NCBI GenBank assembly: GCA_022825855.1
Contig: JAJDWB010000009.1
Coordinates: 248,001-312,000 of the forward strand
Direction: 5' to 3'
Source of the DNA: Dehalococcoidia bacterium
Lineage (GTDB): Bacteria; Chloroflexota; Dehalococcoidia; Bin125
Length of the DNA stretch: 64,000 nucleotides
Shown: positions 1 through 64,000 of the stretch, one piece after another
How positions within the stretch are numbered: position 1 is the first letter of the stretch
Layout: each line of letters starts with the position of its first letter
Made by a program: the position numbers and the translations under genes
The notes under the pieces: generated by a model
Databases searched by the model: none
What the model saw: only the letters and a program-made list of their open reading frames with translations
What the model was told of the DNA's origin: nothing

Positions 1-1
1 A

Positions 2-301
2 CAGGAACACGGACGGGCGCGGCTCAACGATCCGCTGGATCCGCTCGACCAGCGCGGCTACCTGGAGGAGTACATCGGCGAAGAGCACGCGGAGCAGGTG
101 CTGGCCCGGCATCGGCAGTGGCGGATGGAACAGGCGCGCTTCGAGCGCGAGCTCTCGCGGGCGCGCGGCGTCGACCCGCCCGAGCCGCAGACGAGGCCGG
201 CGGGCGGTCCCGACGTGCCGGCGTCGAGCCGCCTGCGGGGCGAGCTCGCGCCGCTGGGACGGCTGGTCTCGGCGGACGACGACCGCACGGCGAGCCCGTG
301 A
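2..301 (+). CDS. C-terminal fragment of an unidentified protein
   Basis: An open frame enters from the left edge and ends at TGA 299-301, giving about 99 residues. It is rich in charged residues (for example EEYIGEEHAEQV and RQWRMEQARFEREL), which suggests helix, followed by a Pro/Arg-rich tail. The stop lies 25 nt before the next gene on the same strand, so the two may be co-transcribed. I do not recognise the family. An internal GTG at 98 is an alternative start for a shorter protein, but the frame stays open and coding-like upstream of it, so a longer gene cut by the window edge is more likely. Confidence 0.5.
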   Translation, partial: QEHGRARLNDPLDPLDQRGYLEEYIGEEHAEQVLARHRQWRMEQARFERELSRARGVDPPEPQTRPAGGPDVPASSRLRGELAPLGRLVSADDDRTASP

Positions 302-326
302 GCGCGAACTGGGAAGGGAGGCGGAG

Positions 327-533
327 ATGACACTGGAACACGAGATTCGCTGTACGAACCAGGAGTGTCCCAGCCGGACACACACGGCAGGCGAGGGGCA
401 CGGGGGACGCGGGGCGCTGGCCTGCCGGGTCGAGGACCACGCGACGCACGTCACGATCGTCTGGAAGTGCCGGCGCTGCAAGCAAGGGCAACGCACGCCG
501 CTGCCGAAGTTGGCGGACCGTCCGGACGGCTAG
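327..533 (+). CDS. small zinc-ribbon-like protein
   Basis: A 68-residue protein with a clear ribosome binding site (GGGAGGCGG just upstream of ATG 327). Five cysteines are visible: Cys9, Cys14, Cys33, and a CxxC pair at Cys48 and Cys51. The layout CTNQEC ... CRRC looks like a zinc ribbon that could bind nucleic acid or a protein partner. There is no other domain. It converges with recF, and the two stop codons are only a few bases apart. Function is unknown; the zinc-binding role is inferred from the cysteine pattern. Confidence 0.6.
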   Translation: MTLEHEIRCTNQECPSRTHTAGEGHGGRGALACRVEDHATHVTIVWKCRRCKQGQRTPLPKLADRPDG

Positions 534-536
534 CGG

Positions 537-1679
537 TTAACGGCTCACGGCGGGTCGTAGCGCGCCGTCGGCGATCTCGAAGGAGGCGGCGAGATCGCCG
601 GCGGCGATCGGCACGACGGCGGGGTCGGCGCTGGTCAGGATGACCTGTGCCATCGCCGAGACCGCGCCGGCGGTGCGCTCGCGCCGCTCGGGATCGAGCT
701 CGCTGAAGACGTCGTCGAGCAAGAGGATCGGCGCGTCGCGGTCGCTGGCGCGCAGGTACTCGGCCTCGGCCAGGCGCATGGCCAGGACTGCGGCGCGCTG
801 CTGGGCTCGCGAGGCGAAGTTGGCGGCGGGCCGACCGTCGAGGTCGATCAAGAGATCGTCGCGGTGCGGTCCGACGCTGGTCGAGCCGCGAGCCAGGTCG
901 CGGGCGCGAGACTCGGGCAGCGACGGATCGTCGGCGGGGGCGTAGGAGAGGGTCAACGCCTCGCTCGGTTCGTCGGCGGCGCGCAGGGCCTGGTGGCTGC
1001 GCTCCGCCTGCTCCGAGAGGGCTTGAGCCGCTTCGGCGCGGGCTTGCCAGATCGGGGTCGCGGCGGCGGCGAGCAGCTCGTCCCACTGGTCCAGTTCCTG
1101 CTCGCGGGCGCGTCCCTCGGCGATCCGCTTGAGCAGCGCGTTGCGCTGGCTCAGGGCTCGCTGGTAACGGCTGAGATGGGCGGCGTGGGCGGGCGCGAGC
1201 TGGCCGATGGCGACGTCAAGGTAGCGGCGGCGCAGGGCGGAGCCGCCGGTCAGCAGCTCGATGTCCTGAGTGGTGAACTGGACGGCGCGGATCGCGCCGA
1301 GGGCGTCGCCGGCGCGCCGGGCGACGCCGTTGACGCGGATGCGCTTGGAGGTCAGCGGCGCGCCGCTGCGCTGTCGGGCGCCTCCGGCGGCGCCGCCGCT
1401 GCGGGCGGCGAGCGCGATCTCGACCTCGACCGGTTCGTCGCGGACGAGCGCCGAGCCGGCGATGCGGGCGATCTGCGGTAGGGGCGCGGACCAGCGGATC
1501 AGCTCGCCCTCAGTCTGGGCGCGGGTCGAGCGCAGCGCGGCGAGCATGTAAATCGCCTCGACCAGGTTGGATTTGCCGGCGGCGTTGGCGCCGCTGATCA
1601 GCGTGACGCCGGGCGGCAGGTCGAGCTGGAGGTCGGTCCAGGATCTGAAGTTGGCGAGTTGGACTCGGGTCAGGTGCAC
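537..1679 (-). CDS. recF: DNA replication and repair protein RecF
   Basis: A 380-residue SMC-like ATPase. Walker A is at residues 30-37 (GANAAGKS), and Walker B with the D-loop is near 318-328 (LLLDDVFSELD). The N-terminus MHLTRVQLANFRSW is typical of RecF, and the length fits the family. RecF binds gapped DNA and helps RecO/RecR load RecA during gap repair and fork restart. It is not beside dnaA, dnaN or gyrB here, so the ancestral origin cluster is broken up. It faces the small zinc-ribbon gene and is followed upstream by a short membrane protein on the same strand. Confidence 0.95.
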   Translation of the reverse strand: MHLTRVQLANFRSWTDLQLDLPPGVTLISGANAAGKSNLVEAIYMLAALRSTRAQTEGELIRWSAPLPQIARIAGSALVRDEPVEVEIALAARSGGAAGGARQRSGAPLTSKRIRVNGVARRAGDALGAIRAVQFTTQDIELLTGGSALRRRYLDVAIGQLAPAHAAHLSRYQRALSQRNALLKRIAEGRAREQELDQWDELLAAAATPIWQARAEAAQALSEQAERSHQALRAADEPSEALTLSYAPADDPSLPESRARDLARGSTSVGPHRDDLLIDLDGRPAANFASRAQQRAAVLAMRLAEAEYLRASDRDAPILLLDDVFSELDPERRERTAGAVSAMAQVILTSADPAVVPIAAGDLAASFEIADGALRPAVSR

Positions 1680-1703
1680 ACGTCGGAGTGTATGGCGGAA
1701 GAG

Positions 1704-1958
1704 CTAGAGGACTTCGGCAATGGCCACGGCGGCGGCGGCGATGGTGATGCCGATACCGGTCTGAATCGCCATGGCGCGCCAGAAGAGCTTCTCGATGCGC
1801 TCATTGAGTTCGTCTCGGAGCCGGTCCAGGTCGCCCCTCGTGGCGAGGTCGGCGGTGCTGCGTTCCTGGGTCTGCACGATGGCGCGGGCCTGAGGCTCGG
1901 GGATGCCGCTGGCGACCAGTTCGTCGAAGGCCTGAAGGCTGCTGTAGACCATGGGCAT
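1704..1958 (-). CDS. small coiled-coil membrane protein (DUF1640-like)
   Basis: I start this protein at ATG 1958, directly behind a GGGGGA ribosome binding site, which gives 84 residues. A longer frame upstream would be antisense to the leader of the next gene and has no such site. Order: a short helical segment with a UBA-like 'ASGIPEPQARAIV' motif, a heptad-like segment (DLDRLRDELNERIEKL), and one C-terminal membrane helix (IQTGIGITIAAAAVAIAEVL). The layout matches DUF1640/CCDC90-type proteins. A similar protein lies at 42859-43203. Function is unknown. The gene sits 24 nt upstream of recF on the same strand. Confidence 0.65.
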   Translation of the reverse strand: MPMVYSSLQAFDELVASGIPEPQARAIVQTQERSTADLATRGDLDRLRDELNERIEKLFWRAMAIQTGIGITIAAAAVAIAEVL

Positions 1959-2094
1959 TCCCCCGCATCTGCCCCGCGATGCACTCAATTCTAGAGATTG
2001 AGTCAATCTCCGAGCAGGCCCGCGGCAGCGGGCGTTGTTGTATGATACGCGAAACCCGTATGCGGAACTCCCCGCCAACCTCTGGAGTGTTTTG

Positions 2095-3141
2095 ATGGCC
2101 ACGATTCAGCACGATGTCCCCGGGATCAACCTCGATTGGCTCAACGTTGATACCGAACAGGGGCTGGAGGTCGAGACGGGGCGCAAGGGCCTCCGGCTCG
2201 AGACGATCAACCAGATGACCTACGGGGTCGACGACCGCGACGAGGCGCGGACGCGTCAGTGGGCGCCGCGCGGCGCAGAGGCCGACCAGCGCTCGCCGTC
2301 GAGCAGTGTCCAGTACACGAACAAGGCGGACGTCTGGACCGAGTCGGCGATGCTGCTCTACGAAGAGGCGCTGCAGCGCCAATGGTCTTCGGCGCGGGAC
2401 ATCCCCTGGGACACGATCGACGAGCTGCCTCCGGACCTGGAGCGGGCGATGTGCACGCTGTGCACGTTCCTGACCCAGGTGGAGTTCATCGCCGGCGACG
2501 TGCCGGGTCGCTTCCTGGAGCAGATTCACCCCGAGTTCTTCGAGTCGCAGCTCTTTCTGGGCACGCAGCTCATGGACGAGGCGCGGCACCTGGACGTATT
2601 CCGCAAGCGCACGCTGATCAACGGCGGCGGGATGTCGGGCGCGGGACTGGGCGCGGTGCAGTTGCTCAGCTCGGACGACTTCACCGAGATGACGGCGCTG
2701 CTCCACCTCGTGGGCGAGGGATTCGTCCAGACGCTGTTCCGGATGGGCGAGCTGATCGCGCAGAACGAGGCCGAAAAGAAGATGTTCCGACTGTCCGCGC
2801 AGGACGAGTCGCGGCACCTGGCCTTCGGCGTGACGCACCTGAAGTACACCGTCGAGACCGAGCCGTGGCGCAAGGAAGAACTGCACCACATCCTCGACAT
2901 GCAGGAAGCGCTGCTGACGCAGTCGCAGCAGACCTCGCTGACGACCAACCCGCTGACCGGCGAAGCGCTGGCGATCCTCTCCGGCGGCGGCATTGAGCAC
3001 CTCGACGAGGGCTACAACATGGTCATGCTGATGCGCAAGAAGCAGTTCGTCGAGTACGCCCACCGTCTGGACGTGATCGGACTCGACCGCCACGACCGCT
3101 TCGCGCCCGAGGTGCTGGAGCTGGTGGGCGAGGACAACTAG
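2095..3141 (+). CDS. ferritin-like di-iron oxidase (R2-like)
   Basis: 348 residues from ATG 2095, which follows a GGAG. It is a ferritin-superfamily four-helix protein with a complete carboxylate/histidine ligand set for two metals: Glu130, Glu162-x-x-His165 (DEARH), Glu208 and Glu238-x-x-His241 (DESRH). The spacings resemble ribonucleotide reductase R2, R2-like ligand-binding oxidases and multicomponent monooxygenase hydroxylases. No RNR large subunit is in the window, so an oxidase or oxygenase role is as likely as RNR R2. The next gene downstream (105 nt away, same strand) is a paralogue that lacks nearly all of these ligands. The substrate is unknown. Confidence 0.8.
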   Translation: MATIQHDVPGINLDWLNVDTEQGLEVETGRKGLRLETINQMTYGVDDRDEARTRQWAPRGAEADQRSPSSSVQYTNKADVWTESAMLLYEEALQRQWSSARDIPWDTIDELPPDLERAMCTLCTFLTQVEFIAGDVPGRFLEQIHPEFFESQLFLGTQLMDEARHLDVFRKRTLINGGGMSGAGLGAVQLLSSDDFTEMTALLHLVGEGFVQTLFRMGELIAQNEAEKKMFRLSAQDESRHLAFGVTHLKYTVETEPWRKEELHHILDMQEALLTQSQQTSLTTNPLTGEALAILSGGGIEHLDEGYNMVMLMRKKQFVEYAHRLDVIGLDRHDRFAPEVLELVGEDN

Positions 3142-3246
3142 TCCTCAGTCCGCGGCGAACGAGACCACGAGATACCCGCCAACGGCCGCGCCGCACGCGC
3201 GGTCGTTGTCGATCCACAGGACGCAGAGACGAATTCGGGAGCAGCC

Positions 3247-4485
3247 ATGGAACTGTCGACGACGACCAAGGCGCGAGCCAAGCGGGCCGGCTGGTCGGAC
3301 GAACTGATCGAACGAATCGAATCGTCCGCGGCGTCCGACGGACAGATCGAAAATCTGGCGCGGGGCGAGTTGCCCGAGGCGCGGATCAACGGCTGGCTCG
3401 ACTTCCTTGAGCAGCACCCCGACAACCCGTTCGCCAAGGCGCCGTTCAACATCTTCAACTCGCCGGCCGAGATCGGGCTCACGGCGACGCCGGGCGAGGA
3501 CGGCCTGCGGCTGCGCGACATCAACATCGGCAGCTACGGGATCGTGCCGGACCAGTGGGACCTGCCCAACGACGCGCCGCGCGGGACCGAGTCGACGGGG
3601 CTGATCATGGCTGCCGGCTACTCGATCTTCGACAAGGCCGAGGTCTGGTCGGAGAACGCCGTCGACCTGTACGAGGACGCGATCAAGGATCGCTGGGCGC
3701 CGGCCACCGATCTCGACTGGGACCACGGCATGGAAGAGATGCCGGAGGACCTCGAGCGGGCCTTCGACCAGATCTGCACGATCTATTCGAACAACGGGCT
3801 GGTCGAGCAGAAGATCATCGGCCGCTGGCTGGAGGAGATCTCCTACGGCTTCCACGAGGTCAAGCTGTTCCTGGCGACGCAGGCCTACGACGCCGGCCGC
3901 AAGGTCGAAGTGCTGCGCAAGCGGGCGCTGGCCAACGGCGGCGGTCTGGGCAAGGCGCCGCTCGGTCAGATCTATCGCGGCTGGTACGCGGGCCTGACCT
4001 TCACCGACATGATCATCGCGCTCAACGTGGTCTACAAGAGCTACGAGGTCTCGCTGTTTGAGGCGGCGGCGGAGTGGGCGCACTCCGACTTCGACCGCGA
4101 TATCTTCGAGCGTCTGGCGGCGGACTCGCGCCGGCACCTCGACTACGGCCTCGGCCACCTGGAGTGGTACGAGCGCTACAAGCCGGAGTCGGAGAAGCGG
4201 CTGGGCATCCAGTTCCTGCGGGCCGAGGCGGCGATGGTTCAGGAAATGCGGCTCTCGACGAGCGAGCGCGAAGCGCTGATCGTGTTGTTCGCCGGCGGGG
4301 TCGAAAACCTGCAGGCGGGCGTCGACAAGCTCAAGACCCTGCGACAGCGTCAGTACGACGACTACCTCAACAATCTCGCCTCGGTCAACTTCGACCGGCC
4401 CACGGTGCACCCCGGACTTGCCGGCCAGATCGTCGACCCGCTCGAGGGCGGCGTCGTTGCAGTCCGCGCAGTCACGCAGAACTGA
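3247..4485 (+). CDS. degenerate ferritin-like paralogue lacking metal ligands
   Basis: 412 residues, with GGGAG before ATG 3247. From about residue 120 it aligns with the preceding protein: WSENAVDLYEDA matches WTESAMLLYEEA, and RKRALANGGG matches RKRTLINGGG. The metal positions are changed: Glu130 becomes Gly184, Glu162 becomes Ala216, His165 becomes Lys219, Glu208 becomes Lys264 and Glu238 becomes Ser294. Only the last histidine (His297) remains. About 80 extra N-terminal residues precede the shared fold. It probably cannot hold a di-iron centre and may be a structural partner of the active protein, as yeast Rnr4 or the beta subunits of multicomponent monooxygenases are. That role is inferred. 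Confidence 0.75.
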   Translation: MELSTTTKARAKRAGWSDELIERIESSAASDGQIENLARGELPEARINGWLDFLEQHPDNPFAKAPFNIFNSPAEIGLTATPGEDGLRLRDINIGSYGIVPDQWDLPNDAPRGTESTGLIMAAGYSIFDKAEVWSENAVDLYEDAIKDRWAPATDLDWDHGMEEMPEDLERAFDQICTIYSNNGLVEQKIIGRWLEEISYGFHEVKLFLATQAYDAGRKVEVLRKRALANGGGLGKAPLGQIYRGWYAGLTFTDMIIALNVVYKSYEVSLFEAAAEWAHSDFDRDIFERLAADSRRHLDYGLGHLEWYERYKPESEKRLGIQFLRAEAAMVQEMRLSTSEREALIVLFAGGVENLQAGVDKLKTLRQRQYDDYLNNLASVNFDRPTVHPGLAGQIVDPLEGGVVAVRAVTQN

Positions 4486-4527
4486 CGCTGTCCGAGCAGC
4501 GACCGCTCCGACGCGGGGCCAGACACG

Positions 4528-5511
4528 CTAGCCGCCGAGTACGGGGGCGGTCGGGTTGGGGCAGAGGACGCGCAAGGCGCCGGGCTCGATGTCGATCGCG
4601 TAGGCGCTGGGTGGGCCAGGGTCGCCGTCAATCTGGTTGGGCAGCGGTTCGCGCAGGTAGGCGACCTCGATCCGGCGGAAGCGCAGGTTGGTCACTCCGG
4701 GACCGTTGGGCAGCCAGCTATGCCGAGCGAGCGGCGAGAGCGCCAGCGCCCGCCAGGGCGCGCCTTCGACCATCAGCAGATCGAGTTCACCGTCCACGAC
4801 CGTGGCCTGGGGATTGACCTCCAGCCAGGTGCCGAGCATGCGCGTGTTGCCAACCGTGAGCAGCGCGATCTCGGCCTCGAAGTAGGGCGCGCCGTCAATG
4901 CTGACGGCGACCGGCCAGGCCTTGCGTCCGATTGCCTCCTGGACTGCGGAGAAGAAGTAGGCCGGTTCGCCGAGCATGCGCTTGATCCGGCTGCGTCGCT
5001 CGCTCCCGACGATGCCGCTCACCGCCGCCGCGTCGAGACCCCAGCTCGCCATCAGCAGGAACCGCTGCGAGCTGAGCGACCCGTCCGCACCCGTCGACCA
5101 GACCTTGCCGGTGTCGATCCAGAGCGGTGCTCCCTGCAGGCCGTCGAGAGCGGCGAGCTGCGCCGAGATCGCGGCCATTGGGGTGAGCGGCAGCCCGGTC
5201 TCGTAGGCCCAGACGTTGGCGGTGCCCAGCGGCACGGCGCCGAGCGCGGTCGGCGAACCGAGCGGCAGTCCCTGCAGGATCGCAGAGAGCGTGCCGTCGC
5301 CGCCGCAGCCGAAGATCGCGGCCGCGCCCGACTCGTGCGCCTGGCGGGCCGTGTCGGTTGCCTCCTCGGGCGACCGCGTGGCCACGACCTGGGCGCTGCG
5401 TCCGGACTGCTCGCAAGCGGCGTGACAGATAGCGGTCAGGGTGCGCGGATGCAGCGAGTTGCCCGCGTTGGGGTTGACCACGAAGAAGATCTCGCCGGGC
5501 TGGGTCTGCAT
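4528..5511 (-). CDS. diacylglycerol/lipid kinase family protein (YegS/BmrU-like)
   Basis: 327 residues with the lipid kinase catalytic fold: NPNAG at 13-17, the nucleotide-binding loop GGDGT at 70-74, and PLGTANVWA in the 90s, matching the family signature PLGTxN. The C-terminal half is the beta-sandwich lipid-binding domain. Members phosphorylate diacylglycerol, sphingosine-like lipids or phosphatidylglycerol using ATP on the inner membrane face. The length fits. It converges with the ferritin-like pair and diverges from the VOC gene. The precise lipid substrate cannot be read from sequence. Confidence 0.85.
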   Translation of the reverse strand: MQTQPGEIFFVVNPNAGNSLHPRTLTAICHAACEQSGRSAQVVATRSPEEATDTARQAHESGAAAIFGCGGDGTLSAILQGLPLGSPTALGAVPLGTANVWAYETGLPLTPMAAISAQLAALDGLQGAPLWIDTGKVWSTGADGSLSSQRFLLMASWGLDAAAVSGIVGSERRSRIKRMLGEPAYFFSAVQEAIGRKAWPVAVSIDGAPYFEAEIALLTVGNTRMLGTWLEVNPQATVVDGELDLLMVEGAPWRALALSPLARHSWLPNGPGVTNLRFRRIEVAYLREPLPNQIDGDPGPPSAYAIDIEPGALRVLCPNPTAPVLGG

Positions 5512-5670
5512 TCCTGCACTCTATGCGATGATCGGCGTCGATCATGGGGTCGGCCGGCGCGGAGCGGCAGGGTAGACTGACGCCATGGCCATCCACCAGC
5601 CACCCGATTCAGCGGACGCGGAACGTCGCCTGGACGAGCGGCATCCGACGCGGGGCGTGTAGGTCGCCCG

Positions 5671-6126
5671 ATGACGGAGCAGAAGGGCATCGGCTGGGTG
5701 CGTCTGGACCACTTCGCGATTGCAGCGGAGGATCCCAAGGCCTCGGCGCAGTTCTGGGGCAAGCTGTTCGGCATGGAGTTGGACCACTGGACGGTGTCGA
5801 ACGAGGGCGGCTTTCGCGTCGCGCAGTTCCATCTGCCCAGGCGGCAGGCGGGCGTAGAGATCATCGGGCCGTTCGACGAGTCGTCGTTCGTGCAGAAGTT
5901 CATCGACCAGCGCGGGCCGGGGATGCACCACATCACGGTGGAGGTCGAGGACGCCGACGCGGCCTGCGCATTCGTGCGCGAGGAGATGGGGATCGAGCCG
6001 CTGAGCGAGCCCTATACGGATTTCGAGTGGAACCAGTTCTTCATCCATCCGCGCGACACCGGCGGCGTGCTGGTCCAGATCTACTCCTGGCTGCCCGGCC
6101 GCCGGCCTGCCGATTGGCCGCAGTAG
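5671..6126 (+). CDS. VOC-fold protein, methylmalonyl-CoA epimerase-like
   Basis: 151 residues forming the paired beta-alpha-beta-beta-beta modules of the vicinal oxygen chelate superfamily. Metal-ligand candidates are the His in LDHFAIA near residue 14 and the second His of MHHITVEV. The closing strand reads GGVLVQI, where epimerases and glyoxalases normally have Glu (GGVLIEL), so one expected ligand is Gln. The general pattern (HHITVEV ... FIHPRDTGGVLVQI) is closest to methylmalonyl-CoA epimerase. A methylmalonyl-CoA mutase is at 30057-31733 but is not adjacent. The next gene starts 5 nt after the stop, which suggests coupling. Confidence 0.7.
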   Translation: MTEQKGIGWVRLDHFAIAAEDPKASAQFWGKLFGMELDHWTVSNEGGFRVAQFHLPRRQAGVEIIGPFDESSFVQKFIDQRGPGMHHITVEVEDADAACAFVREEMGIEPLSEPYTDFEWNQFFIHPRDTGGVLVQIYSWLPGRRPADWPQ

Positions 6127-6131
6127 TTTCG

Positions 6132-6668
6132 ATGTCAACCATCCCCAGCTCGACCGTGCCCGAACCGACCTACGAAGACGGCGAGTTCGTGCCGACGCGT
6201 GATGTGCCCTTCTCCTCCGAGCTGGACGAGATGATCGCCGAGATTCGGGCCGGCAACGCGCCCAACATCGGCCGGTTCTGCGGCTTCTGTTGCGCACCGC
6301 TCGGTCGGTCGGACTACTGCGGAGTTTGCGATCTCACGACCGAGCGGGTTCCGGCGGTCGACAAGATCGACCGCGAGCTGGCGCAGATCTATCACGCCAA
6401 GCGCAAGCGCGAAGGGCTCTACGTCCACCTGGCCGCCTGGACCGGCATTCTGCTGGCGACGGCGCTTTCGATCCTGTTGATTCTCGTCCTGCCCGGTTGG
6501 ACCAAGGTGTTCGCGATCATCTTCCTGGTGCTGGGCGGGTACTTCGCCGGCGTCTTCTTCGGCAACGTGCTAGTCCAGGGCTTCGCCTACCGGGCCGGGT
6601 TGAAGATGTTCGCCCGACGCTGGGCCGAGTGGCGCGCGTCGGCGGCGGAGGCGGTCAGGACCGACTGA
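6132..6668 (+). CDS. zinc-ribbon protein with two membrane helices
   Basis: 178 residues from ATG 6132, five bases after the preceding stop. No strong ribosome binding site is present, so translation is probably coupled. After an acidic N-terminus comes a cysteine cluster CGFCCAPLGRSDYCGVC, a likely zinc ribbon. A charged helix (DKIDRELAQIYHAKRKREG) leads into two strongly hydrophobic segments (AAWTGILLATALSILLILVL and VFAIIFLVLGGYFAGVFFG). The tail is basic. I cannot name the family. The last 14 nt overlap the 3' end of the converging VWA gene. Confidence 0.65.
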   Translation: MSTIPSSTVPEPTYEDGEFVPTRDVPFSSELDEMIAEIRAGNAPNIGRFCGFCCAPLGRSDYCGVCDLTTERVPAVDKIDRELAQIYHAKRKREGLYVHLAAWTGILLATALSILLILVLPGWTKVFAIIFLVLGGYFAGVFFGNVLVQGFAYRAGLKMFARRWAEWRASAAEAVRTD

Positions 6669-8808
6669 GCGTCTTGCGGCGGTGGGTGACGAAGTCGTGC
6701 AGGACGTACTCGCCGAGCTCGTCGGGCTGGCTGTAGAAGACGCGGCCGCCGTTGATCCGGGCGACGCGGTCGACGAACTCTTTCAGGTAGTAGCTGCGGT
6801 CGAGCATGAAGACATTGATCACGATGTCCTTCTTGGTGCAGTGCCGCACTTCCTTGAGCGTCTCGCGGATCGTGATCGGCGAGGGCGGATAGGCGAAGTA
6901 GGAGCGTCCCTGCTCGAGGTGGGCGGTCGGCTCGCCGTCGGTGATCATGATCACCTGCCGCGTTCCGAGCTTGTGCTTGGCCAGCAACTGCTGCGCGATC
7001 AGCAGGGCGTGGTGCATGTTGGTGCCCAGCACCGTCTCGTCCCAGCGGACGTAGGGGAGCTGGTCGGCCTTGAGCTCGCGCGCGTAGGCGCTGAAGCCGA
7101 CCAGGTAGAGCGAGTCGCGCGGGTACTGCATGCGGATCAGGTTGTTGAGCGCCATGGCGACCTTCTTGGCCGCCTGGAAGGAGCCGCGCAGGGCCATCGA
7201 CCAGGAGAGGTCGAGCATCACCACGGTTGCGGTCTGGGTCAGCGTCTCGGAGCGGTAGACCTCGAAGTCGTCGGGAGTGAGGTTGACGGGGACCTGCGGT
7301 CCGCCTTCGGGCGCGGTGCGGAGGATGGCGTTGGAGATCGTGTCCTTGAGGTTCAGATGGAAGGGATCGCCGAACTCGTAGAGCTTGGTGTCGTCGGCGC
7401 GGTCTCCGTAGCGGCCGGTCTCGGGCACATTGTGCTTGCCGAAGTTCTGGCGCTTGAGGTTGGCGTAGATCTCGGCCAGCGCCTTCTCGCCGATCCGCCG
7501 GTTGCCGCGCGGCGTCAGCTCCCAGGCGTTGCCCTTCTTCTCCAGGTAGCCGGCCTCTTCGAGCAACTCGAGTAGCTGCTTGAGCTGCTCCAGAATCTCC
7601 CGCGATTCCTCGCCCATCAGCTCTTCGAGTTGGTCGGGATCGATGTCGTCGATGTTGCCGCCGTACTGGACCCGCTCCAGGGCGCGCTCGAGCTCGTCCA
7701 GCTGCTGCATGTCGCCCATCAGCGACATCGCGGCCTGCAGGTCGATCTCCTCCTGCCCGCGGAACGGATACTGGTTGAGCAGGTCGCGCATCGGATAGAG
7801 CGCTTCCAGGTTCTGCGCGAGCTGCGACAGTTCCTGCTCCATGCCCATCTCGCCCATCAGCTGCTGCATCATGTCGTTGAGCTGCTGACGCATCTCGCCG
7901 GGCAGCGACGACATCAGGTTCTGCATCTGCGCGGCCTGGCGCTGCATCTGTTCGACCAGCTCGTCCAGCGACTGAGGCGGGTCGTCGCCGAACATGTCGC
8001 CCCACTTGTCCATGAACTCGTCGAAACGCGGGTCCTCGCCGCGACGCTGGCGCTCCAGCATCTCGTTGAGGTCCTGCATCATCTCGCGCATCTGGTCCAT
8101 GTCGTGCGGCGACATGTCGGACATCATCTGGCTCATGTCGTTGAAGAAGCGATTCATCATCGACTGCTTCAACTGTTCCAGCAGTTCCTCGTACTTCTGC
8201 CGCGCCTCGTCGTCCTCGAACTCGTACTCCTGCAGTTCCTTGACCTGTCCGGCGGCGTCCTCGGGCAGCCGATCGATTTGTTCCTGCTTGCGCTCAAGCC
8301 GCTGGCGCAGGGCTTCCTTGAGCCGCTCCATCTCATCTTCGGTGAGCGGCGACGGTGACTGTTCCGAGGACTGCTGTGCCTCACCCCCGGCCGACTCAGC
8401 TTGCTCGGGCGCGGCTTCCTGAGCTTGCGGCTGCTCCCCAGTGGGAGGGGCGTCTTGAGGCACTTCCGGCCTCGGGCCGACCTCGTCGAGGCGGTCGTCA
8501 AGGGTGTCTCGCTCGAGGTCGAGGATTTCGTCGAGTTGCTGCTGAATGTCGTCGAAGACGGAGGAGAGGTCAAAGCGTTCGAGCTGCTGGCGGCGCTGCT
8601 GGCGCAGGCGCTGGAGCAGGTCGCGGAGGCCGTCGGTGCGATCGCCGTCGGGCGTGCGAATGCCGCGCTGCATCATGTTGCGCAGCGCCTGTTGCAGGTC
8701 GCCGAATGAGAGCAGGTCGTCTGAGAGCGACTGGAGCACCTCGTCGGCATCGAGCGCGGGGACATCCTGGGTGCCGTCCCACTGCGTGTATCGGAATCGG
8801 GTGGGCAT
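6655..8808 (-). CDS. large VWA-domain protein (MoxR partner)
   Basis: 717 residues with AAGGGAG upstream of ATG 8808. Three parts are visible: an N-terminal helical region (1-110), a very long central helical stretch rich in Met, Gln and Glu (about 150-420, for example DMSPHDMDQMREMMQDLNEM), and a C-terminal von Willebrand A domain. The MIDAS starts at Asp533-Leu-Ser535-Trp-Ser537 and continues with TNMHHA and TDGEPTAH. VWA proteins beside MoxR ATPases act as adaptors in metal insertion or protein remodelling. It lies 55 nt downstream of the AAA ATPase on the same strand. It has no signal peptide, so it should be cytoplasmic. The target is unknown. Confidence 0.85.
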   Translation of the reverse strand: MPTRFRYTQWDGTQDVPALDADEVLQSLSDDLLSFGDLQQALRNMMQRGIRTPDGDRTDGLRDLLQRLRQQRRQQLERFDLSSVFDDIQQQLDEILDLERDTLDDRLDEVGPRPEVPQDAPPTGEQPQAQEAAPEQAESAGGEAQQSSEQSPSPLTEDEMERLKEALRQRLERKQEQIDRLPEDAAGQVKELQEYEFEDDEARQKYEELLEQLKQSMMNRFFNDMSQMMSDMSPHDMDQMREMMQDLNEMLERQRRGEDPRFDEFMDKWGDMFGDDPPQSLDELVEQMQRQAAQMQNLMSSLPGEMRQQLNDMMQQLMGEMGMEQELSQLAQNLEALYPMRDLLNQYPFRGQEEIDLQAAMSLMGDMQQLDELERALERVQYGGNIDDIDPDQLEELMGEESREILEQLKQLLELLEEAGYLEKKGNAWELTPRGNRRIGEKALAEIYANLKRQNFGKHNVPETGRYGDRADDTKLYEFGDPFHLNLKDTISNAILRTAPEGGPQVPVNLTPDDFEVYRSETLTQTATVVMLDLSWSMALRGSFQAAKKVAMALNNLIRMQYPRDSLYLVGFSAYARELKADQLPYVRWDETVLGTNMHHALLIAQQLLAKHKLGTRQVIMITDGEPTAHLEQGRSYFAYPPSPITIRETLKEVRHCTKKDIVINVFMLDRSYYLKEFVDRVARINGGRVFYSQPDELGEYVLHDFVTHRRKTLSRS

Positions 8809-8863
8809 GGGCGCTCCCTTTGGCTTGCCGGGTCTCCCCTGGAGAGGGAGGGTTGCGGGCAGT

Positions 8864-10360
8864 CTAGGCGCGGTAGAAGATGCTGCCTCCGACGACGTCC
8901 TTGTTGAGGCGTTTGTTGAGATGCAGGCCTTCGAGCAGGAATTCCACGGCCGCCGCGATCGAGGCGGCGTCTTCGCCCACGTTGAGCGGCTGCAGGGCCT
9001 CGTCGAGACCTTCGATGCGGCCCACGATCGAGGCGTAGTCGCCGGCCTTAAGCGCCTCGCCGACCTCGACGGCGATGCCCGACTTGAACTCGGCGATCAC
9101 CGGTTCCAGCGTGCCGAGCTCGAAGTAGCGGCCGAAGACGACGGCGATGGCGCCGGCGATCAGCTTCTCGATCACCTTCTCGTCGGCGCCCTCGTCGACG
9201 GTCTCCAGCTCCATCTTGCCCTGCAGGGCGGGAGCGAGATGCCAGAGGTCGCAGATTCGGGGCGCGACCTGGTCCTCGCCGGCGAGGATGGCGCGGCGCA
9301 TCGCGTTGGCGGTCAGTGTTTCGAATCCGGCGATCGAGGCGCGGACGGAGACGCCGGAGCGCTGGGCCACGTCGGGGCTGCGGCGCGCGAGCCGCACGAT
9401 CTCGGCGACGATCTCGGCCATATAGTCGGGCGTGTTCAGGTTGCGTCCGGGCGCCGCCATCGGCACCGACTCCTGGGAGACGATTTCGAGCTCGGTCTCG
9501 AGTTCGGAGGGGTAGTGGGTGCGAATCTGCGCGCCGTAGCGGTCCTTGAGCGGGGTGATGATCCGTCCGCGGTTGGTGTAATCCTCGGGGTTGGCCGAGG
9601 CGACGATCAGCACATCGAGCGGCAGCCGCACGCGGAAGCCGCGAATCTGTACATCGCGCTCTTCCATGATGTTGAGCAGGCCGACCTGGATGCGCTCGGC
9701 GAGGTCGGGCAACTCGTTGATGCAGAAGATGCCGCGATTGGTGCGCGGGATCAGGCCGAAGTGGATGGTCAGTTCGTCGGAGAGGTAGCGGCCCTCAGCG
9801 ACCTTGATCGGGTCGACCTCACCGATCAGGTCGGCGATGGTGATGTCGGGCGTGGCCAGCTTCTCCCCGTAGCGGATGTCGCGCGGGACCCAGCGGATTG
9901 GCGCGTCGTCGCCCTGTTCCTCGATCCGCTGCTTGCCCTCGACCGAGATCGGAGCGAGCGGCTCTTCGAAGATCTCGACGCCGTCGAGGGTGGGGATCTC
10001 GTCGTCGAGCAGGCCGGTCAAGGCGCGGATCATGCGGCTCTTGGCCTGACCGCGCTCGCCGAGGAAGATCACGTCCTGCTCGGCCAGGAGCGCGTTCTCC
10101 AGGGCGGGGACGACGGTGTCTTCGTAACCGTGGATTTCGGGAAAGAGCGGGCCGCCGGCTTCAAGCCGCTTGATCAGGTTGTCGCGGATCTCTTCCCGGA
10201 CGGTTCGAGGTTGATAGCCGGATTCCTTCAACTGCCCCACGGTGGCCGCTCTATTGCTCACGTCGACTCCTATCCGCTCCCGACCGGCTCGCTCGAACTC
10301 GGACGGTTCCAGATCAATCGGTTGAGCGCCGGACATCGTGAAGTGCCCGCAGCGCTTCAT
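8864..10360 (-). CDS. MoxR/BchI-type AAA+ ATPase
   Basis: 498 residues. Walker A is GERGQAKS at 101-108 (the MoxR-like form with Ala for the last Gly), Walker B is IFCINE at 211-216, and sensor 1 is in ASANPED near 254-260. The N-terminal 80 residues precede the ATPase core, and the C-terminus is helical. Such ATPases work with VWA proteins, and the VWA gene follows directly. The first Met overlaps the upstream PurM-like gene by 47 nt; a second Met at 10336 would reduce this to 23 nt. Neither has a clear ribosome binding site, so translational coupling to the upstream gene is likely. Confidence 0.88.
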   Translation of the reverse strand: MKRCGHFTMSGAQPIDLEPSEFERAGRERIGVDVSNRAATVGQLKESGYQPRTVREEIRDNLIKRLEAGGPLFPEIHGYEDTVVPALENALLAEQDVIFLGERGQAKSRMIRALTGLLDDEIPTLDGVEIFEEPLAPISVEGKQRIEEQGDDAPIRWVPRDIRYGEKLATPDITIADLIGEVDPIKVAEGRYLSDELTIHFGLIPRTNRGIFCINELPDLAERIQVGLLNIMEERDVQIRGFRVRLPLDVLIVASANPEDYTNRGRIITPLKDRYGAQIRTHYPSELETELEIVSQESVPMAAPGRNLNTPDYMAEIVAEIVRLARRSPDVAQRSGVSVRASIAGFETLTANAMRRAILAGEDQVAPRICDLWHLAPALQGKMELETVDEGADEKVIEKLIAGAIAVVFGRYFELGTLEPVIAEFKSGIAVEVGEALKAGDYASIVGRIEGLDEALQPLNVGEDAASIAAAVEFLLEGLHLNKRLNKDVVGGSIFYRA

Positions 10361-11282
10361 CGCGCGGGAAGCGCGGAAGCGGACTCATCTGGCCGCCGTG
10401 ACTGAGTGTAGCGGGTAGTCCGGCCTCGACCCGTCCGATTGAGCGGGCTTCTACGCCGGCCGTTTGCAGCGCATCGAGCGCCGACGACGTCGCATCGGGA
10501 GCTACTGCGGCCAACAGCGTGCCCGAGCCCAGCAGTCCCAGAGGGTCGAGGCGGTGCTGCTCGCAGGCCTCAAGGGTCTCGGGCAGCCAGAGGATGCGAT
10601 CGGCGTCGAGTTCGGGGCCCAGCCCCGCGGCGTCGGCCAACTCCAGCGCTGCCGTCGCGATCCCGCCCTCGGTGACGTCGTGCATCGCATGGACGCCGTC
10701 GAGGCCGCGCAGCGCCCGGGCGGCAGCGGCGATGCTGATGCCTGGCTCGTCGAGCAGATGGGGATGGCCGAGGATTGCGGTGCCTTCCACGGCCGCCCGC
10801 CCGGCTTGCAGGATCAGGTCGCCATCCTGCGCGCCGTCGGAGCGGACGATCGCGTCCAGCGGCGCGCTGCCGATCAGGGTGCAGGAGACGACCGTGCGGG
10901 TGACCGCGTCGGTCAACTCGGTGTGGCCGCCGACCAGCTCGACCTGCTCAACGATGCAGGCGTCCTGCAGATCGATTAGCAGCGCCTGGAGGTCCTCGAG
11001 GCGCGTGCCGGGCGGCGCGAGGATCGTGGCGAGCAACCAGCGAGGCTCTGCGCCGACGGCGAAGATGTCGTTGGCGTTGACCGTGAGCGCCAGCCTGCCG
11101 ACGTCGGCGCCGGCGAAGGTGATCGGATCGGACGTGGCGACGAGCGCCTCGTCTCCCCAGCGCACGATGGCCGCGTCGCGGCCGACGCCCGGTCCCTGGA
11201 GGACATCGCCGGTTGCGTTCGGGCGCAGCACCGCCAGGAGCTCGGGCGGCGCTTTGCCGGTGTTCGGTATGGATGGCGGCAT
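10314..11282 (-). CDS. PurM/HypE-like AIR-synthase-related protein
   Basis: 322 residues with the two-domain AIR synthase fold: GVGRDAAIV with SDPITFAGADVG near the N-terminus (ATP/metal-binding strand) and LTVNANDIFAVGAEP, which is close to HypE. The C-terminal part carries HDVTEGGIATAALELA, another family signature. True HypE ends in a conserved cysteine that becomes cyanylated; this protein ends RRSTD and no hydrogenase gene is present, so a hydrogenase role is unlikely. It overlaps the start of the MoxR ATPase gene, forming one unit with it and the VWA gene. It may phosphorylate a small substrate or carboxylate, but this is not shown. Confidence 0.75.
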   Translation of the reverse strand: MPPSIPNTGKAPPELLAVLRPNATGDVLQGPGVGRDAAIVRWGDEALVATSDPITFAGADVGRLALTVNANDIFAVGAEPRWLLATILAPPGTRLEDLQALLIDLQDACIVEQVELVGGHTELTDAVTRTVVSCTLIGSAPLDAIVRSDGAQDGDLILQAGRAAVEGTAILGHPHLLDEPGISIAAAARALRGLDGVHAMHDVTEGGIATAALELADAAGLGPELDADRILWLPETLEACEQHRLDPLGLLGSGTLLAAVAPDATSSALDALQTAGVEARSIGRVEAGLPATLSHGGQMSPLPRFPRDEALRALHDVRRSTD

Positions 11283-11370
11283 GTCGTGATCTATAGCAGC
11301 AGTGGATTGAAGATTCGAATGGCCGAACGATTGCTCGGGAACCTGCTTCGCACATGCATATAGTGGTCAC

Positions 11371-13476
11371 ATGAACGCGACCGTTGCTGAGCATGTCGGT
11401 GGATTGGCCTGGTCGGAAGATCCGCGCGGCATCGAGTTGAACGCGCTGCGGATCGACTTCGAGGGCGCGTCGCCGCACACGGTGTCCCTGCCGCGCCGGG
11501 GACCGATCAAGCTGACGGAGTTCCCCGAAGCGGACGCGCTCAGTTCGGTGCGCGACGATCTGCTGGAGGCGGAGCGGTCGCTGGGCGGACCGGCGGTGCT
11601 GCGCTGGCGGGCGGACGGCCTAGGCGGGGCGGAGACCAGCGAGGTCCGGCTGATCGACGAACCGCTGCCCTGGGGCGGAGGACCCGGCCGCGGTCTGCCG
11701 CAGTCGCCGAATCGCCTCGACCGCTGGTCCCGGGCCAATGCGGGCGAGGTGATCCCGAACGTGATCACGCCGCTGAGCTGGTCGGTGATCGCGGACTCGC
11801 TGGAGAAGGGGTTCCACGATCCGTGGGGGGACTGGACCGAGGGCCGGCGCTTTGTGGCGATGTACGACGGCTATGTGTACTTCAATGTCGGGCTGATGCT
11901 GGAGATCATCCAGGAGCGATTCGGGCTGACCGGCGCGCATTTCCTGGAGGCGGTGGGCGGGCCCGAGGCTGCCGCGGTGAAGCAGGACGGCGACACGAAC
12001 CGGGCCACGCGAATCCGCTGGACGAGGTTGTTGCGTCAGTTGCCCTGGCTGATGGGTTGGCTGCGCGACCAGGACACGCTGCCCAAACGCTGGCCGGACG
12101 AACGAGCCAGGGCCGAGGAAGAACGCGACCGGCTCAAGGCGCTCGACGTCTCGCAACTCTCGGACCGCGACATCCTGCGCGAGCTGACCCGTTCAGCGGC
12201 CGAAGGCGAGCGCCAGGTGATTTTTCTGATGCGCGCGCAAAGCGCCGTCTATGCCGCGGCGCAGGGTCTGCTCTGGGCGATCGACCGCTGGCTGGGGATG
12301 GACAAACGCAACCTGGTGCTCTCGGTACTGCAGGGGGTGCCGGGGATTCGCACCCAGGACGGCAATCTCGCGCTGCGGCGGATCGCGGAGCGGGCCGCGC
12401 GGGAATCGGACGCGGTCGAGTTCGTCCGCGGCCACGAGGCGGAGCAGATCTGGCCGGCGCTGCACGCGGCCGAGTTACCCGCCTCGCTGCTCTGGCTGCG
12501 CCACGATCTGGACGACTTCATCGACGAGTACGGACATCGGGCGGCAGGGGAACTGGAGATTGCCGAGCCGCGCTGGGCTGAGCAGCCGGCGCTGATTCTC
12601 GACACCTTCCGCGACTACGTGCTTCATCCGGGGGATGCCGGCGCCGACGAATCGCTCGAACGCCAGCGGCGGGTGCGGTCGGAGGCACATCAGGAAATCA
12701 AGGACCTGCTCTACCGTCACCCGCTCGGCTATCTGCGCTGGCCGCTGTTCCGCGCCCAGATTTACCAGGCGCGCCGGCTCCAGCCGCTGCGCGAGAATCC
12801 CAAGTTCACGCTGCTCGAGCTGTCACAGCAACAGCGCGGGTTGTGGAAGGAACTCACCGCCCGCTGGATCAATGCTGGTCTGCTCAGCAGCGAGGACGAT
12901 ATCTACTACCTGCTGTTCGAGGAGCTGGCGACGCTGGCGCGGCGTTCGAGCGATCCGGCGGTCGGGGCGCGGATGCGCAGTCGAATCCGCCGCCGCCGCG
13001 CCCAGTTTGCCGAGTGGACGCAGTCGCCGGCGCCGCCCTTGCGTGACCTGCACGGCAAGGTGATCGGCGTGAGCAGCGTCAGCGTCGACGCGGTCGTGAA
13101 GGCCGGGGAGGCGCCGAGCAGCAAACCGGCTGAGCGATCCGAGATGCCGCTCACGCTGAGCGGGATCGCGGCTTCGGCGGGCGTCGCCGAGGGTCTGGCG
13201 CACGTGGCCGACTCACCGGCCAGCGGCCGCGAGATTCAGGCCGGCCAGATTCTCGTCGCGCGCTTCACCGATCCGGGATGGACGCCGATTTTCCCGCTGG
13301 CCTCTGCCGTGGTCACGGAGATCGGCGGGGTGCTGAGCCACGGCGCGATCGTGGCGCGGGAGTTCGGCATCCCAGCGGTCGTCAACGTGCAGCGGGCGAC
13401 GGAGCTGATCCGCTCGGGTGATTCACTCAGAATCGACGGATCCAACGGCCAGGTCACGATCATCGAACGCGCCTGA
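11371..13476 (+). CDS. PEP-utilising enzyme without ATP-grasp domain
   Basis: 701 residues. The C-terminal 100 residues form the swivelling phosphohistidine domain of PEP synthase, PPDK and rifampin phosphotransferase: GGVLSHGAIVAREFGIPAVV, with the phosphorylatable His657. Upstream, NVITPLSWSVI and a long helical region resemble the acceptor-binding part of rifampin phosphotransferase. The ATP-binding domain that normally supplies the phosphate is absent, and no partner gene encoding it is adjacent. It is divergent from the PurM-like gene, with an 88-nt shared promoter region. It may use a separate ATP-grasp subunit or be a non-phosphotransferase relative. The substrate is unknown. Confidence 0.75.
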   Translation: MNATVAEHVGGLAWSEDPRGIELNALRIDFEGASPHTVSLPRRGPIKLTEFPEADALSSVRDDLLEAERSLGGPAVLRWRADGLGGAETSEVRLIDEPLPWGGGPGRGLPQSPNRLDRWSRANAGEVIPNVITPLSWSVIADSLEKGFHDPWGDWTEGRRFVAMYDGYVYFNVGLMLEIIQERFGLTGAHFLEAVGGPEAAAVKQDGDTNRATRIRWTRLLRQLPWLMGWLRDQDTLPKRWPDERARAEEERDRLKALDVSQLSDRDILRELTRSAAEGERQVIFLMRAQSAVYAAAQGLLWAIDRWLGMDKRNLVLSVLQGVPGIRTQDGNLALRRIAERAARESDAVEFVRGHEAEQIWPALHAAELPASLLWLRHDLDDFIDEYGHRAAGELEIAEPRWAEQPALILDTFRDYVLHPGDAGADESLERQRRVRSEAHQEIKDLLYRHPLGYLRWPLFRAQIYQARRLQPLRENPKFTLLELSQQQRGLWKELTARWINAGLLSSEDDIYYLLFEELATLARRSSDPAVGARMRSRIRRRRAQFAEWTQSPAPPLRDLHGKVIGVSSVSVDAVVKAGEAPSSKPAERSEMPLTLSGIAASAGVAEGLAHVADSPASGREIQAGQILVARFTDPGWTPIFPLASAVVTEIGGVLSHGAIVAREFGIPAVVNVQRATELIRSGDSLRIDGSNGQVTIIERA

Positions 13477-13524
13477 ACGCGCCTTGCTGGCATCGACCCG
13501 TGGGCTAGCTGCGCAGGCCATCGG

Positions 13525-14454
13525 TCAGGCGAGCGGCGGAGAGGGTTCCAGCAAGGATCTGACCTGTCCGTCGACGAGCAGCGGCATGTAGTCCCAGCCG
13601 GCGAGCAGCAGCGGATCGATGCCGCGCAGGGCGGTGCTGACCAGTTCGCGGTCGAGGCTGTTGGCCAGTGTGAGCATGGCGGCGATGCGGAACCCGTCGG
13701 CGGCGCCGATCGCCTGCTCAGCCTCGCGCAGGGAACGCCGCATCAGGCGGCGTACCGTGCGTCCGTCGGCAAAGGAACCGGGCGGCGCACAGAGCACGAT
13801 TGGCTGCTCCAGGCCCTCAAGGCGCTGCACGCGCCAGGTGTCCTCGACCTGCACGGTGGTCGCGTTGCCGTCCTGGCGAATGCCGTTGGCGACGAGCACG
13901 AGAAAGTCGACCATCTGCGTGATCTTCGCCTCGTCCTCGGGCAGGCGGTGGAGGTTGGACGAGTCGAGCTGATACTCGCCCATGACCTGGTTGGTGAACT
14001 TGGCCCAATGCTGCGAGAGACCACCGAGGACGCTCATGTAGGAGCCGTCGGATCCGGTCTTGCGCACGGCCACATCGACCCTGAACGCCGCTTCGCCGCG
14101 AGCGCCGGGATCGAGCTCGCGGATCGCATCGCCGACCAGCCCGGCGGCGTGGTCGGGCTCCTCGGGCAAGGCCGCCCCGGGCGGAATCCAGACCAGAGCG
14201 TCCCGCGCGCCATAGGCGTGCAGGCGCTCTTCGAAGGCGGCCTTGCGGGCCAGCGTCTGGCCGTCGGCGAGCAACCCGGAGAAGTCGAAGAGAACGCAGG
14301 CGGCCGCCAAGCCGGCCTCGCCGTTGGCCCGAAACGGCGTGACCAGCGAGCCGGGCGACGGCGGATCGAACGAGACATCGCCGGCGCCGGCGTCGATCAG
14401 CGCATCGCGCGCCATCGCGGCTGCGACCCAAGTCAACTGCTGCTGCGGATCCAT
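13525..14454 (-). CDS. hypothetical protein, 309 residues
   Basis: A soluble, mixed alpha/beta protein with no signal peptide, membrane segment or motif that I recognise. The N-terminus is MDPQQQLTWVAAAMARDAL. Segments such as EAAFRVDVAVRKTGSDGSYM and TVQVEDTWRVQRLEGLEQPI suggest beta structure, and the C-terminal part is helical. It converges with the PEP-utilising gene and lies downstream of the histidine kinase on the same strand with a 59-nt gap, so it may be part of that transcript. No function can be assigned. Confidence 0.65.
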   Translation of the reverse strand: MDPQQQLTWVAAAMARDALIDAGAGDVSFDPPSPGSLVTPFRANGEAGLAAACVLFDFSGLLADGQTLARKAAFEERLHAYGARDALVWIPPGAALPEEPDHAAGLVGDAIRELDPGARGEAAFRVDVAVRKTGSDGSYMSVLGGLSQHWAKFTNQVMGEYQLDSSNLHRLPEDEAKITQMVDFLVLVANGIRQDGNATTVQVEDTWRVQRLEGLEQPIVLCAPPGSFADGRTVRRLMRRSLREAEQAIGAADGFRIAAMLTLANSLDRELVSTALRGIDPLLLAGWDYMPLLVDGQVRSLLEPSPPLA

Positions 14455-14513
14455 GGCAGGCAGCGTATCGCAGGCTCCGGCGGAGGCCGGCGCGTGGACA
14501 GGGCGGAGCAGTC

Positions 14514-15980
14514 CTAGTTCTGAGTCGGACCGAGCGGCAGGCGAACCGTGATCGTTGTGCCGACGTTGGGCTCGCTCCGCGCCCGGATGCGGCCGCCGTG
14601 GGCCCGGACGATCTCGCGCGAAATGGCCAGGCCCAGTCCGGCGCCGGGACCGCTGCGCGACTCCGGCTGCCAGAAGCGATCGAAGAGGTGGTCGAGGTCG
14701 TCCGCCGCGATGCCTTCGCCGGTGTCGCTGACGCTGACTTCGACCTCGCCGCCGGACTCGCGGGCGGAGATCACAATCGAGCCCTCGGTCGTGTGCCGCA
14801 GGGCATTGTCCACCAGGTTGTTCAACACCTGCACGAGGCGGTCGAAGTCGGCCTCGATTGAGGGGGTTCCGGCCGCAATCTCCCAGCGCAGTTCCACGCC
14901 CCGATCTTGTGCTCTCGACTCGAACATCGCCTCGATGTGCGCAAACAGCTCTTCCAGTTCAATAGTGGAGCGCTCCAGGCGATACTGGCCGGCCTCGAGG
15001 CGGGAGAGGTCAAGGAGCTGCTCGATCATCCGCAGCATGCGGCGGGTTTCATCGTGGATCACGTCGAGCGACGCCTCGCGTCGGGCGGAATCGGAGACAG
15101 TGCCGTCGCGCAGCGCTTCGACAAAGCCGCGGATCGAGGTGAGCGGCGTGCGAAGCTCGTGCGAGACATCGGCGATGAATCCGCGCATAGCGCGTTCGTT
15201 GCCGGAGACACGCTCGGCCATGGCGTTGAATGCGGCGGCCAGTTCTCTTACCTGGGTGGGTCCGGTCTCCGCCGCGCGCATGTCGTAGCGGTCGGGACCG
15301 AAGCGTCGGACCACGCCGGTCAGGGCCTCGAGCGGACGCATGAGTTGACGTGAGAGGATCATCGCGACGAGCACTGCGACCGCGAGTCCCGCGAGGCCGG
15401 CAACCAACAGGCGGCCGACCAGTTCCCCGTATCCGGCGAACCCGTATCCCTCGCCGAAGGTGACCGCCATCAACACCGCGCTGTCCCCATCGGTCCCGCG
15501 AGCCAGCCCGGGCGCGACCATGACGCGGGCCAGCGCCGTTTGCTTCTTGCCGTCAACGCGCAGGCTGGTGTCCAGCCAACCATCTGCCCTCGAACCGTGG
15601 ACAATGTCGGCGTAGTGAATGCCGGTCGATCCATCCTGCCCGGCCCAGGACGGTTCGAACCCGGAGAGCACGCGTCCGCGGCCGTCGGTGAGGATCACGA
15701 TCAGTCCGGCGTGCTCGGCCTGCTCGTGAATCATCGTGACCAGCGCATCGCGGTCGATCGCCTCGGCCTGGCGCAGATTTCGCAGGATTTCCACGCCCAG
15801 CGCGTTGCCCGCAGTACGCAGCTCGGAACGGTCGATGTCTTCGCGGTAGCCGCCGAACAGGGAGAAGAAGACGACGGCGGACACGATCAACATGACCAGC
15901 ACGAGGCCGGCAAATCCTGCGAAGAGCCGGAGTCCGTATCCGGCCATCGGAGTTGCTCCCGTCCTGATCGACAGAACCAT
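14514..15980 (-). CDS. sensor histidine kinase
   Basis: 488 residues. I start at ATG 15980, which overlaps the regulator stop by one base (TGATG), the usual mark of coupled translation; the open frame upstream of it is only a shadow of the regulator. Order: membrane helix 1 (about 19-42), an extracytoplasmic sensor domain (43-185), membrane helix 2 (190-209), HAMP (210-262), the phosphoacceptor box FIADVSHELRTP with His274, and the ATP-binding domain with N-box (NNLVDNALRH), G1 (DTGEGI) and G2 (GAGLGLA). It phosphorylates the regulator encoded just upstream. The stimulus is unknown. Confidence 0.92.
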   Translation of the reverse strand: MVLSIRTGATPMAGYGLRLFAGFAGLVLVMLIVSAVVFFSLFGGYREDIDRSELRTAGNALGVEILRNLRQAEAIDRDALVTMIHEQAEHAGLIVILTDGRGRVLSGFEPSWAGQDGSTGIHYADIVHGSRADGWLDTSLRVDGKKQTALARVMVAPGLARGTDGDSAVLMAVTFGEGYGFAGYGELVGRLLVAGLAGLAVAVLVAMILSRQLMRPLEALTGVVRRFGPDRYDMRAAETGPTQVRELAAAFNAMAERVSGNERAMRGFIADVSHELRTPLTSIRGFVEALRDGTVSDSARREASLDVIHDETRRMLRMIEQLLDLSRLEAGQYRLERSTIELEELFAHIEAMFESRAQDRGVELRWEIAAGTPSIEADFDRLVQVLNNLVDNALRHTTEGSIVISARESGGEVEVSVSDTGEGIAADDLDHLFDRFWQPESRSGPGAGLGLAISREIVRAHGGRIRARSEPNVGTTITVRLPLGPTQN

Positions 15981-16732
15981 CAGTTGGCGGCGGATTGTGT
16001 TTCCACGAGCTTGTAGCCCACGCCGCGGACGGTCTCGATGGCGATGCCCGGGTCGTCGCCGTCGGGGGAGAGCTTGCGTCGAAGCTGATTGACGTGCACG
16101 TCGACGGTTCGGGTCTCGCCGAAGTATTCGTAGCCCCAGACCTGTTCGAGGAGCTGTTCCCGGGTGAGGACGATGCCCTGGTACTCGGCGAGCTGCCTGA
16201 GCAACTCGAACTCCTTGTTGCGCAGGGTCAGCGGCGCTCCGTTGAGGGTGACCTCGCGGCGATCCCAATCCAGCGCCAGCGGACCGACGGCGATCTGTCC
16301 TCGCGCGTTCAGGCCGGAGCCGGCCGGTCCGCCGGCGACGGCAGAGCGGCGCAGGATCGCCTTGACCCGGGCGGTCAACTCGCGGGGATGGAACGGCTTG
16401 CCCAGGTAGTCGTCGGCGCCCAGTTCCAGCCCGACGATTCGATCGACGTCTTCCGAGCGGGCGGTGAGCATCAGGATCGGGACCTCGCTGATTGACGTGG
16501 ACGCGGCGCGAAGCTCGCGCGTCACTTCGTAGCCGGACTTCCTGGGCAGCATCAGGTCGAGGACGATCAGGTCGGGCAGCGCGGAGCGGGCGAGATCGAG
16601 GGCCGACTCGCCGTCGTCGGCCGTGATCACCACGTAACCTTCGCGCTCAAGGTAGATCGAGCAGAGTTCGCGAATGTTGGCCTCGTCGTCAACGACGAGG
16701 ATGGTGCGGTCGGTATCGTCAATCAGGGTCAT
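15980..16732 (-). CDS. OmpR/PhoB-family response regulator
   Basis: 250 residues from ATG 16732, chosen because GGAGGG lies nine bases upstream; an in-frame ATG at 16783 has no such site. The receiver domain shows the acidic pair Asp15-Asp16, the phosphoacceptor Asp59 (VLDLMLP) and Lys112 (GKPF). The C-terminal winged helix carries the typical TRTVDVHVNQLRRKL and VRGVGYKL. It forms a two-component system with the coupled kinase and should act as a DNA-binding transcription factor. Targets are not visible; the neighbours include S21 and two membrane proteins. Confidence 0.93.
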   Translation of the reverse strand: MTLIDDTDRTILVVDDEANIRELCSIYLEREGYVVITADDGESALDLARSALPDLIVLDLMLPRKSGYEVTRELRAASTSISEVPILMLTARSEDVDRIVGLELGADDYLGKPFHPRELTARVKAILRRSAVAGGPAGSGLNARGQIAVGPLALDWDRREVTLNGAPLTLRNKEFELLRQLAEYQGIVLTREQLLEQVWGYEYFGETRTVDVHVNQLRRKLSPDGDDPGIAIETVRGVGYKLVETQSAAN

Positions 16733-16853
16733 GGCGCGTCGCCCTCCGTCCCCATCTTCAGGTTCGAGGGTACGCAGAGTCATCAGGCTCAGGTCAGCCC
16801 GGAGTCAGCGTTGAGTAAAGCGGGAACGGGTGCGGAACGGGGCCGGCTGGGCG

Positions 16854-17066
16854 CTAGCGGCTCATACGCGGGCGGCGAGTCTTGACCATCGCCCGGCGGC
16901 GGCGGCGGGCGGCGCGGCGTTCGGCCTGGCGTTGCTTCTCGCGATTGCTGATGAACCGCCGGCGTCGCCGCGCCTCCTGCAGCACGCCGTCGCGCTGCAC
17001 CATCTTGTTGAAGCGGCGGATGAGAGCCTCGGGGCTCTCCTGCTCTTTGCGGCTCACCAGTAGCAT
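16854..17066 (-). CDS. rpsU: 30S ribosomal protein S21
   Basis: 70 residues. The N-terminal part ESPEALIRRFNKMVQRDGVLQE is diagnostic for S21, followed by the Arg-rich tail (RRRRRF ... RRAARRRRRAMVKTRRP) that binds 16S rRNA near the anti-Shine-Dalgarno end. The tail is somewhat more arginine-rich than in Escherichia coli, in keeping with the high GC. It stands alone between the response regulator and a small membrane protein on the same strand, with 59 nt to the latter, rather than beside dnaG or rpoD. Confidence 0.92.
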   Translation of the reverse strand: MLLVSRKEQESPEALIRRFNKMVQRDGVLQEARRRRRFISNREKQRQAERRAARRRRRAMVKTRRPRMSR

Positions 17067-17125
17067 GGGCGGTCGGTTCCTCTGATCGTCAGTTGTTCGC
17101 AGATTCCCGCCTAGCGTAGCAGGAG

Positions 17126-17494
17126 TTACCGGGTCGGTTCCTGTTCACGCAGCGGGAAGAACGCAGAGTAGGCCAGCACCGCGATCAGCACGAAGAGCAG
17201 TCCGGCTCCAAACATCAGCGCGTCCCGCAAGGCATCGTCGGACGGTTCGGCGACCGCCTTCCCGGCTCCTCCGCCGGTCGCGGGGGCGCGATCATCCAGA
17301 GCAAACGCCGGACCGCCACTGAGGCCGATCGAATCGTGCTGGACCACCTCAATGTCCGGCGCAGACTCGTGCGTCGCGGGCTCGTGCTGAGCGCCGAGGG
17401 TGCCTCCGAAGATCACCAGCAGCGCGGAAACCAGACCGGCGGCTGCCGCCAGGATTGCGATCCGCCACACTTTGCCGAGACTATGCCGATCCAT
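17126..17494 (-). CDS. small membrane-anchored extracytoplasmic protein
   Basis: 122 residues with an N-terminal hydrophobic segment (IAILAAAAGLVSALLVIFGG), a short extracytoplasmic stretch rich in Gly, Ala and Asp, and a second membrane helix (MFGAGLLFVLIAVLAYSAFF) with a charged tail. The stretch before the second helix contains APATGGGAG, a loose relative of the PxTGTGG motif in the preceding gene's product and at 39812-40432. Its start overlaps the end of the upstream gene by 14 nt, so the two are translationally coupled and probably work together at the cell surface. Function is unknown. Confidence 0.6.
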   Translation of the reverse strand: MDRHSLGKVWRIAILAAAAGLVSALLVIFGGTLGAQHEPATHESAPDIEVVQHDSIGLSGGPAFALDDRAPATGGGAGKAVAEPSDDALRDALMFGAGLLFVLIAVLAYSAFFPLREQEPTR

Positions 17495-18089
17495 CGGTTC
17501 GCCGGCTCAACATGAGCGCCACGAGCGCGGCGGCTAGCGTGAGGCATGCGGTGATGGCCGCCGTGCGCGGCCAGTTCGACTCGGACTGGGCTTCGGCGAT
17601 TCCGCCTGTGCCGGTGCGTGGCGGCTCCGGCCGTACGACCGGACCAGCCTGGCTCAGCTCGTCGTCATCGGCCGACTGATCATCGTCAACCTCTGCCGCG
17701 TCCGCCGGGGCGTCGCTGCTCAACTCGAGGCGGACCCGCAAGGAGCAATCGTCGCCCGACTGCCGTCCCTGCAAGCCGTTGACTTCGAAGACGATGTTGC
17801 AGCTTGCCTCGTCGAACTGATCGCTGTTCACATCCAGGACCCAAGCGCCGGCGGCGTTGACTTCGGCCCGACCCACCTCAACACCGTTCACGCGGGCGAT
17901 GACCACTTCGCCGGGCTGCAATGGCTCGCCGTCCACGGTCAGGTCGCCGGCGAAGCCGAAGAAGCGGTACATCGGAGGGTCCTGGGCGGAGACTGCCGCC
18001 CAGTTCGTCAACACGATCAGCACCGCCAACGCCGCGGCCGCTGCCAGGATCAGTCGTCGCGACGATACCGCGACCCGTGCGACTTGCAT
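17481..18089 (-). CDS. surface protein with PxTGTGG anchor-like tail
   Basis: 202 residues from ATG 18089 (GAGAGGA upstream). Order: signal peptide ending near SAQ (about residue 36), a small beta-rich domain (GEVVIARVNGVEVG, GAWVLDV, two cysteines), an acidic linker (DAAEVDDDQSADDDELS), then PRTGTGG at 157-163, a membrane helix (about 175-193) and a basic tail. The domain and tail layout match the protein at 39812-40432, so the two are paralogues. The tail resembles a sortase-type sorting signal, but no sortase is in the window. Probably an exposed, anchored envelope protein of unknown role. Confidence 0.65.
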   Translation of the reverse strand: MQVARVAVSSRRLILAAAAALAVLIVLTNWAAVSAQDPPMYRFFGFAGDLTVDGEPLQPGEVVIARVNGVEVGRAEVNAAGAWVLDVNSDQFDEASCNIVFEVNGLQGRQSGDDCSLRVRLELSSDAPADAAEVDDDQSADDDELSQAGPVVRPEPPRTGTGGIAEAQSESNWPRTAAITACLTLAAALVALMLSRRTDGSA

Positions 18090-18230
18090 CAACGCGTCCT
18101 CTCGACCAGTGCTTCCTGCACTTTGCGCCGAGAGAGCGTGCGCAATCAACCTGCGAGTTACCGTTGAAAACCCGGCTTTACGCAGTCTCAACAAACACTT
18201 GGCGGCCGACGGATGGAACGGCTGCCTATC

Positions 18231-19553
18231 TCACCGACCGACGGTTGCCATGGCCGCCGGCGAGATACCAACCGGCTCGGCGTCGTCGGGCAGATCGAAC
18301 GGTCCTGGGAGATCGAGTTCCTTGGCCATCTCGCGGACGGCGGGGAGAACCTCTTCACCCATCAGGCGCAGCGAGCGCATCGAGTCTTCGTGCGACATAG
18401 AGCCGTCGCCGTCCCAGAAACAGATGCTGCCCGGACGGATGTACTCGAGCACGTGTCGAATCTTCGGAATCACCGTCTTGGGCGTGCCCGAGATGATGGA
18501 GTACGACTCGGTCAGTTCGTGATAGGTGTCATCGGTGTCGGCGAAGCCCTCGGCCGCGTCGAGCGTGAGGCGTTTGTAGTCGTCGGGATTCGGGCTGTCC
18601 GCACCACGCGACTGTTCAACGTGACGCACGCCGGCCGTGGGCAGCAGCCGCCGCCGATCGATCATGCCGGGCAGATTCTGGATGTGCCGCTTGACGTCGC
18701 CGCGGGAACCCTCGAGGAAGATGTTGCCGGGACCGGTCAGGTACTTGCGCCCGACCTCTTCGGCCAGCTCCTCGGTCTCGTCCACATGGACTTTCCAGAG
18801 GTAGCCGCGATGCTGCGGCCCGGCCTCGTAGCCGAACTCGGCGGCAATCTTGTCGTAGTAGGCGAAGGAGTCCCGCGTCGGCGTCAGCCGGGTGGCGAGC
18901 ATCACATAGGGATAGCGCCGTTCGGCCGCCCAGGCGACCGTGCGCTGCGAGACCGCGCCGGGAATCCAAATCGGCGGGTGTGGCTTCTGCAGCGGCTTCG
19001 ACCAAGGATTGACGTAGCGGTAGTCGTAGTGTTCGCCTTCCCAGCGGAAGGGTCCAGCGTCGGTCCAGGCCTTGACCACGAGGTCGTGGGCTTCCTGGTA
19101 GCGCTCCCAGTTGTAGGGCGACTGCGAATTGTGGGCCAGGGACTCGCGTCCGGTGCCGCGTACCCAGCCGGTGATCAGGCGTCCGCCCGAGATCATGTCG
19201 ATCTCGGCCAGCGTCTCGGCCAGCCAGAGCGGGTCTTCCCAGATTGGCAGGATGTTGCCGAGCAGGCAGATCTTGGCCTTCTGGGTAATCCGTGCCAGGA
19301 TCGCGGCCTCGACGTTGAGCACCGAACCCATGCAGAACGGCGTCGAGTGGTGTTCGTTGAGGATGATGCCGTCAAAGCCGGCCTCTTCGGCCGCTACCGC
19401 TTCGTCCAAGTAGCGGTGGTAGAGGTTGGCGCCGAGGACGGGGTCGTACTCGTCGTTGGACGAATCGAGATCGGTCAGCCGCCGTCCGGTGCGACCCCAC
19501 CACGAGGCCTCAGGGTCCTGATAGGGCCGCTCGGTGAACCAGCCAATGAACAT
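18231..19553 (-). CDS. luciferase-like FMN-dependent monooxygenase
   Basis: 440 residues in the bacterial luciferase-like TIM barrel. Typical features are the early DEAVAAEEAGFDGIILNEHH, then ISGGRLITGWVRGTG (flavin phosphate loop region) and HPPIWIPGAVS. It is longer than the usual 330-350 residues, with insertions near the middle and an extended C-terminus. Such enzymes use reduced FMN and oxygen to hydroxylate or cleave organic substrates, and Chloroflexota of the SAR202 group carry many copies. It is encoded alone. The substrate is not predictable. Confidence 0.85.
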   Translation of the reverse strand: MFIGWFTERPYQDPEASWWGRTGRRLTDLDSSNDEYDPVLGANLYHRYLDEAVAAEEAGFDGIILNEHHSTPFCMGSVLNVEAAILARITQKAKICLLGNILPIWEDPLWLAETLAEIDMISGGRLITGWVRGTGRESLAHNSQSPYNWERYQEAHDLVVKAWTDAGPFRWEGEHYDYRYVNPWSKPLQKPHPPIWIPGAVSQRTVAWAAERRYPYVMLATRLTPTRDSFAYYDKIAAEFGYEAGPQHRGYLWKVHVDETEELAEEVGRKYLTGPGNIFLEGSRGDVKRHIQNLPGMIDRRRLLPTAGVRHVEQSRGADSPNPDDYKRLTLDAAEGFADTDDTYHELTESYSIISGTPKTVIPKIRHVLEYIRPGSICFWDGDGSMSHEDSMRSLRLMGEEVLPAVREMAKELDLPGPFDLPDDAEPVGISPAAMATVGR

Positions 19554-19676
19554 CGTCCGCTCCCAACGCCAAACTGCGACTCAGGTTGATCGCAAGGTAT
19601 CGCACGCCTTGGGCAGTGAGGTCCGAGCTTGCCGCGGTGGGATGACGCCGGGTACGCCGGCCCCGCTAATCTTGAC

Positions 19677-19752
19677 TGGCACGCCCGGAGGGACTCGAAC
19701 CCCCGACCCCCAGGTCCGAAGCCTGGTGCTCTATCCGCTGAGCTACGGGCGC
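19677..19752 (-). tRNA. tRNA-Arg (anticodon UCG)
   Basis: On the minus strand the sequence folds as a complete tRNA: acceptor GCGCCCG pairing with CGGGCGU (one G-U pair), D-arm GCUCAGCGGAUAGAGC, anticodon stem CCAGG/CCUGG with loop CUUCGGA, and T-arm GGGGGUUCGAGUCCCUC. The anticodon UCG reads CGA and other CGN codons. The discriminator is G and the CCA end is encoded in the genome. It lies 37 nt from the divergent mgtE start. Confidence 0.93.
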
Positions 19753-19789
19753 ACGACGCCAGCTTATCGCGGTCGCCGGGGACGTTCCG

Positions 19790-21187
19790 ATGGTCCAACG
19801 CAGGCCCAGCCAGCACGCTCGCACGACGCGCCGGATCGCCGAGATCGACGAGCCGTCGGCGGCGGTCTGGGACGTGGTGGCCCGGGTCGACTCGGACGAA
19901 CTGGCGACCGCCGCGGCCCTGTTGCACAACCTGCATCCCGCCGACCAGGCCGACGCGCTGGCGGCGCTCGATCACCGCGACCGGCGCCGGCTGCTCGATC
20001 GGATCGATTCGCACACCCTGGCCGAGCTGCTGCCGTTCCTGACGCCTGAAGAACTGGAGCACGTCGCGCCCGACGTCGCCCTGCCCCAGCTCACGGCCGC
20101 CCTCGACGAATCTCCGGCGCAACTCGGCGCAGACGTGTTGCACGCGCTGCCGCGGAGCGACGCGGAGATCGTGCTGGGCCGTTTGCCCAAGGCCGGTCTG
20201 GTCGAGCCGCTGCTGGAGCATGACGACGAGTCGGCCGGCGGCATCATGGCGCCGGAGTTGATGGTGCTCAACCCTCATCTCTCCACCGAGCAAGCGCTCA
20301 ACGTGCTGCGCGCCGCCATGCCAGCGCCGGCGGTGCGGGACACGGTCTACATCGTCGACACCGAGGGCGTCCTGCTGGGTTCCATCGCGCTGCACGCGCT
20401 GGTCTTTGCCGCGCCGCTGACTGCGTTGCGCGATCTGATGGAGCCGGTCGGACCGACCGTGACGACTGACATGGACCAAGAGGACGCGCTGAAGATCTTC
20501 CAGCGCTATGCGCTGCACGCCTTGCCAGTGCTGGACAGGGACGGCCGACTGGTCGGTGTGACCACGTCCGACGATCTGCTCGACATTGCGCAGCAGGAGG
20601 CGACCGAGGACATGTACCGGTTGGTCGGCCTGGTCGACGACGAAGCGCTGACCGCCCCGGTGACGACGGCGCTGAGGCGGCGACTGCCCTGGCTGCTGCT
20701 CAATCTGGCGACGGCATTCGCGGCGGCCGCCGTGGTGGCCGCGTTCGAGAGCACGCTGGCGCGGATTGCGGCGCTGGCGATCTTCCTGCCGATCATCGCG
20801 GGGCAGGGCGGCAACGCCGGGATGCAGGTGACGACGCTGGCCGTCCGGGCGATGGCGCTGGGCGAGTTCGACCGTCACTTCACCCGTATCGTGCTGCCGC
20901 GAGAAGTGATGATCGGCATCGCGTCGGGCATTGCCTTCGGGTTGCTGGTCGGGGTGGTGGGTTGGCTCTGGCAGGACAACCCCTGGCTCGGCGTCGCCGT
21001 GGGCGCGGCGATGCTGGGCACGATGATCGTGGCCGGACTGTTCGGTCTGTCGATCCCGATCGTCTTGCGGGCGTTGGGCGCCGACCCGGCACTGGCGGCC
21101 AGCATTTTCGTGACCACGGCGACGGACATGCTCGGCTTTCTCTTCTTCCTGGGTTTGGCCGCGCTGCTCATCGACCGGATTGCTTGA
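19790..21187 (+). CDS. mgtE: magnesium transporter MgtE
   Basis: 465 residues. The MgtE N-domain (about 30-130, PADQADALAALDHRDRRRLLDR) is followed by two CBS domains (about 135-265, ending with VLDRDGRLVGVTTSDDLLDI) and five membrane helices (about 285-465). The family hallmark PIIAGQGGNAGMQ, which lines the ion path, is intact. MgtE is a homodimeric Mg2+-gated channel in the inner membrane. Length and order are standard. The gene sits between tRNA-Arg and tRNA-His, both encoding their own CCA, and no M-box riboswitch fits in the short leader. Confidence 0.95.
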   Translation: MVQRRPSQHARTTRRIAEIDEPSAAVWDVVARVDSDELATAAALLHNLHPADQADALAALDHRDRRRLLDRIDSHTLAELLPFLTPEELEHVAPDVALPQLTAALDESPAQLGADVLHALPRSDAEIVLGRLPKAGLVEPLLEHDDESAGGIMAPELMVLNPHLSTEQALNVLRAAMPAPAVRDTVYIVDTEGVLLGSIALHALVFAAPLTALRDLMEPVGPTVTTDMDQEDALKIFQRYALHALPVLDRDGRLVGVTTSDDLLDIAQQEATEDMYRLVGLVDDEALTAPVTTALRRRLPWLLLNLATAFAAAAVVAAFESTLARIAALAIFLPIIAGQGGNAGMQVTTLAVRAMALGEFDRHFTRIVLPREVMIGIASGIAFGLLVGVVGWLWQDNPWLGVAVGAAMLGTMIVAGLFGLSIPIVLRALGADPALAASIFVTTATDMLGFLFFLGLAALLIDRIA

Positions 21188-21283
21188 GCATGGGCTTGAG
21201 GTCGCGCTTGACATCAACCGATCGGGCTCGGTGATACGCTGATCGGACGCGAAGCCAATGTCTGGCTCGCCGTCCAACCGCGT

Positions 21284-21361
21284 GGTGGGCGTCGCCTAGA
21301 GGCCTAAGGCGCCAGGTTGTGGCCCTGGTATTCGTGGGTTCGAATCCCACCGTCCACCCCA
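21284..21361 (+). tRNA. tRNA-His (anticodon GUG)
   Basis: Acceptor GUGGGCG pairs with CGUCCAC, preceded by G-1 at 21284, which faces the discriminator C at 21358, the identity element of tRNA-His. The anticodon stem is CCAGG/CCUGG with loop UUGUGGC, so the anticodon is GUG. The T-arm GUGGGUUCGAAUCCCAC is perfect, and CCA is encoded at 21359-21361. Confidence 0.95.
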
Positions 21362-21419
21362 TTCAAACTCCCGTCCAGATTCATACGCCGCCGAGCCGGC
21401 ATTGCGGAACAGGAATCAG

Positions 21420-21926
21420 ATGCCTCGACTCCCGCTCGCCTTCATGCTGATCGTGGCGATGCTCGCCGGGCTCGCTGCGGCTTGCGAGGGAGACGACGAC
21501 GAGGAACGCCTGGCCGCGCAACGGTTGTTCCGCAACTACCTGATCCAGTCGGACCGTACGGCCATCGCCGACGTTCGGGTGCAAGGGCTGGTTGACGAGT
21601 TGCCGCCGAGCTTTCCCGAGCATGAGCAACTAGACCTGCTCGGCTCCGCTTTCTCCGACACTGAGACGCGCCGCGAACTGATCGTCGGTTGGCAGTCCAA
21701 CGACGAACATGCCGACAACCTGTTCAATTGGTTCCGCTCACGGCTGGACACCGACCCATGGCGGGTCACCGCAGACCCGCAGCGGGCCGGCGTCGATTTC
21801 ATCACCTTCCGCGACGCCGACAATCCCGCGTTCCGTGGGGAACTGCGCATCTCGCAAGAGGGAGACAGAGCCATCGTCGTGTTGATCGCCGTCGAAACGC
21901 TCAACGTCGACGACGGCGGCGCGTAG
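21420..21926 (+). CDS. putative lipoprotein
   Basis: 168 residues from ATG 21420, with AGGA six bases upstream. The N-terminus MPRLPLAFMLIVAMLAGLAAAC is a signal peptide ending in a lipobox-like LAAAC, so Cys22 may be lipidated. It is followed by an acidic run (EGDDDEE) and a soluble alpha/beta domain with no family that I can name. It begins 58 nt after tRNA-His and converges with the beta-helix gene, whose stop is 10 nt away. Its position beside two secreted proteins fits an envelope role. Function is unknown. Confidence 0.65.
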   Translation: MPRLPLAFMLIVAMLAGLAAACEGDDDEERLAAQRLFRNYLIQSDRTAIADVRVQGLVDELPPSFPEHEQLDLLGSAFSDTETRRELIVGWQSNDEHADNLFNWFRSRLDTDPWRVTADPQRAGVDFITFRDADNPAFRGELRISQEGDRAIVVLIAVETLNVDDGGA

Positions 21927-21936
21927 CAGAGCGCGG

Positions 21937-24348
21937 CTAGGGCGGGCCCAGGGTTCCGTCGCGAGTGGCTCGCAGCCAGAACACGGGGAACTCCCAGCGG
22001 CCGGGTTCCCAGGCGCCCCTGAGCCTTGGCCAGATCAGTTCCCACTCTTGGTCATGCCACTGCCATAGGGTCCCGATCAGGCCGGCGGCAGATGCCTCCA
22101 ACCGCTCAAGCACGTCCAGACCGTACGCACTGCCGCCCAGCCAGGCGACGCTGTTGTAGCCTGCCCGCAGGTCGAGGACTTCCGGCTCTGAGATCGTCCC
22201 GCCGGAGGGCACGAAGAAGTCGCCCGGGGGACGGCCTGCGAGCTGTAATCGCAGCACGTCGCCAATGCGAACGCGATCCAGCATCGAGCCCCGAGTCACG
22301 GTCAGCTTCGGCGACCAGCCTTGCCAGCGCTCTTCCGCTACGTCCCAATGCCAGACGACATCGAGCCAGCGTTCCAATTCCGCGAACGCTTCGGCAATCG
22401 GCATGTCGGGACCGGTCCAGGCGAACTGCACGACTCCGGCGCGGAGTCCGACGCGCTGCGAGGGCAGGAAGACATCGGAGAACTCCGAGGTCGCGCCCGT
22501 GCCGGTCACGGCAAGCGCGCGGATCGGCCCTTTGGGGATGACGGTAGTTGTGGCCGTCCAGTCGCCCTGCCGATTCGTGCGTTGGCTGCGAGCGATGCGA
22601 CCCCAGCCGTCGTCGCGCCAGACGTAGATCTCGACGTAGGATCCCGGCGTCGCCTCGCCCTGGAAGGTGTTGTTGAAGTTGCGGTTGCCGGTCGACCGCA
22701 CGTTGTGATCCACGATCCGGGGACGATTGAGCAATGCGTTCGGCCCTCGATCGCGGTCGCCGCGGTCGTTGGCTGTGACGCCGTCCGCGCCGAGGTCGAT
22801 ATCGATCCCGTTCCAGCCGTAGCGGTTTTGGGTCAGGTTGTTGTCCTGCGACTCGAGTCCCACCACCGAAATGGCCGCCTGCAAGATTTCGGCGATGTGG
22901 TTCTGTTCGACAACGGCATGTGTGACGCCGTCCCGGAGTTGGATGCCCCAGTCCATGTCGGCGTCGCTGTCGAAGGTGACCCGCTCGGCCGCCCCCGCGC
23001 CGACGGCGTTTGATCGGACCATAACCTCTTCGGTGTTGGCGATGCGGATGCCGTAGGTCGCGCCGCAGAGGTCGTTTCCATAGCCCAGGTCCCCGCCGAT
23101 CGAGATTTCTGCTCCGCCGCGCACATCGATCGCCGCTTCAGTCGGCCCGCTGCGCGCGCCGGCGACAACGTTCCGAGTGAGGCTGACCCGGGACGTGTTG
23201 TCGCCGTCGACCACGATGCCGAAGTCACCGGCCGAGATGGTGTTGTTGACGACTCTCACTGCTGCCGCTCCGGCGATCACCGATACTCCGCGCTCCAGGT
23301 TGGGCATGGTTACTGCGCGGGGCAGAGCGGCAACCGTGAGCGTAGTCTCGCCGCGCGGCGGGGCGAGGCCGATCCAATTGGACTCGATTTGCGCCACGCG
23401 CGCGCCCTGCTCGACCGCGATCCCGACCCGGTTGGCAGAGACGAAGTTGGGCTCACGCACCCCGACGCGCGCACCCGCCGATCCCGGGCCCAGGAATACG
23501 CCGACATCATTCGGCGCCGCTCGACCGTCGGGGTCCAGGCCGATCCGGTTGCCGTCGATGGAGACGGGATGCCTGGTCTCGCGCAGTTCGATGCCCGCGA
23601 CTTTGCTGTAACCGATCGTGTTGCCGCGAATCGTGGCCTGGGCCGACTCGACAATCAGGATGCCGTCGTCGTTGGGAACGGCGCTGCCATCTGCGGCGAT
23701 GCCGATCACGTTGCCAACAATCTCGGCTCCGATGCTGCCGCCGCCGCCGATCACGATCCCATGACCGGTTCGGGCGGAGACGCTGTTGCCGGCGATCCGG
23801 TTGGCTTCAATCAGTGCGCCGGCCGCGCCCGCGATCACGGCCACTCCGCTGAGCCGGTTGGGCGCTGCTTCACCGTTCTCCGTGAGTCCGATCCAGTTGC
23901 CGACAACCCGAGCATTAGCGGCTTCTGCCCCAATCACGCCGATTCCGTATCGCTTGAAACCAACGATGCCCAGACCGCGCACCTCGCCGTTCGCCCCGAG
24001 TAGTTCCAGGCCGGCCGCGTCGCCTGCGAACGTGCCGTCAATCCAGACCCTTGGCACCACGTCCGGGGCTTGCGCTCCTTCGGATCCGACGATCGAGATG
24101 CCGTCGTCCCGCAGCGAAGGCAGCGGCGTCCGGGGCCGGACGGTCATGGCAGATGCGAAGTGGATGACATCTTGCTGAGGGGACTCGTTTGCGCCATCGA
24201 TGGCCCAACGCAGCGTGCCTGAGCCAGCGTCCGCGTCAGACGTGACCGACCACTCGTGCGCCGTCTGTGCGGACGCCGGCAGGACGCCCAGGACGATTCC
24301 GGCGACCAGCAGGCCGCAAACCGCGAGCAGAGTCGAGCGGAGATTCAC
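21937..24348 (-). CDS. secreted parallel beta-helix protein
   Basis: 803 residues. A signal peptide (about 1-27, ending ASAQ) is followed by a long right-handed beta-helix (about 35-600). Its turns repeat the pattern GNxIGLxxxGxAxPNxxG, for example VVGNWIGLTENGEAAPN and IDGNRIGLDPDGRAAPN. The last 200 residues hold a short beta-sandwich and two copies of a Trp-rich module (AGVVQFAWTGPD and AGYNSVAWLGGS), also found at the ends of the next gene's product and of the protein at 35828-37051. Beta-helix proteins of this type bind or cleave polysaccharides or act as adhesins; catalytic residues are not evident. Confidence 0.8.
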   Translation of the reverse strand: MNLRSTLLAVCGLLVAGIVLGVLPASAQTAHEWSVTSDADAGSGTLRWAIDGANESPQQDVIHFASAMTVRPRTPLPSLRDDGISIVGSEGAQAPDVVPRVWIDGTFAGDAAGLELLGANGEVRGLGIVGFKRYGIGVIGAEAANARVVGNWIGLTENGEAAPNRLSGVAVIAGAAGALIEANRIAGNSVSARTGHGIVIGGGGSIGAEIVGNVIGIAADGSAVPNDDGILIVESAQATIRGNTIGYSKVAGIELRETRHPVSIDGNRIGLDPDGRAAPNDVGVFLGPGSAGARVGVREPNFVSANRVGIAVEQGARVAQIESNWIGLAPPRGETTLTVAALPRAVTMPNLERGVSVIAGAAAVRVVNNTISAGDFGIVVDGDNTSRVSLTRNVVAGARSGPTEAAIDVRGGAEISIGGDLGYGNDLCGATYGIRIANTEEVMVRSNAVGAGAAERVTFDSDADMDWGIQLRDGVTHAVVEQNHIAEILQAAISVVGLESQDNNLTQNRYGWNGIDIDLGADGVTANDRGDRDRGPNALLNRPRIVDHNVRSTGNRNFNNTFQGEATPGSYVEIYVWRDDGWGRIARSQRTNRQGDWTATTTVIPKGPIRALAVTGTGATSEFSDVFLPSQRVGLRAGVVQFAWTGPDMPIAEAFAELERWLDVVWHWDVAEERWQGWSPKLTVTRGSMLDRVRIGDVLRLQLAGRPPGDFFVPSGGTISEPEVLDLRAGYNSVAWLGGSAYGLDVLERLEASAAGLIGTLWQWHDQEWELIWPRLRGAWEPGRWEFPVFWLRATRDGTLGPP

Positions 24349-24408
24349 AGATTCACTCTATGACGGCTTGCCGGCCAAGACACTCTCGGAACGGTGACGA
24401 TGGAACCG

Positions 24409-26091
24409 CTAGCGGCGTTCGACGTTGGGCAGCAACGCTGCCGATTGCAGGACGAGGTGGAAACTGTCGCCCGGCTCGAGCGTGAAGTCGACCGCGCCCG
24501 GCACGTTGGCAGTGAACCAGGCCTGCCATCCGCCGTTCTCGTTCTGTCGCCAGGCGGCCGAGACGACATGCTTGATCCGGTCGACGATGATGCTGACCGG
24601 CAGTTCTGGACCTTGCCAGACGAGATTGTTCCAGCTCGCACGCAGGGGGACGCCTTCGCCCAGCAAGTCGGAGATCAGGCCGAGGTTGTTGACCTGGGCC
24701 TTGGCAATCAGCCAGGCCTGCGCCCAAGTCGATTGGATCTGGGGCAGGCCGTCGACATTGACGAGACTGAAGGTGACCGTGGCGATTCCGTTGCGGGTCG
24801 TGCTCACGACCGGCTCCACTCGAGCGCCAGCATCGGACACGAGCGGACGCCAACGGACCTGGTGAGAGCCGGCAACCGGCTGGCCCAACTCGTCTACTAC
24901 TTCCGCTTGCACTTCATAGCGCGTGACCGAGGCAAAGTCGTCGATCAAGGGTTCCCCGAAGCTGTTCAGGGGTTCGCTGGCTCGCAGGTACATCGCCACC
25001 GGTGGTCCGGTGACGCGAACTTCCAGCTCGTCGCTAAGGGTGACATCGTCGTTCGACCAGTGCGCTGTCAGGCTGTGCGTGCCCAAACGCGCATCGCCAG
25101 CCTCGAGATGGACCCGGGCCCGGCCCGAGTCGTCGGTGATCACCGACTCCCCGTCGCCCTCTGAGGACACGACCAAGCCGCCTTCGGGCATGAATCGGAT
25201 GCGTCGGTTCGGTACGCCCTGGCGGCGCTCATCCAGCAGCAACACCTGCAGCGATCCCGGTTCGCCGATGGCGCCGCGCTCGATCGCAGCTTCCTCGACT
25301 GAGACGATTCGCAGGGTGGTCGGCTCACCGTAGAGCCGCAGATCGATCGTGAGCGACACTGTGCCACTGGTCGCGAGGATTCGCACGTTGCCGGGGTCGG
25401 ACGACAGCGTCGCGCTTGCCTCGCCGCGCTGGTTCGTCTCCACAGGCAACGTTGACGAACTCGACTCGATCCCGCTGCGCAACCGCGCCCCGTCGGGCGA
25501 TTGGATCAGTTCCAAGGTCACTGCGGCATCGGGCACGTGCACTCCCGCATCGTCGGTAGCGACGACGCGAACCTGGTGTTGCCGCGAAGCATCGAGGTTG
25601 GCACCGGCCGCCGGCTGCAGCAGGCGCAGTTCACTGGGCTCGCCGACGAAGCGAATCGTGACCGTATCGACCAGCGAACCGACTCGGGCGGTGACGACGG
25701 AGGCTCCGGCGCGTCCGTCGGCGACCAGTTGCACAGACGCCCCGAGAATGTTGTTGCCGACATCGTGCAGGATCGCCGAGATCTCCGTTGGACCGCTCGA
25801 AGCGGTGAAGGCGCCGAGCTCTGTCGAGAGTTGGACCCTGTTCTCGTCGCCCGCCGCTGCGGCCGGAATCCGTACCGTGATTGCCGCCTGCCCCCCGCGA
25901 GCGGAAATCGCAGTCGGATAGGCGGTCACGGACAGTGCCCGCTGGGTTGACGCCAGGCTGATCTCGGACAGGATTGCGGCGGCGACCAGAGCGAGCAGCA
26001 GCGCGAGCGTCGCAGGCGCCGCACGGGTCAGGCGCGAGGTTGCGAACCTGCGCACCGCGCTTGCGCCGGAGCCTAAATTCTGGCCGATCAT
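24409..26091 (-). CDS. secreted multi-domain Ig-like (invasin-type) protein
   Basis: 560 residues from Met at 26091. An N-terminal membrane or signal segment (TLALLLALVAAAILSEISLA) is followed by four or five Ig-like beta-sandwich repeats of the Big/invasin type, each with xxVTLxxxDDAGxxVPDAxVTL or a similar strand order (VRVVATDDAGVHVPDAAVTLEL, LQVLLLDERRQGVPNRRIRF, VQAEVVDELGQPVAGSHQVRW, given here as separate repeats). The C-terminus carries the Trp-rich module NNLVWQGPELPV ... GDSFHLVLQ. It lies 60 nt upstream of the beta-helix gene on the same strand, so the two are likely made together as surface or secreted adhesion proteins. Confidence 0.75.
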   Translation of the reverse strand: MIGQNLGSGASAVRRFATSRLTRAAPATLALLLALVAAAILSEISLASTQRALSVTAYPTAISARGGQAAITVRIPAAAAGDENRVQLSTELGAFTASSGPTEISAILHDVGNNILGASVQLVADGRAGASVVTARVGSLVDTVTIRFVGEPSELRLLQPAAGANLDASRQHQVRVVATDDAGVHVPDAAVTLELIQSPDGARLRSGIESSSSTLPVETNQRGEASATLSSDPGNVRILATSGTVSLTIDLRLYGEPTTLRIVSVEEAAIERGAIGEPGSLQVLLLDERRQGVPNRRIRFMPEGGLVVSSEGDGESVITDDSGRARVHLEAGDARLGTHSLTAHWSNDDVTLSDELEVRVTGPPVAMYLRASEPLNSFGEPLIDDFASVTRYEVQAEVVDELGQPVAGSHQVRWRPLVSDAGARVEPVVSTTRNGIATVTFSLVNVDGLPQIQSTWAQAWLIAKAQVNNLGLISDLLGEGVPLRASWNNLVWQGPELPVSIIVDRIKHVVSAAWRQNENGGWQAWFTANVPGAVDFTLEPGDSFHLVLQSAALLPNVERR

Positions 26092-26280
26092 CACAATTTC
26101 AGTGTACGCATCGCGAGCGATCCGACATTTGCGGCAATGCAAGAGGTGCGCGCAGTTGGAGCGGTTTTACCAGCGTTTCACGCACCCGCCTAGACTTGCC
26201 ATCGACTCCTTACCGATCTGCGGACTACAGACCTGCAGACTGGCCTTGAGTAGCCCGACCAAGACGAAAGAGCACGCACG

Positions 26281-27108
26281 ATGTCCAATCACGAATCCTG
26301 GCCCGACGCCCCAACGGCTCCACTGGACGGCGAGTGGGATGTCACGCTCTGGGACCTGACTGACAATGGCGTACTGGCGATCACGCTGAACCGACCGGAA
26401 CGGCTCAACGCGCTCTCATTCCGGCTGTTGCACGAACTGCAAGCGCTGATCGATTTTGCGGCCGCCAGGCCCGACATCCGGGCTGTCACTCTGCGGGGGT
26501 CGGGTACCCAGGCATTCTGCTCGGGAGACGACCTGTATGGCATGGAACCGACGACCGAGATCGACTCGTCGATCACCGTGCATCATCCCTTCCTGCTCTC
26601 GTTGCGCGCCCTGAAGAAGCCGGTGATCGCACTGGTCACGGGTTGGGCGCTGGGTCACGGCTGGGAGATCGCCTCCGCCTGCGACATCAGGCTCTGCGCC
26701 GACAACCTCGAGGTCGGCGATCACCGCGCGCAGCGGGCGATCGGCATGAACGGCGGCACCACCTGGTTTGCACCGCGGATCATCGGCAGAGGCCGCGCGC
26801 TGGAACTGCTCATGACCGGACGGCACATGTTCGCCGACGAGGCGCTGCAGTCGGGCTGGGCCAACCGGGTCTGGCCTCTGGAGGACTTCGATCGGGAAGC
26901 CGACAGCTACATCGACCAACTGACGAAGCTGCCAACCCTCAATCTGTCCGCATTCAAGGAGATGATTGACTACTCGGCCGAGCACTCGCTGCGCGACAGC
27001 CTCGCGCATGAGGTCGAGGTCGCCGATCGCTACCGCTACACGGAGGACGCCCAGGAGGGCCGCCGAGCCTGGCGTGAGAAACGCCCGTCAGTGTTTCGCG
27101 GGTACTGA
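26281..27108 (+). CDS. enoyl-CoA hydratase/isomerase family protein
   Basis: 275 residues with the crotonase fold: ITLNRPERLNALSF, the first oxyanion-hole segment AFCSGDDLYGM, and the second, VTGWALGHGWEIASACDIRLCADN. Acidic catalytic residues at the positions of Glu144/Glu164 of rat hydratase cannot be assigned with certainty, so hydratase, isomerase or another crotonase activity is possible. It begins a forward run with the HEPN protein and the thiolase, which suggests acyl-CoA breakdown. A second family member is at 44442-45254. Confidence 0.85.
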   Translation: MSNHESWPDAPTAPLDGEWDVTLWDLTDNGVLAITLNRPERLNALSFRLLHELQALIDFAAARPDIRAVTLRGSGTQAFCSGDDLYGMEPTTEIDSSITVHHPFLLSLRALKKPVIALVTGWALGHGWEIASACDIRLCADNLEVGDHRAQRAIGMNGGTTWFAPRIIGRGRALELLMTGRHMFADEALQSGWANRVWPLEDFDREADSYIDQLTKLPTLNLSAFKEMIDYSAEHSLRDSLAHEVEVADRYRYTEDAQEGRRAWREKRPSVFRGY

Positions 27109-27136
27109 GGCACTAGGCTGAAGGCAGGAGGCGCTG

Positions 27137-27487
27137 ATGACAACGCAGACCTATCACGATGCTGCGCTGCACCTGCTGGGCCAAGCCGAATCCGAACTCA
27201 AAGTCGGCGACGCTCGGCAAGCCTCAGAGAAGGGATGGGGCGCGGCGACGCAGATCCTCAAGGCAATCTGTGAGCGCCGAGGATGGCACCATCGCAACTA
27301 CAAGGCGTTGGCGCGGGCGGTGAAGCGGTTGGAAGAAGAGACAAGCGATCAGGAAATCCGACCTCTGTTTCGCAGCGCAAACCTGCTCCACGTCAACTTC
27401 TACGAGGACGCTGAGGAGCCGCAGATTGTCGCCGATGGACTCCGGGACGTTCGGCGGTTCATTGACAAGCTCGACGCGTTGTCCTGA
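27137..27487 (+). CDS. HEPN/PaREP1-like helical protein
   Basis: 116 residues, all helical. It has the HEPN-type motif R79-x5-H85 (RSANLLH) followed by NFYE, and the N-terminal helix LHLLGQAESELKVGDARQASEKGWGAATQILKAI typical of PaREP1/HEPN proteins is split over residues 11-44. HEPN proteins are often toxins that cleave RNA, usually beside a small nucleotidyltransferase antitoxin; no such partner is here. It lies 28 nt after an enoyl-CoA hydratase and 37 nt before a thiolase, apparently in one transcript with them. An RNA-binding or toxin role is only inferred. Confidence 0.7.
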   Translation: MTTQTYHDAALHLLGQAESELKVGDARQASEKGWGAATQILKAICERRGWHHRNYKALARAVKRLEEETSDQEIRPLFRSANLLHVNFYEDAEEPQIVADGLRDVRRFIDKLDALS

Positions 27488-27524
27488 TATCCTGCGCCGC
27501 AGACACCACAACCCAGGAGTAACC

Positions 27525-28751
27525 ATGCCCAAGACCTACATCCTCGGCGGATTCCAGTCCGACTTTGCCCGCAACTGGCGCAAGGAAGAGCACAATCTGC
27601 GTGACGTGATGGCCGAAGCCGTCCACGGCGCTCTGGACGCTGTCTCGATGGAGCCCGGCGACATCGACACCGCGCATGTCGGCAACTTCGCCGGCGAGCT
27701 CTACTCCAAGCAGGGGCAGATGGGCGGTTTTTTCGCCGAGATCAGCCCGGACTTCGGCGGTCTGCCCACCTCCCGGCATGAGGCGGCCTGCGCGTCCGGC
27801 AGCATTTCGATCCTGATGGCATCGGCCGAGCTTGAGGCTGACCGCTACGGGACCGCGCTGATCCTGGGCGTTGAGCAGATGAAGACGGTCAGCCCGGTCG
27901 AGGGCGGCAACTTCCTCGGTACTGCCGGTTGGTACGAGCTTGAGGCAGAAGGCGTGGAGTTGCCCTTCCCCAAGCTCTTCGGTCGCCTGGGCGATGTCTA
28001 CGACGAGCGCTACGGCCTGGATTCGGCACATCTTCAGCGCCTGGCCGAACTCAACTACGAGAACGCCCAGCGCAATCCCGCCGCACAGACGCGCGGATGG
28101 CTGGGCGACGTGCAGGGCGACCTGTCAGAGGGCAAGTACGTGGCCCCGATCACCGGTCGGCTGCTGCTTCGGGACTGCTCGCAGATCACCGACGGCGCCG
28201 CGGCGCTCATCCTTGCCAACGAGGAACGAGCGGCGGAATGGGCTGAGGCGCGCGGCATCGACCTGGCCGACGTGCCCACGATCCAGGGCTGGGGACACCA
28301 CACGGCCGCGCTCACTTTCGATGAGAAGATCGCGCAGGCCCAGGGCGACGACTACGTGCTCCCGCACACGCGACGCGCGATCACCGACGCCTATGAGCGC
28401 GCCGGCATCGACGGCCCCTCGGACCTGGACGCGATCGAAACCCACGACTGTTTCACGACCAGCCATTACATGGCCATTGACCACTTCGGCATTACCGAGC
28501 CGGGCAAGAGCTACGAGGCAATCGAAGACGGCCGTATCGACATGGGCGGCGAACTGCCGATGAACCCCTCGGGCGGACTGATCGGCGGCGGACACCCGGT
28601 CGGCGCGACCGGCGTGCGCCAGGCGCTTGACTGCTGGAAGCAGGTCACCGGCAACGCCGGCGACTACCAAGTCGACGGCGCCCAGCGGGCGGCCATGCTC
28701 AACATTGGCGGCTCCGGCACGACGTCGGTCTCGATAGTCATCGGGCGCTAG
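27525..28751 (+). CDS. thiolase-family acetyl-CoA acetyltransferase
   Basis: 408 residues from ATG 27525 behind AGGAG; an upstream in-frame ATG lies in the HEPN gene. The nucleophile Cys is in EAACASGS (about residue 88), and the C-terminal signature GGGHPVGATGVRQ supplies a catalytic His. DAIETHDCFT matches the SCP-x/archaeal thiolase branch with the motif HDCFT. It would condense or cleave acyl-CoA in fatty-acid or branched-acid metabolism. No DUF35 partner gene follows, which archaeal-type HMG-CoA pathway thiolases usually have, so a degradative role is more likely. Confidence 0.88.
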   Translation: MPKTYILGGFQSDFARNWRKEEHNLRDVMAEAVHGALDAVSMEPGDIDTAHVGNFAGELYSKQGQMGGFFAEISPDFGGLPTSRHEAACASGSISILMASAELEADRYGTALILGVEQMKTVSPVEGGNFLGTAGWYELEAEGVELPFPKLFGRLGDVYDERYGLDSAHLQRLAELNYENAQRNPAAQTRGWLGDVQGDLSEGKYVAPITGRLLLRDCSQITDGAAALILANEERAAEWAEARGIDLADVPTIQGWGHHTAALTFDEKIAQAQGDDYVLPHTRRAITDAYERAGIDGPSDLDAIETHDCFTTSHYMAIDHFGITEPGKSYEAIEDGRIDMGGELPMNPSGGLIGGGHPVGATGVRQALDCWKQVTGNAGDYQVDGAQRAAMLNIGGSGTTSVSIVIGR

Positions 28752-28793
28752 TTCAAGCGACTCGAGAGATCCCTTTCGACAGGAACGCTCGCG

Positions 28794-30020
28794 TTACCCG
28801 ATCACGCCCTCGCCTGACAGGGATGCCAGTTCCTCGTCGGAGAGGCCGAGCCGCTCTCTCAGCACTTCTCCAGAGTGCTCTCCGAGTTCCGGCGCGTCTC
28901 GGCGAATCGACGCCGGTTGGCCGTGCAGCATGACGGGATGGGTCAGAGTTGGCGTCGGGCCGTAGATCCGATGATCGTGGTCGATGAGGTATTCGTTGGC
29001 GATGACCGCGGGGTCGCTGGTCAGGTCGCCGATCTGTTGCACCCGCGTGAATATCAGGTTGGGCTCGCTGAGCAACCGCTGTTCCCAGTCCTCGCGGGGA
29101 GCGGTCGCGAAGCGTTCTTCAATCAGGGAGATCAATGCCTTGCAGTGCTCTCCCATCGTCGCGAGGGTCGTGAAGCGTTGGTCGTCGACGATCTCATCCA
29201 GGCCCATTGCACGGCAGAAGGACGGCCAGTCTCGCTCCGCCTCAAGGATGCCCAGCATCAACCACTTGCCGTCGGCGCACTGGTAGAGATTCCAGAGCGG
29301 ATTGGCTGCGTTCGAGCGGTCGAAGCGCGGCCAGAGATCAAGGTCATGCATTGCGGCGACACTGATTCCCCAGAACTGCAGCCACATCGTCGCCATGATG
29401 TGTGAGACCTCGATTCGCTGTCCCTTGCCGCCGTTCAGCTCGCGTCCGGCGATCGCGGCCAGGCAGCCGTAGGCGAGACAGGTTGCACCCATCACGTCGG
29501 CGATGCCCAGGGTGTTCCAATTGGGCGGATCGTCCGGCGCGCCGCCGGAATACATGAACCCGCCCCGCGCCTGGCCGACTGCATCGAGCGCGGGCAAGTG
29601 CGCTTCCGCGCCCTTGAAGCCGTATCCGGCCGTGGCGGCATGAATCAGTCCCGGGTTCAGCTCCATCAGCGCCTCGGTTGAGAGTCCCAGCTTTTCGAAG
29701 GTCCCGGGACGGTAGTTCTCGATGAACACGTCGGTGTCGACGATGAGATCGCGGAACAGCTCGCGGCCGCGCTCAGATTTGAGGTCCAGCGCCAGCGAGC
29801 GCTTGTTGCGATTGACCGCTTCGAACAGGGCCGAGCGGCCGTCGGGCATTCGATTGGGAATCCCTGCCACCGACTCGACGAAACGCGCCGCGTCGGGCCG
29901 GGTGGGCGACTCGATCTTGATCACATCGGCGCCGAGATCGCCGAGCATCATCCCGCCGATCGGGCCGAAGCCCCAGGTTGAGCACTCCAACACCTTGATT
30001 CCATCTAGCGGTCCGGGCAT
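28794..30020 (-). CDS. class III CoA-transferase (CaiB/BaiF)
   Basis: 408 residues in the standard order: LDGIKVLECSTWGFGPIGGMMLGDLGADVIKIE at the start (split by the family pattern GxxV ... GADVIKIE), RNKRSLALDL, ENYRPGTFEKLGL, and the nucleophilic Asp175 in LGIADVMGA. These enzymes move CoA between carboxylic acids through a mixed anhydride with the Asp. It is convergent with the thiolase gene and is followed, on its own strand 36 nt upstream, by methylmalonyl-CoA mutase. The natural acid is unknown. Compare the permuted relative at 48934-50322. Confidence 0.9.
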   Translation of the reverse strand: MPGPLDGIKVLECSTWGFGPIGGMMLGDLGADVIKIESPTRPDAARFVESVAGIPNRMPDGRSALFEAVNRNKRSLALDLKSERGRELFRDLIVDTDVFIENYRPGTFEKLGLSTEALMELNPGLIHAATAGYGFKGAEAHLPALDAVGQARGGFMYSGGAPDDPPNWNTLGIADVMGATCLAYGCLAAIAGRELNGGKGQRIEVSHIMATMWLQFWGISVAAMHDLDLWPRFDRSNAANPLWNLYQCADGKWLMLGILEAERDWPSFCRAMGLDEIVDDQRFTTLATMGEHCKALISLIEERFATAPREDWEQRLLSEPNLIFTRVQQIGDLTSDPAVIANEYLIDHDHRIYGPTPTLTHPVMLHGQPASIRRDAPELGEHSGEVLRERLGLSDEELASLSGEGVIG

Positions 30021-30056
30021 GATGTGCTCCCTGCATCTGAGATCGGCGTAGACGAT

Positions 30057-31733
30057 TTAGAGCACGACGTGCTCCTGGTGCTCGCCGAAGACATCGCGCA
30101 TGGCGTTCATGATCTCGCCCAGCGAGCAGTAGCTGTTGACGGCGTCGAGCATGTAGGGCATCGAGTTGGCGCGTGGGTCCCGACAGACATTGGCCAGCGC
30201 CTGCAGGGCCGACTCCGCATGGTCTTGATCGCGCTCGGCGCGGGTCCGGCGCAGCCGCTCGAGGTGACGCGCTTCGCCCTGCGGGTCCATCTTCAGAATG
30301 GGAATCTCGATCGGCTCCTCGATCTCGAAATCGTTGACGCCGACAATTGTCCGATCACCGCGTTCGATCTCACCCTGGAAGCGGGCCGAGGCGTCGGCGA
30401 TTTCCTTCTGGAAGTAGCCGGACTCGATCGAGGCGATTACGCCGCCCAGCGCATCGATTTGCTCGAAGTACTGGTAAACATCGCGCTCGATCTCGTTGGT
30501 CAGTTGCTCGACAAAGTAGGAGCCGCCCAGGGGATCGACGGTGTTGATCGCGCCGGACTCGTGCATGATCACCTGCTGTGTGCGCACTGCCAGCCGAGCC
30601 GCCTTCTCCGAGGGCAGAGCCAGTGCCTCGTCCATCGCGTCGGTGTGCAACGACTGGGTACCGCCCAACACCGCCGCCAGTGCCTGGATCGTCACCCGCA
30701 GCAGGTTGACCTCGGGCTGCACGTCGGTGAGCGAGACTCCGGCGGTCTGGGTGTGGAATCGCATCCACCACGAACGCGGATTCTCCGCCCCGAAGGTCTC
30801 GCGCATCTCGCGCGCCCAGATCCGTCGGGCGGCACGGAACTTGGCGATCTCCTCAAAGAAGTCATTGTGCGAGTTGAAGAAGAAGGACAGGCGCGGCGCG
30901 AACTCGTCGATGTGCAATCCCCGCTCCAGCGCCCAGCGGACGTACTCCATCCCGTCGGCCAGCGTGAATGCCAGCTCCTGCGCCGCCGTCGAGCCGGCCT
31001 CGCGAATGTGATAGCCGGACACCGAGATCGAGTTCCAGCGCGGCATGTACTCGGAAGCGAACTCAACGGTGTCGGTGACGAGTCGCATGGAGGGACGCGG
31101 CGGGAAGACGAACTCGTTCTGTGCGATGTACTCCTTGAGGATGTCGTTCTGCAACGTGCCACCCAGCTTGGAACGGTCGATCCCGCGCTTCTCGGCGGCG
31201 GCGATGTACATCGCCCAGATCGGCGCGGCCGGTGAGTTGATCGTCATCGAGGTCGTGATCTGATCGAGCGGCAGCTCGTCCAGCAGGATCTCCATGTCGG
31301 CCAGCGACGACACCGCTACGCCGCACTTGCCGAACTCGCCGGCGGCGAGTTCGTCGTCGTGGTCGTAGCCCATCAGCGTGGGCATGTCGAAGGCAATTGA
31401 GAGTCCGGTCTGGCCGTCGTCGAGCAAGCGGCGGAAGCGGGAGTTGGTCTCTTCGGCCGAGCCGAAGCCGGCGAACATGCGGATGGTCCAGGGACGGCCG
31501 CGGTACCCGGTCGGGTGGACGCCGCGCGTAAACGGATATTCGCCGGGCAGGCCCAGATCGCGCTCGACGTCCCAGCCCGATTCGTCCAGCGTGGTCGCGT
31601 CATAGAGCCGCTCGACCGGCCGCGACGACACCGTCATGAACGGCCCAGGCTGCTCTCGGCCTTCGGCTTCGACCCGAGCATCCCACTCCGACCGAGACTT
31701 CCGCAGCGCATCAATCGTCGCCGAATCAAGCAT
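30057..31733 (-). CDS. methylmalonyl-CoA mutase large-subunit (catalytic domain)
   Basis: 558 residues from ATG 31733, where GGGAG sits at proper spacing; an ATG at 31739 is two codons longer. It is the TIM-barrel part only: [26 protein letters not shown], the substrate-binding stretch [13 protein letters not shown], and [35 protein letters not shown], each typical of the family. The B12-binding domain is missing, as in split enzymes of Chloroflexota and archaea, so a separate small subunit must exist outside this window. It isomerises methylmalonyl-CoA and succinyl-CoA. Isobutyryl- or other acyl-CoA mutase activity cannot be excluded. Confidence 0.9.
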
Positions 31734-31848
31734 CGCCATCTCCCGCCTGGAACCACTCGCTACCCGTCGAGTATACGAAGGACGACTGCGGATCAACGCT
31801 GGCCGCTCGGACTCGGCGGGAATCACGGACGCGGGTGACTGCTGCTCG

Positions 31849-32274
31849 CTACGCCGAACGACGGGCCAACTCGCTCACCAGCTCCTCGTACTCCGATTCG
31901 GTCATCGGCGGGCCGACGAATCCGGGGCAAGCCAGATCCCGTTCGATCCTCGGCGTGCGGCCATCCTCGACTTCCAGGCGAAAGGGATAGTCGCGGCAGC
32001 CCTTCGGCCTGACGTCATACTCACTGCAACGGCGATCGGCGGTGAGCAAGACGCAGGCATCGTCGGTCTGGCGCATCAAGACCATCGCCGCGCGCTCTTC
32101 CACGACTTCCCAGACGTCCACCCTGCTCGCGAGGCGTGTGACTTCGTCCTCGCCCAGGTCGACGCGATAAGGATTGCGGCAGCACATTGCGCCGCATTCG
32201 TCGGCCAGACAGCGGAACGACGGCATGCCGGGACGTACGACCGGGTCGTCGTCCTGACGCGCGTCATCGGTCAT
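31849..32274 (-). CDS. YkgJ-family cysteine cluster protein
   Basis: 141 residues with the YkgJ pattern: [13 protein letters not shown] (Cys22, Cys27, Cys31, Cys32), then [18 protein letters not shown] and a last cysteine in ACPGF. The family is thought to bind zinc or an iron-sulfur cluster and often sits beside enzymes needing metal insertion or maturation. It starts 12 nt after the stop of the KamA-family radical SAM gene, so the two are very likely co-expressed. Its role may be linked to that enzyme's cluster, but this is inference. Confidence 0.85.
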
Positions 32275-32286
32275 CGGAGCGGAGTT

Positions 32287-33711
32287 CTAGCCGCCCGCAG
32301 CAGCGGCGTCGAGCAACTGGATCCGGGTTTCCTCGCGCGACCAGGGCGAGCCCTCTTCAGCCAGCAGCTCGCGCAGGCGCGCTTCATAGAAGAACTCGTC
32401 GCCTTCGGCGGGCTCCAACTCGTCCAGCCAGCTTGCCGTGTCCGAGTATTTGGCGAAGAACGGCTTGCCGACCCACTCAGGGTCGCGGCCCTGAAGGAAG
32501 CGCAGCACGATCAGCTTTTCGCCGCGGAACTCCGAGACGCCAAGAATCTGGACTTTGCCCGGTCCGGCCGACATGGAAGGGCCGCGCACGGTCCGGGCCA
32601 CGCCCGAGACCTTTGCGTAGGCGCCGCGGAAGATCTCCTGACAGTCGACCAGGGGCAGCTCGAAGTAGCGCTTGGCGCCGGTGTCGCGTGCGACGAACAG
32701 GTAGTAGGGCACGCAACCGGCCTGGGTCTGCTCGGCCCACATGTCGGCCAGGAGCTGCGAGTCCGCGTTGATGTGGTTGAGCAGCGGCGTCTGGGTGCGA
32801 ATCTGCGCGCCGGTCTCGCGAATCCGCTTGACCGCTTCCAGGGCCACTGACGTGCGCAGCTCGGCCGGATGGTTGAAGTGCGCCATCAGGGCCAACTGCA
32901 TGCCCGCGTCGGTCACCTCGCGGAACAGATCGAGCAGGTCCTCGGCATCGTCGTCGTAGAGGAAGCGGTGCGGCCAGTAGGCGATCGCCTTGGAGCCGAT
33001 GCGCACGGTGCGCAGGTTATGTCCGGCGTCCGGCTTGGTCAGCGGCTCGATGTACTCGCGCAGCGTCTTGGTCTTCATGATCAGCGGGTCGCCGCCGGTG
33101 AAGAGGATGTCGGAAATCTCGTGGTGCTCGGCCAGGTAGCCGCGCAGCAACTCGCCCTCACGCATTGCGAACTTCTTGCCCTCCAGACCGACGAACTGCG
33201 GCCAGCGGAAGCAGAACGTGCAATAGGCGTGGCAGGTCTGACCCTGCGACGGGAAAAACAGCGCCGTTTCGCGGTATTTGTGCTGCATGCCCGGCAGCGG
33301 TTCGCTCTGCAGGCTGGGCATGTTGTGTTCCATCTGACCGGCGGGATGGGGATTCAGCGTCATCCGGATCTCGTCCGCCACCACCTTGAGTTCGCGCGAA
33401 TTCTTGCCGGAGTCAATCGCCGCCGCCATCTTGTCGAAGTCGGCCGGCGCCAGCATGTCCTTCTGCGGAAACGTGAGCCTGAACATGCCGTCGTTGAGCG
33501 CGTCGTCCCAATCGATCAGGTGATCGACGACGTAGCGATTCGACTTGAACGGCAACACGCGGCCGACCACGTTGATGTTGTAGACAACGTCGTCCGGCAG
33601 GGCCTGGATCTGATCGAGCTGTTCGAAATTGTGCAGGTTGATCGCCTGGTACTGCTCGGATCCGAAGTCCATGGACTCCATGTTCACCACGTCGTATCGA
33701 TTGCTGACCAT
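32287..33711 (-). CDS. KamA-family radical SAM aminomutase-like protein
   Basis: 474 residues with GGAG seven bases before ATG 33711. The radical SAM cluster motif is C160-x3-C164-x2-C167 (CHAYCTFC), followed by TGGDPL, the SAM-binding GGE-like segment. Lysine 2,3-aminomutases bind PLP through a Lys in PGGGGK; here the matching stretch is SAGPGKVQIL, so the Lys seems kept but the loop is shorter. Substrate-binding acidic residues cannot be confirmed. It may be an amino-acid 2,3-aminomutase of unknown substrate. It is followed by the YkgJ gene. Confidence 0.82.
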   Translation of the reverse strand: MVSNRYDVVNMESMDFGSEQYQAINLHNFEQLDQIQALPDDVVYNINVVGRVLPFKSNRYVVDHLIDWDDALNDGMFRLTFPQKDMLAPADFDKMAAAIDSGKNSRELKVVADEIRMTLNPHPAGQMEHNMPSLQSEPLPGMQHKYRETALFFPSQGQTCHAYCTFCFRWPQFVGLEGKKFAMREGELLRGYLAEHHEISDILFTGGDPLIMKTKTLREYIEPLTKPDAGHNLRTVRIGSKAIAYWPHRFLYDDDAEDLLDLFREVTDAGMQLALMAHFNHPAELRTSVALEAVKRIRETGAQIRTQTPLLNHINADSQLLADMWAEQTQAGCVPYYLFVARDTGAKRYFELPLVDCQEIFRGAYAKVSGVARTVRGPSMSAGPGKVQILGVSEFRGEKLIVLRFLQGRDPEWVGKPFFAKYSDTASWLDELEPAEGDEFFYEARLRELLAEEGSPWSREETRIQLLDAAAAGG

Positions 33712-33856
33712 GCCAAATCTCCAGTTCGGCGCCGCCGCACGGTTGCGACCCTCGGCGCGGCGCGCTGCCCGCTAGTTGTCATATTCGCTCAGGCTTCATT
33801 CTAGAGAACGCTCCGCGCGGTCGATTTCCCCGCCGTTAATCGCGCCGAACGGATCG

Positions 33857-34765
33857 TTAACCGCGTTCGAGTCTGAGCAGCGAAATCTCGGGCCGGCAGG
33901 CGAATCGAAACGGTACGTGGGCCGTGCCGAATCCTCGGCTGACCACCACCTGCGACCCATTCACTGTGAAGACGCCCGACGCCTGCTCGCGACCCACCAG
34001 CATCGAGTGACGCAGCGGCGCGCCCCAGCCGGGCACGCGAATCTGCCCGCCGTGCGTGTGACCGCAGAGGACCAGCGACGGCCCGCCCTCTGTCTGCGGG
34101 GGCAGCCGCAGCGCCGCGTCGGGCGCATGCGTGAGCAACATCGAGAACACGTCCGGCTGCCCCGGCGGCCGATGGCCAGGTGGCGGCATCGCCGACTCCA
34201 ACCGCGCCATGCGAACGGAGTCGTCGCCTGCGCCGCCGATCCGCACCAACTCTCCGCCGATCTCCAGCGACCGCCACTCGTTGCGCAGCACGTCGATCCC
34301 AGCAGACTCCAGTCGTTCAACGAACGGGGACGGATCGACGAAACGGCGGGGCGAACCGCGCAACCGGTCGAGGTTGAACGACAACCACTCCTCCAGAGTT
34401 CGTACCGGCGCGCAGTAGTCGTGCGCGCCCAGGGTGGCATAGACGCCGAGGGGCGCGCGAAGTTGCGTCAGCGCGTCGGCTGCAGTATCCCATCCGGCGG
34501 CGGTCTCGACGTAATCGCCGGTGCAGAGGATGAGGTCGTACTCCAGCGGCGCAATCGCGTCGAGAAACCGGCCAACCGAGTCGCCCGAGGCAGGGAAATG
34601 CGTGTCGGACACATGCAGGATGCGCAAGCCATCGAGTCCGGGCGGCAGCTCGGCAAACGCGAGCCGACGTTCGGTCACTTCGACCGCCGTGGACTCCCAC
34701 CAGGCATAGAGCGCAGCCGCTGCGCCAAGCGCGCCAGTCCAGGTCGCCAAACGGGCCAGATTCAA
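33857..34765 (-). CDS. membrane-anchored metallophosphoesterase
   Basis: About 302 residues. The best start is TTG 34765, just inside the end of the upstream aldo/keto reductase gene, because an N-terminal membrane anchor (LATWTGALGAAAALYAWW) then follows; no ATG fits. The calcineurin-like motifs are complete: LHVSDTHFP (DxH), CTGDYVE (GDxxE), LGAHDYC (GNHD-like, with Ala for Asn), and CGHTHGGQ (GHTHGGQ). This is the YkuE/YaeI type, which acts on UDP-sugar lipids or phospholipids outside the membrane face. The Asn to Ala change in the GNHD motif could lower activity. Confidence 0.75.
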   Translation of the reverse strand: MNLARLATWTGALGAAAALYAWWESTAVEVTERRLAFAELPPGLDGLRILHVSDTHFPASGDSVGRFLDAIAPLEYDLILCTGDYVETAAGWDTAADALTQLRAPLGVYATLGAHDYCAPVRTLEEWLSFNLDRLRGSPRRFVDPSPFVERLESAGIDVLRNEWRSLEIGGELVRIGGAGDDSVRMARLESAMPPPGHRPPGQPDVFSMLLTHAPDAALRLPPQTEGGPSLVLCGHTHGGQIRVPGWGAPLRHSMLVGREQASGVFTVNGSQVVVSRGFGTAHVPFRFACRPEISLLRLERG

Positions 34766-34770
34766 GAGCG

Positions 34771-35727
34771 TTAGCCCAGGATCTCGTCGACCGCTGCGAA
34801 GTCCTCGGCCGACAGCTCCCAGCTCAGCGTCGATGCGACGTTGGCCTCGATCTGCTCCGGTTTCGTTGCGCCGGCGATCACCGAAGAGACCGCCTGGTCC
34901 GACGCGAGCCAACTCAGGGCGAGATCGAGGATGCTGTGGCCGTGGTCCTCGGCGAAGCGGGTCAGCGCGTCGAGCTTGTCCCAGTTGTCGTCCGAGGTCA
35001 GCGCCCCGATCCGCGCCGGCATCGCCTTCGACCAGGCCGCCAGGCGTGTGCCCTCGGGCAGGTCTGCGCCGCGCGTGTACTTGCCGGTCAGGAATCCCGA
35101 GGCGAGCGGGAAGAACGGAAGTTGTCCCAGACCGAACTGGCGACAGGCTGGCATGATCTCCGGCTCGATCTTGCGCTCCAACAGGCTCCACTCGTTCTGC
35201 GCCGAAACGAAGCGGACGTAGCCCTTCGCCTTCGATGTCCAGTCGGCGTCGGCGATCTGCCAGCCGGTGAAGTTGGAATGTCCGACGTAGCGCACCACGC
35301 CGCGATGGACGAGGTCCGAGAGCGCCTCGAGCGTCTCCTCGATCGGCGTGTCGGGGTCCGGCTGGTGCATCTGGTAGACGTCGATGTAGTCGGTGCCCAG
35401 CCTACGAAGCGAGCGCTCGACCGCCCTCTCGATGTAATGCCGCGAGCCGCCGCGCGTGAACGGTCCGTCGCCGACCGGCATGGCGAACTTGGTCGCAATC
35501 AGCACGTCCTCGCGCCGCGAACCGAGCGCCTTGCCGAGGAACTCCTCGGACTTGCCGCCGCCGTAGATGTCGGCCGTGTCGAAGAAGTTGATCCCCGCGT
35601 CGAGCGCGGCGTCGACGACCGACTTCGAGCCCTCGTAGTCCAGCCGCATGCCGAAGTTGTTCGTCCCCAGCCCGGCCAGAGAGACCTGCAAACCTGAGTT
35701 GCCAAGCCGTCGGTACTTCATGGACAT
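34771..35727 (-). CDS. aldo/keto reductase
   Basis: 318 residues from ATG 35727 (GGAGGAG upstream). The TIM-barrel family motifs are present: NFFDTADIYGGGKSEE (catalytic Asp and Tyr), ATKFAMP (Lys), YQMHQPD (His), and a C-terminal NADPH-binding stretch SVIAGATKPEQIEAN. It belongs to the AKR groups related to YajO/Kv-beta. It reduces aldehydes or ketones; the substrate is not predictable. The stop is 5 nt from the start of the metallophosphoesterase, so the two are co-transcribed. A second family member is at 51940-52941. Confidence 0.9.
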   Translation of the reverse strand: MSMKYRRLGNSGLQVSLAGLGTNNFGMRLDYEGSKSVVDAALDAGINFFDTADIYGGGKSEEFLGKALGSRREDVLIATKFAMPVGDGPFTRGGSRHYIERAVERSLRRLGTDYIDVYQMHQPDPDTPIEETLEALSDLVHRGVVRYVGHSNFTGWQIADADWTSKAKGYVRFVSAQNEWSLLERKIEPEIMPACRQFGLGQLPFFPLASGFLTGKYTRGADLPEGTRLAAWSKAMPARIGALTSDDNWDKLDALTRFAEDHGHSILDLALSWLASDQAVSSVIAGATKPEQIEANVASTLSWELSAEDFAAVDEILG

Positions 35728-35827
35728 GCGCACTCCTCCATCAGCGTGTGGTCGTCTCATCCAGAGCTTACGACCTCGACACGGCAGATTGATGCAAGGA
35801 CGACGGAAACAGGGCAAAGTAAAGGGG

Positions 35828-37051
35828 ATGCCTCACTCACTCAGCGTGTTGCTGATCGTGCTGACCCTGCTGCTGGGGTCGCTCGTCCTGAGCGGGACGG
35901 CCGGAGCCGACGGCGGCGTCCCGATTCCCGCGCCGGCCGGCACCACCTGGCGGATCATTGCGGGATACAACACCGGCACGCACTCCGAGGCCGACGGCCA
36001 GGATCCCCACGCGATCGACATCGTCCGCTTGCCACAGGACCAGACCGCCTTCACGCCGGTGCTTGCTCCCGTCAGCGGCAGGGTTGCCTGGCGCGACTGG
36101 GATGGTCTTTCGATCACGGATGCGGCAGGGCTCGACCACCTGCTTGTTCACGTGGCGCCGCTTGATCACATTCGGCATGGCACCGTCGTCGAAGTCGGCG
36201 AGCAAGTGGCGATTGTCTGCCGGGCGCACGAATGCACCAACTACGGCACACCTCACATCCACTATGCGATTCATCAATCCCGAGGCGGCGGATACCTGGG
36301 CCGCAGCGTGCCGTTCACGGGCGATTATGCGATTGAGGGGATGAATCTGTACTGGAGCGACGAGTACAACCTGCACGGCGGGGTGGAACTGACGTCGACC
36401 AATACGCGGAACTGGATTGCGCCGCCGGTCGGTCCGACGGAACCGCCTGGGGCGGGCAGCGACGGCGATAGCGGTACGCCGGATGGGGGCGAGGAGCCGG
36501 TCTCAGTTCCGGAGCCGGATCCGGAGCCGGTCTGGGTCGTGCCTGCGGATGCGCCGGTGGGGGGTTGGCGGACGGTGAGCGTCTACGAGCGGACGTCGGT
36601 GGCGGGGTTGTTTGCCAATCTTGACTCGCCGCTGCTGGAACTGGTCGTGCACAACCCGTTCCTCGACAGCTTCCACCGCTTCGACCCCGACGATGAGGCG
36701 TCGGCGCAGATTGCGGTGCAGTCGTTGCGGCCGGGACAGGCGCTGTGGGCGCTGGTCGAGCCGCAGGCGCGCTGGCTGCAGGCGCCGCCGACGGGGCCGC
36801 GGACGGTGACGATCCGGCTGGCGGCGGGCGTCAACCTGGTCTCGTGGCAGGGGCCCGACCGCTCGGTCGCGGAGGCGTTGCGCAACGTGGCGCACTTCGA
36901 CCACGCCTACCGCTACGAGGCGCGCACGGACTCGTGGACGCTGTACGTGCCCGGCGCGCCGGACTTTGTCAACACGCTGGACACGCTCAGGTCGGGCGAC
37001 GCGTTCCACCTGGTCGTCCGGGTCGGGTCGACCTGGACGCAGTTGCCTTGA
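35828..37051 (+). CDS. secreted M23-like peptidase with C-terminal Trp-rich modules
   Basis: 407 residues from ATG 35828. Signal peptide ends near GTAGA (about 26). The catalytic fold is lysostaphin/LytM type: His61-x-x-Asp64 (HAID) and His143-x-His145 (HIHY), with the zinc-site spacing of M23 peptidases, although the first motif is HxxD rather than HxxxD. A proline-rich hinge (about 195-235) leads to two C-terminal modules, the second with GVNLVSWQGPDRSVAEAL ... GDAFHLVV. The same module ends two other secreted proteins here. A cell-wall or glycine-rich-peptide target is inferred. Confidence 0.75.
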   Translation: MPHSLSVLLIVLTLLLGSLVLSGTAGADGGVPIPAPAGTTWRIIAGYNTGTHSEADGQDPHAIDIVRLPQDQTAFTPVLAPVSGRVAWRDWDGLSITDAAGLDHLLVHVAPLDHIRHGTVVEVGEQVAIVCRAHECTNYGTPHIHYAIHQSRGGGYLGRSVPFTGDYAIEGMNLYWSDEYNLHGGVELTSTNTRNWIAPPVGPTEPPGAGSDGDSGTPDGGEEPVSVPEPDPEPVWVVPADAPVGGWRTVSVYERTSVAGLFANLDSPLLELVVHNPFLDSFHRFDPDDEASAQIAVQSLRPGQALWALVEPQARWLQAPPTGPRTVTIRLAAGVNLVSWQGPDRSVAEALRNVAHFDHAYRYEARTDSWTLYVPGAPDFVNTLDTLRSGDAFHLVVRVGSTWTQLP

Positions 37052-37061
37052 TTGGCCACTG

Positions 37062-38726
37062 CTAGCGCTGGAGCCAGCCGAACTGCTGCTTGCGGCGCTG
37101 GGCCTGGGGCGAGATCTCGACGTTGATCAGGGTCGAGCCTTCCTGCTGGAAGGAGTCGTCGAGGGCCTCGATCAGCTCCTCGGGGCTGCGGGCGTAGTAG
37201 CCCTTGCCGCCGAAGGCTTCCATGACCTTCTCGTAGTGGGCCATGGGCGTGAGCTGCCCCGGGGAGAGACCGCCGGTCTCGTACTCCTCGGGCAGTTCGG
37301 GGGCGCCGCCGCCGATGCCGTTGTTGTTGAAAATGATCCAGGTGATGGGCAGCTTCTGGCGGACGGCGGTCTCGACCTCGCCGGGACCGAAGCCGAAGGC
37401 GGCGTCGCCCTCGAGGGCGATCACGCGCTTGCCGGGATGCACGACCTGGGCGGCGAGCGCGAAGCCCGGGCCGACGCCCATCGTGCCCCAGGTGCCGGCG
37501 TCGAGACGCTTGCGCGGCTCGTAGGACTGGATCACCTGGCGGGCGATCGCCATCGTGTTCTCGCCCTCGGTGACGAAGACGGCGTCGCGCGGCATGCGGT
37601 CCTGGATCTCCTTGAGCGGGCGGTAGTAGTTCATCGGCGACTCGTCCGACGCGGCCCATTCGGCCTGCTCGGCGGCCTTGCGCTCGACCTCGGCGTTGAT
37701 CGAGGCGATCCACTCGGTGGTGTCCTCGAACTGCCAGGGGTTCTCGTCGAGGTAGCTGTTGACCTGGCCCATGACGGCCTTGCCGTCGCCGACCAGCGCG
37801 ACCTCGGTGGGCACGTTGGTACCGATCTCGGAAGGCTCGATGTCGAGCTGGATGATGCGCACGTCTTCCTTGAAACGCGGGGGCTTGCCGAAGTGCAGGA
37901 TCCAGTTGAGGCGCGCGCCGAGGAGGACGACGAGGTCGGCGTTGCGCAGCACGTGGGTGCGAGCGGCGGCGGCGTTGTTCGGCGCGTCGGCGGGGACGAC
38001 GCCGGCGCCCATCGGGGTGGAGAGCCAGGGGATGCCGGTCTTGTCGACGAACTCCTGGACCTCCTGCTCGGCCTGCGACCAGGCCATGCCCTTGCCGACG
38101 ATGACGAGCGGGTTGGAGGCCGTCTTGAGCGCCTCGATCGCGGCTTCGACCGACTCCTCGGAGACCATCGGCCGCTGCGGTTCCTCGATTCGCGGCGCCC
38201 ACTGGACCTCGTCCTCGTCCACGACCGCGTCGATGATGTCGCCGGGCAGGTCGAGGTAGACCGGGCCGGGGCGGCCGTTGACGGCGGCGCGGGTGGCCTG
38301 GGCGATCAGGCGCGGGATCAGGCGCACGTCGCGGGCCTGGTCGGACCACTTGACGAAGGGTCGGGCGGCCTCGACCTGGGGGGCGTCCTGGAAGTCGCCC
38401 ATGGCGGAGAGGCCGATGTTGGCGGCGCCGCCGAGCAGGATCATCGGCCAGCAGTTGGCCTGGGCGTTGCCGAGGGCGGAGATGACGTTGGTCATGCCCG
38501 GACCGGAGACGACGAGCGCGGCGGAGAGGTGGCCGCGCATGTAGGCGGCGGCCTGAGCGGCGTAGCCGGCGGCCTGCTCGTGGCGGACACCGATGAACGG
38601 CTTGCCTTCCTGCATCCAGGCGATGGAGATCGGCACGACGGGGACGCCGACGAGGCCGAACATTTCCTCAACACCCTGGGTCTTCAACGACTTGGCGACG
38701 ATTTGCGCGCCACTCAGTTCAGCCAC
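37062..38726 (-). CDS. TPP-dependent 2-hydroxyacyl-CoA lyase / oxalyl-CoA decarboxylase-like
   Basis: 554 residues in the three-domain TPP enzyme order. Glu50 in VRHEQAAGYAAQ activates the cofactor, and the diphosphate site is GDAAFGFGP ... FNNNGIGGG. ANCWPMILLGG and GRPGPVYLDLPGD are closer to human HACL1 and oxalyl-CoA decarboxylase than to acetolactate synthase. It would split a 2-hydroxyacyl-CoA into an aldehyde and formyl-CoA, or decarboxylate oxalyl-CoA. Class III CoA-transferases elsewhere in the window could supply the CoA ester. It converges with the M23-like gene, and the stops are only 10 nt apart. Confidence 0.85.
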   Translation of the reverse strand: MAELSGAQIVAKSLKTQGVEEMFGLVGVPVVPISIAWMQEGKPFIGVRHEQAAGYAAQAAAYMRGHLSAALVVSGPGMTNVISALGNAQANCWPMILLGGAANIGLSAMGDFQDAPQVEAARPFVKWSDQARDVRLIPRLIAQATRAAVNGRPGPVYLDLPGDIIDAVVDEDEVQWAPRIEEPQRPMVSEESVEAAIEALKTASNPLVIVGKGMAWSQAEQEVQEFVDKTGIPWLSTPMGAGVVPADAPNNAAAARTHVLRNADLVVLLGARLNWILHFGKPPRFKEDVRIIQLDIEPSEIGTNVPTEVALVGDGKAVMGQVNSYLDENPWQFEDTTEWIASINAEVERKAAEQAEWAASDESPMNYYRPLKEIQDRMPRDAVFVTEGENTMAIARQVIQSYEPRKRLDAGTWGTMGVGPGFALAAQVVHPGKRVIALEGDAAFGFGPGEVETAVRQKLPITWIIFNNNGIGGGAPELPEEYETGGLSPGQLTPMAHYEKVMEAFGGKGYYARSPEELIEALDDSFQQEGSTLINVEISPQAQRRKQQFGWLQR

Positions 38727-38799
38727 GGGACAACTCCTCTGGTTGCTCTAGTGAATGCGGTCACATTGTTGGCAGGCTACACCACCTGGTCGGCGGAGG

Positions 38800-38850
38800 A
38801 CCCCCCTCTGCCTTCGGCATCTCCCCCCTGAAAGGGGGGAGAGAGTAAGA
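38800..38850. repeat. repeat family B, copy 1
   Basis: A 51-nt element starting ACCCCCCTCTGCC, with an inner palindrome TCCCCCCT/AGGGGGGA and ending GAGAGAGTAAG. It is almost identical to 39680-39730. A shorter decayed copy (TTCCCTTGAAGGGGGAGAGAGTAAG split over 38862-38886) follows at once. Intergenic, no coding potential. Confidence 0.85.
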
Positions 38851-38973
38851 GGGAGCGGCATCTTCCCTTGAAGGGGGAGAGAGTAAGTGGGAGCGGGAGC
38901 GACGCTGGTGGCTCCCGCCAGTGCGTGCCGTCGGCCCCGCGCAGGCGGGGCCTGGTTGCTCAGGCTGGGCGCG

Positions 38974-38998
38974 GGGCCCCCGCCTTCGCGGGGGCGAC
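38974..38998. repeat. repeat family C, copy 1
   Basis: Hairpin element GGCCCCCGCC-TTCG-CGGGGGC, seen here without a gene. The same stem, with TTCG or TGCG loop, recurs at 39659, 39771, 42658, 43921 and 44198. Confidence 0.8.
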
Positions 38999-39010
38999 GA
39001 TTGGGGCGTA

Positions 39011-39628
39011 TCAAACGTCGATCCAGATGTCGGTCATGTCCATGGTGAAGTCGGGCATGACGTCTTCGCCGGAGAGGGTGGCGGGGTGGTCGAGGTCCTC
39101 GACGCTGCCGTCGGCGCGATAGATGCGGACCAGACGGGCGCGGGGGTCGATCAGCCAGGCGAGGCGGACGCCCCAGTCGATCCACTCATGCATCTTCTCG
39201 TCCAGCTCGGACAGCCTGGCGCGTTGACTGGGGGAGACGATTTCAGCGACGAAGTCGGGCGCGAGGCGCAGCGGTTCGTCCCAGCGGTCGGGCGGCGGCA
39301 CTCGCTCCGGCGAGACCCACGCGGCGTCAGGACGGCGAATGACACGCGGCGCCGGGCGTACCTCGATCGCGCTGTCGAGCACCCCGCCGCCGTACGAATT
39401 GGACCACTGTTTCAGGAGGAAGACGAACTCGACGTGCTTGAGCGAGCTTGAGTAGGCATTCATCCGGCGGGTGACCTTCCCGTTCCTCAGCAACTCCACC
39501 TTGTAGCCCGGGTTGGCTTCGATGAACGCCTCGTACCACGCCTCGCTGATTTCCACGTCCTCGGGGATGGTTGCCCCCTCCCGGCACCAGGCGGGGTCGA
39601 TTGCGATCTGTGTTCGGTCGAGGACCAC
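39011..39628 (-). CDS. Uma2-family (DUF820) putative nuclease
   Basis: 205 residues from GTG 39628, eight to ten bases behind AGGAAAGG; the open frame beyond it runs through repeat sequence and is not coding. The Uma2 core is clear: PDAAWVSPER (catalytic Asp), DFVAEIVSPSQ (ExV with the second acid), and RLAWLIDPRARLVRIYR. The fold is a restriction endonuclease-like PD-(D/E)XK domain. The family is expanded in cyanobacteria, Poribacteria and Chloroflexota, with no firm function. It is bracketed by family B and C repeats, so the segment may have moved as a unit. Confidence 0.85.
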   Translation of the reverse strand: MVLDRTQIAIDPAWCREGATIPEDVEISEAWYEAFIEANPGYKVELLRNGKVTRRMNAYSSSLKHVEFVFLLKQWSNSYGGGVLDSAIEVRPAPRVIRRPDAAWVSPERVPPPDRWDEPLRLAPDFVAEIVSPSQRARLSELDEKMHEWIDWGVRLAWLIDPRARLVRIYRADGSVEDLDHPATLSGEDVMPDFTMDMTDIWIDV

Positions 39629-39658
39629 CGCGCACCGGCCTTTCCTGACTGCATGGTA

Positions 39659-39678
39659 CCCCCGCCTGCGCGGGGGCG
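39659..39678. repeat. repeat family C, copy 2
   Basis: Stem CCCCCGCC/CGGGGGC with TGCG in the loop, directly upstream of the Uma2 start and abutting family B copy 2. Confidence 0.75.
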
Positions 39679-39679
39679 G

Positions 39680-39730
39680 ACCCCCCTCTGCCTTCGGCAT
39701 CTCCCCCCTGAAGGGGGGAGAGAGTAAGAA
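39680..39730. repeat. repeat family B, copy 2
   Basis: Nearly identical to 38800-38850 in the same orientation. Together the two copies flank the Uma2 gene about 880 bp apart. Confidence 0.85.
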
Positions 39731-39738
39731 GGAGACGG

Positions 39739-39770
39739 AAAGGGGCGGGGTCTTGCGACCCCGCCCCTTT
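39739..39770 (-). terminator. perfect 14-bp hairpin, likely terminator
   Basis: AAAGGGGCGGGGTC and GACCCCGCCCCTTT pair perfectly around a four-base TTGC loop. It lies 41 nt beyond the stop of the surface-protein gene at 39812-40432, so it could end that transcript; the T-run is the end of the stem itself. It could also be another mobile repeat of this islet. Confidence 0.55.
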
Positions 39771-39797
39771 GGGGCCCCCGTCTTCACGGGGGCGACG
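39771..39797. repeat. repeat family C, copy 3
   Basis: Variant stem GGGGCCCCCGTC-TTC-ACGGGGGCGAC, with compensating changes in both arms relative to the other copies (CCCGTC/ACGGG for CCCGCC/GCGGG region), which supports selection for pairing or independent spread. Confidence 0.65.
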
Positions 39798-39811
39798 TTC
39801 CTGGGGAACGT

Positions 39812-40432
39812 TTAGGCTCGGTTGCGGACTCGGCGGAGGGAGAGGCCGGTGACGGCGACTGCTCCGATGGCGATCAGCAGGCCGATCAGGCCGGCCGAGA
39901 CGCCGCCGCTGGTGTCGGCGAGGCCGCCGGTACCCGTGTCGGGGTACAGGCTTTCGCCTTCTTCATCCAGCATGGCGTCGTCGTCGCCCTCTTCCATCAT
40001 CGAGTCTTCGCCTTCCTCCATCATGGAGTCTTCGCCGTCGCCCTCTTCCATCATCGAGTCGTCGCCCTCTTCCATCATGGAATCGTCTTCCATGTGGATG
40101 GTCAGAACGACCGAGGACTGGCTTTCGCCTTCCGAAGTGATGGCGGCGTCGGCGTGCTCGCCGTTGACGGTCCACTCGATCTCGTCGAGGTCAACGCCGG
40201 AGACGTTGATGTACCAGCTACCGTCGGCGTCGACGGTGGCTTCGCCGACTGAGTCGTAGTGGTCCCCGTGGGAGATCTGAGCGACGATCACGTCGCCGGG
40301 GGTGGCGCCGGTGCCGTAGAAGGCGTGGGGCGGGCCGCCCGGCTGCGCGAAGGCGGTGGCCAACGCGGCGATCGCGAGCGTGACACCTGTCACGACAGCG
40401 ATGATCTTCGACATCATTCCCAATCGTTGCAT
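39812..40432 (-). CDS. surface protein with DSMMEEG repeats and PxTGTGG tail
   Basis: 206 residues. Signal peptide to about residue 30 (TAFAQ), a small beta domain (PGDVIVAQI, GEATVDADGSWYINV, IEWTVNG), then tandem acidic repeats DSMMEEG at 116-148 (four close copies), PDTGTGG at 164-170, a membrane helix (about 178-198) and a basic end RRVRNRA. The domain order equals that of the protein at 17481-18089. The acidic Met-rich repeats could bind cations. Anchoring to the membrane or by a sorting enzyme is inferred; no sortase gene is present. Confidence 0.7.
   Translation of the reverse strand: MQRLGMMSKIIAVVTGVTLAIAALATAFAQPGGPPHAFYGTGATPGDVIVAQISHGDHYDSVGEATVDADGSWYINVSGVDLDEIEWTVNGEHADAAITSEGESQSSVVLTIHMEDDSMMEEGDDSMMEEGDGEDSMMEEGEDSMMEEGDDDAMLDEEGESLYPDTGTGGLADTSGGVSAGLIGLLIAIGAVAVTGLSLRRVRNRA
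39985..40090 (-). repeat. in-frame tandem repeat encoding DSMMEEG
   Basis: About four imperfect copies of a 21-27 nt unit (on the plus strand CTTCCATCATCGAGTC or CTTCCATCATGGAGTC) lie within the surface-protein gene. Unit changes keep the reading frame. Such arrays can gain or lose units by slippage and so vary the length of the exposed linker. Confidence 0.8.
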
Positions 40433-40512
40433 TTCAGCGTCCTTTCAAGTGGAGCGCTGGCATCAGCGTCGCCCGCCGCCCCCCGCAGGGGGCGACGAGC
40501 GGCTAGCGGCTG

Positions 40513-42351
40513 CTAGTAGCTGATCCAGAGGGAATCGAGGTGGTTGATCATGAAGTCGGAGGAGCCCGGAAGCTCGCTACCGTCGCGGGTCGCGTAGCGC
40601 ACCCAGGAACTGCCGTTGTACAGCCAGAGGGCGGAGGCGCCGCGCGAGGCGAGGGCCGGGAAGACCTGCGACGCGCTGCCGCTGGTCTCGCAGGACCAGA
40701 CCGAGGGACCGGCCTGGAGCGAGCTCAGGCAGTTACTCGCGGTGATCTCTTCGACCTCAGCTTCCTCGGGGGCGTCCTCGGTGGCAACGGTCACGCGAGC
40801 GGTCTTGCCGCTTGCGCGAACGAGCACGATGGCCTTACCGGAGTCACCAGTGACGTAGAAGGTTGCCGAGGCTTCGCCGCCCTTGACTTCCTTCGTCACG
40901 GTTTGGCCGGCTGCGGTGCTGTCCTGGCCAAAGACCTTGAGATCTCCGCCGATGACCTGGAAGGTCACGTCGTCACCGCTGTTGTCGACTGCGACGACGG
41001 CCGGAGTCGCGTCCGGATCTGCCGCCACGTCGGCCTTACCGTCCGCAACGGGCAAGCCGTTAGCGTCCAGCAGGGTCGCCGTCACTGTGAACTCGCCATC
41101 TTCGACCACCGTCTCGGGGTCGGCAACGGCGGTCAAACTGGCCAACGGACCAACAACGTGGAACTCGATTTCAACTGAATTCTTCGAGCCCTCGTCAAGG
41201 GTGACCGTGGCGGTGTAGGTACCACCGGGGACACCCGGAGCAGCACCAGCCGCGATGACGACGGCGATCGCGTTGTCGCTGATCTTCGTCTCATCGAGAG
41301 AAGTCGACTGCTGGGTGCCGGCATCATTCGCGACGGCTGCGGCAAGCTTGGCCGACTCGTCCACGTCGAACTTGGCGGTCACGTCCTCGCCGTCTGAGTT
41401 CGTGATCTTGGTAGAGATGTCGTCGGGGTTCAGCTCAAGGTCGGCCGCGGTGTTGCTGGCGTCGTTCGTAGATCCCGCCTTGTCCACCGAGGTCACTTCA
41501 AACGACACGAAGCCCGTGTTTGCTGCGCCTGCAGTCGCCGGCGCCAACAGGCCACCACTCACGTCGCCGGCCGAGATCGTGTCCGGGCCGCCGGAGAATG
41601 AGAGGACAAGTGTGTCCGTACGAACCGTGGCGCTGCCGATTGTTACGACAGCAAAGACATCGACAGTGCCCGCAGTGGCTCGAGACACAGCGAACTCGAC
41701 TGTGTTGTCGCCGAAGGTCGTTGACTCGCCCGTCGCGCTCGACGCCGCACCCGCGGAGTTGCCCGCGCCCACGGTGCCGCCCACGGCGAAGATGCTCACC
41801 TGGAGATTGGCAGGAGCAGCGCCGACGTTTGACTTTTTCCCGAGACTGTTCAGCGCCTCGACCTCAATGAGGATCGTTCCAGCAGCTGGCGCGGTGTCCG
41901 TCTCCCGCTTGGCACCCTCTGCCGTTGGCAAGGCGCGAGCGGATCCGTCGGCAATCGTGTATCCGAGAATCACGCTGGCTGAACCGAGATTGTCACCCGC
42001 TTCGCCAACAGTCAGAGTCTCGGTCAAAGCGGGACTTGTGGCATGCGTCGCCCGGATCGTGAAATCACCCGTCGGAGCGCCGGCCTGGTGCGTGTAGATG
42101 CCGATACCGGCAGTTTCCTGGGTCACGACGAAACCGAAGATCGGTTGGAACGTGTACTCCGAGGCAGTGGCATTGCTCACCGTGACGGTAATGGTCCCGC
42201 CTTCTGAAATGGTGAAGTCGCTGTCGTTCGTGCTGGTGATCGCTGGGGCCGTCTGGGCCGAAACCGTAAAGGCGAACAGGGCGACCACCAAGCCGGCAAG
42301 CGCTGTCAGCGCCGCCAGGTGGGTGCGCTTTCGCGCGAGGGTTCCAATCAT
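40513..42351 (-). CDS. large secreted Ig-like / S-layer-like protein
   Basis: 612 residues from ATG 42351 (AAAGGG upstream). Signal peptide ends at SAQ (about 33). The rest is beta-rich and dominated by Ala, Gly, Thr, Val, Asp and Ser with few Lys or Arg, built from several Ig-like units (SEGGTITVTVSNATASEYTF, AVADPETVVEDGEFTVTATL). The C-terminus has two Cys (NCLSSLQAGPSVWSC) and a Trp/Tyr-rich end (LDSLWISY). Composition and layout fit an S-layer or other abundant surface protein. It lies 81 nt upstream of the smaller surface protein on the same strand and has a long, gene-free leader. Confidence 0.7.
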   Translation of the reverse strand: MIGTLARKRTHLAALTALAGLVVALFAFTVSAQTAPAITSTNDSDFTISEGGTITVTVSNATASEYTFQPIFGFVVTQETAGIGIYTHQAGAPTGDFTIRATHATSPALTETLTVGEAGDNLGSASVILGYTIADGSARALPTAEGAKRETDTAPAAGTILIEVEALNSLGKKSNVGAAPANLQVSIFAVGGTVGAGNSAGAASSATGESTTFGDNTVEFAVSRATAGTVDVFAVVTIGSATVRTDTLVLSFSGGPDTISAGDVSGGLLAPATAGAANTGFVSFEVTSVDKAGSTNDASNTAADLELNPDDISTKITNSDGEDVTAKFDVDESAKLAAAVANDAGTQQSTSLDETKISDNAIAVVIAAGAAPGVPGGTYTATVTLDEGSKNSVEIEFHVVGPLASLTAVADPETVVEDGEFTVTATLLDANGLPVADGKADVAADPDATPAVVAVDNSGDDVTFQVIGGDLKVFGQDSTAAGQTVTKEVKGGEASATFYVTGDSGKAIVLVRASGKTARVTVATEDAPEEAEVEEITASNCLSSLQAGPSVWSCETSGSASQVFPALASRGASALWLYNGSSWVRYATRDGSELPGSSDFMINHLDSLWISY

Positions 42352-42608
42352 TGTGTGCCCTTTCGTTGGGCTTTCCCGCCTTCGAGGGCCTGAGCCCCGA
42401 ATGCGGGATGGAGGTGGATGGAGCCTGTTTCCTTCCACCTGCTGCCTAGCTGTCGAGTCTCGCCGTGGGCGCCTCCTTGTCCATGCTGCGGAGCCAGCGA
42501 GGGCCCCGCCCGCGCATGGTGGTCCTCAGTTGTCCGGTTTCCACGTCGTGATCATCGCTGATTTGTGGAGTGTGGGGCAAGGTGTTGGGTGTCGGGTTGG
42601 GGTTGATA

Positions 42609-42622
42609 TTACGTTGGCGTAA
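42609..42622. promoter_or_regulatory. TTACG-N4-CGTAA inverted repeat, possible operator
   Basis: A perfect 5-bp dyad with a TTGG spacer in an otherwise unstructured AT-richer patch (GATATTACG) about 260 bp upstream of the large surface-protein start. It could be a regulator site or part of a promoter. There is no supporting second copy in the window. Confidence 0.25.
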
Positions 42623-42657
42623 CGAAGGGGGCTCAGCCCTCCGCCGGAGGGTGCGCA

Positions 42658-42678
42658 CCCCCCGCCTTCGCGGGGGCA
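42658..42678. repeat. repeat family C, copy 4
   Basis: CCCCCGCC-TTCG-CGGGGGC stem, followed 20 nt later by family A copy 1. The same C-then-A order recurs at 43921 and 44198. Confidence 0.8.
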
Positions 42679-42697
42679 GGCTCTAGCCCGCCGGAGG

Positions 42698-42732
42698 GCC
42701 CTCACCCTAACCCTCTCCCTCGGGGAGAGGGA
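42698..42732 (+). repeat. repeat family A, copy 1
   Basis: Element CCTCACCCTAACC followed by an inner palindrome CCTCTCCCTCGGGGAGAGG. This is the reference copy for family A. It is intergenic, as all seven copies are. Confidence 0.85.
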
Positions 42733-42858
42733 ATTTGGAGGTGGTTGGCGGGAATTTTTTGTTTGGGGCGGGATGCTGGGAACAACAAGGGATTTGGCGT
42801 GTTTTGCTGGGTGTGCGGGTGGTTGGGGTGGTTGGGTTTGGTTGGGTTTGGTTGGGCA

Positions 42859-43203
42859 TCAGAGTTTGCTGAGGATGACGCCGAGGACGGCGAAGACGCC
42901 GGCGAACATGGTGCTGATTGCTGCGGTCAACAGCAGGAGTTGGAAGCGCATTTCGCTGCGGAGTTTGTCGATGTCGCGCTGGAGTTCGCTGCGGAGTTCG
43001 TCGATCGACTTCTGGAGGTCCTGCTTTGTCAGGAGCAAGTCCTGTTTGGTGGCCATGACGGAGAGGACGCGGGTCATGCCGAGCTCGAAGGCGCGTTGGT
43101 AGGCGCGTGCCTGCGCGGGTTCCATGCCGGCCTCGATCAATTCGCCCTCGAGGCGGTCGGACCAGGCTTCGATGGTGGGGTCGGGCGCGGTTTCGGTGGT
43201 CAT
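42859..43203 (-). CDS. coiled-coil membrane protein (DUF1640-like)
   Basis: 114 residues. After an N-terminal helical part (GELIEAGMEPAQARAYQRAF, similar to GIPEPQARAIV of the protein at 1704-1958) comes a long heptad segment (LLLTKQDLQKSIDELRSEL, continuing to LRSEMRFQ) and one C-terminal membrane helix (LLLLTAAISTMFAGVFAVLGVIL). The plan fits DUF1640/CCDC90-like proteins. It is inside the repeat islet and has no partner gene. A role in membrane organisation is possible but unknown. Confidence 0.7.
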   Translation of the reverse strand: MTTETAPDPTIEAWSDRLEGELIEAGMEPAQARAYQRAFELGMTRVLSVMATKQDLLLTKQDLQKSIDELRSELQRDIDKLRSEMRFQLLLLTAAISTMFAGVFAVLGVILSKL

Positions 43204-43228
43204 GGTGGTGAGTATAGGCGGTTCCGGT

Positions 43229-43263
43229 TCCCTCTCCCCGAGGGAGAGGGTTAGGGTGAGGGC
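43229..43263 (-). repeat. repeat family A, copy 2
   Basis: Inverted copy (CCTCTCCCCGAGGGAGAGGG then TTAGGGTGAGGG), 26 nt upstream of the coiled-coil membrane gene. With copy 3 it forms a head-to-head pair 33 nt apart. Confidence 0.85.
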
Positions 43264-43296
43264 GCTCCGGCGTCAGCGCAAAGGCCCACCCGGGAA

Positions 43297-43330
43297 CCCT
43301 CACCCCAGCCCTCTCCCAAAGGGAGAGGGA
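43297..43330 (+). repeat. repeat family A, copy 3
   Basis: Variant with CCTCACCCCAGCC and inner stem CCTCTCCC-AAA-GGGAGAGG. Confidence 0.85.
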
Positions 43331-43341
43331 GTCCGATCCTC

Positions 43342-43375
43342 GTCCCCGATTTATTCGGGGACCTGCTTGGTTCCC
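43342..43375. repeat. repeat family D, copy 1
   Basis: Palindrome GTCCCCGA-TTTAT-TCGGGGAC followed by CTGCTTGGTTCCC. The inverted homologue is at 45253-45288. A weaker relative (CTCCTGAATAAATCAGGGG) lies at 43406-43424. Confidence 0.8.
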
Positions 43376-43447
43376 TGTTTGTGGTTGCTCGGCCGCCGAG
43401 CGGGCTCCTGAATAAATCAGGGGCGGGAGCGATGAGGCCGACGTTGC

Positions 43448-43852
43448 TCAGAGACGGATGAACAACAGAATCCAGACCGTGATTATCCCTGCAGCGAGGA
43501 GCAAGGCGTACCAACGAAAGATCTGATTCGAGTCCTCGTCCTTCATCTCACGCTCGACCGTTTGCGCGGCGTAGGCCGGGTCAACGCCATCCGCGGCGAG
43601 CTCGTCCATGCGCTCCAGCCAATGCGAGGCGGGCTGGCGTCCACGAACGAAGAAGGCGAGGAACTCGAGCAACGGTCCGGCACAGCCGCGCAGGATTAGC
43701 GCCACGCGGCGGAGCCGGTGGGCCAGGCGGTTGCGGCGGCCGGGGAGGACGCCTTCCTGGCGGAGGTCGTCGAGGAAGCGCTGGCTGCGGGAGTGGTCGG
43801 CGTCGCCGAGCTGGTTGACGATGGCGTTGATCAACGGTTGGGGATCGTTCAT
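43448..43852 (-). CDS. small protein with C-terminal membrane helix
   Basis: 134 residues from ATG 43852, with AAAGGAG seven bases upstream; longer frames read into a repeat. The N-terminal part is basic and helical (RRNRLAHRLRRVALILRG), with a middle hydrophobic patch (PLLEFLAFFV). The end is a clear membrane helix (WYALLLAAGIITVWILLFI). I do not recognise the family. It is flanked by family D and the duplicated A/C unit. Confidence 0.6.
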   Translation of the reverse strand: MNDPQPLINAIVNQLGDADHSRSQRFLDDLRQEGVLPGRRNRLAHRLRRVALILRGCAGPLLEFLAFFVRGRQPASHWLERMDELAADGVDPAYAAQTVEREMKDEDSNQIFRWYALLLAAGIITVWILLFIRL

Positions 43853-43920
43853 TTGTCGGCTCCTTTCAGACCATGCTATCGAGAATTGGGGATGTGGAGG
43901 GGGTCCAGCGGACGAGGGAG

Positions 43921-43944
43921 GGCCCCCGCCTGCGCGGGGGCGAC
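43921..43944. repeat. repeat family C, copy 5
   Basis: GGCCCCCGCC-TGCG-CGGGGGCGAC inside the left copy of the 124-bp duplication. Confidence 0.8.
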
Positions 43945-43990
43945 TTAGTTTGTGCGCGAGTCTCATCGGGGAGAGGGGATCGGGTCTGGC

Positions 43991-44024
43991 TCCCTCTCCC
44001 TCTGGGAGAGGGCTGGGGTGAGGG
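43991..44024 (-). repeat. repeat family A, copy 4
   Basis: Inverted copy (CCTCTCCCTCTGGGAGAGGG then CTGGGGTGAGGG) inside the left 124-bp unit. Confidence 0.85.
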
Positions 44025-44073
44025 TTCCCGGGGTGGGGAGTTCGTTCACGGGGCGGCTAGTAGGTTTGGGCGA

Positions 44074-44105
44074 GCCCCGCAAGCGGTTGAGAGACGCTGC
44101 GGGGC
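44074..44105. other. strong hairpin (stem GCCCCGCA-AGCG)
   Basis: GCCCCGCAAGCG pairs with CGCTGCGGGGC (one bulged A) around GTTGAGAGA. A second hairpin, AGGGGGGAAGG with CCTTCCCCCT (44107-44149), follows at once. The two together could be a small structured RNA or the ends of a repeat-borne element. There is no poly-T. Confidence 0.45.
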
Positions 44106-44197
44106 TAGGGGGGAAGGGCACTGTCCAACTGATCTATGTCCTTCCCCCTGCCCTATGAGGCAGTCTATCAGCGTTGAGGGTTCGGCGGACGAGGGAG

Positions 44198-44221
44198 GGC
44201 CCCCGCCTGCGCGGGGGCGAC
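44198..44221. repeat. repeat family C, copy 6
   Basis: Identical to copy 5, inside the right 124-bp unit. Confidence 0.8.
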
Positions 44222-44267
44222 TTAGTTTGTGCGCGAGTCTCATCGGGGAGAGGGGATCGGATCTGGC

Positions 44268-44301
44268 TCCCTCTCCCTTTGGGAGAGGGCTGGGGTGAGG
44301 G
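44268..44301 (-). repeat. repeat family A, copy 5
   Basis: Identical in layout to copy 4, with CCTTTGGG in the loop, inside the right 124-bp unit. Confidence 0.85.
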
Positions 44302-44361
44302 TTCCCGGGTGGGAGAGGGGTTCCGGTGCATCAGGAGGGTGCTCAGCCTGGGCGCCGGAAG

Positions 44362-44396
44362 GCCCTCACCCTAACCCTCTCCCTCGGGGAGAGGGG
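44362..44396 (+). repeat. repeat family A, copy 6
   Basis: Full CCTCACCCTAACC plus palindrome, 45 nt upstream of the hydratase start codon, so it lies in that gene's leader. Confidence 0.85.
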
Positions 44397-44441
44397 ATCG
44401 GATGGCCACTAGCATGGGGGTGGATTGGAAGGAGCTTTGAC

Positions 44442-45254
44442 GTGGCTTACCTGGATCTGACGGTTGAGATTGCGAACTCGGTGGCGGTGGTGACGCTGAA
44501 TCGGCCGGAGAAGATGAATGCGATGGGGCCTCGGTTGGTGCATGAGTTGCTTGGGGTGTTGGAGTCGACTCGGCATGACGACTCGGTGAAGGCGATGGTG
44601 TTGACGGGGGCGGGGCGGGGGTTCTGCGCGGGGGCGGATGTGTCGGGCGGGGCGGAGGCTCAGCGGTTGACGGCGGAGCTGGTCGAGGCGGACTCGTACC
44701 GTCGGCATACGGAGGCGCCGATCGGGCATTACGGGGTGCTGTTCTCGACGTTGAACGATTATCCGAAGCCGATCGTGGCGGCGGTCAACGGTGCAGCGGC
44801 GGGGGCGGGGATGTCGCTGGCGCTGGCTTGCGATATTCGGCTGGCGTCGACGAATGCGCGATTTATCTCGGCGTTTGTGCATCGGGCGATCGTGCCGGAC
44901 ACGGGCAGCACGTACTACCTGCCGCAGATGCTGGGCAAGGGCCGGGCGCTGGAGTTGATGTACACGGGCGAGCCGTTGGGCGCGGCGGAGGCGGAGCGGT
45001 ACGGGCTGGTCAACCGGACGCTGGATCCGGAGTCGCTGGTGGAGGAGGCGATCGCGCTGGCGGAGAAGATCGCGCGGGGTCCGTCGCTGGCGATTGAGTT
45101 GACGAAGCGTCTGGTGAATAACCAGGCGCCGAGTTTCGATATGCAGGTGGAGCGCGAGGCGTGGGGTCTGGGTGTGACGGGGGCGTCGGAGGATCGGCAG
45201 GAGGGGATCGACAGTTTCCTGGAGAAGCGTCCGGCGGAGTTTCGGGGGAGGTAG
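44442..45254 (+). CDS. enoyl-CoA hydratase/isomerase family protein
   Basis: 270 residues from GTG 44442, eight bases after AAGGAG; longer frames start inside repeats. The crotonase motifs are VTLNRPEKMNAMG, GRGFCAGADVSGG (first oxyanion-hole loop) and NGAAAGAGMSLALACDIRLAS (second). The late segment DTGSTYYLPQMLGKGRALELMYTG is typical of PaaG/FadB-like isomerases and hydratases. It would act on an unsaturated acyl-CoA. It is followed by a family A/D repeat and the enolase-superfamily gene in the same direction. Confidence 0.88.
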   Translation: MAYLDLTVEIANSVAVVTLNRPEKMNAMGPRLVHELLGVLESTRHDDSVKAMVLTGAGRGFCAGADVSGGAEAQRLTAELVEADSYRRHTEAPIGHYGVLFSTLNDYPKPIVAAVNGAAAGAGMSLALACDIRLASTNARFISAFVHRAIVPDTGSTYYLPQMLGKGRALELMYTGEPLGAAEAERYGLVNRTLDPESLVEEAIALAEKIARGPSLAIELTKRLVNNQAPSFDMQVEREAWGLGVTGASEDRQEGIDSFLEKRPAEFRGR

Positions 45255-45288
45255 GGGAACCGAGCGGGTCCCCGAATGAATCGGGGAC
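45253..45288 (-). repeat. repeat family D, copy 2
   Basis: GGGAACCGAGCGG followed by GTCCCCGA-ATGAA-TCGGGGAC, the reverse complement layout of 43342-43375. It overlaps the last bases of the hydratase gene and could act as its terminator. Confidence 0.75.
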
Positions 45289-45308
45289 GGGATCATGCCC
45301 GCTGGTGG

Positions 45309-45343
45309 GCCCTCACCCTAACCCTCTCCCTCGGGGAGAGGGA
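45309..45343 (+). repeat. repeat family A, copy 7
   Basis: Full copy between the hydratase and the enolase-superfamily gene, ending 20 nt before the latter's ATG. Confidence 0.85.
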
Positions 45344-45363
45344 ATTTTGGAAAGGATCTACGT

Positions 45364-46455
45364 ATGGCTACGATCACGGACGTCAAGATTGATGTGTTTG
45401 ATTGGGAGACGCCGAACTGGCGGGTTGGGTCGGGGATGCGGTTTGGGGGGGCGAACCAGTTGTCGGTGGTGAGCGTGGAGACGGATGCGGGGGTGACGGG
45501 GCATGCGTTTCTGTCGCGGCCGCAGCATCATGCGCAGGTGCTGATCGATGTGCTCAAGCCTCGGGTGATCGGCAAGAACGCGCAGGACATCGGGCGCATC
45601 TGGGCGGATTGCTACGCGCAGAACCGGGCGGTCTCGTACGCGGCGATCGGGGCGGTCGACATCGCGCTGTGGGACATCAACGGGAAGCTGGCGGGTCAGC
45701 CGATCCACCGGTTGCTGGGCACGTGCAAGGACGAGGTCCCGGTCTACTCGTCGACGGCCTGGTGGGAGTCGCCGCAGGAGTACGTGGAGGAGGCGTTGCA
45801 GTTCCAGTCGGACGGCTGGATCGCGCACAAGATCCATCCGCACGGGATTCCGAAGAACGACATCGAGATCTGCCGCGCGGTGCGCGAGGCGGTCGGCGGG
45901 GAGATGATCCTGATGCTGGACTCGATGTGGTCGTACGGCTACGAGGACGCGGTGCGGGTGGGTCGGGCGATCGAGGAGCTGGACTACTACTGGTACGAGG
46001 ATCCGTTGCGCGACGAGGATCTGTACAGCTACGTGAAGCTGCATCAGAAGCTGGACATTCCGATCATGTCGACGGAGTACGCGCCGGGCCGCTACTACGG
46101 GATGACGCAGTGGATCACGCAGTACGCGACGGACATCCTGCGCGGCGACGTCGCGGTGACGGGCGGGATCACGCCGCTGGTGCGTCTGTGTCACCTGGCG
46201 GAGGGCTTCGGGATGAAGTGCGAGATTCACCACGGCGGCAACAGCCTGAACAACGTGGCCAACCTGCACGTGATCATGGCGGTGCCGAACTGCGAGTTCT
46301 ACGAGTACTTCCCGAGTACGGGCGGCTTCCTCTACGGGCTGGTTGAGGACATCGACATGTCGGGCGGGACGGTGTCAGCGCCGACGCAGCCGGGTCTGGG
46401 CTACGAGATCGACTGGGAGCTGATCCAGCGCAAGCACACGGCGACGCTGACGTAG
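45364..46455 (+). CDS. mandelate racemase/muconate lactonizing-type enolase-superfamily protein
   Basis: 363 residues. Catalytic and metal residues are visible: Lys156-x-His158 (HKIH) on the second strand, metal ligands Asp186 (MLDSMW), Glu212 (WYEDPL) and Glu238 (MSTEYA), and the general base His in EIHHGGNS (about 289-290). The KxH variant and the IHHGG motif point to an acid-sugar dehydratase or related lyase acting on a hydroxy acid. SAR202-type Chloroflexota carry many such paralogues. It converges with the zinc alcohol dehydrogenase (7 nt between stops). Confidence 0.88.
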   Translation: MATITDVKIDVFDWETPNWRVGSGMRFGGANQLSVVSVETDAGVTGHAFLSRPQHHAQVLIDVLKPRVIGKNAQDIGRIWADCYAQNRAVSYAAIGAVDIALWDINGKLAGQPIHRLLGTCKDEVPVYSSTAWWESPQEYVEEALQFQSDGWIAHKIHPHGIPKNDIEICRAVREAVGGEMILMLDSMWSYGYEDAVRVGRAIEELDYYWYEDPLRDEDLYSYVKLHQKLDIPIMSTEYAPGRYYGMTQWITQYATDILRGDVAVTGGITPLVRLCHLAEGFGMKCEIHHGGNSLNNVANLHVIMAVPNCEFYEYFPSTGGFLYGLVEDIDMSGGTVSAPTQPGLGYEIDWELIQRKHTATLT

Positions 46456-46462
46456 GTGAGGC

Positions 46463-47557
46463 CTAGTCGTAGACGATGACGCCGCGGCCGTCTTCGCCTC
46501 GCTCGAGGGCGGCGAAGGCTTCGTTGATCTGGTCCAAGGGGTAGCGGCGCTGGACGATGTGATCGATCTCGATCCGGCCGGTCACGTACATGTCGATCAG
46601 CTTCTGGAATGTCCGGTGCGGCGAGGCGGAGCCGTAGTAGGAGCCGACCATCGTCTTCTGCTTGCGGACCATGTCGACGAGGTCGAAGGAGCCGACGGCT
46701 TCGGTCGGGGCGAGGCCGACGATCACGCCGGTGCCGCCCTTGCCGAGCGAGTCGAAGACCTGGTTGGCGGTGACGTCGGAGCCGAAGGTGTCGAAGGCGA
46801 AGTCGACGCCGCCGTCGGTCAGCTCGCGGATGGCGGCGCCGACGTTGACGTTGCGCGCGTTGACGGTGTCGGTGGCGCCGAAACGTCGGGCGAACTCGAG
46901 CTTGTGCTCGTGGATGTCGACGGCGATGATTCGCGAGGCGTTGAGCATCTTGGCGCCCTGGATGGCGTTGAGTCCGACGCCGCCGGCGCCGATCACGGCC
47001 ATGGTCATGCCGGCCTCGGCGGTGGGCTGGTTGATCACTGCGCCGACGCCGGTCGTGACCGAGCAGCCGATCAGCGCGGCGACTTCCATCGGCACCTGGT
47101 CGGGAATCGGGTAGCAGGCCTGTTGGGCGGTGACGACGTGCTCGCCGAAGACGCCCAGCTTGCCCATCTGGAAGACCTCCGCGCCGTCGCGGTCGTGCAG
47201 CCGCACGCTGCCATCGAGCAGCCGCGATCCGGTCGCCTGGTGGAGGTCGCAGAGTTGGGGCGATCCCTTGCGGCAGGTCGGGCATTGTCCGCAGGGCGTG
47301 ACGAACGAGAGGATGCAGCGGTCGCCGGGCTTGAGCTCGCTGACGCCGGGTCCGACCGACTCGATCGTGCCCGCGCCTTCGTGTCCCAGCACCGAGGGCA
47401 GCGGGAACGCGGCCGAGCCGTCCATGACGTGGTGGTCGGAGGCGCAGATTCCGGCCGCGCCCATCTTCACGCGCACCTCGCCGTGTTGCGGCTCGTCCTG
47501 GACCAGGTCCTGTATCTGCAGCGGCGTGTTCGGAGCTTCAAGTACGGCAGCGCGCAT
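46463..47557 (-). CDS. zinc-dependent alcohol dehydrogenase (MDR family)
   Basis: 364 residues from ATG 47557, six bases after GGGAGGG. Catalytic zinc ligands are in AAGICASDHHVMDG (Cys) and GHEGAG (His, Glu); the structural zinc is held by CGQCPTCRKGSPQLC. NAD(P) binds at VIGAGGVGLNAIQ. It resembles the class III/NDMA-type alcohol dehydrogenases. It oxidises an alcohol or formaldehyde adduct, or reduces an aldehyde. With the enolase-superfamily and TPP-lyase genes it could handle aldehydes from hydroxy-acid breakdown, which is an inference. Confidence 0.9.
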   Translation of the reverse strand: MRAAVLEAPNTPLQIQDLVQDEPQHGEVRVKMGAAGICASDHHVMDGSAAFPLPSVLGHEGAGTIESVGPGVSELKPGDRCILSFVTPCGQCPTCRKGSPQLCDLHQATGSRLLDGSVRLHDRDGAEVFQMGKLGVFGEHVVTAQQACYPIPDQVPMEVAALIGCSVTTGVGAVINQPTAEAGMTMAVIGAGGVGLNAIQGAKMLNASRIIAVDIHEHKLEFARRFGATDTVNARNVNVGAAIRELTDGGVDFAFDTFGSDVTANQVFDSLGKGGTGVIVGLAPTEAVGSFDLVDMVRKQKTMVGSYYGSASPHRTFQKLIDMYVTGRIEIDHIVQRRYPLDQINEAFAALERGEDGRGVIVYD

Positions 47558-47611
47558 CGCGGTCCCTCCCAGATATCGCAGTTCGGGCAAGGGTAACGCA
47601 GGCGAGGGCCC

Positions 47612-48817
47612 TCAGGTCACGGAGATCGGGTGCGGCAGCGGTTGATTGAAGAGGTATCCCTTGGCGTTGAACGGCGCGAGATCGGGCTGGGTGTTGCCCG
47701 CGGCGTCCGTCGCGCGGGTCATGATCGTGTGCTCGCCGGGCGCGGCCGTCCAGTCGAAGTCGAACCGCGCCCAGGAGTAGTCCCGCTGGCGGCCGAGACT
47801 GGCGGCGTGCCACGAATGCCCGGCGTCGTCGCTCCACTCGACCTGCGCGATCGGTCCGTGCGGCGAGTGTGCGAATCCGTGCAGCCGATGGCGTCCGCGT
47901 TCGAGCGCGGCCGGCCAGGGCAGCGCCAGCGCGCTCTTGATCGATTGCGTCGTGACGATTTCGCCGTCGAAGTCGTCGCCGAACATGACGTAGGAGGTGG
48001 TGTTGTTGCGAGTCCAGAGCGGCTCGTCGGAGACGACGATGCGGCTCAGCCACTTGATTTGCGAGGCTCCGACCCAGCCGGGCACGATCGCGCGCAGGGG
48101 ATAGCCGTGATCGGGCGGCAGCGGCGCGCCGTTCATTGCATAGGCCAGGAGCGTGTCCGGATGCAGCGCCTGTTCAATCGGCAGGAAGCGGCGGAATCCA
48201 CGCTCCGGCGATCCCACATCCAGCCCGATCAGCAACACGCCGGCGGTCGCAGCCGAAAGTCCGGCCAGCGAGAGCACGTCGGCCAGCGCCACGCCCTGCC
48301 ACTCGGCGTTGCCGACCGCGCCGGGTCCCCACTGCGTCCCATCGGTGGCGCGTCCCTGGAGCCGCTCGAACATCACCCGCTGATTGCCGGCGCACTCGAC
48401 GTACGACACGAGCGTGCGGGTCGGCAAGGCAAACAGATCGTCGAGCTTGAGATCGGTCGGTCGCTCGACCGCGCCCTCGATCCGCAGCGACCAATCTCTT
48501 GCCGAGACGTCGACGCTGCGCGAGTTGTTGCGCACGAAGAATCGCTCCCTCGGCGTCAGCCAGTCGTCCAGCAGTTCCATCCGAGTCTCGAGGCCGGCCC
48601 GCCCGTGATCGAAGAACGGCGACGCGTCCTTGAAGACCAACGGCGTTACTCGGACGCCCTCGGTGGAGTGATCCGGAATGACATCGCGACAAGCCGCGAG
48701 CACGGCCGCTGCTCCGCCTGCGACCAGCAGCGACAGGAACCGGCGGCGGCTCATGCCGCAGTCGTACGCCAGCCGCCACAGCGTGTCTTGCGAGCCGTCT
48801 GCTATCTGGTCGGACAT
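47612..48817 (-). CDS. sulfite oxidase-like molybdopterin oxidoreductase (Tat-exported)
   Basis: 401 residues from ATG 48817. The N-terminus carries a twin-arginine motif SRRRFLSLL followed by a hydrophobic stretch ending LAAC, so it may be exported folded and also lipidated. The molybdenum cofactor is bound by the Cys in VECAGNQR; VPGWVGASQIKWLSRI is the second signature. A C-terminal Mo-co dimerisation domain (VEWSDDAGHSWHAASLG) follows. No heme domain is present, so it resembles plant-type or YedY-like enzymes. Sulfite or another oxygen-atom donor is the probable substrate. Confidence 0.88.
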   Translation of the reverse strand: MSDQIADGSQDTLWRLAYDCGMSRRRFLSLLVAGGAAAVLAACRDVIPDHSTEGVRVTPLVFKDASPFFDHGRAGLETRMELLDDWLTPRERFFVRNNSRSVDVSARDWSLRIEGAVERPTDLKLDDLFALPTRTLVSYVECAGNQRVMFERLQGRATDGTQWGPGAVGNAEWQGVALADVLSLAGLSAATAGVLLIGLDVGSPERGFRRFLPIEQALHPDTLLAYAMNGAPLPPDHGYPLRAIVPGWVGASQIKWLSRIVVSDEPLWTRNNTTSYVMFGDDFDGEIVTTQSIKSALALPWPAALERGRHRLHGFAHSPHGPIAQVEWSDDAGHSWHAASLGRQRDYSWARFDFDWTAAPGEHTIMTRATDAAGNTQPDLAPFNAKGYLFNQPLPHPISVT

Positions 48818-48933
48818 CGGACGCGCTCCACGCGAAGTCTCGGGGCCGACAGGATAGAAGAGCCATGCGCGCGGCCTATGTCGCCTCGCTAGCCTGCGAG
48901 TCAGCCGCGCCTGCGAACCCACCGAGGAGCCTC

Positions 48934-50322
48934 ATGGACCGAGCAGATTTCGAATCCATCACCCGAGCCGCCGGCGTGGAACCGACCGAGTCCGAAGTTC
49001 ACTTCGTCGGTGACGGCGATCCGATTTATCCCTCGCCGCTGCGCCTTGCTGCGGGCACGGCCTCGATCCTGGGCAACATCGCCGGCGTCGTCGATGACAT
49101 CCGCTGCCTCCAGACCGGGCAACGCCAGTCCGCAGAAATCAACCTCGGACAGGCGGTCGTCGGCATTTCCTCGATGTGGGTGCTGAAGGTCGACGGCAAG
49201 CTGGCGGTCGACACGTTGATGGACGTTAACGCGGCCGGACAGGGCATCTATCCGACCCGCGACGGACGCCTCTTCTACCTGCTCAGCGGATTCCCGCACC
49301 TTGTCGAACAGACGCTGCAAGCGCTGGGCTGCGCGGCGGACGAGCTTGCCGAGTTCGTCGCCACGCGGGACTCGGCGGACCTGGAATCGGAGATGGTTGA
49401 GGCCCAACTGACGGCCGTCACGATCCGCTCGCCCGAGGAGTGGAACGCCCATCCCCAGGGCAAGCTGCTGGCCGACTCCCCCGCCGTGATCATCGAGAAG
49501 ATCGGCGACGCGCCGCCGACACCCGTCCCCGGCGGCTCGCTGCCGCTCAACGGCGTCCGGGTGATCGACAACACGAAGGTGCTCGCCGGACCGACCATCT
49601 CGCGCACGCTGGCGGCGCTCGGCGCGGATGTGCTGCACATCGGCGGGCCCGATGTCGCAGACCTGCAGGCTGCCCAGGCCGACACCGCACACGGCAAGCG
49701 CCGCGCCCACGTGGACTTCGACACGGCGGACGGCTGCGAGATACTCTGGAATCTGATCGAGGACGCGGACATCTTCAGTCAGTCTTACCGGGCCAGGTCC
49801 CTGGCTCGCCGCGGCCTCAGCCCGGAGGCGCTGGCCGAGCGCCGGCCGGGGATCATCTACATCTCCGAGAACGCCTACGGCCAGTTTGGCCCCTGGCAGG
49901 AGAAGCGCGGCTTCGACGGCAACGTGCAGGCTGCGTCGGGGATTCACCACGTCCAACAGAAAGACCCGACGAACTTGATGGGCGCAGGCCCGGCCATGGC
50001 CCTCAACGACTACGGCACGGGCTACTGGGGCGCCTACGGAGCGCTCGAAGCCCTTCGCCGCCGAGCGGTCGAGGGCGGAAGCTGGCACGTTAAGGTCTCG
50101 CTTGGTCAGACCGCTGCCTGGTTCCTCAGGCTGGGCACGCCCCACCAGATCGAAGACGCCGATCCCAACGAGGGCTACCGCCTGGCCGACAAGTACAGCG
50201 AAGACGTCGAATCGGACTACGGAACCCTCACTCGCCTCAGCTTCCCCATCCACTTCAGCGATTTCGAGCCAAAGTGGGGTCGGACGGTAAAGCCAGGGTC
50301 GCATGAGGCGGTGTGGTTGTAG
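48934..50322 (+). CDS. class III CoA-transferase, circularly permuted
   Basis: 462 residues from ATG 48934 (GAGGAG upstream). The usual N-terminal block LNGVRVIDNTKVLAGP ... GADVLHI begins only at residue 205, and the nucleophile Asp359 (ALNDYGTG) is near the end. What normally forms the C-terminal half (YPTRDGRLFYLL, EEWNAHPQGKLL, IGDAPP) comes first. This order is found in a known actinobacterial and proteobacterial branch of CaiB/BaiF proteins. It should transfer CoA between carboxylic acids. It diverges from the sulfite oxidase-like gene. The last codons lie 140 nt before darT. Confidence 0.82.
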   Translation: MDRADFESITRAAGVEPTESEVHFVGDGDPIYPSPLRLAAGTASILGNIAGVVDDIRCLQTGQRQSAEINLGQAVVGISSMWVLKVDGKLAVDTLMDVNAAGQGIYPTRDGRLFYLLSGFPHLVEQTLQALGCAADELAEFVATRDSADLESEMVEAQLTAVTIRSPEEWNAHPQGKLLADSPAVIIEKIGDAPPTPVPGGSLPLNGVRVIDNTKVLAGPTISRTLAALGADVLHIGGPDVADLQAAQADTAHGKRRAHVDFDTADGCEILWNLIEDADIFSQSYRARSLARRGLSPEALAERRPGIIYISENAYGQFGPWQEKRGFDGNVQAASGIHHVQQKDPTNLMGAGPAMALNDYGTGYWGAYGALEALRRRAVEGGSWHVKVSLGQTAAWFLRLGTPHQIEDADPNEGYRLADKYSEDVESDYGTLTRLSFPIHFSDFEPKWGRTVKPGSHEAVWL

Positions 50323-50461
50323 GACCGTCTGATGGCCCAACAGACGGCGCCCAGACTCGACGAAAACGCAGTGACTGCGTCTTGCCTGCGGTGTCAGTGG
50401 CATAAGCTCGACGCCTCCGCACATTTGTGCGATACTGCGGACGTTTCGGAGAGGGCGCACG

Positions 50462-51127
50462 ATGCCAGGCATTCGCGACGAACTCCAGAGCCGGGGAGTC
50501 TCCCGGCTCTGTCACTTCACCCCAATCGCCAACCTGCCATCCATCTTTGGTCGGGGCGGCATCCATTCGGTTGCACAGGCCCGCGAGCGCGATGTCCCAC
50601 TGAGACCTATGGACGCCGGTCGATGGGATGGTCAACTTGGACATGTGTCAGCTTCAATCGAGTTCCCGAACGCTTTTCTGATGCGTCGATATGGGCACGT
50701 ACCCATCCCGGGTCGCCCAAGAGAGCGGTGGGTGCCGACTGCTGTGCTGGACATTGAACCGTTCTCGATTGACTGGACGAACGTGCTCTTTTCGCCTGTC
50801 AATGCCGCCACCGCAAGCGGGGACTACTTGGGTTCTAGCGTGGCGCACTTTCGATCTCTGTTCGATTCTGCCGTTCCGAATCCCAACTGTCCTCCTCGCC
50901 AGCAACGCCACACGCGTTCTTGCCCCACTGACCTTCAAGCCGAGGTGATGATCGCGGGCGGCGTACCTGTGGAGGCAATTCGCCGCGTCTTCGTCGAGCG
51001 AGAGCTCGACGAAGAGGATGTCCGCGCCATGCGCTTGCCAGTGCCGGTAGCTCGCTGGCCCGCGATCTTCTACCCGGACGCCCTGAGCGCTTCGATTCGC
51101 AGGGGTGAGCCGCCGCAGCCTACGTAG
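50462..51127 (+). CDS. darT: DarT-family DNA ADP-ribosyltransferase toxin (DarT1-like)
   Basis: 221 residues, GGAGAGGG before ATG 50462. The DarT/DUF4433 landmarks are present: LCHFTPIANLPSIF with His18 in the NAD pocket, DAGRWDGQLGHVSASIEFPN with Arg54, and DLQAEVMIAGGVPVEAI with the catalytic Glu161. The RWDG ... SIxFPN form is that of the DarT1 branch, which modifies guanine in single-stranded DNA, rather than the DarT2 branch. The next gene, 47 nt on, encodes a NADAR-type protein that would remove the mark. The region has lower GC than its surroundings, which suggests transfer. Confidence 0.82.
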   Translation: MPGIRDELQSRGVSRLCHFTPIANLPSIFGRGGIHSVAQARERDVPLRPMDAGRWDGQLGHVSASIEFPNAFLMRRYGHVPIPGRPRERWVPTAVLDIEPFSIDWTNVLFSPVNAATASGDYLGSSVAHFRSLFDSAVPNPNCPPRQQRHTRSCPTDLQAEVMIAGGVPVEAIRRVFVERELDEEDVRAMRLPVPVARWPAIFYPDALSASIRRGEPPQPT

Positions 51128-51174
51128 CGGTGTAGCAACACGCTATATTGATCTCGCGAGACTCGGAGGGATCC

Positions 51175-51921
51175 ATGGCCAAGCGTCCTGTCTTCATCCC
51201 TGAGATTCTTGACGGCGCGATTCGGGAAGAGCTGATCACATTCGACTGGTCTCCCGGATTTAGCGTCCAACAAAAGCAGAAATCTGTTCGAAGCCTCCAC
51301 AGTGCCGCAGCGCGACAGTTTGGCTGGGATCCAAACTATATTCTTGAGGTTTCTACGAAATCCCATCAGAGACTCGGTGTTGAACTAAGTGCGTTCAGTC
51401 TGACGTTACCTCGGCCCGAGTGGTACGCCGAACTAGTTCCGGACTGCCCTCGATATCTGTCCCTTGAGTCCATCTATCAAGGCTCGAAGGTGTTCTCTGA
51501 GGGTCGTGGTCCATATCTAGAGCTCTACCAGTACACGCCCCGCGATGCCAAGAGATACATGAATGAACACGGACTCAGACATGAGGCACCCGTGTCGTTT
51601 TGCTTTGGTAGTGAAGAGTGGAATGCCGAGCCTGGGAAGACGACTTTCTACGATTACCTCTACCTTAAGGCGCTGCAACACGCCGACGGACACGAAGCTG
51701 TCGAACTCAGTCGCATCTCAGAAGCATGCGGGTTCACGGACATTGAGTTCAATCCCGAGAAGTCTCTAAACTGCCAAGCGCGGTCGTGCGCTCTCTATGT
51801 TGTACTGACGAGGCAGCATCAGCTAGAAGCAGCTCTTGCAGACTTCGCCTCATTTGTCGAAGTTACGAACCTCGTTCTCCAAAACAATCCTTCGACACGC
51901 CAGATGCATCTGGCACTCTAG
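51175..51921 (+). CDS. NADAR-type antitoxin, DarT1-associated
   Basis: 248 residues from ATG 51175 (GGAGGG upstream). After an N-terminal helical part, the conserved core reads SLESIYQGSKVF (96-107), TFYDYLYLKAL (157-167) and FTDIEFNPEKSLNCQARS (187-204). I match this to the DarT1-associated NADAR family, whose members remove ADP-ribose from guanosine in DNA. There is no macrodomain, so it is not a classic DarG. Its order (toxin first, 47-nt gap) fits a two-gene toxin-antitoxin unit. GC is near 50 percent by eye, lower than its neighbours. The family name rests on motif memory, not on a search. Confidence 0.72.
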   Translation: MAKRPVFIPEILDGAIREELITFDWSPGFSVQQKQKSVRSLHSAAARQFGWDPNYILEVSTKSHQRLGVELSAFSLTLPRPEWYAELVPDCPRYLSLESIYQGSKVFSEGRGPYLELYQYTPRDAKRYMNEHGLRHEAPVSFCFGSEEWNAEPGKTTFYDYLYLKALQHADGHEAVELSRISEACGFTDIEFNPEKSLNCQARSCALYVVLTRQHQLEAALADFASFVEVTNLVLQNNPSTRQMHLAL

Positions 51922-51939
51922 GAACTCTCTCGGCTCCCC

Positions 51940-52941
51940 CTACCGCATCGCCACTTCGGGGTCCGTTGGACGGGGAATCTCGTACCACGGCTGATCGCAG
52001 AACTCGAAGTCGTCTTTGGTTAGCTCGATCTCCGCGTACTTGAGCGAGTCCTCGATCTGCTCGGCCCTTGATGCTCCGACGATGGCGGAGGTGATGCCTT
52101 CCTGGGCCAGCACCCAGGCGATGGCGGCGTGGGTGATGCTGACCTCGCGCTCGGCGAAGTAAGTCTGCAATCGGGCGACCTGCTCGAACTGGATCTCGTC
52201 CCAGTAGCGATTCCGATAGCGCGGCCCGGCGTTGCCGAGGGTGAAGCGCGTGCCCTCCTGCAGGTCGGCGGTGTTGCGGTACTTGCCGGTCAGGAACCCG
52301 CCCGCGAGCGGGTTGTAGGCGATGATCCCGACGCCCTGGTCGCGGCAGAGCGGGAGCAGGTCCGACTCGATGTCGCGCCAGAGGATGTTGTAGCGCGGCT
52401 GGTCGCAGTCGAAGCGCGCGATGCCCGCTTTGTCCGACGCGCCCAGCGCCAGCGCCAGTTGCCAGGCGCGGTAGTTCGAGGCGCCCACGTAGCGCACCTT
52501 GCCCCAGCGAACGAGGTCATCCAGCGCCTGCATGGTCTCTTCGATCGGCGTGCGCGGATCGGGCCCGTGCAGCTGATAGAGGTCGATGTAGTCCGTCCCC
52601 AACCGGCGCAGCGACTCGTCGACTGCCGAGAGAATGTGCTGCCGCGACGTTCCGCGCTGGTTCGGCGCGGGACCCATCGGCGCGGAACACTTGGTCGCCA
52701 GCACGACCTGATCTCGCGGTCGCCCGGCCAACCAGCGGCCCACGATCGACTCGGTCGTACCCGCCTCGTTCGTGCCGAGCGGGTACACGTTGGCGGTGTC
52801 GATGAAGTTGACGCCACCGTCGAAGGCTGCATCCATGATCTTGAACGCGTCCTCGGCCTCGGTCTGGAATCCGAACGTCATCGTGCCCAGACAGATCTCC
52901 GAAACGCGTAGCCCCGTTCGACCCATTTGTCGGAACTTCAT
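51940..52941 (-). CDS. aldo/keto reductase
   Basis: 333 residues. Family motifs: NFIDTANVYPLG (Asp, Tyr), ATKCSAP (Lys), YQLHGPD (His) and AIVGASRAEQIEDSL (NADPH phosphate loop). It is closer to the YajO/potassium-channel beta type than to the protein at 34771-35727, but both share LRRLGTDYIDxYQxHxPDP. The C-terminus is extended (CDQPWYEIPRPTDPE). It reduces or oxidises a carbonyl compound. It converges with the NADAR gene, 18 nt apart, and follows the luciferase-like gene at 52970-53902 on the same strand. Confidence 0.9.
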   Translation of the reverse strand: MKFRQMGRTGLRVSEICLGTMTFGFQTEAEDAFKIMDAAFDGGVNFIDTANVYPLGTNEAGTTESIVGRWLAGRPRDQVVLATKCSAPMGPAPNQRGTSRQHILSAVDESLRRLGTDYIDLYQLHGPDPRTPIEETMQALDDLVRWGKVRYVGASNYRAWQLALALGASDKAGIARFDCDQPRYNILWRDIESDLLPLCRDQGVGIIAYNPLAGGFLTGKYRNTADLQEGTRFTLGNAGPRYRNRYWDEIQFEQVARLQTYFAEREVSITHAAIAWVLAQEGITSAIVGASRAEQIEDSLKYAEIELTKDDFEFCDQPWYEIPRPTDPEVAMR

Positions 52942-52969
52942 ACTGTTGCTCCTTGACTGTTCGCGTCGT

Positions 52970-53902
52970 CTAACTGAAATGCGCGATCACTTCGTCGTCG
53001 AGTCGCTGGAAGTACTCCGGATTGTTGTCGCCGCGGCGACCAAACATAATCTCGTCGATTCCAAACTCCACGAACTCACCAATCCGCTGGACAATCTGGT
53101 CCGCCGACCCGTTCAACGTGCCCGGACCGATCCGTTCTTCCCAAGCCTTCGCCTCAGCCTCGTCTTCGGTCAAGAGACACGGCATCAGGGCCGTAATCTT
53201 GATCTCCGACGGATCCCGGCCGACATCCTCACAATGGGCGTGCAGAACATCAACCTTCTCCTTCAGCAACTCCACCGACATCCCTCTCCCTGCCCATCCG
53301 TCGAGGTTGAGGATGTCACCGTACAACGCGAGCGTCCGTAACGTTCGCTTCGGGCCGGTCCCGCCGACCAGGATCGGAATCGGATGGTTGTAACTTCCCG
53401 GCGACAGGGGCGCGTCGTCCAGCGAATAGTACTGCCCGCTGAACGTCACCCGTGCCCCGTCGTTGTGAATGATGCTGCGCAGCATCTTGCACGCTTCCTC
53501 GAACCGATCCTGACGCTCCTTCATCGGCGGGAAGTCCCAGCCGTAGGCCTGGTGTTCGCGCTGAAACCACGAGGCGCCGATGCCCAGCGTGAAGCGTCCG
53601 TGGGAGATGTGATCGACCGACCCCGCGATCTTCGCCACCAGGCCCGGGTTGCGGTACGTGTTGCCCAGCACCAGGTGACCGATCCGCAACGTTTCGGTCG
53701 CCACCGCGACCGCCGCCGCCAACGAAAACGCCTCAAAGGCCTCGCGACCCTCGACCGCCTTCGGGCGATTGGGCGGAACGAAGTGATCCGCGAACCAGAT
53801 CGAGTCGTAGCGCCCGGCGTCCATCGTCTGCGCGACCGAGCGGATCTCATCCCACGACGTCAGGTATGCCGAAACCTGCGCCCCAAACTGCACATCTGGC
53901 AT
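52970..53902 (-). CDS. F420-dependent luciferase-like oxidoreductase
   Basis: 310 residues, the compact TIM-barrel length. Early strand DSIWFADHFVPP, then LVLGNTYRNPGLVAKIAGSVDHISHGR (here split by motif LRIGHLVLGN and DHISHGRFTLGIG) and GSYNHPIPILVGGTGPKRTLR are typical of the F420-using LLM branch (TIGR03560-like). It would use F420 or FMN to oxidise an alcohol or hydroxylate an organic compound. It is 28 nt upstream of an aldo/keto reductase on the same strand, so both may serve one oxidation route. Confidence 0.85.
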   Translation of the reverse strand: MPDVQFGAQVSAYLTSWDEIRSVAQTMDAGRYDSIWFADHFVPPNRPKAVEGREAFEAFSLAAAVAVATETLRIGHLVLGNTYRNPGLVAKIAGSVDHISHGRFTLGIGASWFQREHQAYGWDFPPMKERQDRFEEACKMLRSIIHNDGARVTFSGQYYSLDDAPLSPGSYNHPIPILVGGTGPKRTLRTLALYGDILNLDGWAGRGMSVELLKEKVDVLHAHCEDVGRDPSEIKITALMPCLLTEDEAEAKAWEERIGPGTLNGSADQIVQRIGEFVEFGIDEIMFGRRGDNNPEYFQRLDDEVIAHFS

Positions 53903-54033
53903 GCTCGCTCCTCATCTGCGAAACCGAACTCGCGAGTCAGTCTACGGCGGTCTTGGCCGACGATTGCCGGTGCTACTCTGACCGCTGGCGCTCATTGGTC
54001 GCGCCTCAACTGGACTCAGGAGCGGACTGCACC

Positions 54034-55002
54034 ATGCGCGTACTCGTGATGCCCGGACTCACCCTGCCCGAAGTCTCCGAGGCGCAACTCGACGCCATCC
54101 GCGCCGCCGCCGGAGCCGAGGCCGAGGTCGTCGTCGCCAACAACCGCGAGGATGCGATGGAGATGATCGCCGACGCCGAAGTGCTGCTCGGCTACCTGAC
54201 GCCCGACCTGTTCGCCGAGGCCAAGCAGCTCAAGTGGGTCCACGCGACCGCCTCCGGCGTCGACGGCTACCTGTTCGACGAGTTCAAGAACGCGGATATC
54301 CCTCTGACCGGTGAGAAGGGCCTCGTCGGCCCGCACCTGGCCGATCACGCCTTCGCGCTGCTGCTGGCCCTGGCGCGCTCGCTCAAGCCGGCCCTGACAC
54401 TGAAGGGCGAGGCCTGGGGCTCGCGCGTGCCGATGCGCCGCGCCGCGTTCGAACTCTCCGGCCTGACCATGGGCATCGTCGGCTTCGGCGGGACCGGCCG
54501 CGCGATCTCCGAACGGGCCGCCGGCTTCGGCATGAGCGTCCGCGCCGTCGACGCCGTGGCCGTGCGCGGTACCCCGATCGTGCCGGTCGTCGGACACATG
54601 AACCAGCTCGACACCCTGTTGGAGAAGTCCGACGTGGTCGCTGTCTGCACGCCGTTGACCGAGGAGACTCATCACCTGTTCAACGCAGAAACCTTCGCCA
54701 AAATGAAGCCTGGTTCGGTCATCGTCAACGTCACCCGCGGCGAGATCATCGAACTGGAGGCACTGATCGAAGCTATCGAGTCGGGACACTTGCGAGGCGC
54801 CGCGCTGGACGTGGTCGAGGGCGAGCCGCTGCCCGCCGACCATCGCGTCTTCGAGGTCGACAACATCGTCATGACCCCGCACACCGCCGGCGCATCACAA
54901 CTCCGAGCCGGCCGCAATCTCGAGCGCTTCTGCGAGAACCTGCGCCGCTATCGCGGCAACCGTGAACTCGTGGGCCAGGTCGACAAACAGGCCGGCTTCT
55001 AG
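54034..55002 (+). CDS. D-2-hydroxyacid dehydrogenase, NAD-dependent
   Basis: 322 residues from ATG 54034 with GGAG upstream; the longer frame before it runs through the divergent promoter region. NAD-binding fold GFGGTGRAISERA, then the catalytic trio: Arg and Glu regions in NVTRGEIIE and the His in TPHTAGAS. Family length is normal. It reversibly reduces a 2-keto acid to a D-2-hydroxy acid. It leads a forward run with the CysQ-like and SDR genes (22 and 70 nt gaps). Substrate is unknown; glycerate or phosphoglycerate are less likely without an ACT domain. Confidence 0.88.
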   Translation: MRVLVMPGLTLPEVSEAQLDAIRAAAGAEAEVVVANNREDAMEMIADAEVLLGYLTPDLFAEAKQLKWVHATASGVDGYLFDEFKNADIPLTGEKGLVGPHLADHAFALLLALARSLKPALTLKGEAWGSRVPMRRAAFELSGLTMGIVGFGGTGRAISERAAGFGMSVRAVDAVAVRGTPIVPVVGHMNQLDTLLEKSDVVAVCTPLTEETHHLFNAETFAKMKPGSVIVNVTRGEIIELEALIEAIESGHLRGAALDVVEGEPLPADHRVFEVDNIVMTPHTAGASQLRAGRNLERFCENLRRYRGNRELVGQVDKQAGF

Positions 55003-55024
55003 CAGGGATCCCTTGCCCTCGCCA

Positions 55025-55828
55025 ATGGACCTACTCGCCGAACTCGAAGCCGCCCAGGAAGCCGCCCGGCGCGCGGGCGCCATCCTCCAGCGATACCGGG
55101 ACTCGGGCGCACGCTACGGCTGGAAGCACGGCGACCCCCTGCAGGGCCGAGCCTACGAAATCGTCTCCGAAGCCGACGTCGAGGTCGACCAGGCCCTGCA
55201 AGAGACGCTGCTCGGCGCGTTTCCCGACGACGCCTGGCTCTCGGAAGAGGCCCACGACGACCGCGAACGCCTCCGCCACCGTCGTGTCTGGATCGTCGAT
55301 CCGCTCGACGGCACGCGCGAGTTCCTCCAGGGCGTCCCCGAGTACGCCGTCTCCATCGCGCTGGCCTTCAATGGACAACCGGTGCTCGGGGTCGTCTTCA
55401 ACCCCGACGCGGACGAGATGTATGCCGTCGCAGGCGGCTCCGAGGACGAACGCTTCGAACTTGATCAGGCGCAGGCCTTGTCCGACAGCTTCATGCTGGT
55501 TGGCCGCGGCGAGTGGCATTACCGCGAACTCCCGCCGGTGCCCGACGGCACCAGGGTGATGCCGGTCGGCTCGATCGCCTACCGCATGGCGCTGCTGGCC
55601 ACAGGCCAGGGATGTCTTGTCTTCACGCCGGGACGCCGCAGCGAGTGGGACGTCGCCGCGGGAGCCGCACTGCTCCGCGCTGCCGGCGCCACCGTCACCG
55701 ACGTTGACGGCAAGCCGCTGCAGTTCAACCAGGCCGACCCCTCAGTCAAGGGTCTAATCGCCGCGCGCTCTGGCATTCACGGGGCCGCCCGAGACATGTG
55801 GCGGCGATCGGGTTGGCGCATCCCCTGA
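55025..55828 (+). CDS. inositol monophosphatase-family protein, CysQ-like
   Basis: 267 residues from ATG 55025. Metal-binding motifs: SEEAHDD (Glu), VDPLDGTREFL (the DPIDGT motif in the CysQ form with REF/KEF) and SEWDVAAGAALLRAAG (WDxAAG). This fits 3'(2'),5'-bisphosphate nucleotidase, which clears PAP made during sulfate assimilation. Mg2+ is needed. The gene is 22 nt after the hydroxyacid dehydrogenase. Inositol or fructose phosphatase activity remains possible. Confidence 0.85.
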   Translation: MDLLAELEAAQEAARRAGAILQRYRDSGARYGWKHGDPLQGRAYEIVSEADVEVDQALQETLLGAFPDDAWLSEEAHDDRERLRHRRVWIVDPLDGTREFLQGVPEYAVSIALAFNGQPVLGVVFNPDADEMYAVAGGSEDERFELDQAQALSDSFMLVGRGEWHYRELPPVPDGTRVMPVGSIAYRMALLATGQGCLVFTPGRRSEWDVAAGAALLRAAGATVTDVDGKPLQFNQADPSVKGLIAARSGIHGAARDMWRRSGWRIP

Positions 55829-55898
55829 TTGGCCGGGAGCTCGCAGCGTCGCGTAGCCTGCCGGTGCGTGGCGACTCGATCCTGAAAGGCGGCGAGAG

Positions 55899-56678
55899 AT
55901 GCCCAGTCTAGAGAGTCGAACGGCGGTCGTAACCGGGGGCGGGCGCGGGATCGGCCGCGCGATCGCGCTCGAGTTGGCGCGGCACGGAGCCGACGTCGTC
56001 GTCTCCTCGCGCACAAGCGAACAGCTTGAATCGGTCGTCGCCGAGATCGAGGCGCTGGGTCGGAACGGTCTGGCCGTGGTCGCCGACGCCCTGGACCGTG
56101 AACAGGCCAAAGATCCGGTCCGCCGGGCCGTGGAGCACTTCGGCGCCTGCGACATCCTGATCAACAACGTCGGCGGCGGCGCGCCCCTGCGCGGCTCGCA
56201 GGAAGCGTTCACGCACGACGACGACGTCTTCGAGGCGAACCTGGCGCTCAACTTGACTTCGGCCTACTGGACCACGCGCGAGGCGCTGCCGCACATGCGC
56301 GATGCCGGCTACGGGCGGATCATCAACATCGGCTCGGGCTACGCCAAACGTTCCGGCGGAGCACTGGCCTACACCGCGGCCAAGCACGGATTGATCGGCT
56401 TCACCCGCGCCCTGGCCCACGACACCGCGGCGCACGGGATCACCGTCAACTGTCTTTGTCCCGGTTGGACCAACACGGCGTTGGTCGACTGGGCGGCGAT
56501 GGGTCGCGCCGCCGGCATCTCGGCCGAGGAAGCCCACGCCCTGCGCGCCTCCGAGAACCTGCAGAACCGCGTCCTCGAGCCCGAGGAGCTGGGTCCGATG
56601 GCCGCTCTGCTGGCCGCGCCCGAATCGGCCGGCATCACCGGCCAGGTGATCAGCGTCGACGGCGGCTACAAGGTGTGA
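55899..56678 (+). CDS. short-chain dehydrogenase/reductase (FabG-like)
   Basis: 259 residues. Cofactor motif TGGGRGIGRAIA, the NNVGGG of the fourth strand (usually NNAG), and the catalytic Ser-Tyr-Lys in NIGSGYAKRSGGALAYTAAKHG. The C-terminus SVDGGYKV is classic. It oxidises or reduces a hydroxy/keto group with NAD(P); the FabG-like sequence does not prove a role in fatty-acid synthesis. A GGCGGCGAGAG site precedes ATG 55899. It is the last gene of the forward run and converges with the DEAD-box helicase. Confidence 0.9.
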   Translation: MPSLESRTAVVTGGGRGIGRAIALELARHGADVVVSSRTSEQLESVVAEIEALGRNGLAVVADALDREQAKDPVRRAVEHFGACDILINNVGGGAPLRGSQEAFTHDDDVFEANLALNLTSAYWTTREALPHMRDAGYGRIINIGSGYAKRSGGALAYTAAKHGLIGFTRALAHDTAAHGITVNCLCPGWTNTALVDWAAMGRAAGISAEEAHALRASENLQNRVLEPEELGPMAALLAAPESAGITGQVISVDGGYKV

Positions 56679-56700
56679 GGGTCGCTTCCCACTGCTTCCA

Positions 56701-58233
56701 CTAGTTCCCGTAGAGGCCCAGTTCGCCTCGCTGCAGCTCATCGCCCACGAGTTTCAGGATCTTCTCCAACTGGTCGAAGTCCCACTCGCCGACGAACGAG
56801 ATCGCCGATCCCTCTGCGCCCGCTCGTCCCGTCCGTCCGACGCGGTGCACGTAGTCCTCGGGCGTGTGCGGCAGGTCGAAGTTGACCACGTGCTGCACAT
56901 CGGGGATGTCGAGTCCCCGCGCCGCCACGTCGGTGGCAACCAGAAACTGCAGCTCGCCGGCGCGGAACTGACCCATCACCCGGTCGCGCTTGCGCTGGTC
57001 GCGGTCGCCATGAATGGCGTCCGCGTCAATCCCTCGATCGCGCAGCCTCTTGACCAGCCGGTCGACCGTCACCTTCATGTTGCAGAAGACCAGCGTCCGG
57101 CCCGAGAGCTCCGGCAGCAGCTCTTCCACGGCGCGGACCTTGTCGCGGTCGGCGACCTCGTAGTAGCGCTGATTGATGCCTTCGGCCGTGGCCACCTCGG
57201 GCGCGATGTGAATGTGTTCCGGTTCGTGCATGAACTGGTGAATCAACGACTTGATCGGCGTCGGCACGGTCGCCGAGAACAGCGCCGTCTGCCGGTCATC
57301 GGGGCAGCGCCGCAGGATCCGCCGCATGTCCGGATAGAAGCCGATGTCCAGCATCCGGTCGGCCTCGTCCAGTACCGCCATGCGCACGCGGTTGAGACGC
57401 AGCGTGCGCCGTTCGAGATGATCGATCACGCGGCCCGGCGTACCGACGACGATTTGCGGCCGGCGTTCAAGGTTGGCAAAGTCGTCCGACAGTCGCCGGC
57501 CGCCCATCAGCACCGTGGCCTCGAGCCCGCCGGCGCGGGCGAAGAAATCGAGCACCGAACCCACTTGCTGGGCCAGCTCACGCGTCGGCGTGAGGATGAT
57601 CGCCTGGCACTCGCCCAGGTCCGGATCGCAGGCCTGCACGGCCGGCAGGCCGAATGCGACCGTCTTGCCGGTGCCGGTCTGCGCCTGTCCGACCACATCG
57701 TGACCATCCAGCAACAGCGGAATCGACTGCGCCTGGATCGGCGTCGGCTCGGAGAACTTGAGCGCCGTCAAGGCCGACAGCATCCGCTCGGCCAGGCCCA
57801 GGTCGGCAAAGGGCTGGGGCCAGTCCTCGGCCGAGATATTGCTCAGTTCATCCAGCGGAGGAAGCTGATAGCCGCCCGAGAGCAGCGCCTTCTGGGTCGC
57901 GCTCTGCGGACCCGACGGTGCCGACCCGCCCTCATGGTGCTGCCGTCGGTTACGGCGCTTTCGCTTGCTCTGACTCGGAGCATCGGGCGCGCGAGTGTGT
58001 TCTGCGGGCGCGGCAACACTGGCCGACTGCGAAGCGCCGCGCTGCGATCGAGGCTTGCGCTTGCGCCGCCGGCGGCGCTTCGGGCCGGCCGGGGAAGTCG
58101 AACCATCGGCAGGCGTCGCCGGAACTGAAGGAGCGGACGGCGCGGGAGGCGCCGTCGTCGCCGTTGGAGAGGTGGGCGGGGTCGCCGTAGACCCGCCAAT
58201 CAATCGCCGAAAAATGCTCAAACCATCCACCAC
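56701..58233 (-). CDS. DEAD-box RNA helicase
   Basis: 510 residues. A 130-residue N-terminal extension is rich in Pro, Ser and Thr, then very basic (KRRRRRKRKPRSQRG), suited to RNA binding. The helicase core has the Q motif (FSEPTPIQAQ), motif I AQTGTGKT, motif II VLDEADRML, motif III FSATVP, and motif VI HRVGRTGRAG. It is of the RhlE/CshA type, used in ribosome assembly, RNA decay or cold growth. It is encoded alone between converging genes on its right and left, with the DDN-like gene further upstream on the same strand. Confidence 0.92.
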   Translation of the reverse strand: MVDGLSIFRRLIGGSTATPPTSPTATTAPPAPSAPSVPATPADGSTSPAGPKRRRRRKRKPRSQRGASQSASVAAPAEHTRAPDAPSQSKRKRRNRRQHHEGGSAPSGPQSATQKALLSGGYQLPPLDELSNISAEDWPQPFADLGLAERMLSALTALKFSEPTPIQAQSIPLLLDGHDVVGQAQTGTGKTVAFGLPAVQACDPDLGECQAIILTPTRELAQQVGSVLDFFARAGGLEATVLMGGRRLSDDFANLERRPQIVVGTPGRVIDHLERRTLRLNRVRMAVLDEADRMLDIGFYPDMRRILRRCPDDRQTALFSATVPTPIKSLIHQFMHEPEHIHIAPEVATAEGINQRYYEVADRDKVRAVEELLPELSGRTLVFCNMKVTVDRLVKRLRDRGIDADAIHGDRDQRKRDRVMGQFRAGELQFLVATDVAARGLDIPDVQHVVNFDLPHTPEDYVHRVGRTGRAGAEGSAISFVGEWDFDQLEKILKLVGDELQRGELGLYGN

Positions 58234-58302
58234 AGCTATGCGCGCTACGCGCAGTTATGTCGTCTCACTTGGGCCAGCGTACCAGCAAGTCCGGAATCTC
58301 GA

Positions 58303-58716
58303 TTAGTCGCGCGGCGACAGAGCCACCAGTGGAATCCGCCGCGTGGTCTTCTCCTGATAGCCCTCGTAGGGCGAGTACATCGAGATCAGCCGGCTCCAGA
58401 CCGCCTCCCGCTCCTCGCCATCCAGTTCCGACGCCACCATCTCCTCCGCGCCCCGGGCCGCCGTCCAGATGCGGCAATTGGGCTCGGCCGTCAGGTTCTT
58501 CCACCACTCGGGGTGTTCGGAGTGGCCGCCGTACGAGGCGACCACAATCACCCGAGGACCGTCATCGAGGTAAAGCAGCAAGACAGCCCGTTCTCGTCCC
58601 GATTTCCGTCCCGTTGTCCACAGGCGAAGCGTCGGAGGCCCTTGCATCCGGCCCCGCATCAAGGTGAAGAGCGGGCTCTGCAGGCGGGTCAGCACTCTGA
58701 TCAGGCGCGGTCCCAT
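58303..58716 (-). CDS. deazaflavin-dependent nitroreductase-family protein (DDN-like)
   Basis: 137 residues in the split-barrel FMN/F420-binding fold of the DDN family: LWTTGRKSGRERAVLLLYLDDG, VVASYGGHSEHPEWWKNL (family pattern SxGGxxxHPxWYxN) and an end strand RRIPLVALSPRD. Mycobacterial DDN uses F420H2 to reduce quinones and nitroimidazoles. With the F420-type LLM enzyme at 52970-53902 it hints that the organism makes F420. No F420 biosynthesis gene is in the window. Confidence 0.85.
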   Translation of the reverse strand: MGPRLIRVLTRLQSPLFTLMRGRMQGPPTLRLWTTGRKSGRERAVLLLYLDDGPRVIVVASYGGHSEHPEWWKNLTAEPNCRIWTAARGAEEMVASELDGEEREAVWSRLISMYSPYEGYQEKTTRRIPLVALSPRD

Positions 58717-58936
58717 ACGAACAGTCTACGCGGTTCGTCCCGGTCCACTTCTTCACTACCGAGAGGTACCGAGAGGTGCAGCCGGGCAATCCCGCAACAA
58801 CTCCGTAACAGGAGGACATCTCGGCGAAATCTGAGCGCAATCGAAACGACATCTGGGCGCAACGCTTGTGAAACCATTCACGCCTCACCCATCCATAGGT
58901 TGCGGAGCAGACCGGAACTCGGGAAGGGAGGCTTTT

Positions 58937-60448
58937 GTGACAGTAGCCCGCACGTTAGCCGGTAACGTCAGGACCCCGTCCATCTCATTGGGCGCGGTCC
59001 GCAAACCTGGACTGGGGTTGTTCCTCGGTATCCTCACCGGCCTCTTGGCCACCTTCGGCATTGCCTATGGGCAGACCGTCGAAGAAAATGCTGCGGCCCT
59101 CGCAGACATCATCCTCGCCGTCGACACGATCTGGTTCGTGATCGCCGGCATCCTCGTGTTCTTCATGCAGGCCGGCTTCGGATTGCTCGAAGCCGGGTTC
59201 GTGCGTGTCAAGAACACCACCAACATCCTGATGAAGAACGTGCTCGACGCCTCGCTCGGCGCGGTCGTCTGGTGGGCGGTCGGCTTCGGCTTCGCCTTCG
59301 GCGGCTCGCAGGGCAGCTTCATCGGCGGCGACTCGTTCTTCCCCGCCCTTGGCGGATTGATGGACACCGAACGATTCGGAGTCTCTGAGGCGTCTGTCTT
59401 TTTCTTCCAGTGGGCCTTCGCCGCGACCGCAGCGACGATCGTCTCCGGCGCCCTCGCCGAGCGGACCAAGTTCTCCGCCTACCTCTTCTACACGGTGTTC
59501 GTGACCGGGATCATCTACCCGATCGTGATTCACTGGGGCTGGGGCGGCGGCTGGCTCGGCGAGCGCGGATTCATGGACTACGCCGGATCGACCCTCGTCC
59601 ACTCCGTCGGCGCCTGGGCCGGTCTGATGGGCGCGATTCTCGTTGGCCCGCGCATCGGCAAGTACGTCGGCTCGGAAATCCGCGCGATTCCCGGCCACAA
59701 CATGACCCTGGCCACGCTGGGCATGTTCATCCTCTGGTTCGGCTGGTACGGATTCAACCCCGGCTCGACCCTGGGACTCTCCGGCGGACTCGCCACTGAA
59801 GCCGCCTGGATCGCCATCAACACGACCCTCTCCGCCGGCGCGGGCGCCATCGTCGCCGTGGCCGTCGCCAAGCTGCGCTACGGCAAGGCCGACCTTGGCT
59901 TGACCCTCAACGGCGCGCTCGCCGGACTCGTCTCGATCACCGCCGGCTGCGGCTTCGTCGAGCCCTGGGCCGCCGTGATCATCGGCTCCATCGGCGGCGC
60001 CCTCGTCGTCTTTTCGGTGGAAATGTTCGACCGCGTCAAGATCGACGACCCGGTCGGCGCGATTTCCGTGCACGGCACCTGCGGCGTCTGGGGCACCCTC
60101 GCGGTTGGCCTCTTCGCGACCGCCGGCGCAGCCGAGGCCTGGGGCGCGCCCGGACACGGCCTGTTCATGGGCGGCGGCTTCCGCGCCCTGCTCGAGCAGC
60201 TCATCGGCGTGCTCGCCATCCTTGGCTGGGTCACCGTGACTGCCGGCGTCCTCTTCTTCGTCATCAAGAACACCATCGGACTCCGCGTCCCGGAGAACGA
60301 GGAACTCGCCGGACTCGACGTGCAGGAGCACGGCATCGGCGCCTACCCAGAGTTCCCCACGGTCGCCCCGGGTGTGGCGGTCGAGGTCTCGGCCGGCGAA
60401 GAGCTGCCCGCAGCCGGCTCGGCCAGCGGCGGCGGTGGAGGCGACTGA
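58937..60448 (+). CDS. amt: ammonium transporter AmtB
   Basis: 503 residues from GTG 58937, seven bases behind GGGAGG. After a signal-like first segment (LGLFLGILTGLLATFGIAYG) come about eleven membrane helices. The pore histidines are in HSVGAWAGLMGA and HGTCGVWGTLAVGLFAT, and the family phrase FNPGSTLGLSGG is intact. The tail is Gly-rich and cytoplasmic. It conducts ammonia into the cell and is gated by P-II, which is encoded 93 nt downstream. It is likely controlled by nitrogen supply; no binding site is identifiable. Confidence 0.95.
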   Translation: MTVARTLAGNVRTPSISLGAVRKPGLGLFLGILTGLLATFGIAYGQTVEENAAALADIILAVDTIWFVIAGILVFFMQAGFGLLEAGFVRVKNTTNILMKNVLDASLGAVVWWAVGFGFAFGGSQGSFIGGDSFFPALGGLMDTERFGVSEASVFFFQWAFAATAATIVSGALAERTKFSAYLFYTVFVTGIIYPIVIHWGWGGGWLGERGFMDYAGSTLVHSVGAWAGLMGAILVGPRIGKYVGSEIRAIPGHNMTLATLGMFILWFGWYGFNPGSTLGLSGGLATEAAWIAINTTLSAGAGAIVAVAVAKLRYGKADLGLTLNGALAGLVSITAGCGFVEPWAAVIIGSIGGALVVFSVEMFDRVKIDDPVGAISVHGTCGVWGTLAVGLFATAGAAEAWGAPGHGLFMGGGFRALLEQLIGVLAILGWVTVTAGVLFFVIKNTIGLRVPENEELAGLDVQEHGIGAYPEFPTVAPGVAVEVSAGEELPAAGSASGGGGGD

Positions 60449-60472
60449 GCGAATCGCTAACTTCGACCCAAC

Positions 60473-60504
60473 GGCGGCGGTTGCGCACACCGCCAACCGC
60501 CGCC
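60473..60504 (+). promoter_or_regulatory. intercistronic hairpin between amt and P-II gene
   Basis: GGCGGCGGTTG (60473-60483) pairs perfectly with CAACCGCCGCC (60494-60504) around a ten-base loop. It is 24 nt past the amt stop and 37 nt before the P-II start. There is no T-run, so it may stabilise or process the shared mRNA, or reduce read-through, rather than end it. Confidence 0.5.
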
Positions 60505-60541
60505 AGCCACCGCTTCAGTTCCCAGAGGAAGGGACACGATC

Positions 60542-60880
60542 ATGAAAATGGTGATCGCCATCATCCGCCCCGAGCGACTCTCCGTCGTTCGCACGGCGCT
60601 CGAGGCCATCGGGATCGTCTCGATGACCATCTCGGAAGTCCGCGGACGAGGCGCGCAGAAGGGCGTCGTCCAGGAGTTCCGCGGCCAGCAGGTGCAGGTC
60701 GACTACCTGCCCAAAATCAAGATCGAAATCGTGATCAACACGACGCCAGTCGACGACGTGATTGACGCGATTGTCGAGAACGCGGCCAGCGGCCAGATCG
60801 GCGACGGAAAGATCTTCGTCCTCGACGTCGAGGACGCCGTCCGCGTACGCACCCGTGAACGGGGACCGGCCGCCGTCTAG
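60542..60880 (+). CDS. glnB: nitrogen regulatory P-II protein
   Basis: 112 residues, exactly the P-II length. Signatures: the start MKMVIAIIRPERL, the T-loop region QKGVVQEFRGQQVQVDYLPK and the C-terminal GDGKIFVLDVEDAVRVRT. Residue 51, which is the uridylylated Tyr in proteobacteria, is Val here, so GlnD-type control is not possible at this site. It senses ATP/ADP and 2-oxoglutarate and plugs the Amt trimer. GAGGAAGGG sits ahead of ATG 60542. Position beside amt makes it a GlnK by role. Confidence 0.95.
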   Translation: MKMVIAIIRPERLSVVRTALEAIGIVSMTISEVRGRGAQKGVVQEFRGQQVQVDYLPKIKIEIVINTTPVDDVIDAIVENAASGQIGDGKIFVLDVEDAVRVRTRERGPAAV

Positions 60881-60951
60881 CGCCTGCCGCTTGCAATCAG
60901 CAGGCAGGCAGTTGACCGACGGCCCATCCCCCTCCGCGGGGACCGGTTGGG

Positions 60952-60981
60952 GCGGGGGCAGCTCTGCGGAGCAGCCCCCGC
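60952..60981 (+). terminator. hairpin after the P-II gene
   Basis: GCGGGGGC-A-GCTC-TGCG-GAGC-A-GCCCCCGC forms a near-perfect stem 72 nt after the P-II stop. There is no following T-run. It may be a terminator or a repeat-like element related to family C of the islet (CGGGGGC/GCCCCCG). Confidence 0.45.
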
Positions 60982-61020
60982 TTCATGCGTTCCGGCAGGC
61001 GGGTCTACCCTGACCTCCCT

Positions 61021-64000
61021 ATGCCGCTGACGATCGAACTGCTGCCCGACCCGGCCGCCAACGACCTGCGACTGACTCAGCTTGCGGCCGAGCGCTTGTC
61101 CCCTCTCGACCGACTCAACATCCTGCATGGGTCCGGCCTGCAACGGCTCGCCGCCCAGCGCATGCTGACCGAGGCCGCCGGCGGCGGCCTCGCCGCCGTC
61201 TACGGCTTCACGCCCGTCGACCTGGCCCGGGCCGCCGCCCGCCTGGGACGCCCGCCCCAGCGCCTCGCCTGGCCGCCCGGCGCCGACCAGACCGCGCTCG
61301 AGCGGATGCTCAACTCGCTCAACCTCGAGCGCCTCGACCCGCAGGCTCCGGGCGTCGCCGCCGCCCTGCTGCGCACCCTCACCGACCTGCGAGAAGCCGC
61401 CCTCAGCCCGGCAGATCTGCCCAGGGGCGATCTGCAAACGATCTTCGCCTCCTGGCGCGATGTCGTCGCCACCGCCGCCGATCGAACATCGCAATACGAG
61501 GACGCCGTCAATGACGCAACGCCGGAGGCCGCCTTCCGCGAGGCTCTCGGCGGCGCGCCGCTGATCGTCTCCGGCATCTACGACCTCACCCGCATCCAGC
61601 GTCTGCTGATCGCCCGGCTGTCGCAGGCGGTCGAGGTCCACATGCTGCTTGTCGCCCCGAGCGACGACCCGCGCTCGCCCCCGCTCAGCACGCTCGACGC
61701 GCTGTGCCGCGAGCTGCCCGCCCGGGTGATCCAGTCGGCAATCCCTCCGGCGGCACTCGCGCCCAATCACTACTTCAGCAGCGGCGACCCGACCGCGGAG
61801 ACAGACGAGATCGCGCGGCGCATCCTCGGGCTCGGACGCGAGGGCGTCGCCTTCTACCGCGTTGCGATCCTGCATCAACAGGGCTCGCCCGCCGACGACC
61901 GCATCTGCGCCTCACTCGATCGAGCCGGCATTCCCGCCTGGCGCATCGGCGGGCGCCAACTCACGCAGACGCCGCTCGGACACGCTGCCTTGACCCTTTG
62001 CCGCCTGCTGCTCGCTCCGCAAGCCGTCGAACGCGCGGGGCTGATCGACTGGCTCTCGCACCGCTCGCTACGCGATCGTCCTCTGGGCATCCTCCGGCGA
62101 TCGGGTTCCTGGGATCGGATCGCGGTCGAAGCTGGTCTCAACCGCAACCTGCACACGATGCAGCAGGACCTCGAAGCCTGGACCGAGTCGTCGCGTGACG
62201 ACGACGGTCAGGACCTGCTCGGGATCGTCACCGACCTCGCCGACCGCAGCAGAGCGCTGCAAGCATCCGACGCCTGGCGCGAGGCTGCCGAACTGCTGCT
62301 CGACGCGGTCGACGACTACATCGACGAGCCGTCCGAGTCGGACCCGTTGCTCGACGCGGTTCGATCCACGATTGAGCAACTTCCGGGCAACGACGCGCTC
62401 GCCGCGCAGTGGTCGTCACCCGATGGACTGACCACGCTCGAGCGCGCCTTCGACTCACGCGTCGTGCGCGACCCGAGGCGGCTGGTGGGCGGCGTCAACG
62501 TCGGCGCAGCGACCGGTCCCGCACGGGGCATCTGCTACGACGCGATCTTCGCCGCCGGTGTGGCCGAGCGCATCTTCCCCGCCGCCGGTCGGCAGGACCT
62601 GCTGCTGACCGACGATCAACGCCAGGAGATCAACGACCGCGTACCCAACGCGCTCGCCGTGCAGCGTGAGCGGGGCGACAGCGATCGCCACGCCTGGACC
62701 CTGATGCGCCGCGCTGCCGAGCAACGCTTCACCGCGAGTTGGAGCCGCCGCAGCAGCGCCGTCGGTGGACCGGCCAGGCCTTCGGCCCTGATCCTTGAGG
62801 CAGCCTCGGCCGCGCTGCCCGAAGCCGACCGCTACTCGGAGCAGGCGCTCAACGTTGCCGGACGAATCGAGCGGATCGCCTCGTCCGGTGCAGCCGATGC
62901 TCCCGAGTCCGTCGACCCGGCCGACGCCGTTGACCGGACCGGACTCGCCCTGGCGATGCTCAACCTGCCCAACGTCGATACTCGGTCGTTGCTGCCCGAG
63001 CTCTGGCCCCAGGCCGAGTCGTCGCTCCACGCGCGGGCGAGGCGCAGCGCTCCCCGCTTCACCGAGTTCGACGGCTGCCTCGATCCCGACGCGCTCGACG
63101 ACTGGCAGCCGCTGGCGAGATCGTGGTCGGCAGCGGCGCTGGAGAGCCTCGTCATCTGTCCCTATCGCTTCTATCTTCGATACGTGATCGGCGCGCGCGG
63201 CGAGTCCGAGCCGGAGCGGGTCGATCGGCGCAACAGGCGGTCCCGGGATCGACTGGTTCGCCGCATCCTCTCGAGCTGGGTCCGGGAGTACGAACACTTC
63301 AAGGCGGATCGGACCTGGTTCGAGTACGCCGACAGCTCCAGCTATCTCAACACGGTCGCGCGCCGCATCCTCGACTCGGCCGCCGCCGAGGCTGCGCTCG
63401 GCCCGCCTGCAGGCGCGACCGCCGCGCGCAACGAGATCATGCGCGACCTCGACCGCGCCCGACGCCGCGAGGCGGCCGACGCCCGCGACGGTTGGCGGCC
63501 GCTCGCGGTCCATGTCGCCTTTGACGAGGCGCCGATCCGCGTCTCGGGCAATCGCACCCTGCTCTTCCGGGGCATGATCGATCGAATCGATCTCCACGCC
63601 GGCGGCCGGCATCGCGCGCTCAGTTTCTTCACCGAGGCCAAGCCGCCCGACGTGCGCGGATTCGTCAACGGCTCGTCCTTCCTCTCGGTGGCTCACCTGA
63701 GCGCACTCAATCAACGCGGCATCGCGGTACGCGGAGCCGCCGTAGAACACCGCTCGGTCAGCCATCGCGGCGGCTTCGCCTCTGATGTCCTGCTGGGTGA
63801 GTCGCTCACGAGCCGCGGCGGATCGTCCGCGCCCAGCGACGGCGAGCGGCTGCGCAACACGCTGGCGACCATTGCCGATCAGCTCGAGGCCGCGAGGTTC
63901 ATTCCCAACCCGGGCAACCCGCCTCGCCGGCGCCCCAACTGCCGTCAATGCGCCTACGAGTCCGCTTGCACGCCCGACCTCGGCGAGCGATACCTCTTCA
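61021..64000 (+). CDS. AddB-like PD-(D/E)XK nuclease/inactive helicase (partial, runs off end)
   Basis: At least 993 residues from ATG 61021, still open at 64000. The start lacks a clear ribosome binding site. The N-terminal helicase-like part has no intact Walker A. The middle carries ARGICYDAIFAAGVAERIFP and RQDLLLTDDQR, typical of AddB/RecB helicase C-domains. The nuclease end shows Cys713 (CPYRFYLRY), FRGMIDRID (Asp857 or Asp854), TEAKPP (Glu872, Lys874) and the cluster cysteines Cys974, Cys977 and Cys983, the AddB-type 4Fe-4S arrangement. It would resect double-strand breaks with an AddA partner, perhaps just beyond the window. Confidence 0.8.
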   Translation, partial: MPLTIELLPDPAANDLRLTQLAAERLSPLDRLNILHGSGLQRLAAQRMLTEAAGGGLAAVYGFTPVDLARAAARLGRPPQRLAWPPGADQTALERMLNSLNLERLDPQAPGVAAALLRTLTDLREAALSPADLPRGDLQTIFASWRDVVATAADRTSQYEDAVNDATPEAAFREALGGAPLIVSGIYDLTRIQRLLIARLSQAVEVHMLLVAPSDDPRSPPLSTLDALCRELPARVIQSAIPPAALAPNHYFSSGDPTAETDEIARRILGLGREGVAFYRVAILHQQGSPADDRICASLDRAGIPAWRIGGRQLTQTPLGHAALTLCRLLLAPQAVERAGLIDWLSHRSLRDRPLGILRRSGSWDRIAVEAGLNRNLHTMQQDLEAWTESSRDDDGQDLLGIVTDLADRSRALQASDAWREAAELLLDAVDDYIDEPSESDPLLDAVRSTIEQLPGNDALAAQWSSPDGLTTLERAFDSRVVRDPRRLVGGVNVGAATGPARGICYDAIFAAGVAERIFPAAGRQDLLLTDDQRQEINDRVPNALAVQRERGDSDRHAWTLMRRAAEQRFTASWSRRSSAVGGPARPSALILEAASAALPEADRYSEQALNVAGRIERIASSGAADAPESVDPADAVDRTGLALAMLNLPNVDTRSLLPELWPQAESSLHARARRSAPRFTEFDGCLDPDALDDWQPLARSWSAAALESLVICPYRFYLRYVIGARGESEPERVDRRNRRSRDRLVRRILSSWVREYEHFKADRTWFEYADSSSYLNTVARRILDSAAAEAALGPPAGATAARNEIMRDLDRARRREAADARDGWRPLAVHVAFDEAPIRVSGNRTLLFRGMIDRIDLHAGGRHRALSFFTEAKPPDVRGFVNGSSFLSVAHLSALNQRGIAVRGAAVEHRSVSHRGGFASDVLLGESLTSRGGSSAPSDGERLRNTLATIADQLEAARFIPNPGNPPRRRPNCRQCAYESACTPDLGERYLF

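Follow-up and report, generated by a model that had tools for sequence, protein, structure and literature searches.

A conserved pair of di-iron paralogues, one retaining and one lacking its metal ligands, as putative subunits of a heteromeric enzyme in Chloroflexota

Two adjacent genes of a marine Dehalococcoidia bacterium (assembly GCA_022825855.1, 2.8 Mb), here named A and B, encode paralogues that probably assemble into a heteromeric di-iron (or Mn/Fe) enzyme, in which A would be the active subunit, B its partner, and a small third protein, C, an accessory component. The pair was found in a stretch of 64,000 nucleotides of contig JAJDWB010000009.1 (positions 248,001 to 312,000, hereafter the window). 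The ligand pattern, co-conservation, phylogeny, selection and the association with C were derived from sequence data, and the packing of A against B from a structure model, whereas the metal content, the O2 chemistry, the roles of B and C and the electron donor are what we infer. The combination of an active di-iron subunit and a degenerate copy recurs in PaaA/PaaC, MMOH alpha/beta and Rnr2/Rnr4, and its origin and the reasons for it are poorly understood. Since intact singletons and genomes with adjacent, unlinked or multiple pairs all occur within one phylum, the path from a homomer to an obligate heteromer becomes directly testable here. The family predicts an undescribed enzyme system in uncultured Chloroflexota, including a third gene that has remained unannotated.

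Gene A (2095..3141, plus strand, 348 aa) encodes a di-iron protein of the R2-like/ferritin-like type in which all the ligands are present. Gene B (3247..4485, plus strand, 412 aa) encodes its paralogue, in which the ligand positions are mostly lost and which carries an extra N-terminal helical extension of ~60 residues. The two proteins share 33% identity across 325 aa (BLASTP, E 2e-56). They are encoded in one frame of the same strand, with one TAG and 35 codons between them, and a search of the 105-bp intergenic gap (3142..3246, plus strand) for a terminator-like site found none. The window's genome (G000) contains three A-B pairs, the two others being located at C22:120664/122076 and C16:275129/276305. 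The same genome also encodes a remote R2lox/AcsF-like di-iron singleton with intact ligands and no B (C10:240640-241239; L050:9410-10255), a relative of which was found in G017 (L073).

The putative metal ligands of A in the alignment are E130, E162, H165, E208, E238 and H241, while B has G184, A216, K219, K264, S294 and H297 at the matching places, with only His297 retained; these are exactly the residues given for both proteins in the original prediction. On the plus strand, the codon of E130 (2482..2484) is aligned with that of B G184 (3796-3798), the stretch from E162 to H165 in the D-E-A-R-H motif (2578..2589) with A216 and K219 (3892-3903), the codon of E208 (2716..2718) with K264 (4036-4038), and the stretch from E238 to H241 in the D-E-S-R-H motif (2806..2817) with S294 and H297 (4126-4137). 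The order E, ExxH, E, ExxH, together with a four-helix bundle according to AlphaFold2 and PDB comparison, identifies A as a protein of the di-iron carboxylate fold. The ligand census covered a family set from Chloroflexota of 50 A-clade or basal and 44 B sequences. The E-E-H-E-E-H set was invariant in all 50 of the former. In comparison, five of the six ligands were lost in 32 of the 44 B sequences and four of the six in the other 12, the E238 position being lost in every one. A contrast as consistent as this is not a matter of chance. The replacements in B varied by lineage (GAKKSH, GALDIH, SLHDRA, AYHTLQ, QAHGAH, QYHNTH and others), so the conserved feature is the loss itself rather than any particular residue.

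The two genes also co-occur in related genomes, as expected of the pseudo-enzyme partner that B had originally been taken for; this assignment agrees with the co-conservation, the mirrored phylogeny, the purifying selection on B and the confident A:B model presented below. B was present in 33 of the 34 Chloroflexota genomes with the A clade, and the only one lacking it, G049, is 86% complete. Up to four copies of A were counted per genome, and the copy numbers of A and B were mostly equal (3/3 in G000, 4/4 in G043 and 2/2 in G277, a single-contig genome). Whenever the genes were adjacent, A was always upstream and on the same strand. Moreover, both were kept in an unlinked state in G018 and G019, as were extra copies in G035, G340, G398 and G043, so that co-retention needs more than linkage alone. 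In the phylogenetic tree, A and B formed reciprocal, mirrored clades with strong support. The mirror-tree correlation over 29 pairs was r = 0.936, a value inflated by linkage and shared ancestry, and none of 10,000 permutations was as high. The B protein of G048 was placed outside the main B clade, albeit a single origin of B was not rejected (p-AU 0.184). Unpaired basal members that retain their ligands (L111, L124, L122, L125, L126 and L070) suggest that the ancestor of the family was homomeric.

The heterodimer was modelled with AlphaFold2 as an in-silico read-through fusion of A and B (796 aa, TAG read as a residue). The alignment supplied comprised 11 further fusions of this kind and 14 rows with A alone; in trial alignments of the fused form, most B-only rows were wrongly aligned with the A half, and they were excluded. 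The fused model reached a mean pLDDT of 83.5 and a pTM of 0.86 over 796 residues, in line with the originally proposed pairing, and only the linker, the two termini and a single short loop of A had a pLDDT below 50. As a pTM of about 0.5 is estimated for two halves of uncertain placement, a defined packing of A against B is implied by the model, although its interface could be biased by the tethered construct and by homodimers of R2-like proteins among the training structures. B modelled alone gave a pLDDT of 90.1 and a pTM of 0.85 and has a fold of the R2-like/MMOH-like kind; its closest solved structures were in a near tie: a VlmB homologue (Z 22.1), MMOH-beta (21.0), an aldehyde-deformylating oxygenase (20.7) and R2lox (20.6). 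Alternatively, A might function on its own as a homodimeric oxidase like R2lox or VlmB, and B might be a separate pseudo-enzyme without stable binding to A, serving, for example, in regulation or the binding of a ligand. The basal members with intact ligands do occur as singletons and, to our knowledge, R2lox and the VlmB-like relatives work without a degenerate partner; however, the presence of B in nearly all A-clade genomes even when unlinked, the mirrored tree and the confident predicted packing on A make this explanation unlikely.

An active A and a ligand-depleted partner B also fit the distribution of the acidic residues and histidines in B. Its strongly conserved Asp, Glu and His mostly correspond to largely conserved non-ligand residues of A (as in the pairs D293/D237 and E327/E271), and the sole strongly conserved acid specific to B is a C-terminal E/D position, B333. 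Apart from B333, the conserved residues thus leave no alternative ligand set, and the intact ligands elsewhere in B, named originally as the observation that would overturn the pseudo-enzyme assignment, were not found. It is therefore very improbable that B is a second metal enzyme with shifted ligands: the B protein of the window does have Glu residues about one helical turn away from the lost positions (E187, the E222 region and E267), but these are not conserved across B, and nearly all the acids that are conserved have their counterparts among the non-ligand acids of A.

Neither A nor B reached the cut-off of any Pfam or NCBIfam family. With the R2 family PF00268, A scored 14.3 bits against a cut-off of 33.6 (E 0.026) and B gave no match. 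With the NCBIfam R2lox models (PRK08326), A scored 29.6 bits against a cut-off of 194 (E 4e-7). The Pfam family PaaA_PaaC matched neither protein at E <= 1. For the bacterial multicomponent monooxygenase (BMM) hydroxylases, there was no Pfam match and no MMOH match in the PDB profile search, and no effector or reductase genes adjoin the pair in the window; the BMM architecture of a catalytic and a ligand-less paralogous subunit is present in A/B, which is not proof of membership. When profiles were compared with PDB sequences, the best match of A was the VlmB homologue 6d9f (8.6e-7), followed by R2lox (4e-4), while B had none. Assignment of A/B to the BMM, PaaA/PaaC, R2lox or R2 families is thus not supported by these tests, and the pair appears to fall outside them. 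In the plasmid collection, neither relatives of A nor C were detected, and a basal member used as the query retrieved only remote ferritin-like matches. The literature search found no paper on the A/B family, and the passages of a review of heteromeric enzymes (PMC12141560) retrievable by search terms included none on such a pair.

Among the known systems, PaaABC(E) is the closest parallel in its mode of working. PaaA is a catalytic di-iron subunit, PaaC a subunit of the same fold that is thought to be structural, and PaaB a small bridging protein (PMC4498308). Likewise, A would be the active di-iron subunit, B the partner of the same fold and C the small extra protein in place of PaaB, and the PaaC chains 3pwq and 1otk were listed in the fold search with B. 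In contrast, the identity of PaaA to PaaC is 17% versus 33% for A and B, no PaaE-type reductase adjoins A/B, and C has no known relative in the sequence tests run. MMOH likewise combines a catalytic alpha and a ligand-less beta subunit of one fold, to the latter of which the B model is close (Z 21.0), but no gene for a gamma subunit, an effector or a flavin/2Fe-2S reductase was seen next to A/B. R2lox has the same fold and ligand pattern as A, whereas A has a degenerate partner that is apparently obligate. The VlmB-like azoxy synthase homologue 6d9f ranked first both among the PDB sequences matched by the A profile and among the structures aligned with B, yet the identity in structural alignment is only ~13-19%, and azoxy or hydroxylamine substrates are unsupported here.

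An R2 subunit (NrdB) of a class I ribonucleotide reductase (RNR) was considered as well. In E. coli R2, the radical Tyr, a feature of the canonical classes Ia/Ib, occupies the position matching F169 of A. This Phe, four residues past the first His ligand, was invariant in 21 A sequences. The PF00268 search of the genome detected no R2 above the cut-off, and the single RNR large-chain gene is located far off, on contig C10. An R2 heterodimer has a precedent in yeast Rnr2-Rnr4 (PMC4245953), where an active R2 is joined by a partner R2, and A resembles R2 in its fold and, weakly, in the sub-threshold similarity to PF00268. However, A/B has neither the radical Tyr position nor the context of a class I RNR, and a genome may contain as many as four copies of A; with no R2 gene, Phe in place of Tyr and the large chain elsewhere, the RNR reading is effectively excluded.

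The dN/dS values relative to four relatives of the same genus were ~0.11-0.16 for B and ~0.03-0.08 for A. Hence, B evolves faster than A but is under purifying selection and not decaying. That B is merely a tandem duplicate drifting to a pseudogene and held by linkage was already disfavoured and is hardly credible, its faster evolution and a frameshifted copy in one genome (G017, contig C5) being outweighed by these dN/dS values, the ancient duplication and the retention of B, in part unlinked, in several bacterial families. The copy in question (L074:1041-2335) lies beside an intact A and is split over several frames, which may reflect a decayed gene or assembly indels.

The third component, C, is a protein of ~145 aa that was found by clustering the neighbours of family genes. 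At 11 loci, its gene follows that of B, or in L111 that of a lone A; it does so immediately, except in L121 and L123, where one gene intervenes. At four loci (L056, L060, L114 and L117), B and C were together with A elsewhere. Genomes without a linked C usually encode it at another place. In the window's genome, it is located at C5:158768-159190, and the original prediction missed it because it lies outside the window. Of the undescribed oxygenase heterodimer proposed there, the combination of an active and a pseudo-enzyme subunit is supported, C has to be added to it, and the oxygenase activity is presumed. In a sample of 400 Chloroflexota genomes, C was present in all 17 strong core-family genomes, which span seven families, and in none of the 383 others (Fisher p 3e-30, with relatedness ignored). 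Sixteen of them encode B, the exception being G361 with a basal singleton only. In the wider set, C was present in 31 of 34 A/B genomes, being absent from G013, G040 and G049, and it was found once without A/B, in G024 (80% complete).

In profile searches, C was not assigned to any Pfam or NCBIfam family, nor was a relative found in the PDB. An SCP2-like lipid carrier, as its motifs might suggest, was supported by none of these searches, and PF02036 had no match in the window's genome and nine other genomes of the genus. In this genus, the C gene adjoins a ThyX-like thymidylate synthase gene and not A-B (L134:8504-10242, on contig C5 of G000). In two large-genome Chloroflexota, a Zn-ribbon protein (PF09723, FmdB-like) is encoded between B and C (L121:4360-4659 and L123:6062-6361) and is a possible fourth component.

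No reductase, ferredoxin, C or Zn-ribbon gene adjoins A-B in the window. The original statement that neither an RNR large subunit nor a monooxygenase reductase is adjacent therefore holds for the window, but has to be extended by the dicluster 4Fe-4S ferredoxin found in the clusters of two related, basal loci. Their gene orders are ferredoxin, PNPOx-like gene, A, B, C, thiolase and DUF35/ChsH2-like gene in L069, and A, C and ferredoxin in L111. Neighbours acting on CoA thioesters at related loci include thiolase, DUF35/ChsH2-like, enoyl-CoA hydratase and CoA transferase genes, along with a hydrolase. These neighbours, which differ by pair type, hint weakly at a lipid-like or CoA-linked substrate.

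In the proposed heteromeric di-iron enzyme, presumably an oxygenase or oxidase, A would bind the metals through its E/E-H/E/E-H set and activate O2. B would keep the fold without being able to form a site, and may be a partner that A requires for structure or docking, by analogy with PaaC for PaaA and MMOH-beta for MMOH-alpha, either stabilising A or shaping the docking surface. C, encoded on contig C5, would probably be the part that completes the enzyme, with a bridging, regulatory or substrate-carrying function common to the three A:B pairs. Electrons might be delivered by a soluble carrier, for which the 4Fe-4S ferredoxin of the two related loci is the best candidate. It is conceivable, if somewhat short of probable, that A, B and C represent a new class of three-part di-iron oxygenase, the architecture of which evolved apart from the methane-monooxygenase and PaaA/PaaC lineages. 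If so, several A:B pairs of one cell would share the product of one C gene, and the B protein of G048 may represent a degenerate partner that arose separately a second time.

The neighbours of the pair in the window are recF and a small ORF (minus strand), a diacylglycerol-kinase-like gene (minus strand) and a glyoxalase-fold gene (plus strand); recF and the diacylglycerol kinase are presumed assignments from reading the sequence rather than from a family search. The small ORF (1704-2102, minus strand) has a probable membrane helix at its C-end. In its longest version, it shares a few bases with the start of A, and the probable start is further in, divergent from A. VWA and MoxR-type pairs can act in the maturation of metal enzymes. 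At 6655-10360 (minus strand), 2-6 kb downstream of B, a long VWA-domain-like protein is encoded beside a MoxR/Mg-chelatase-like AAA ATPase.
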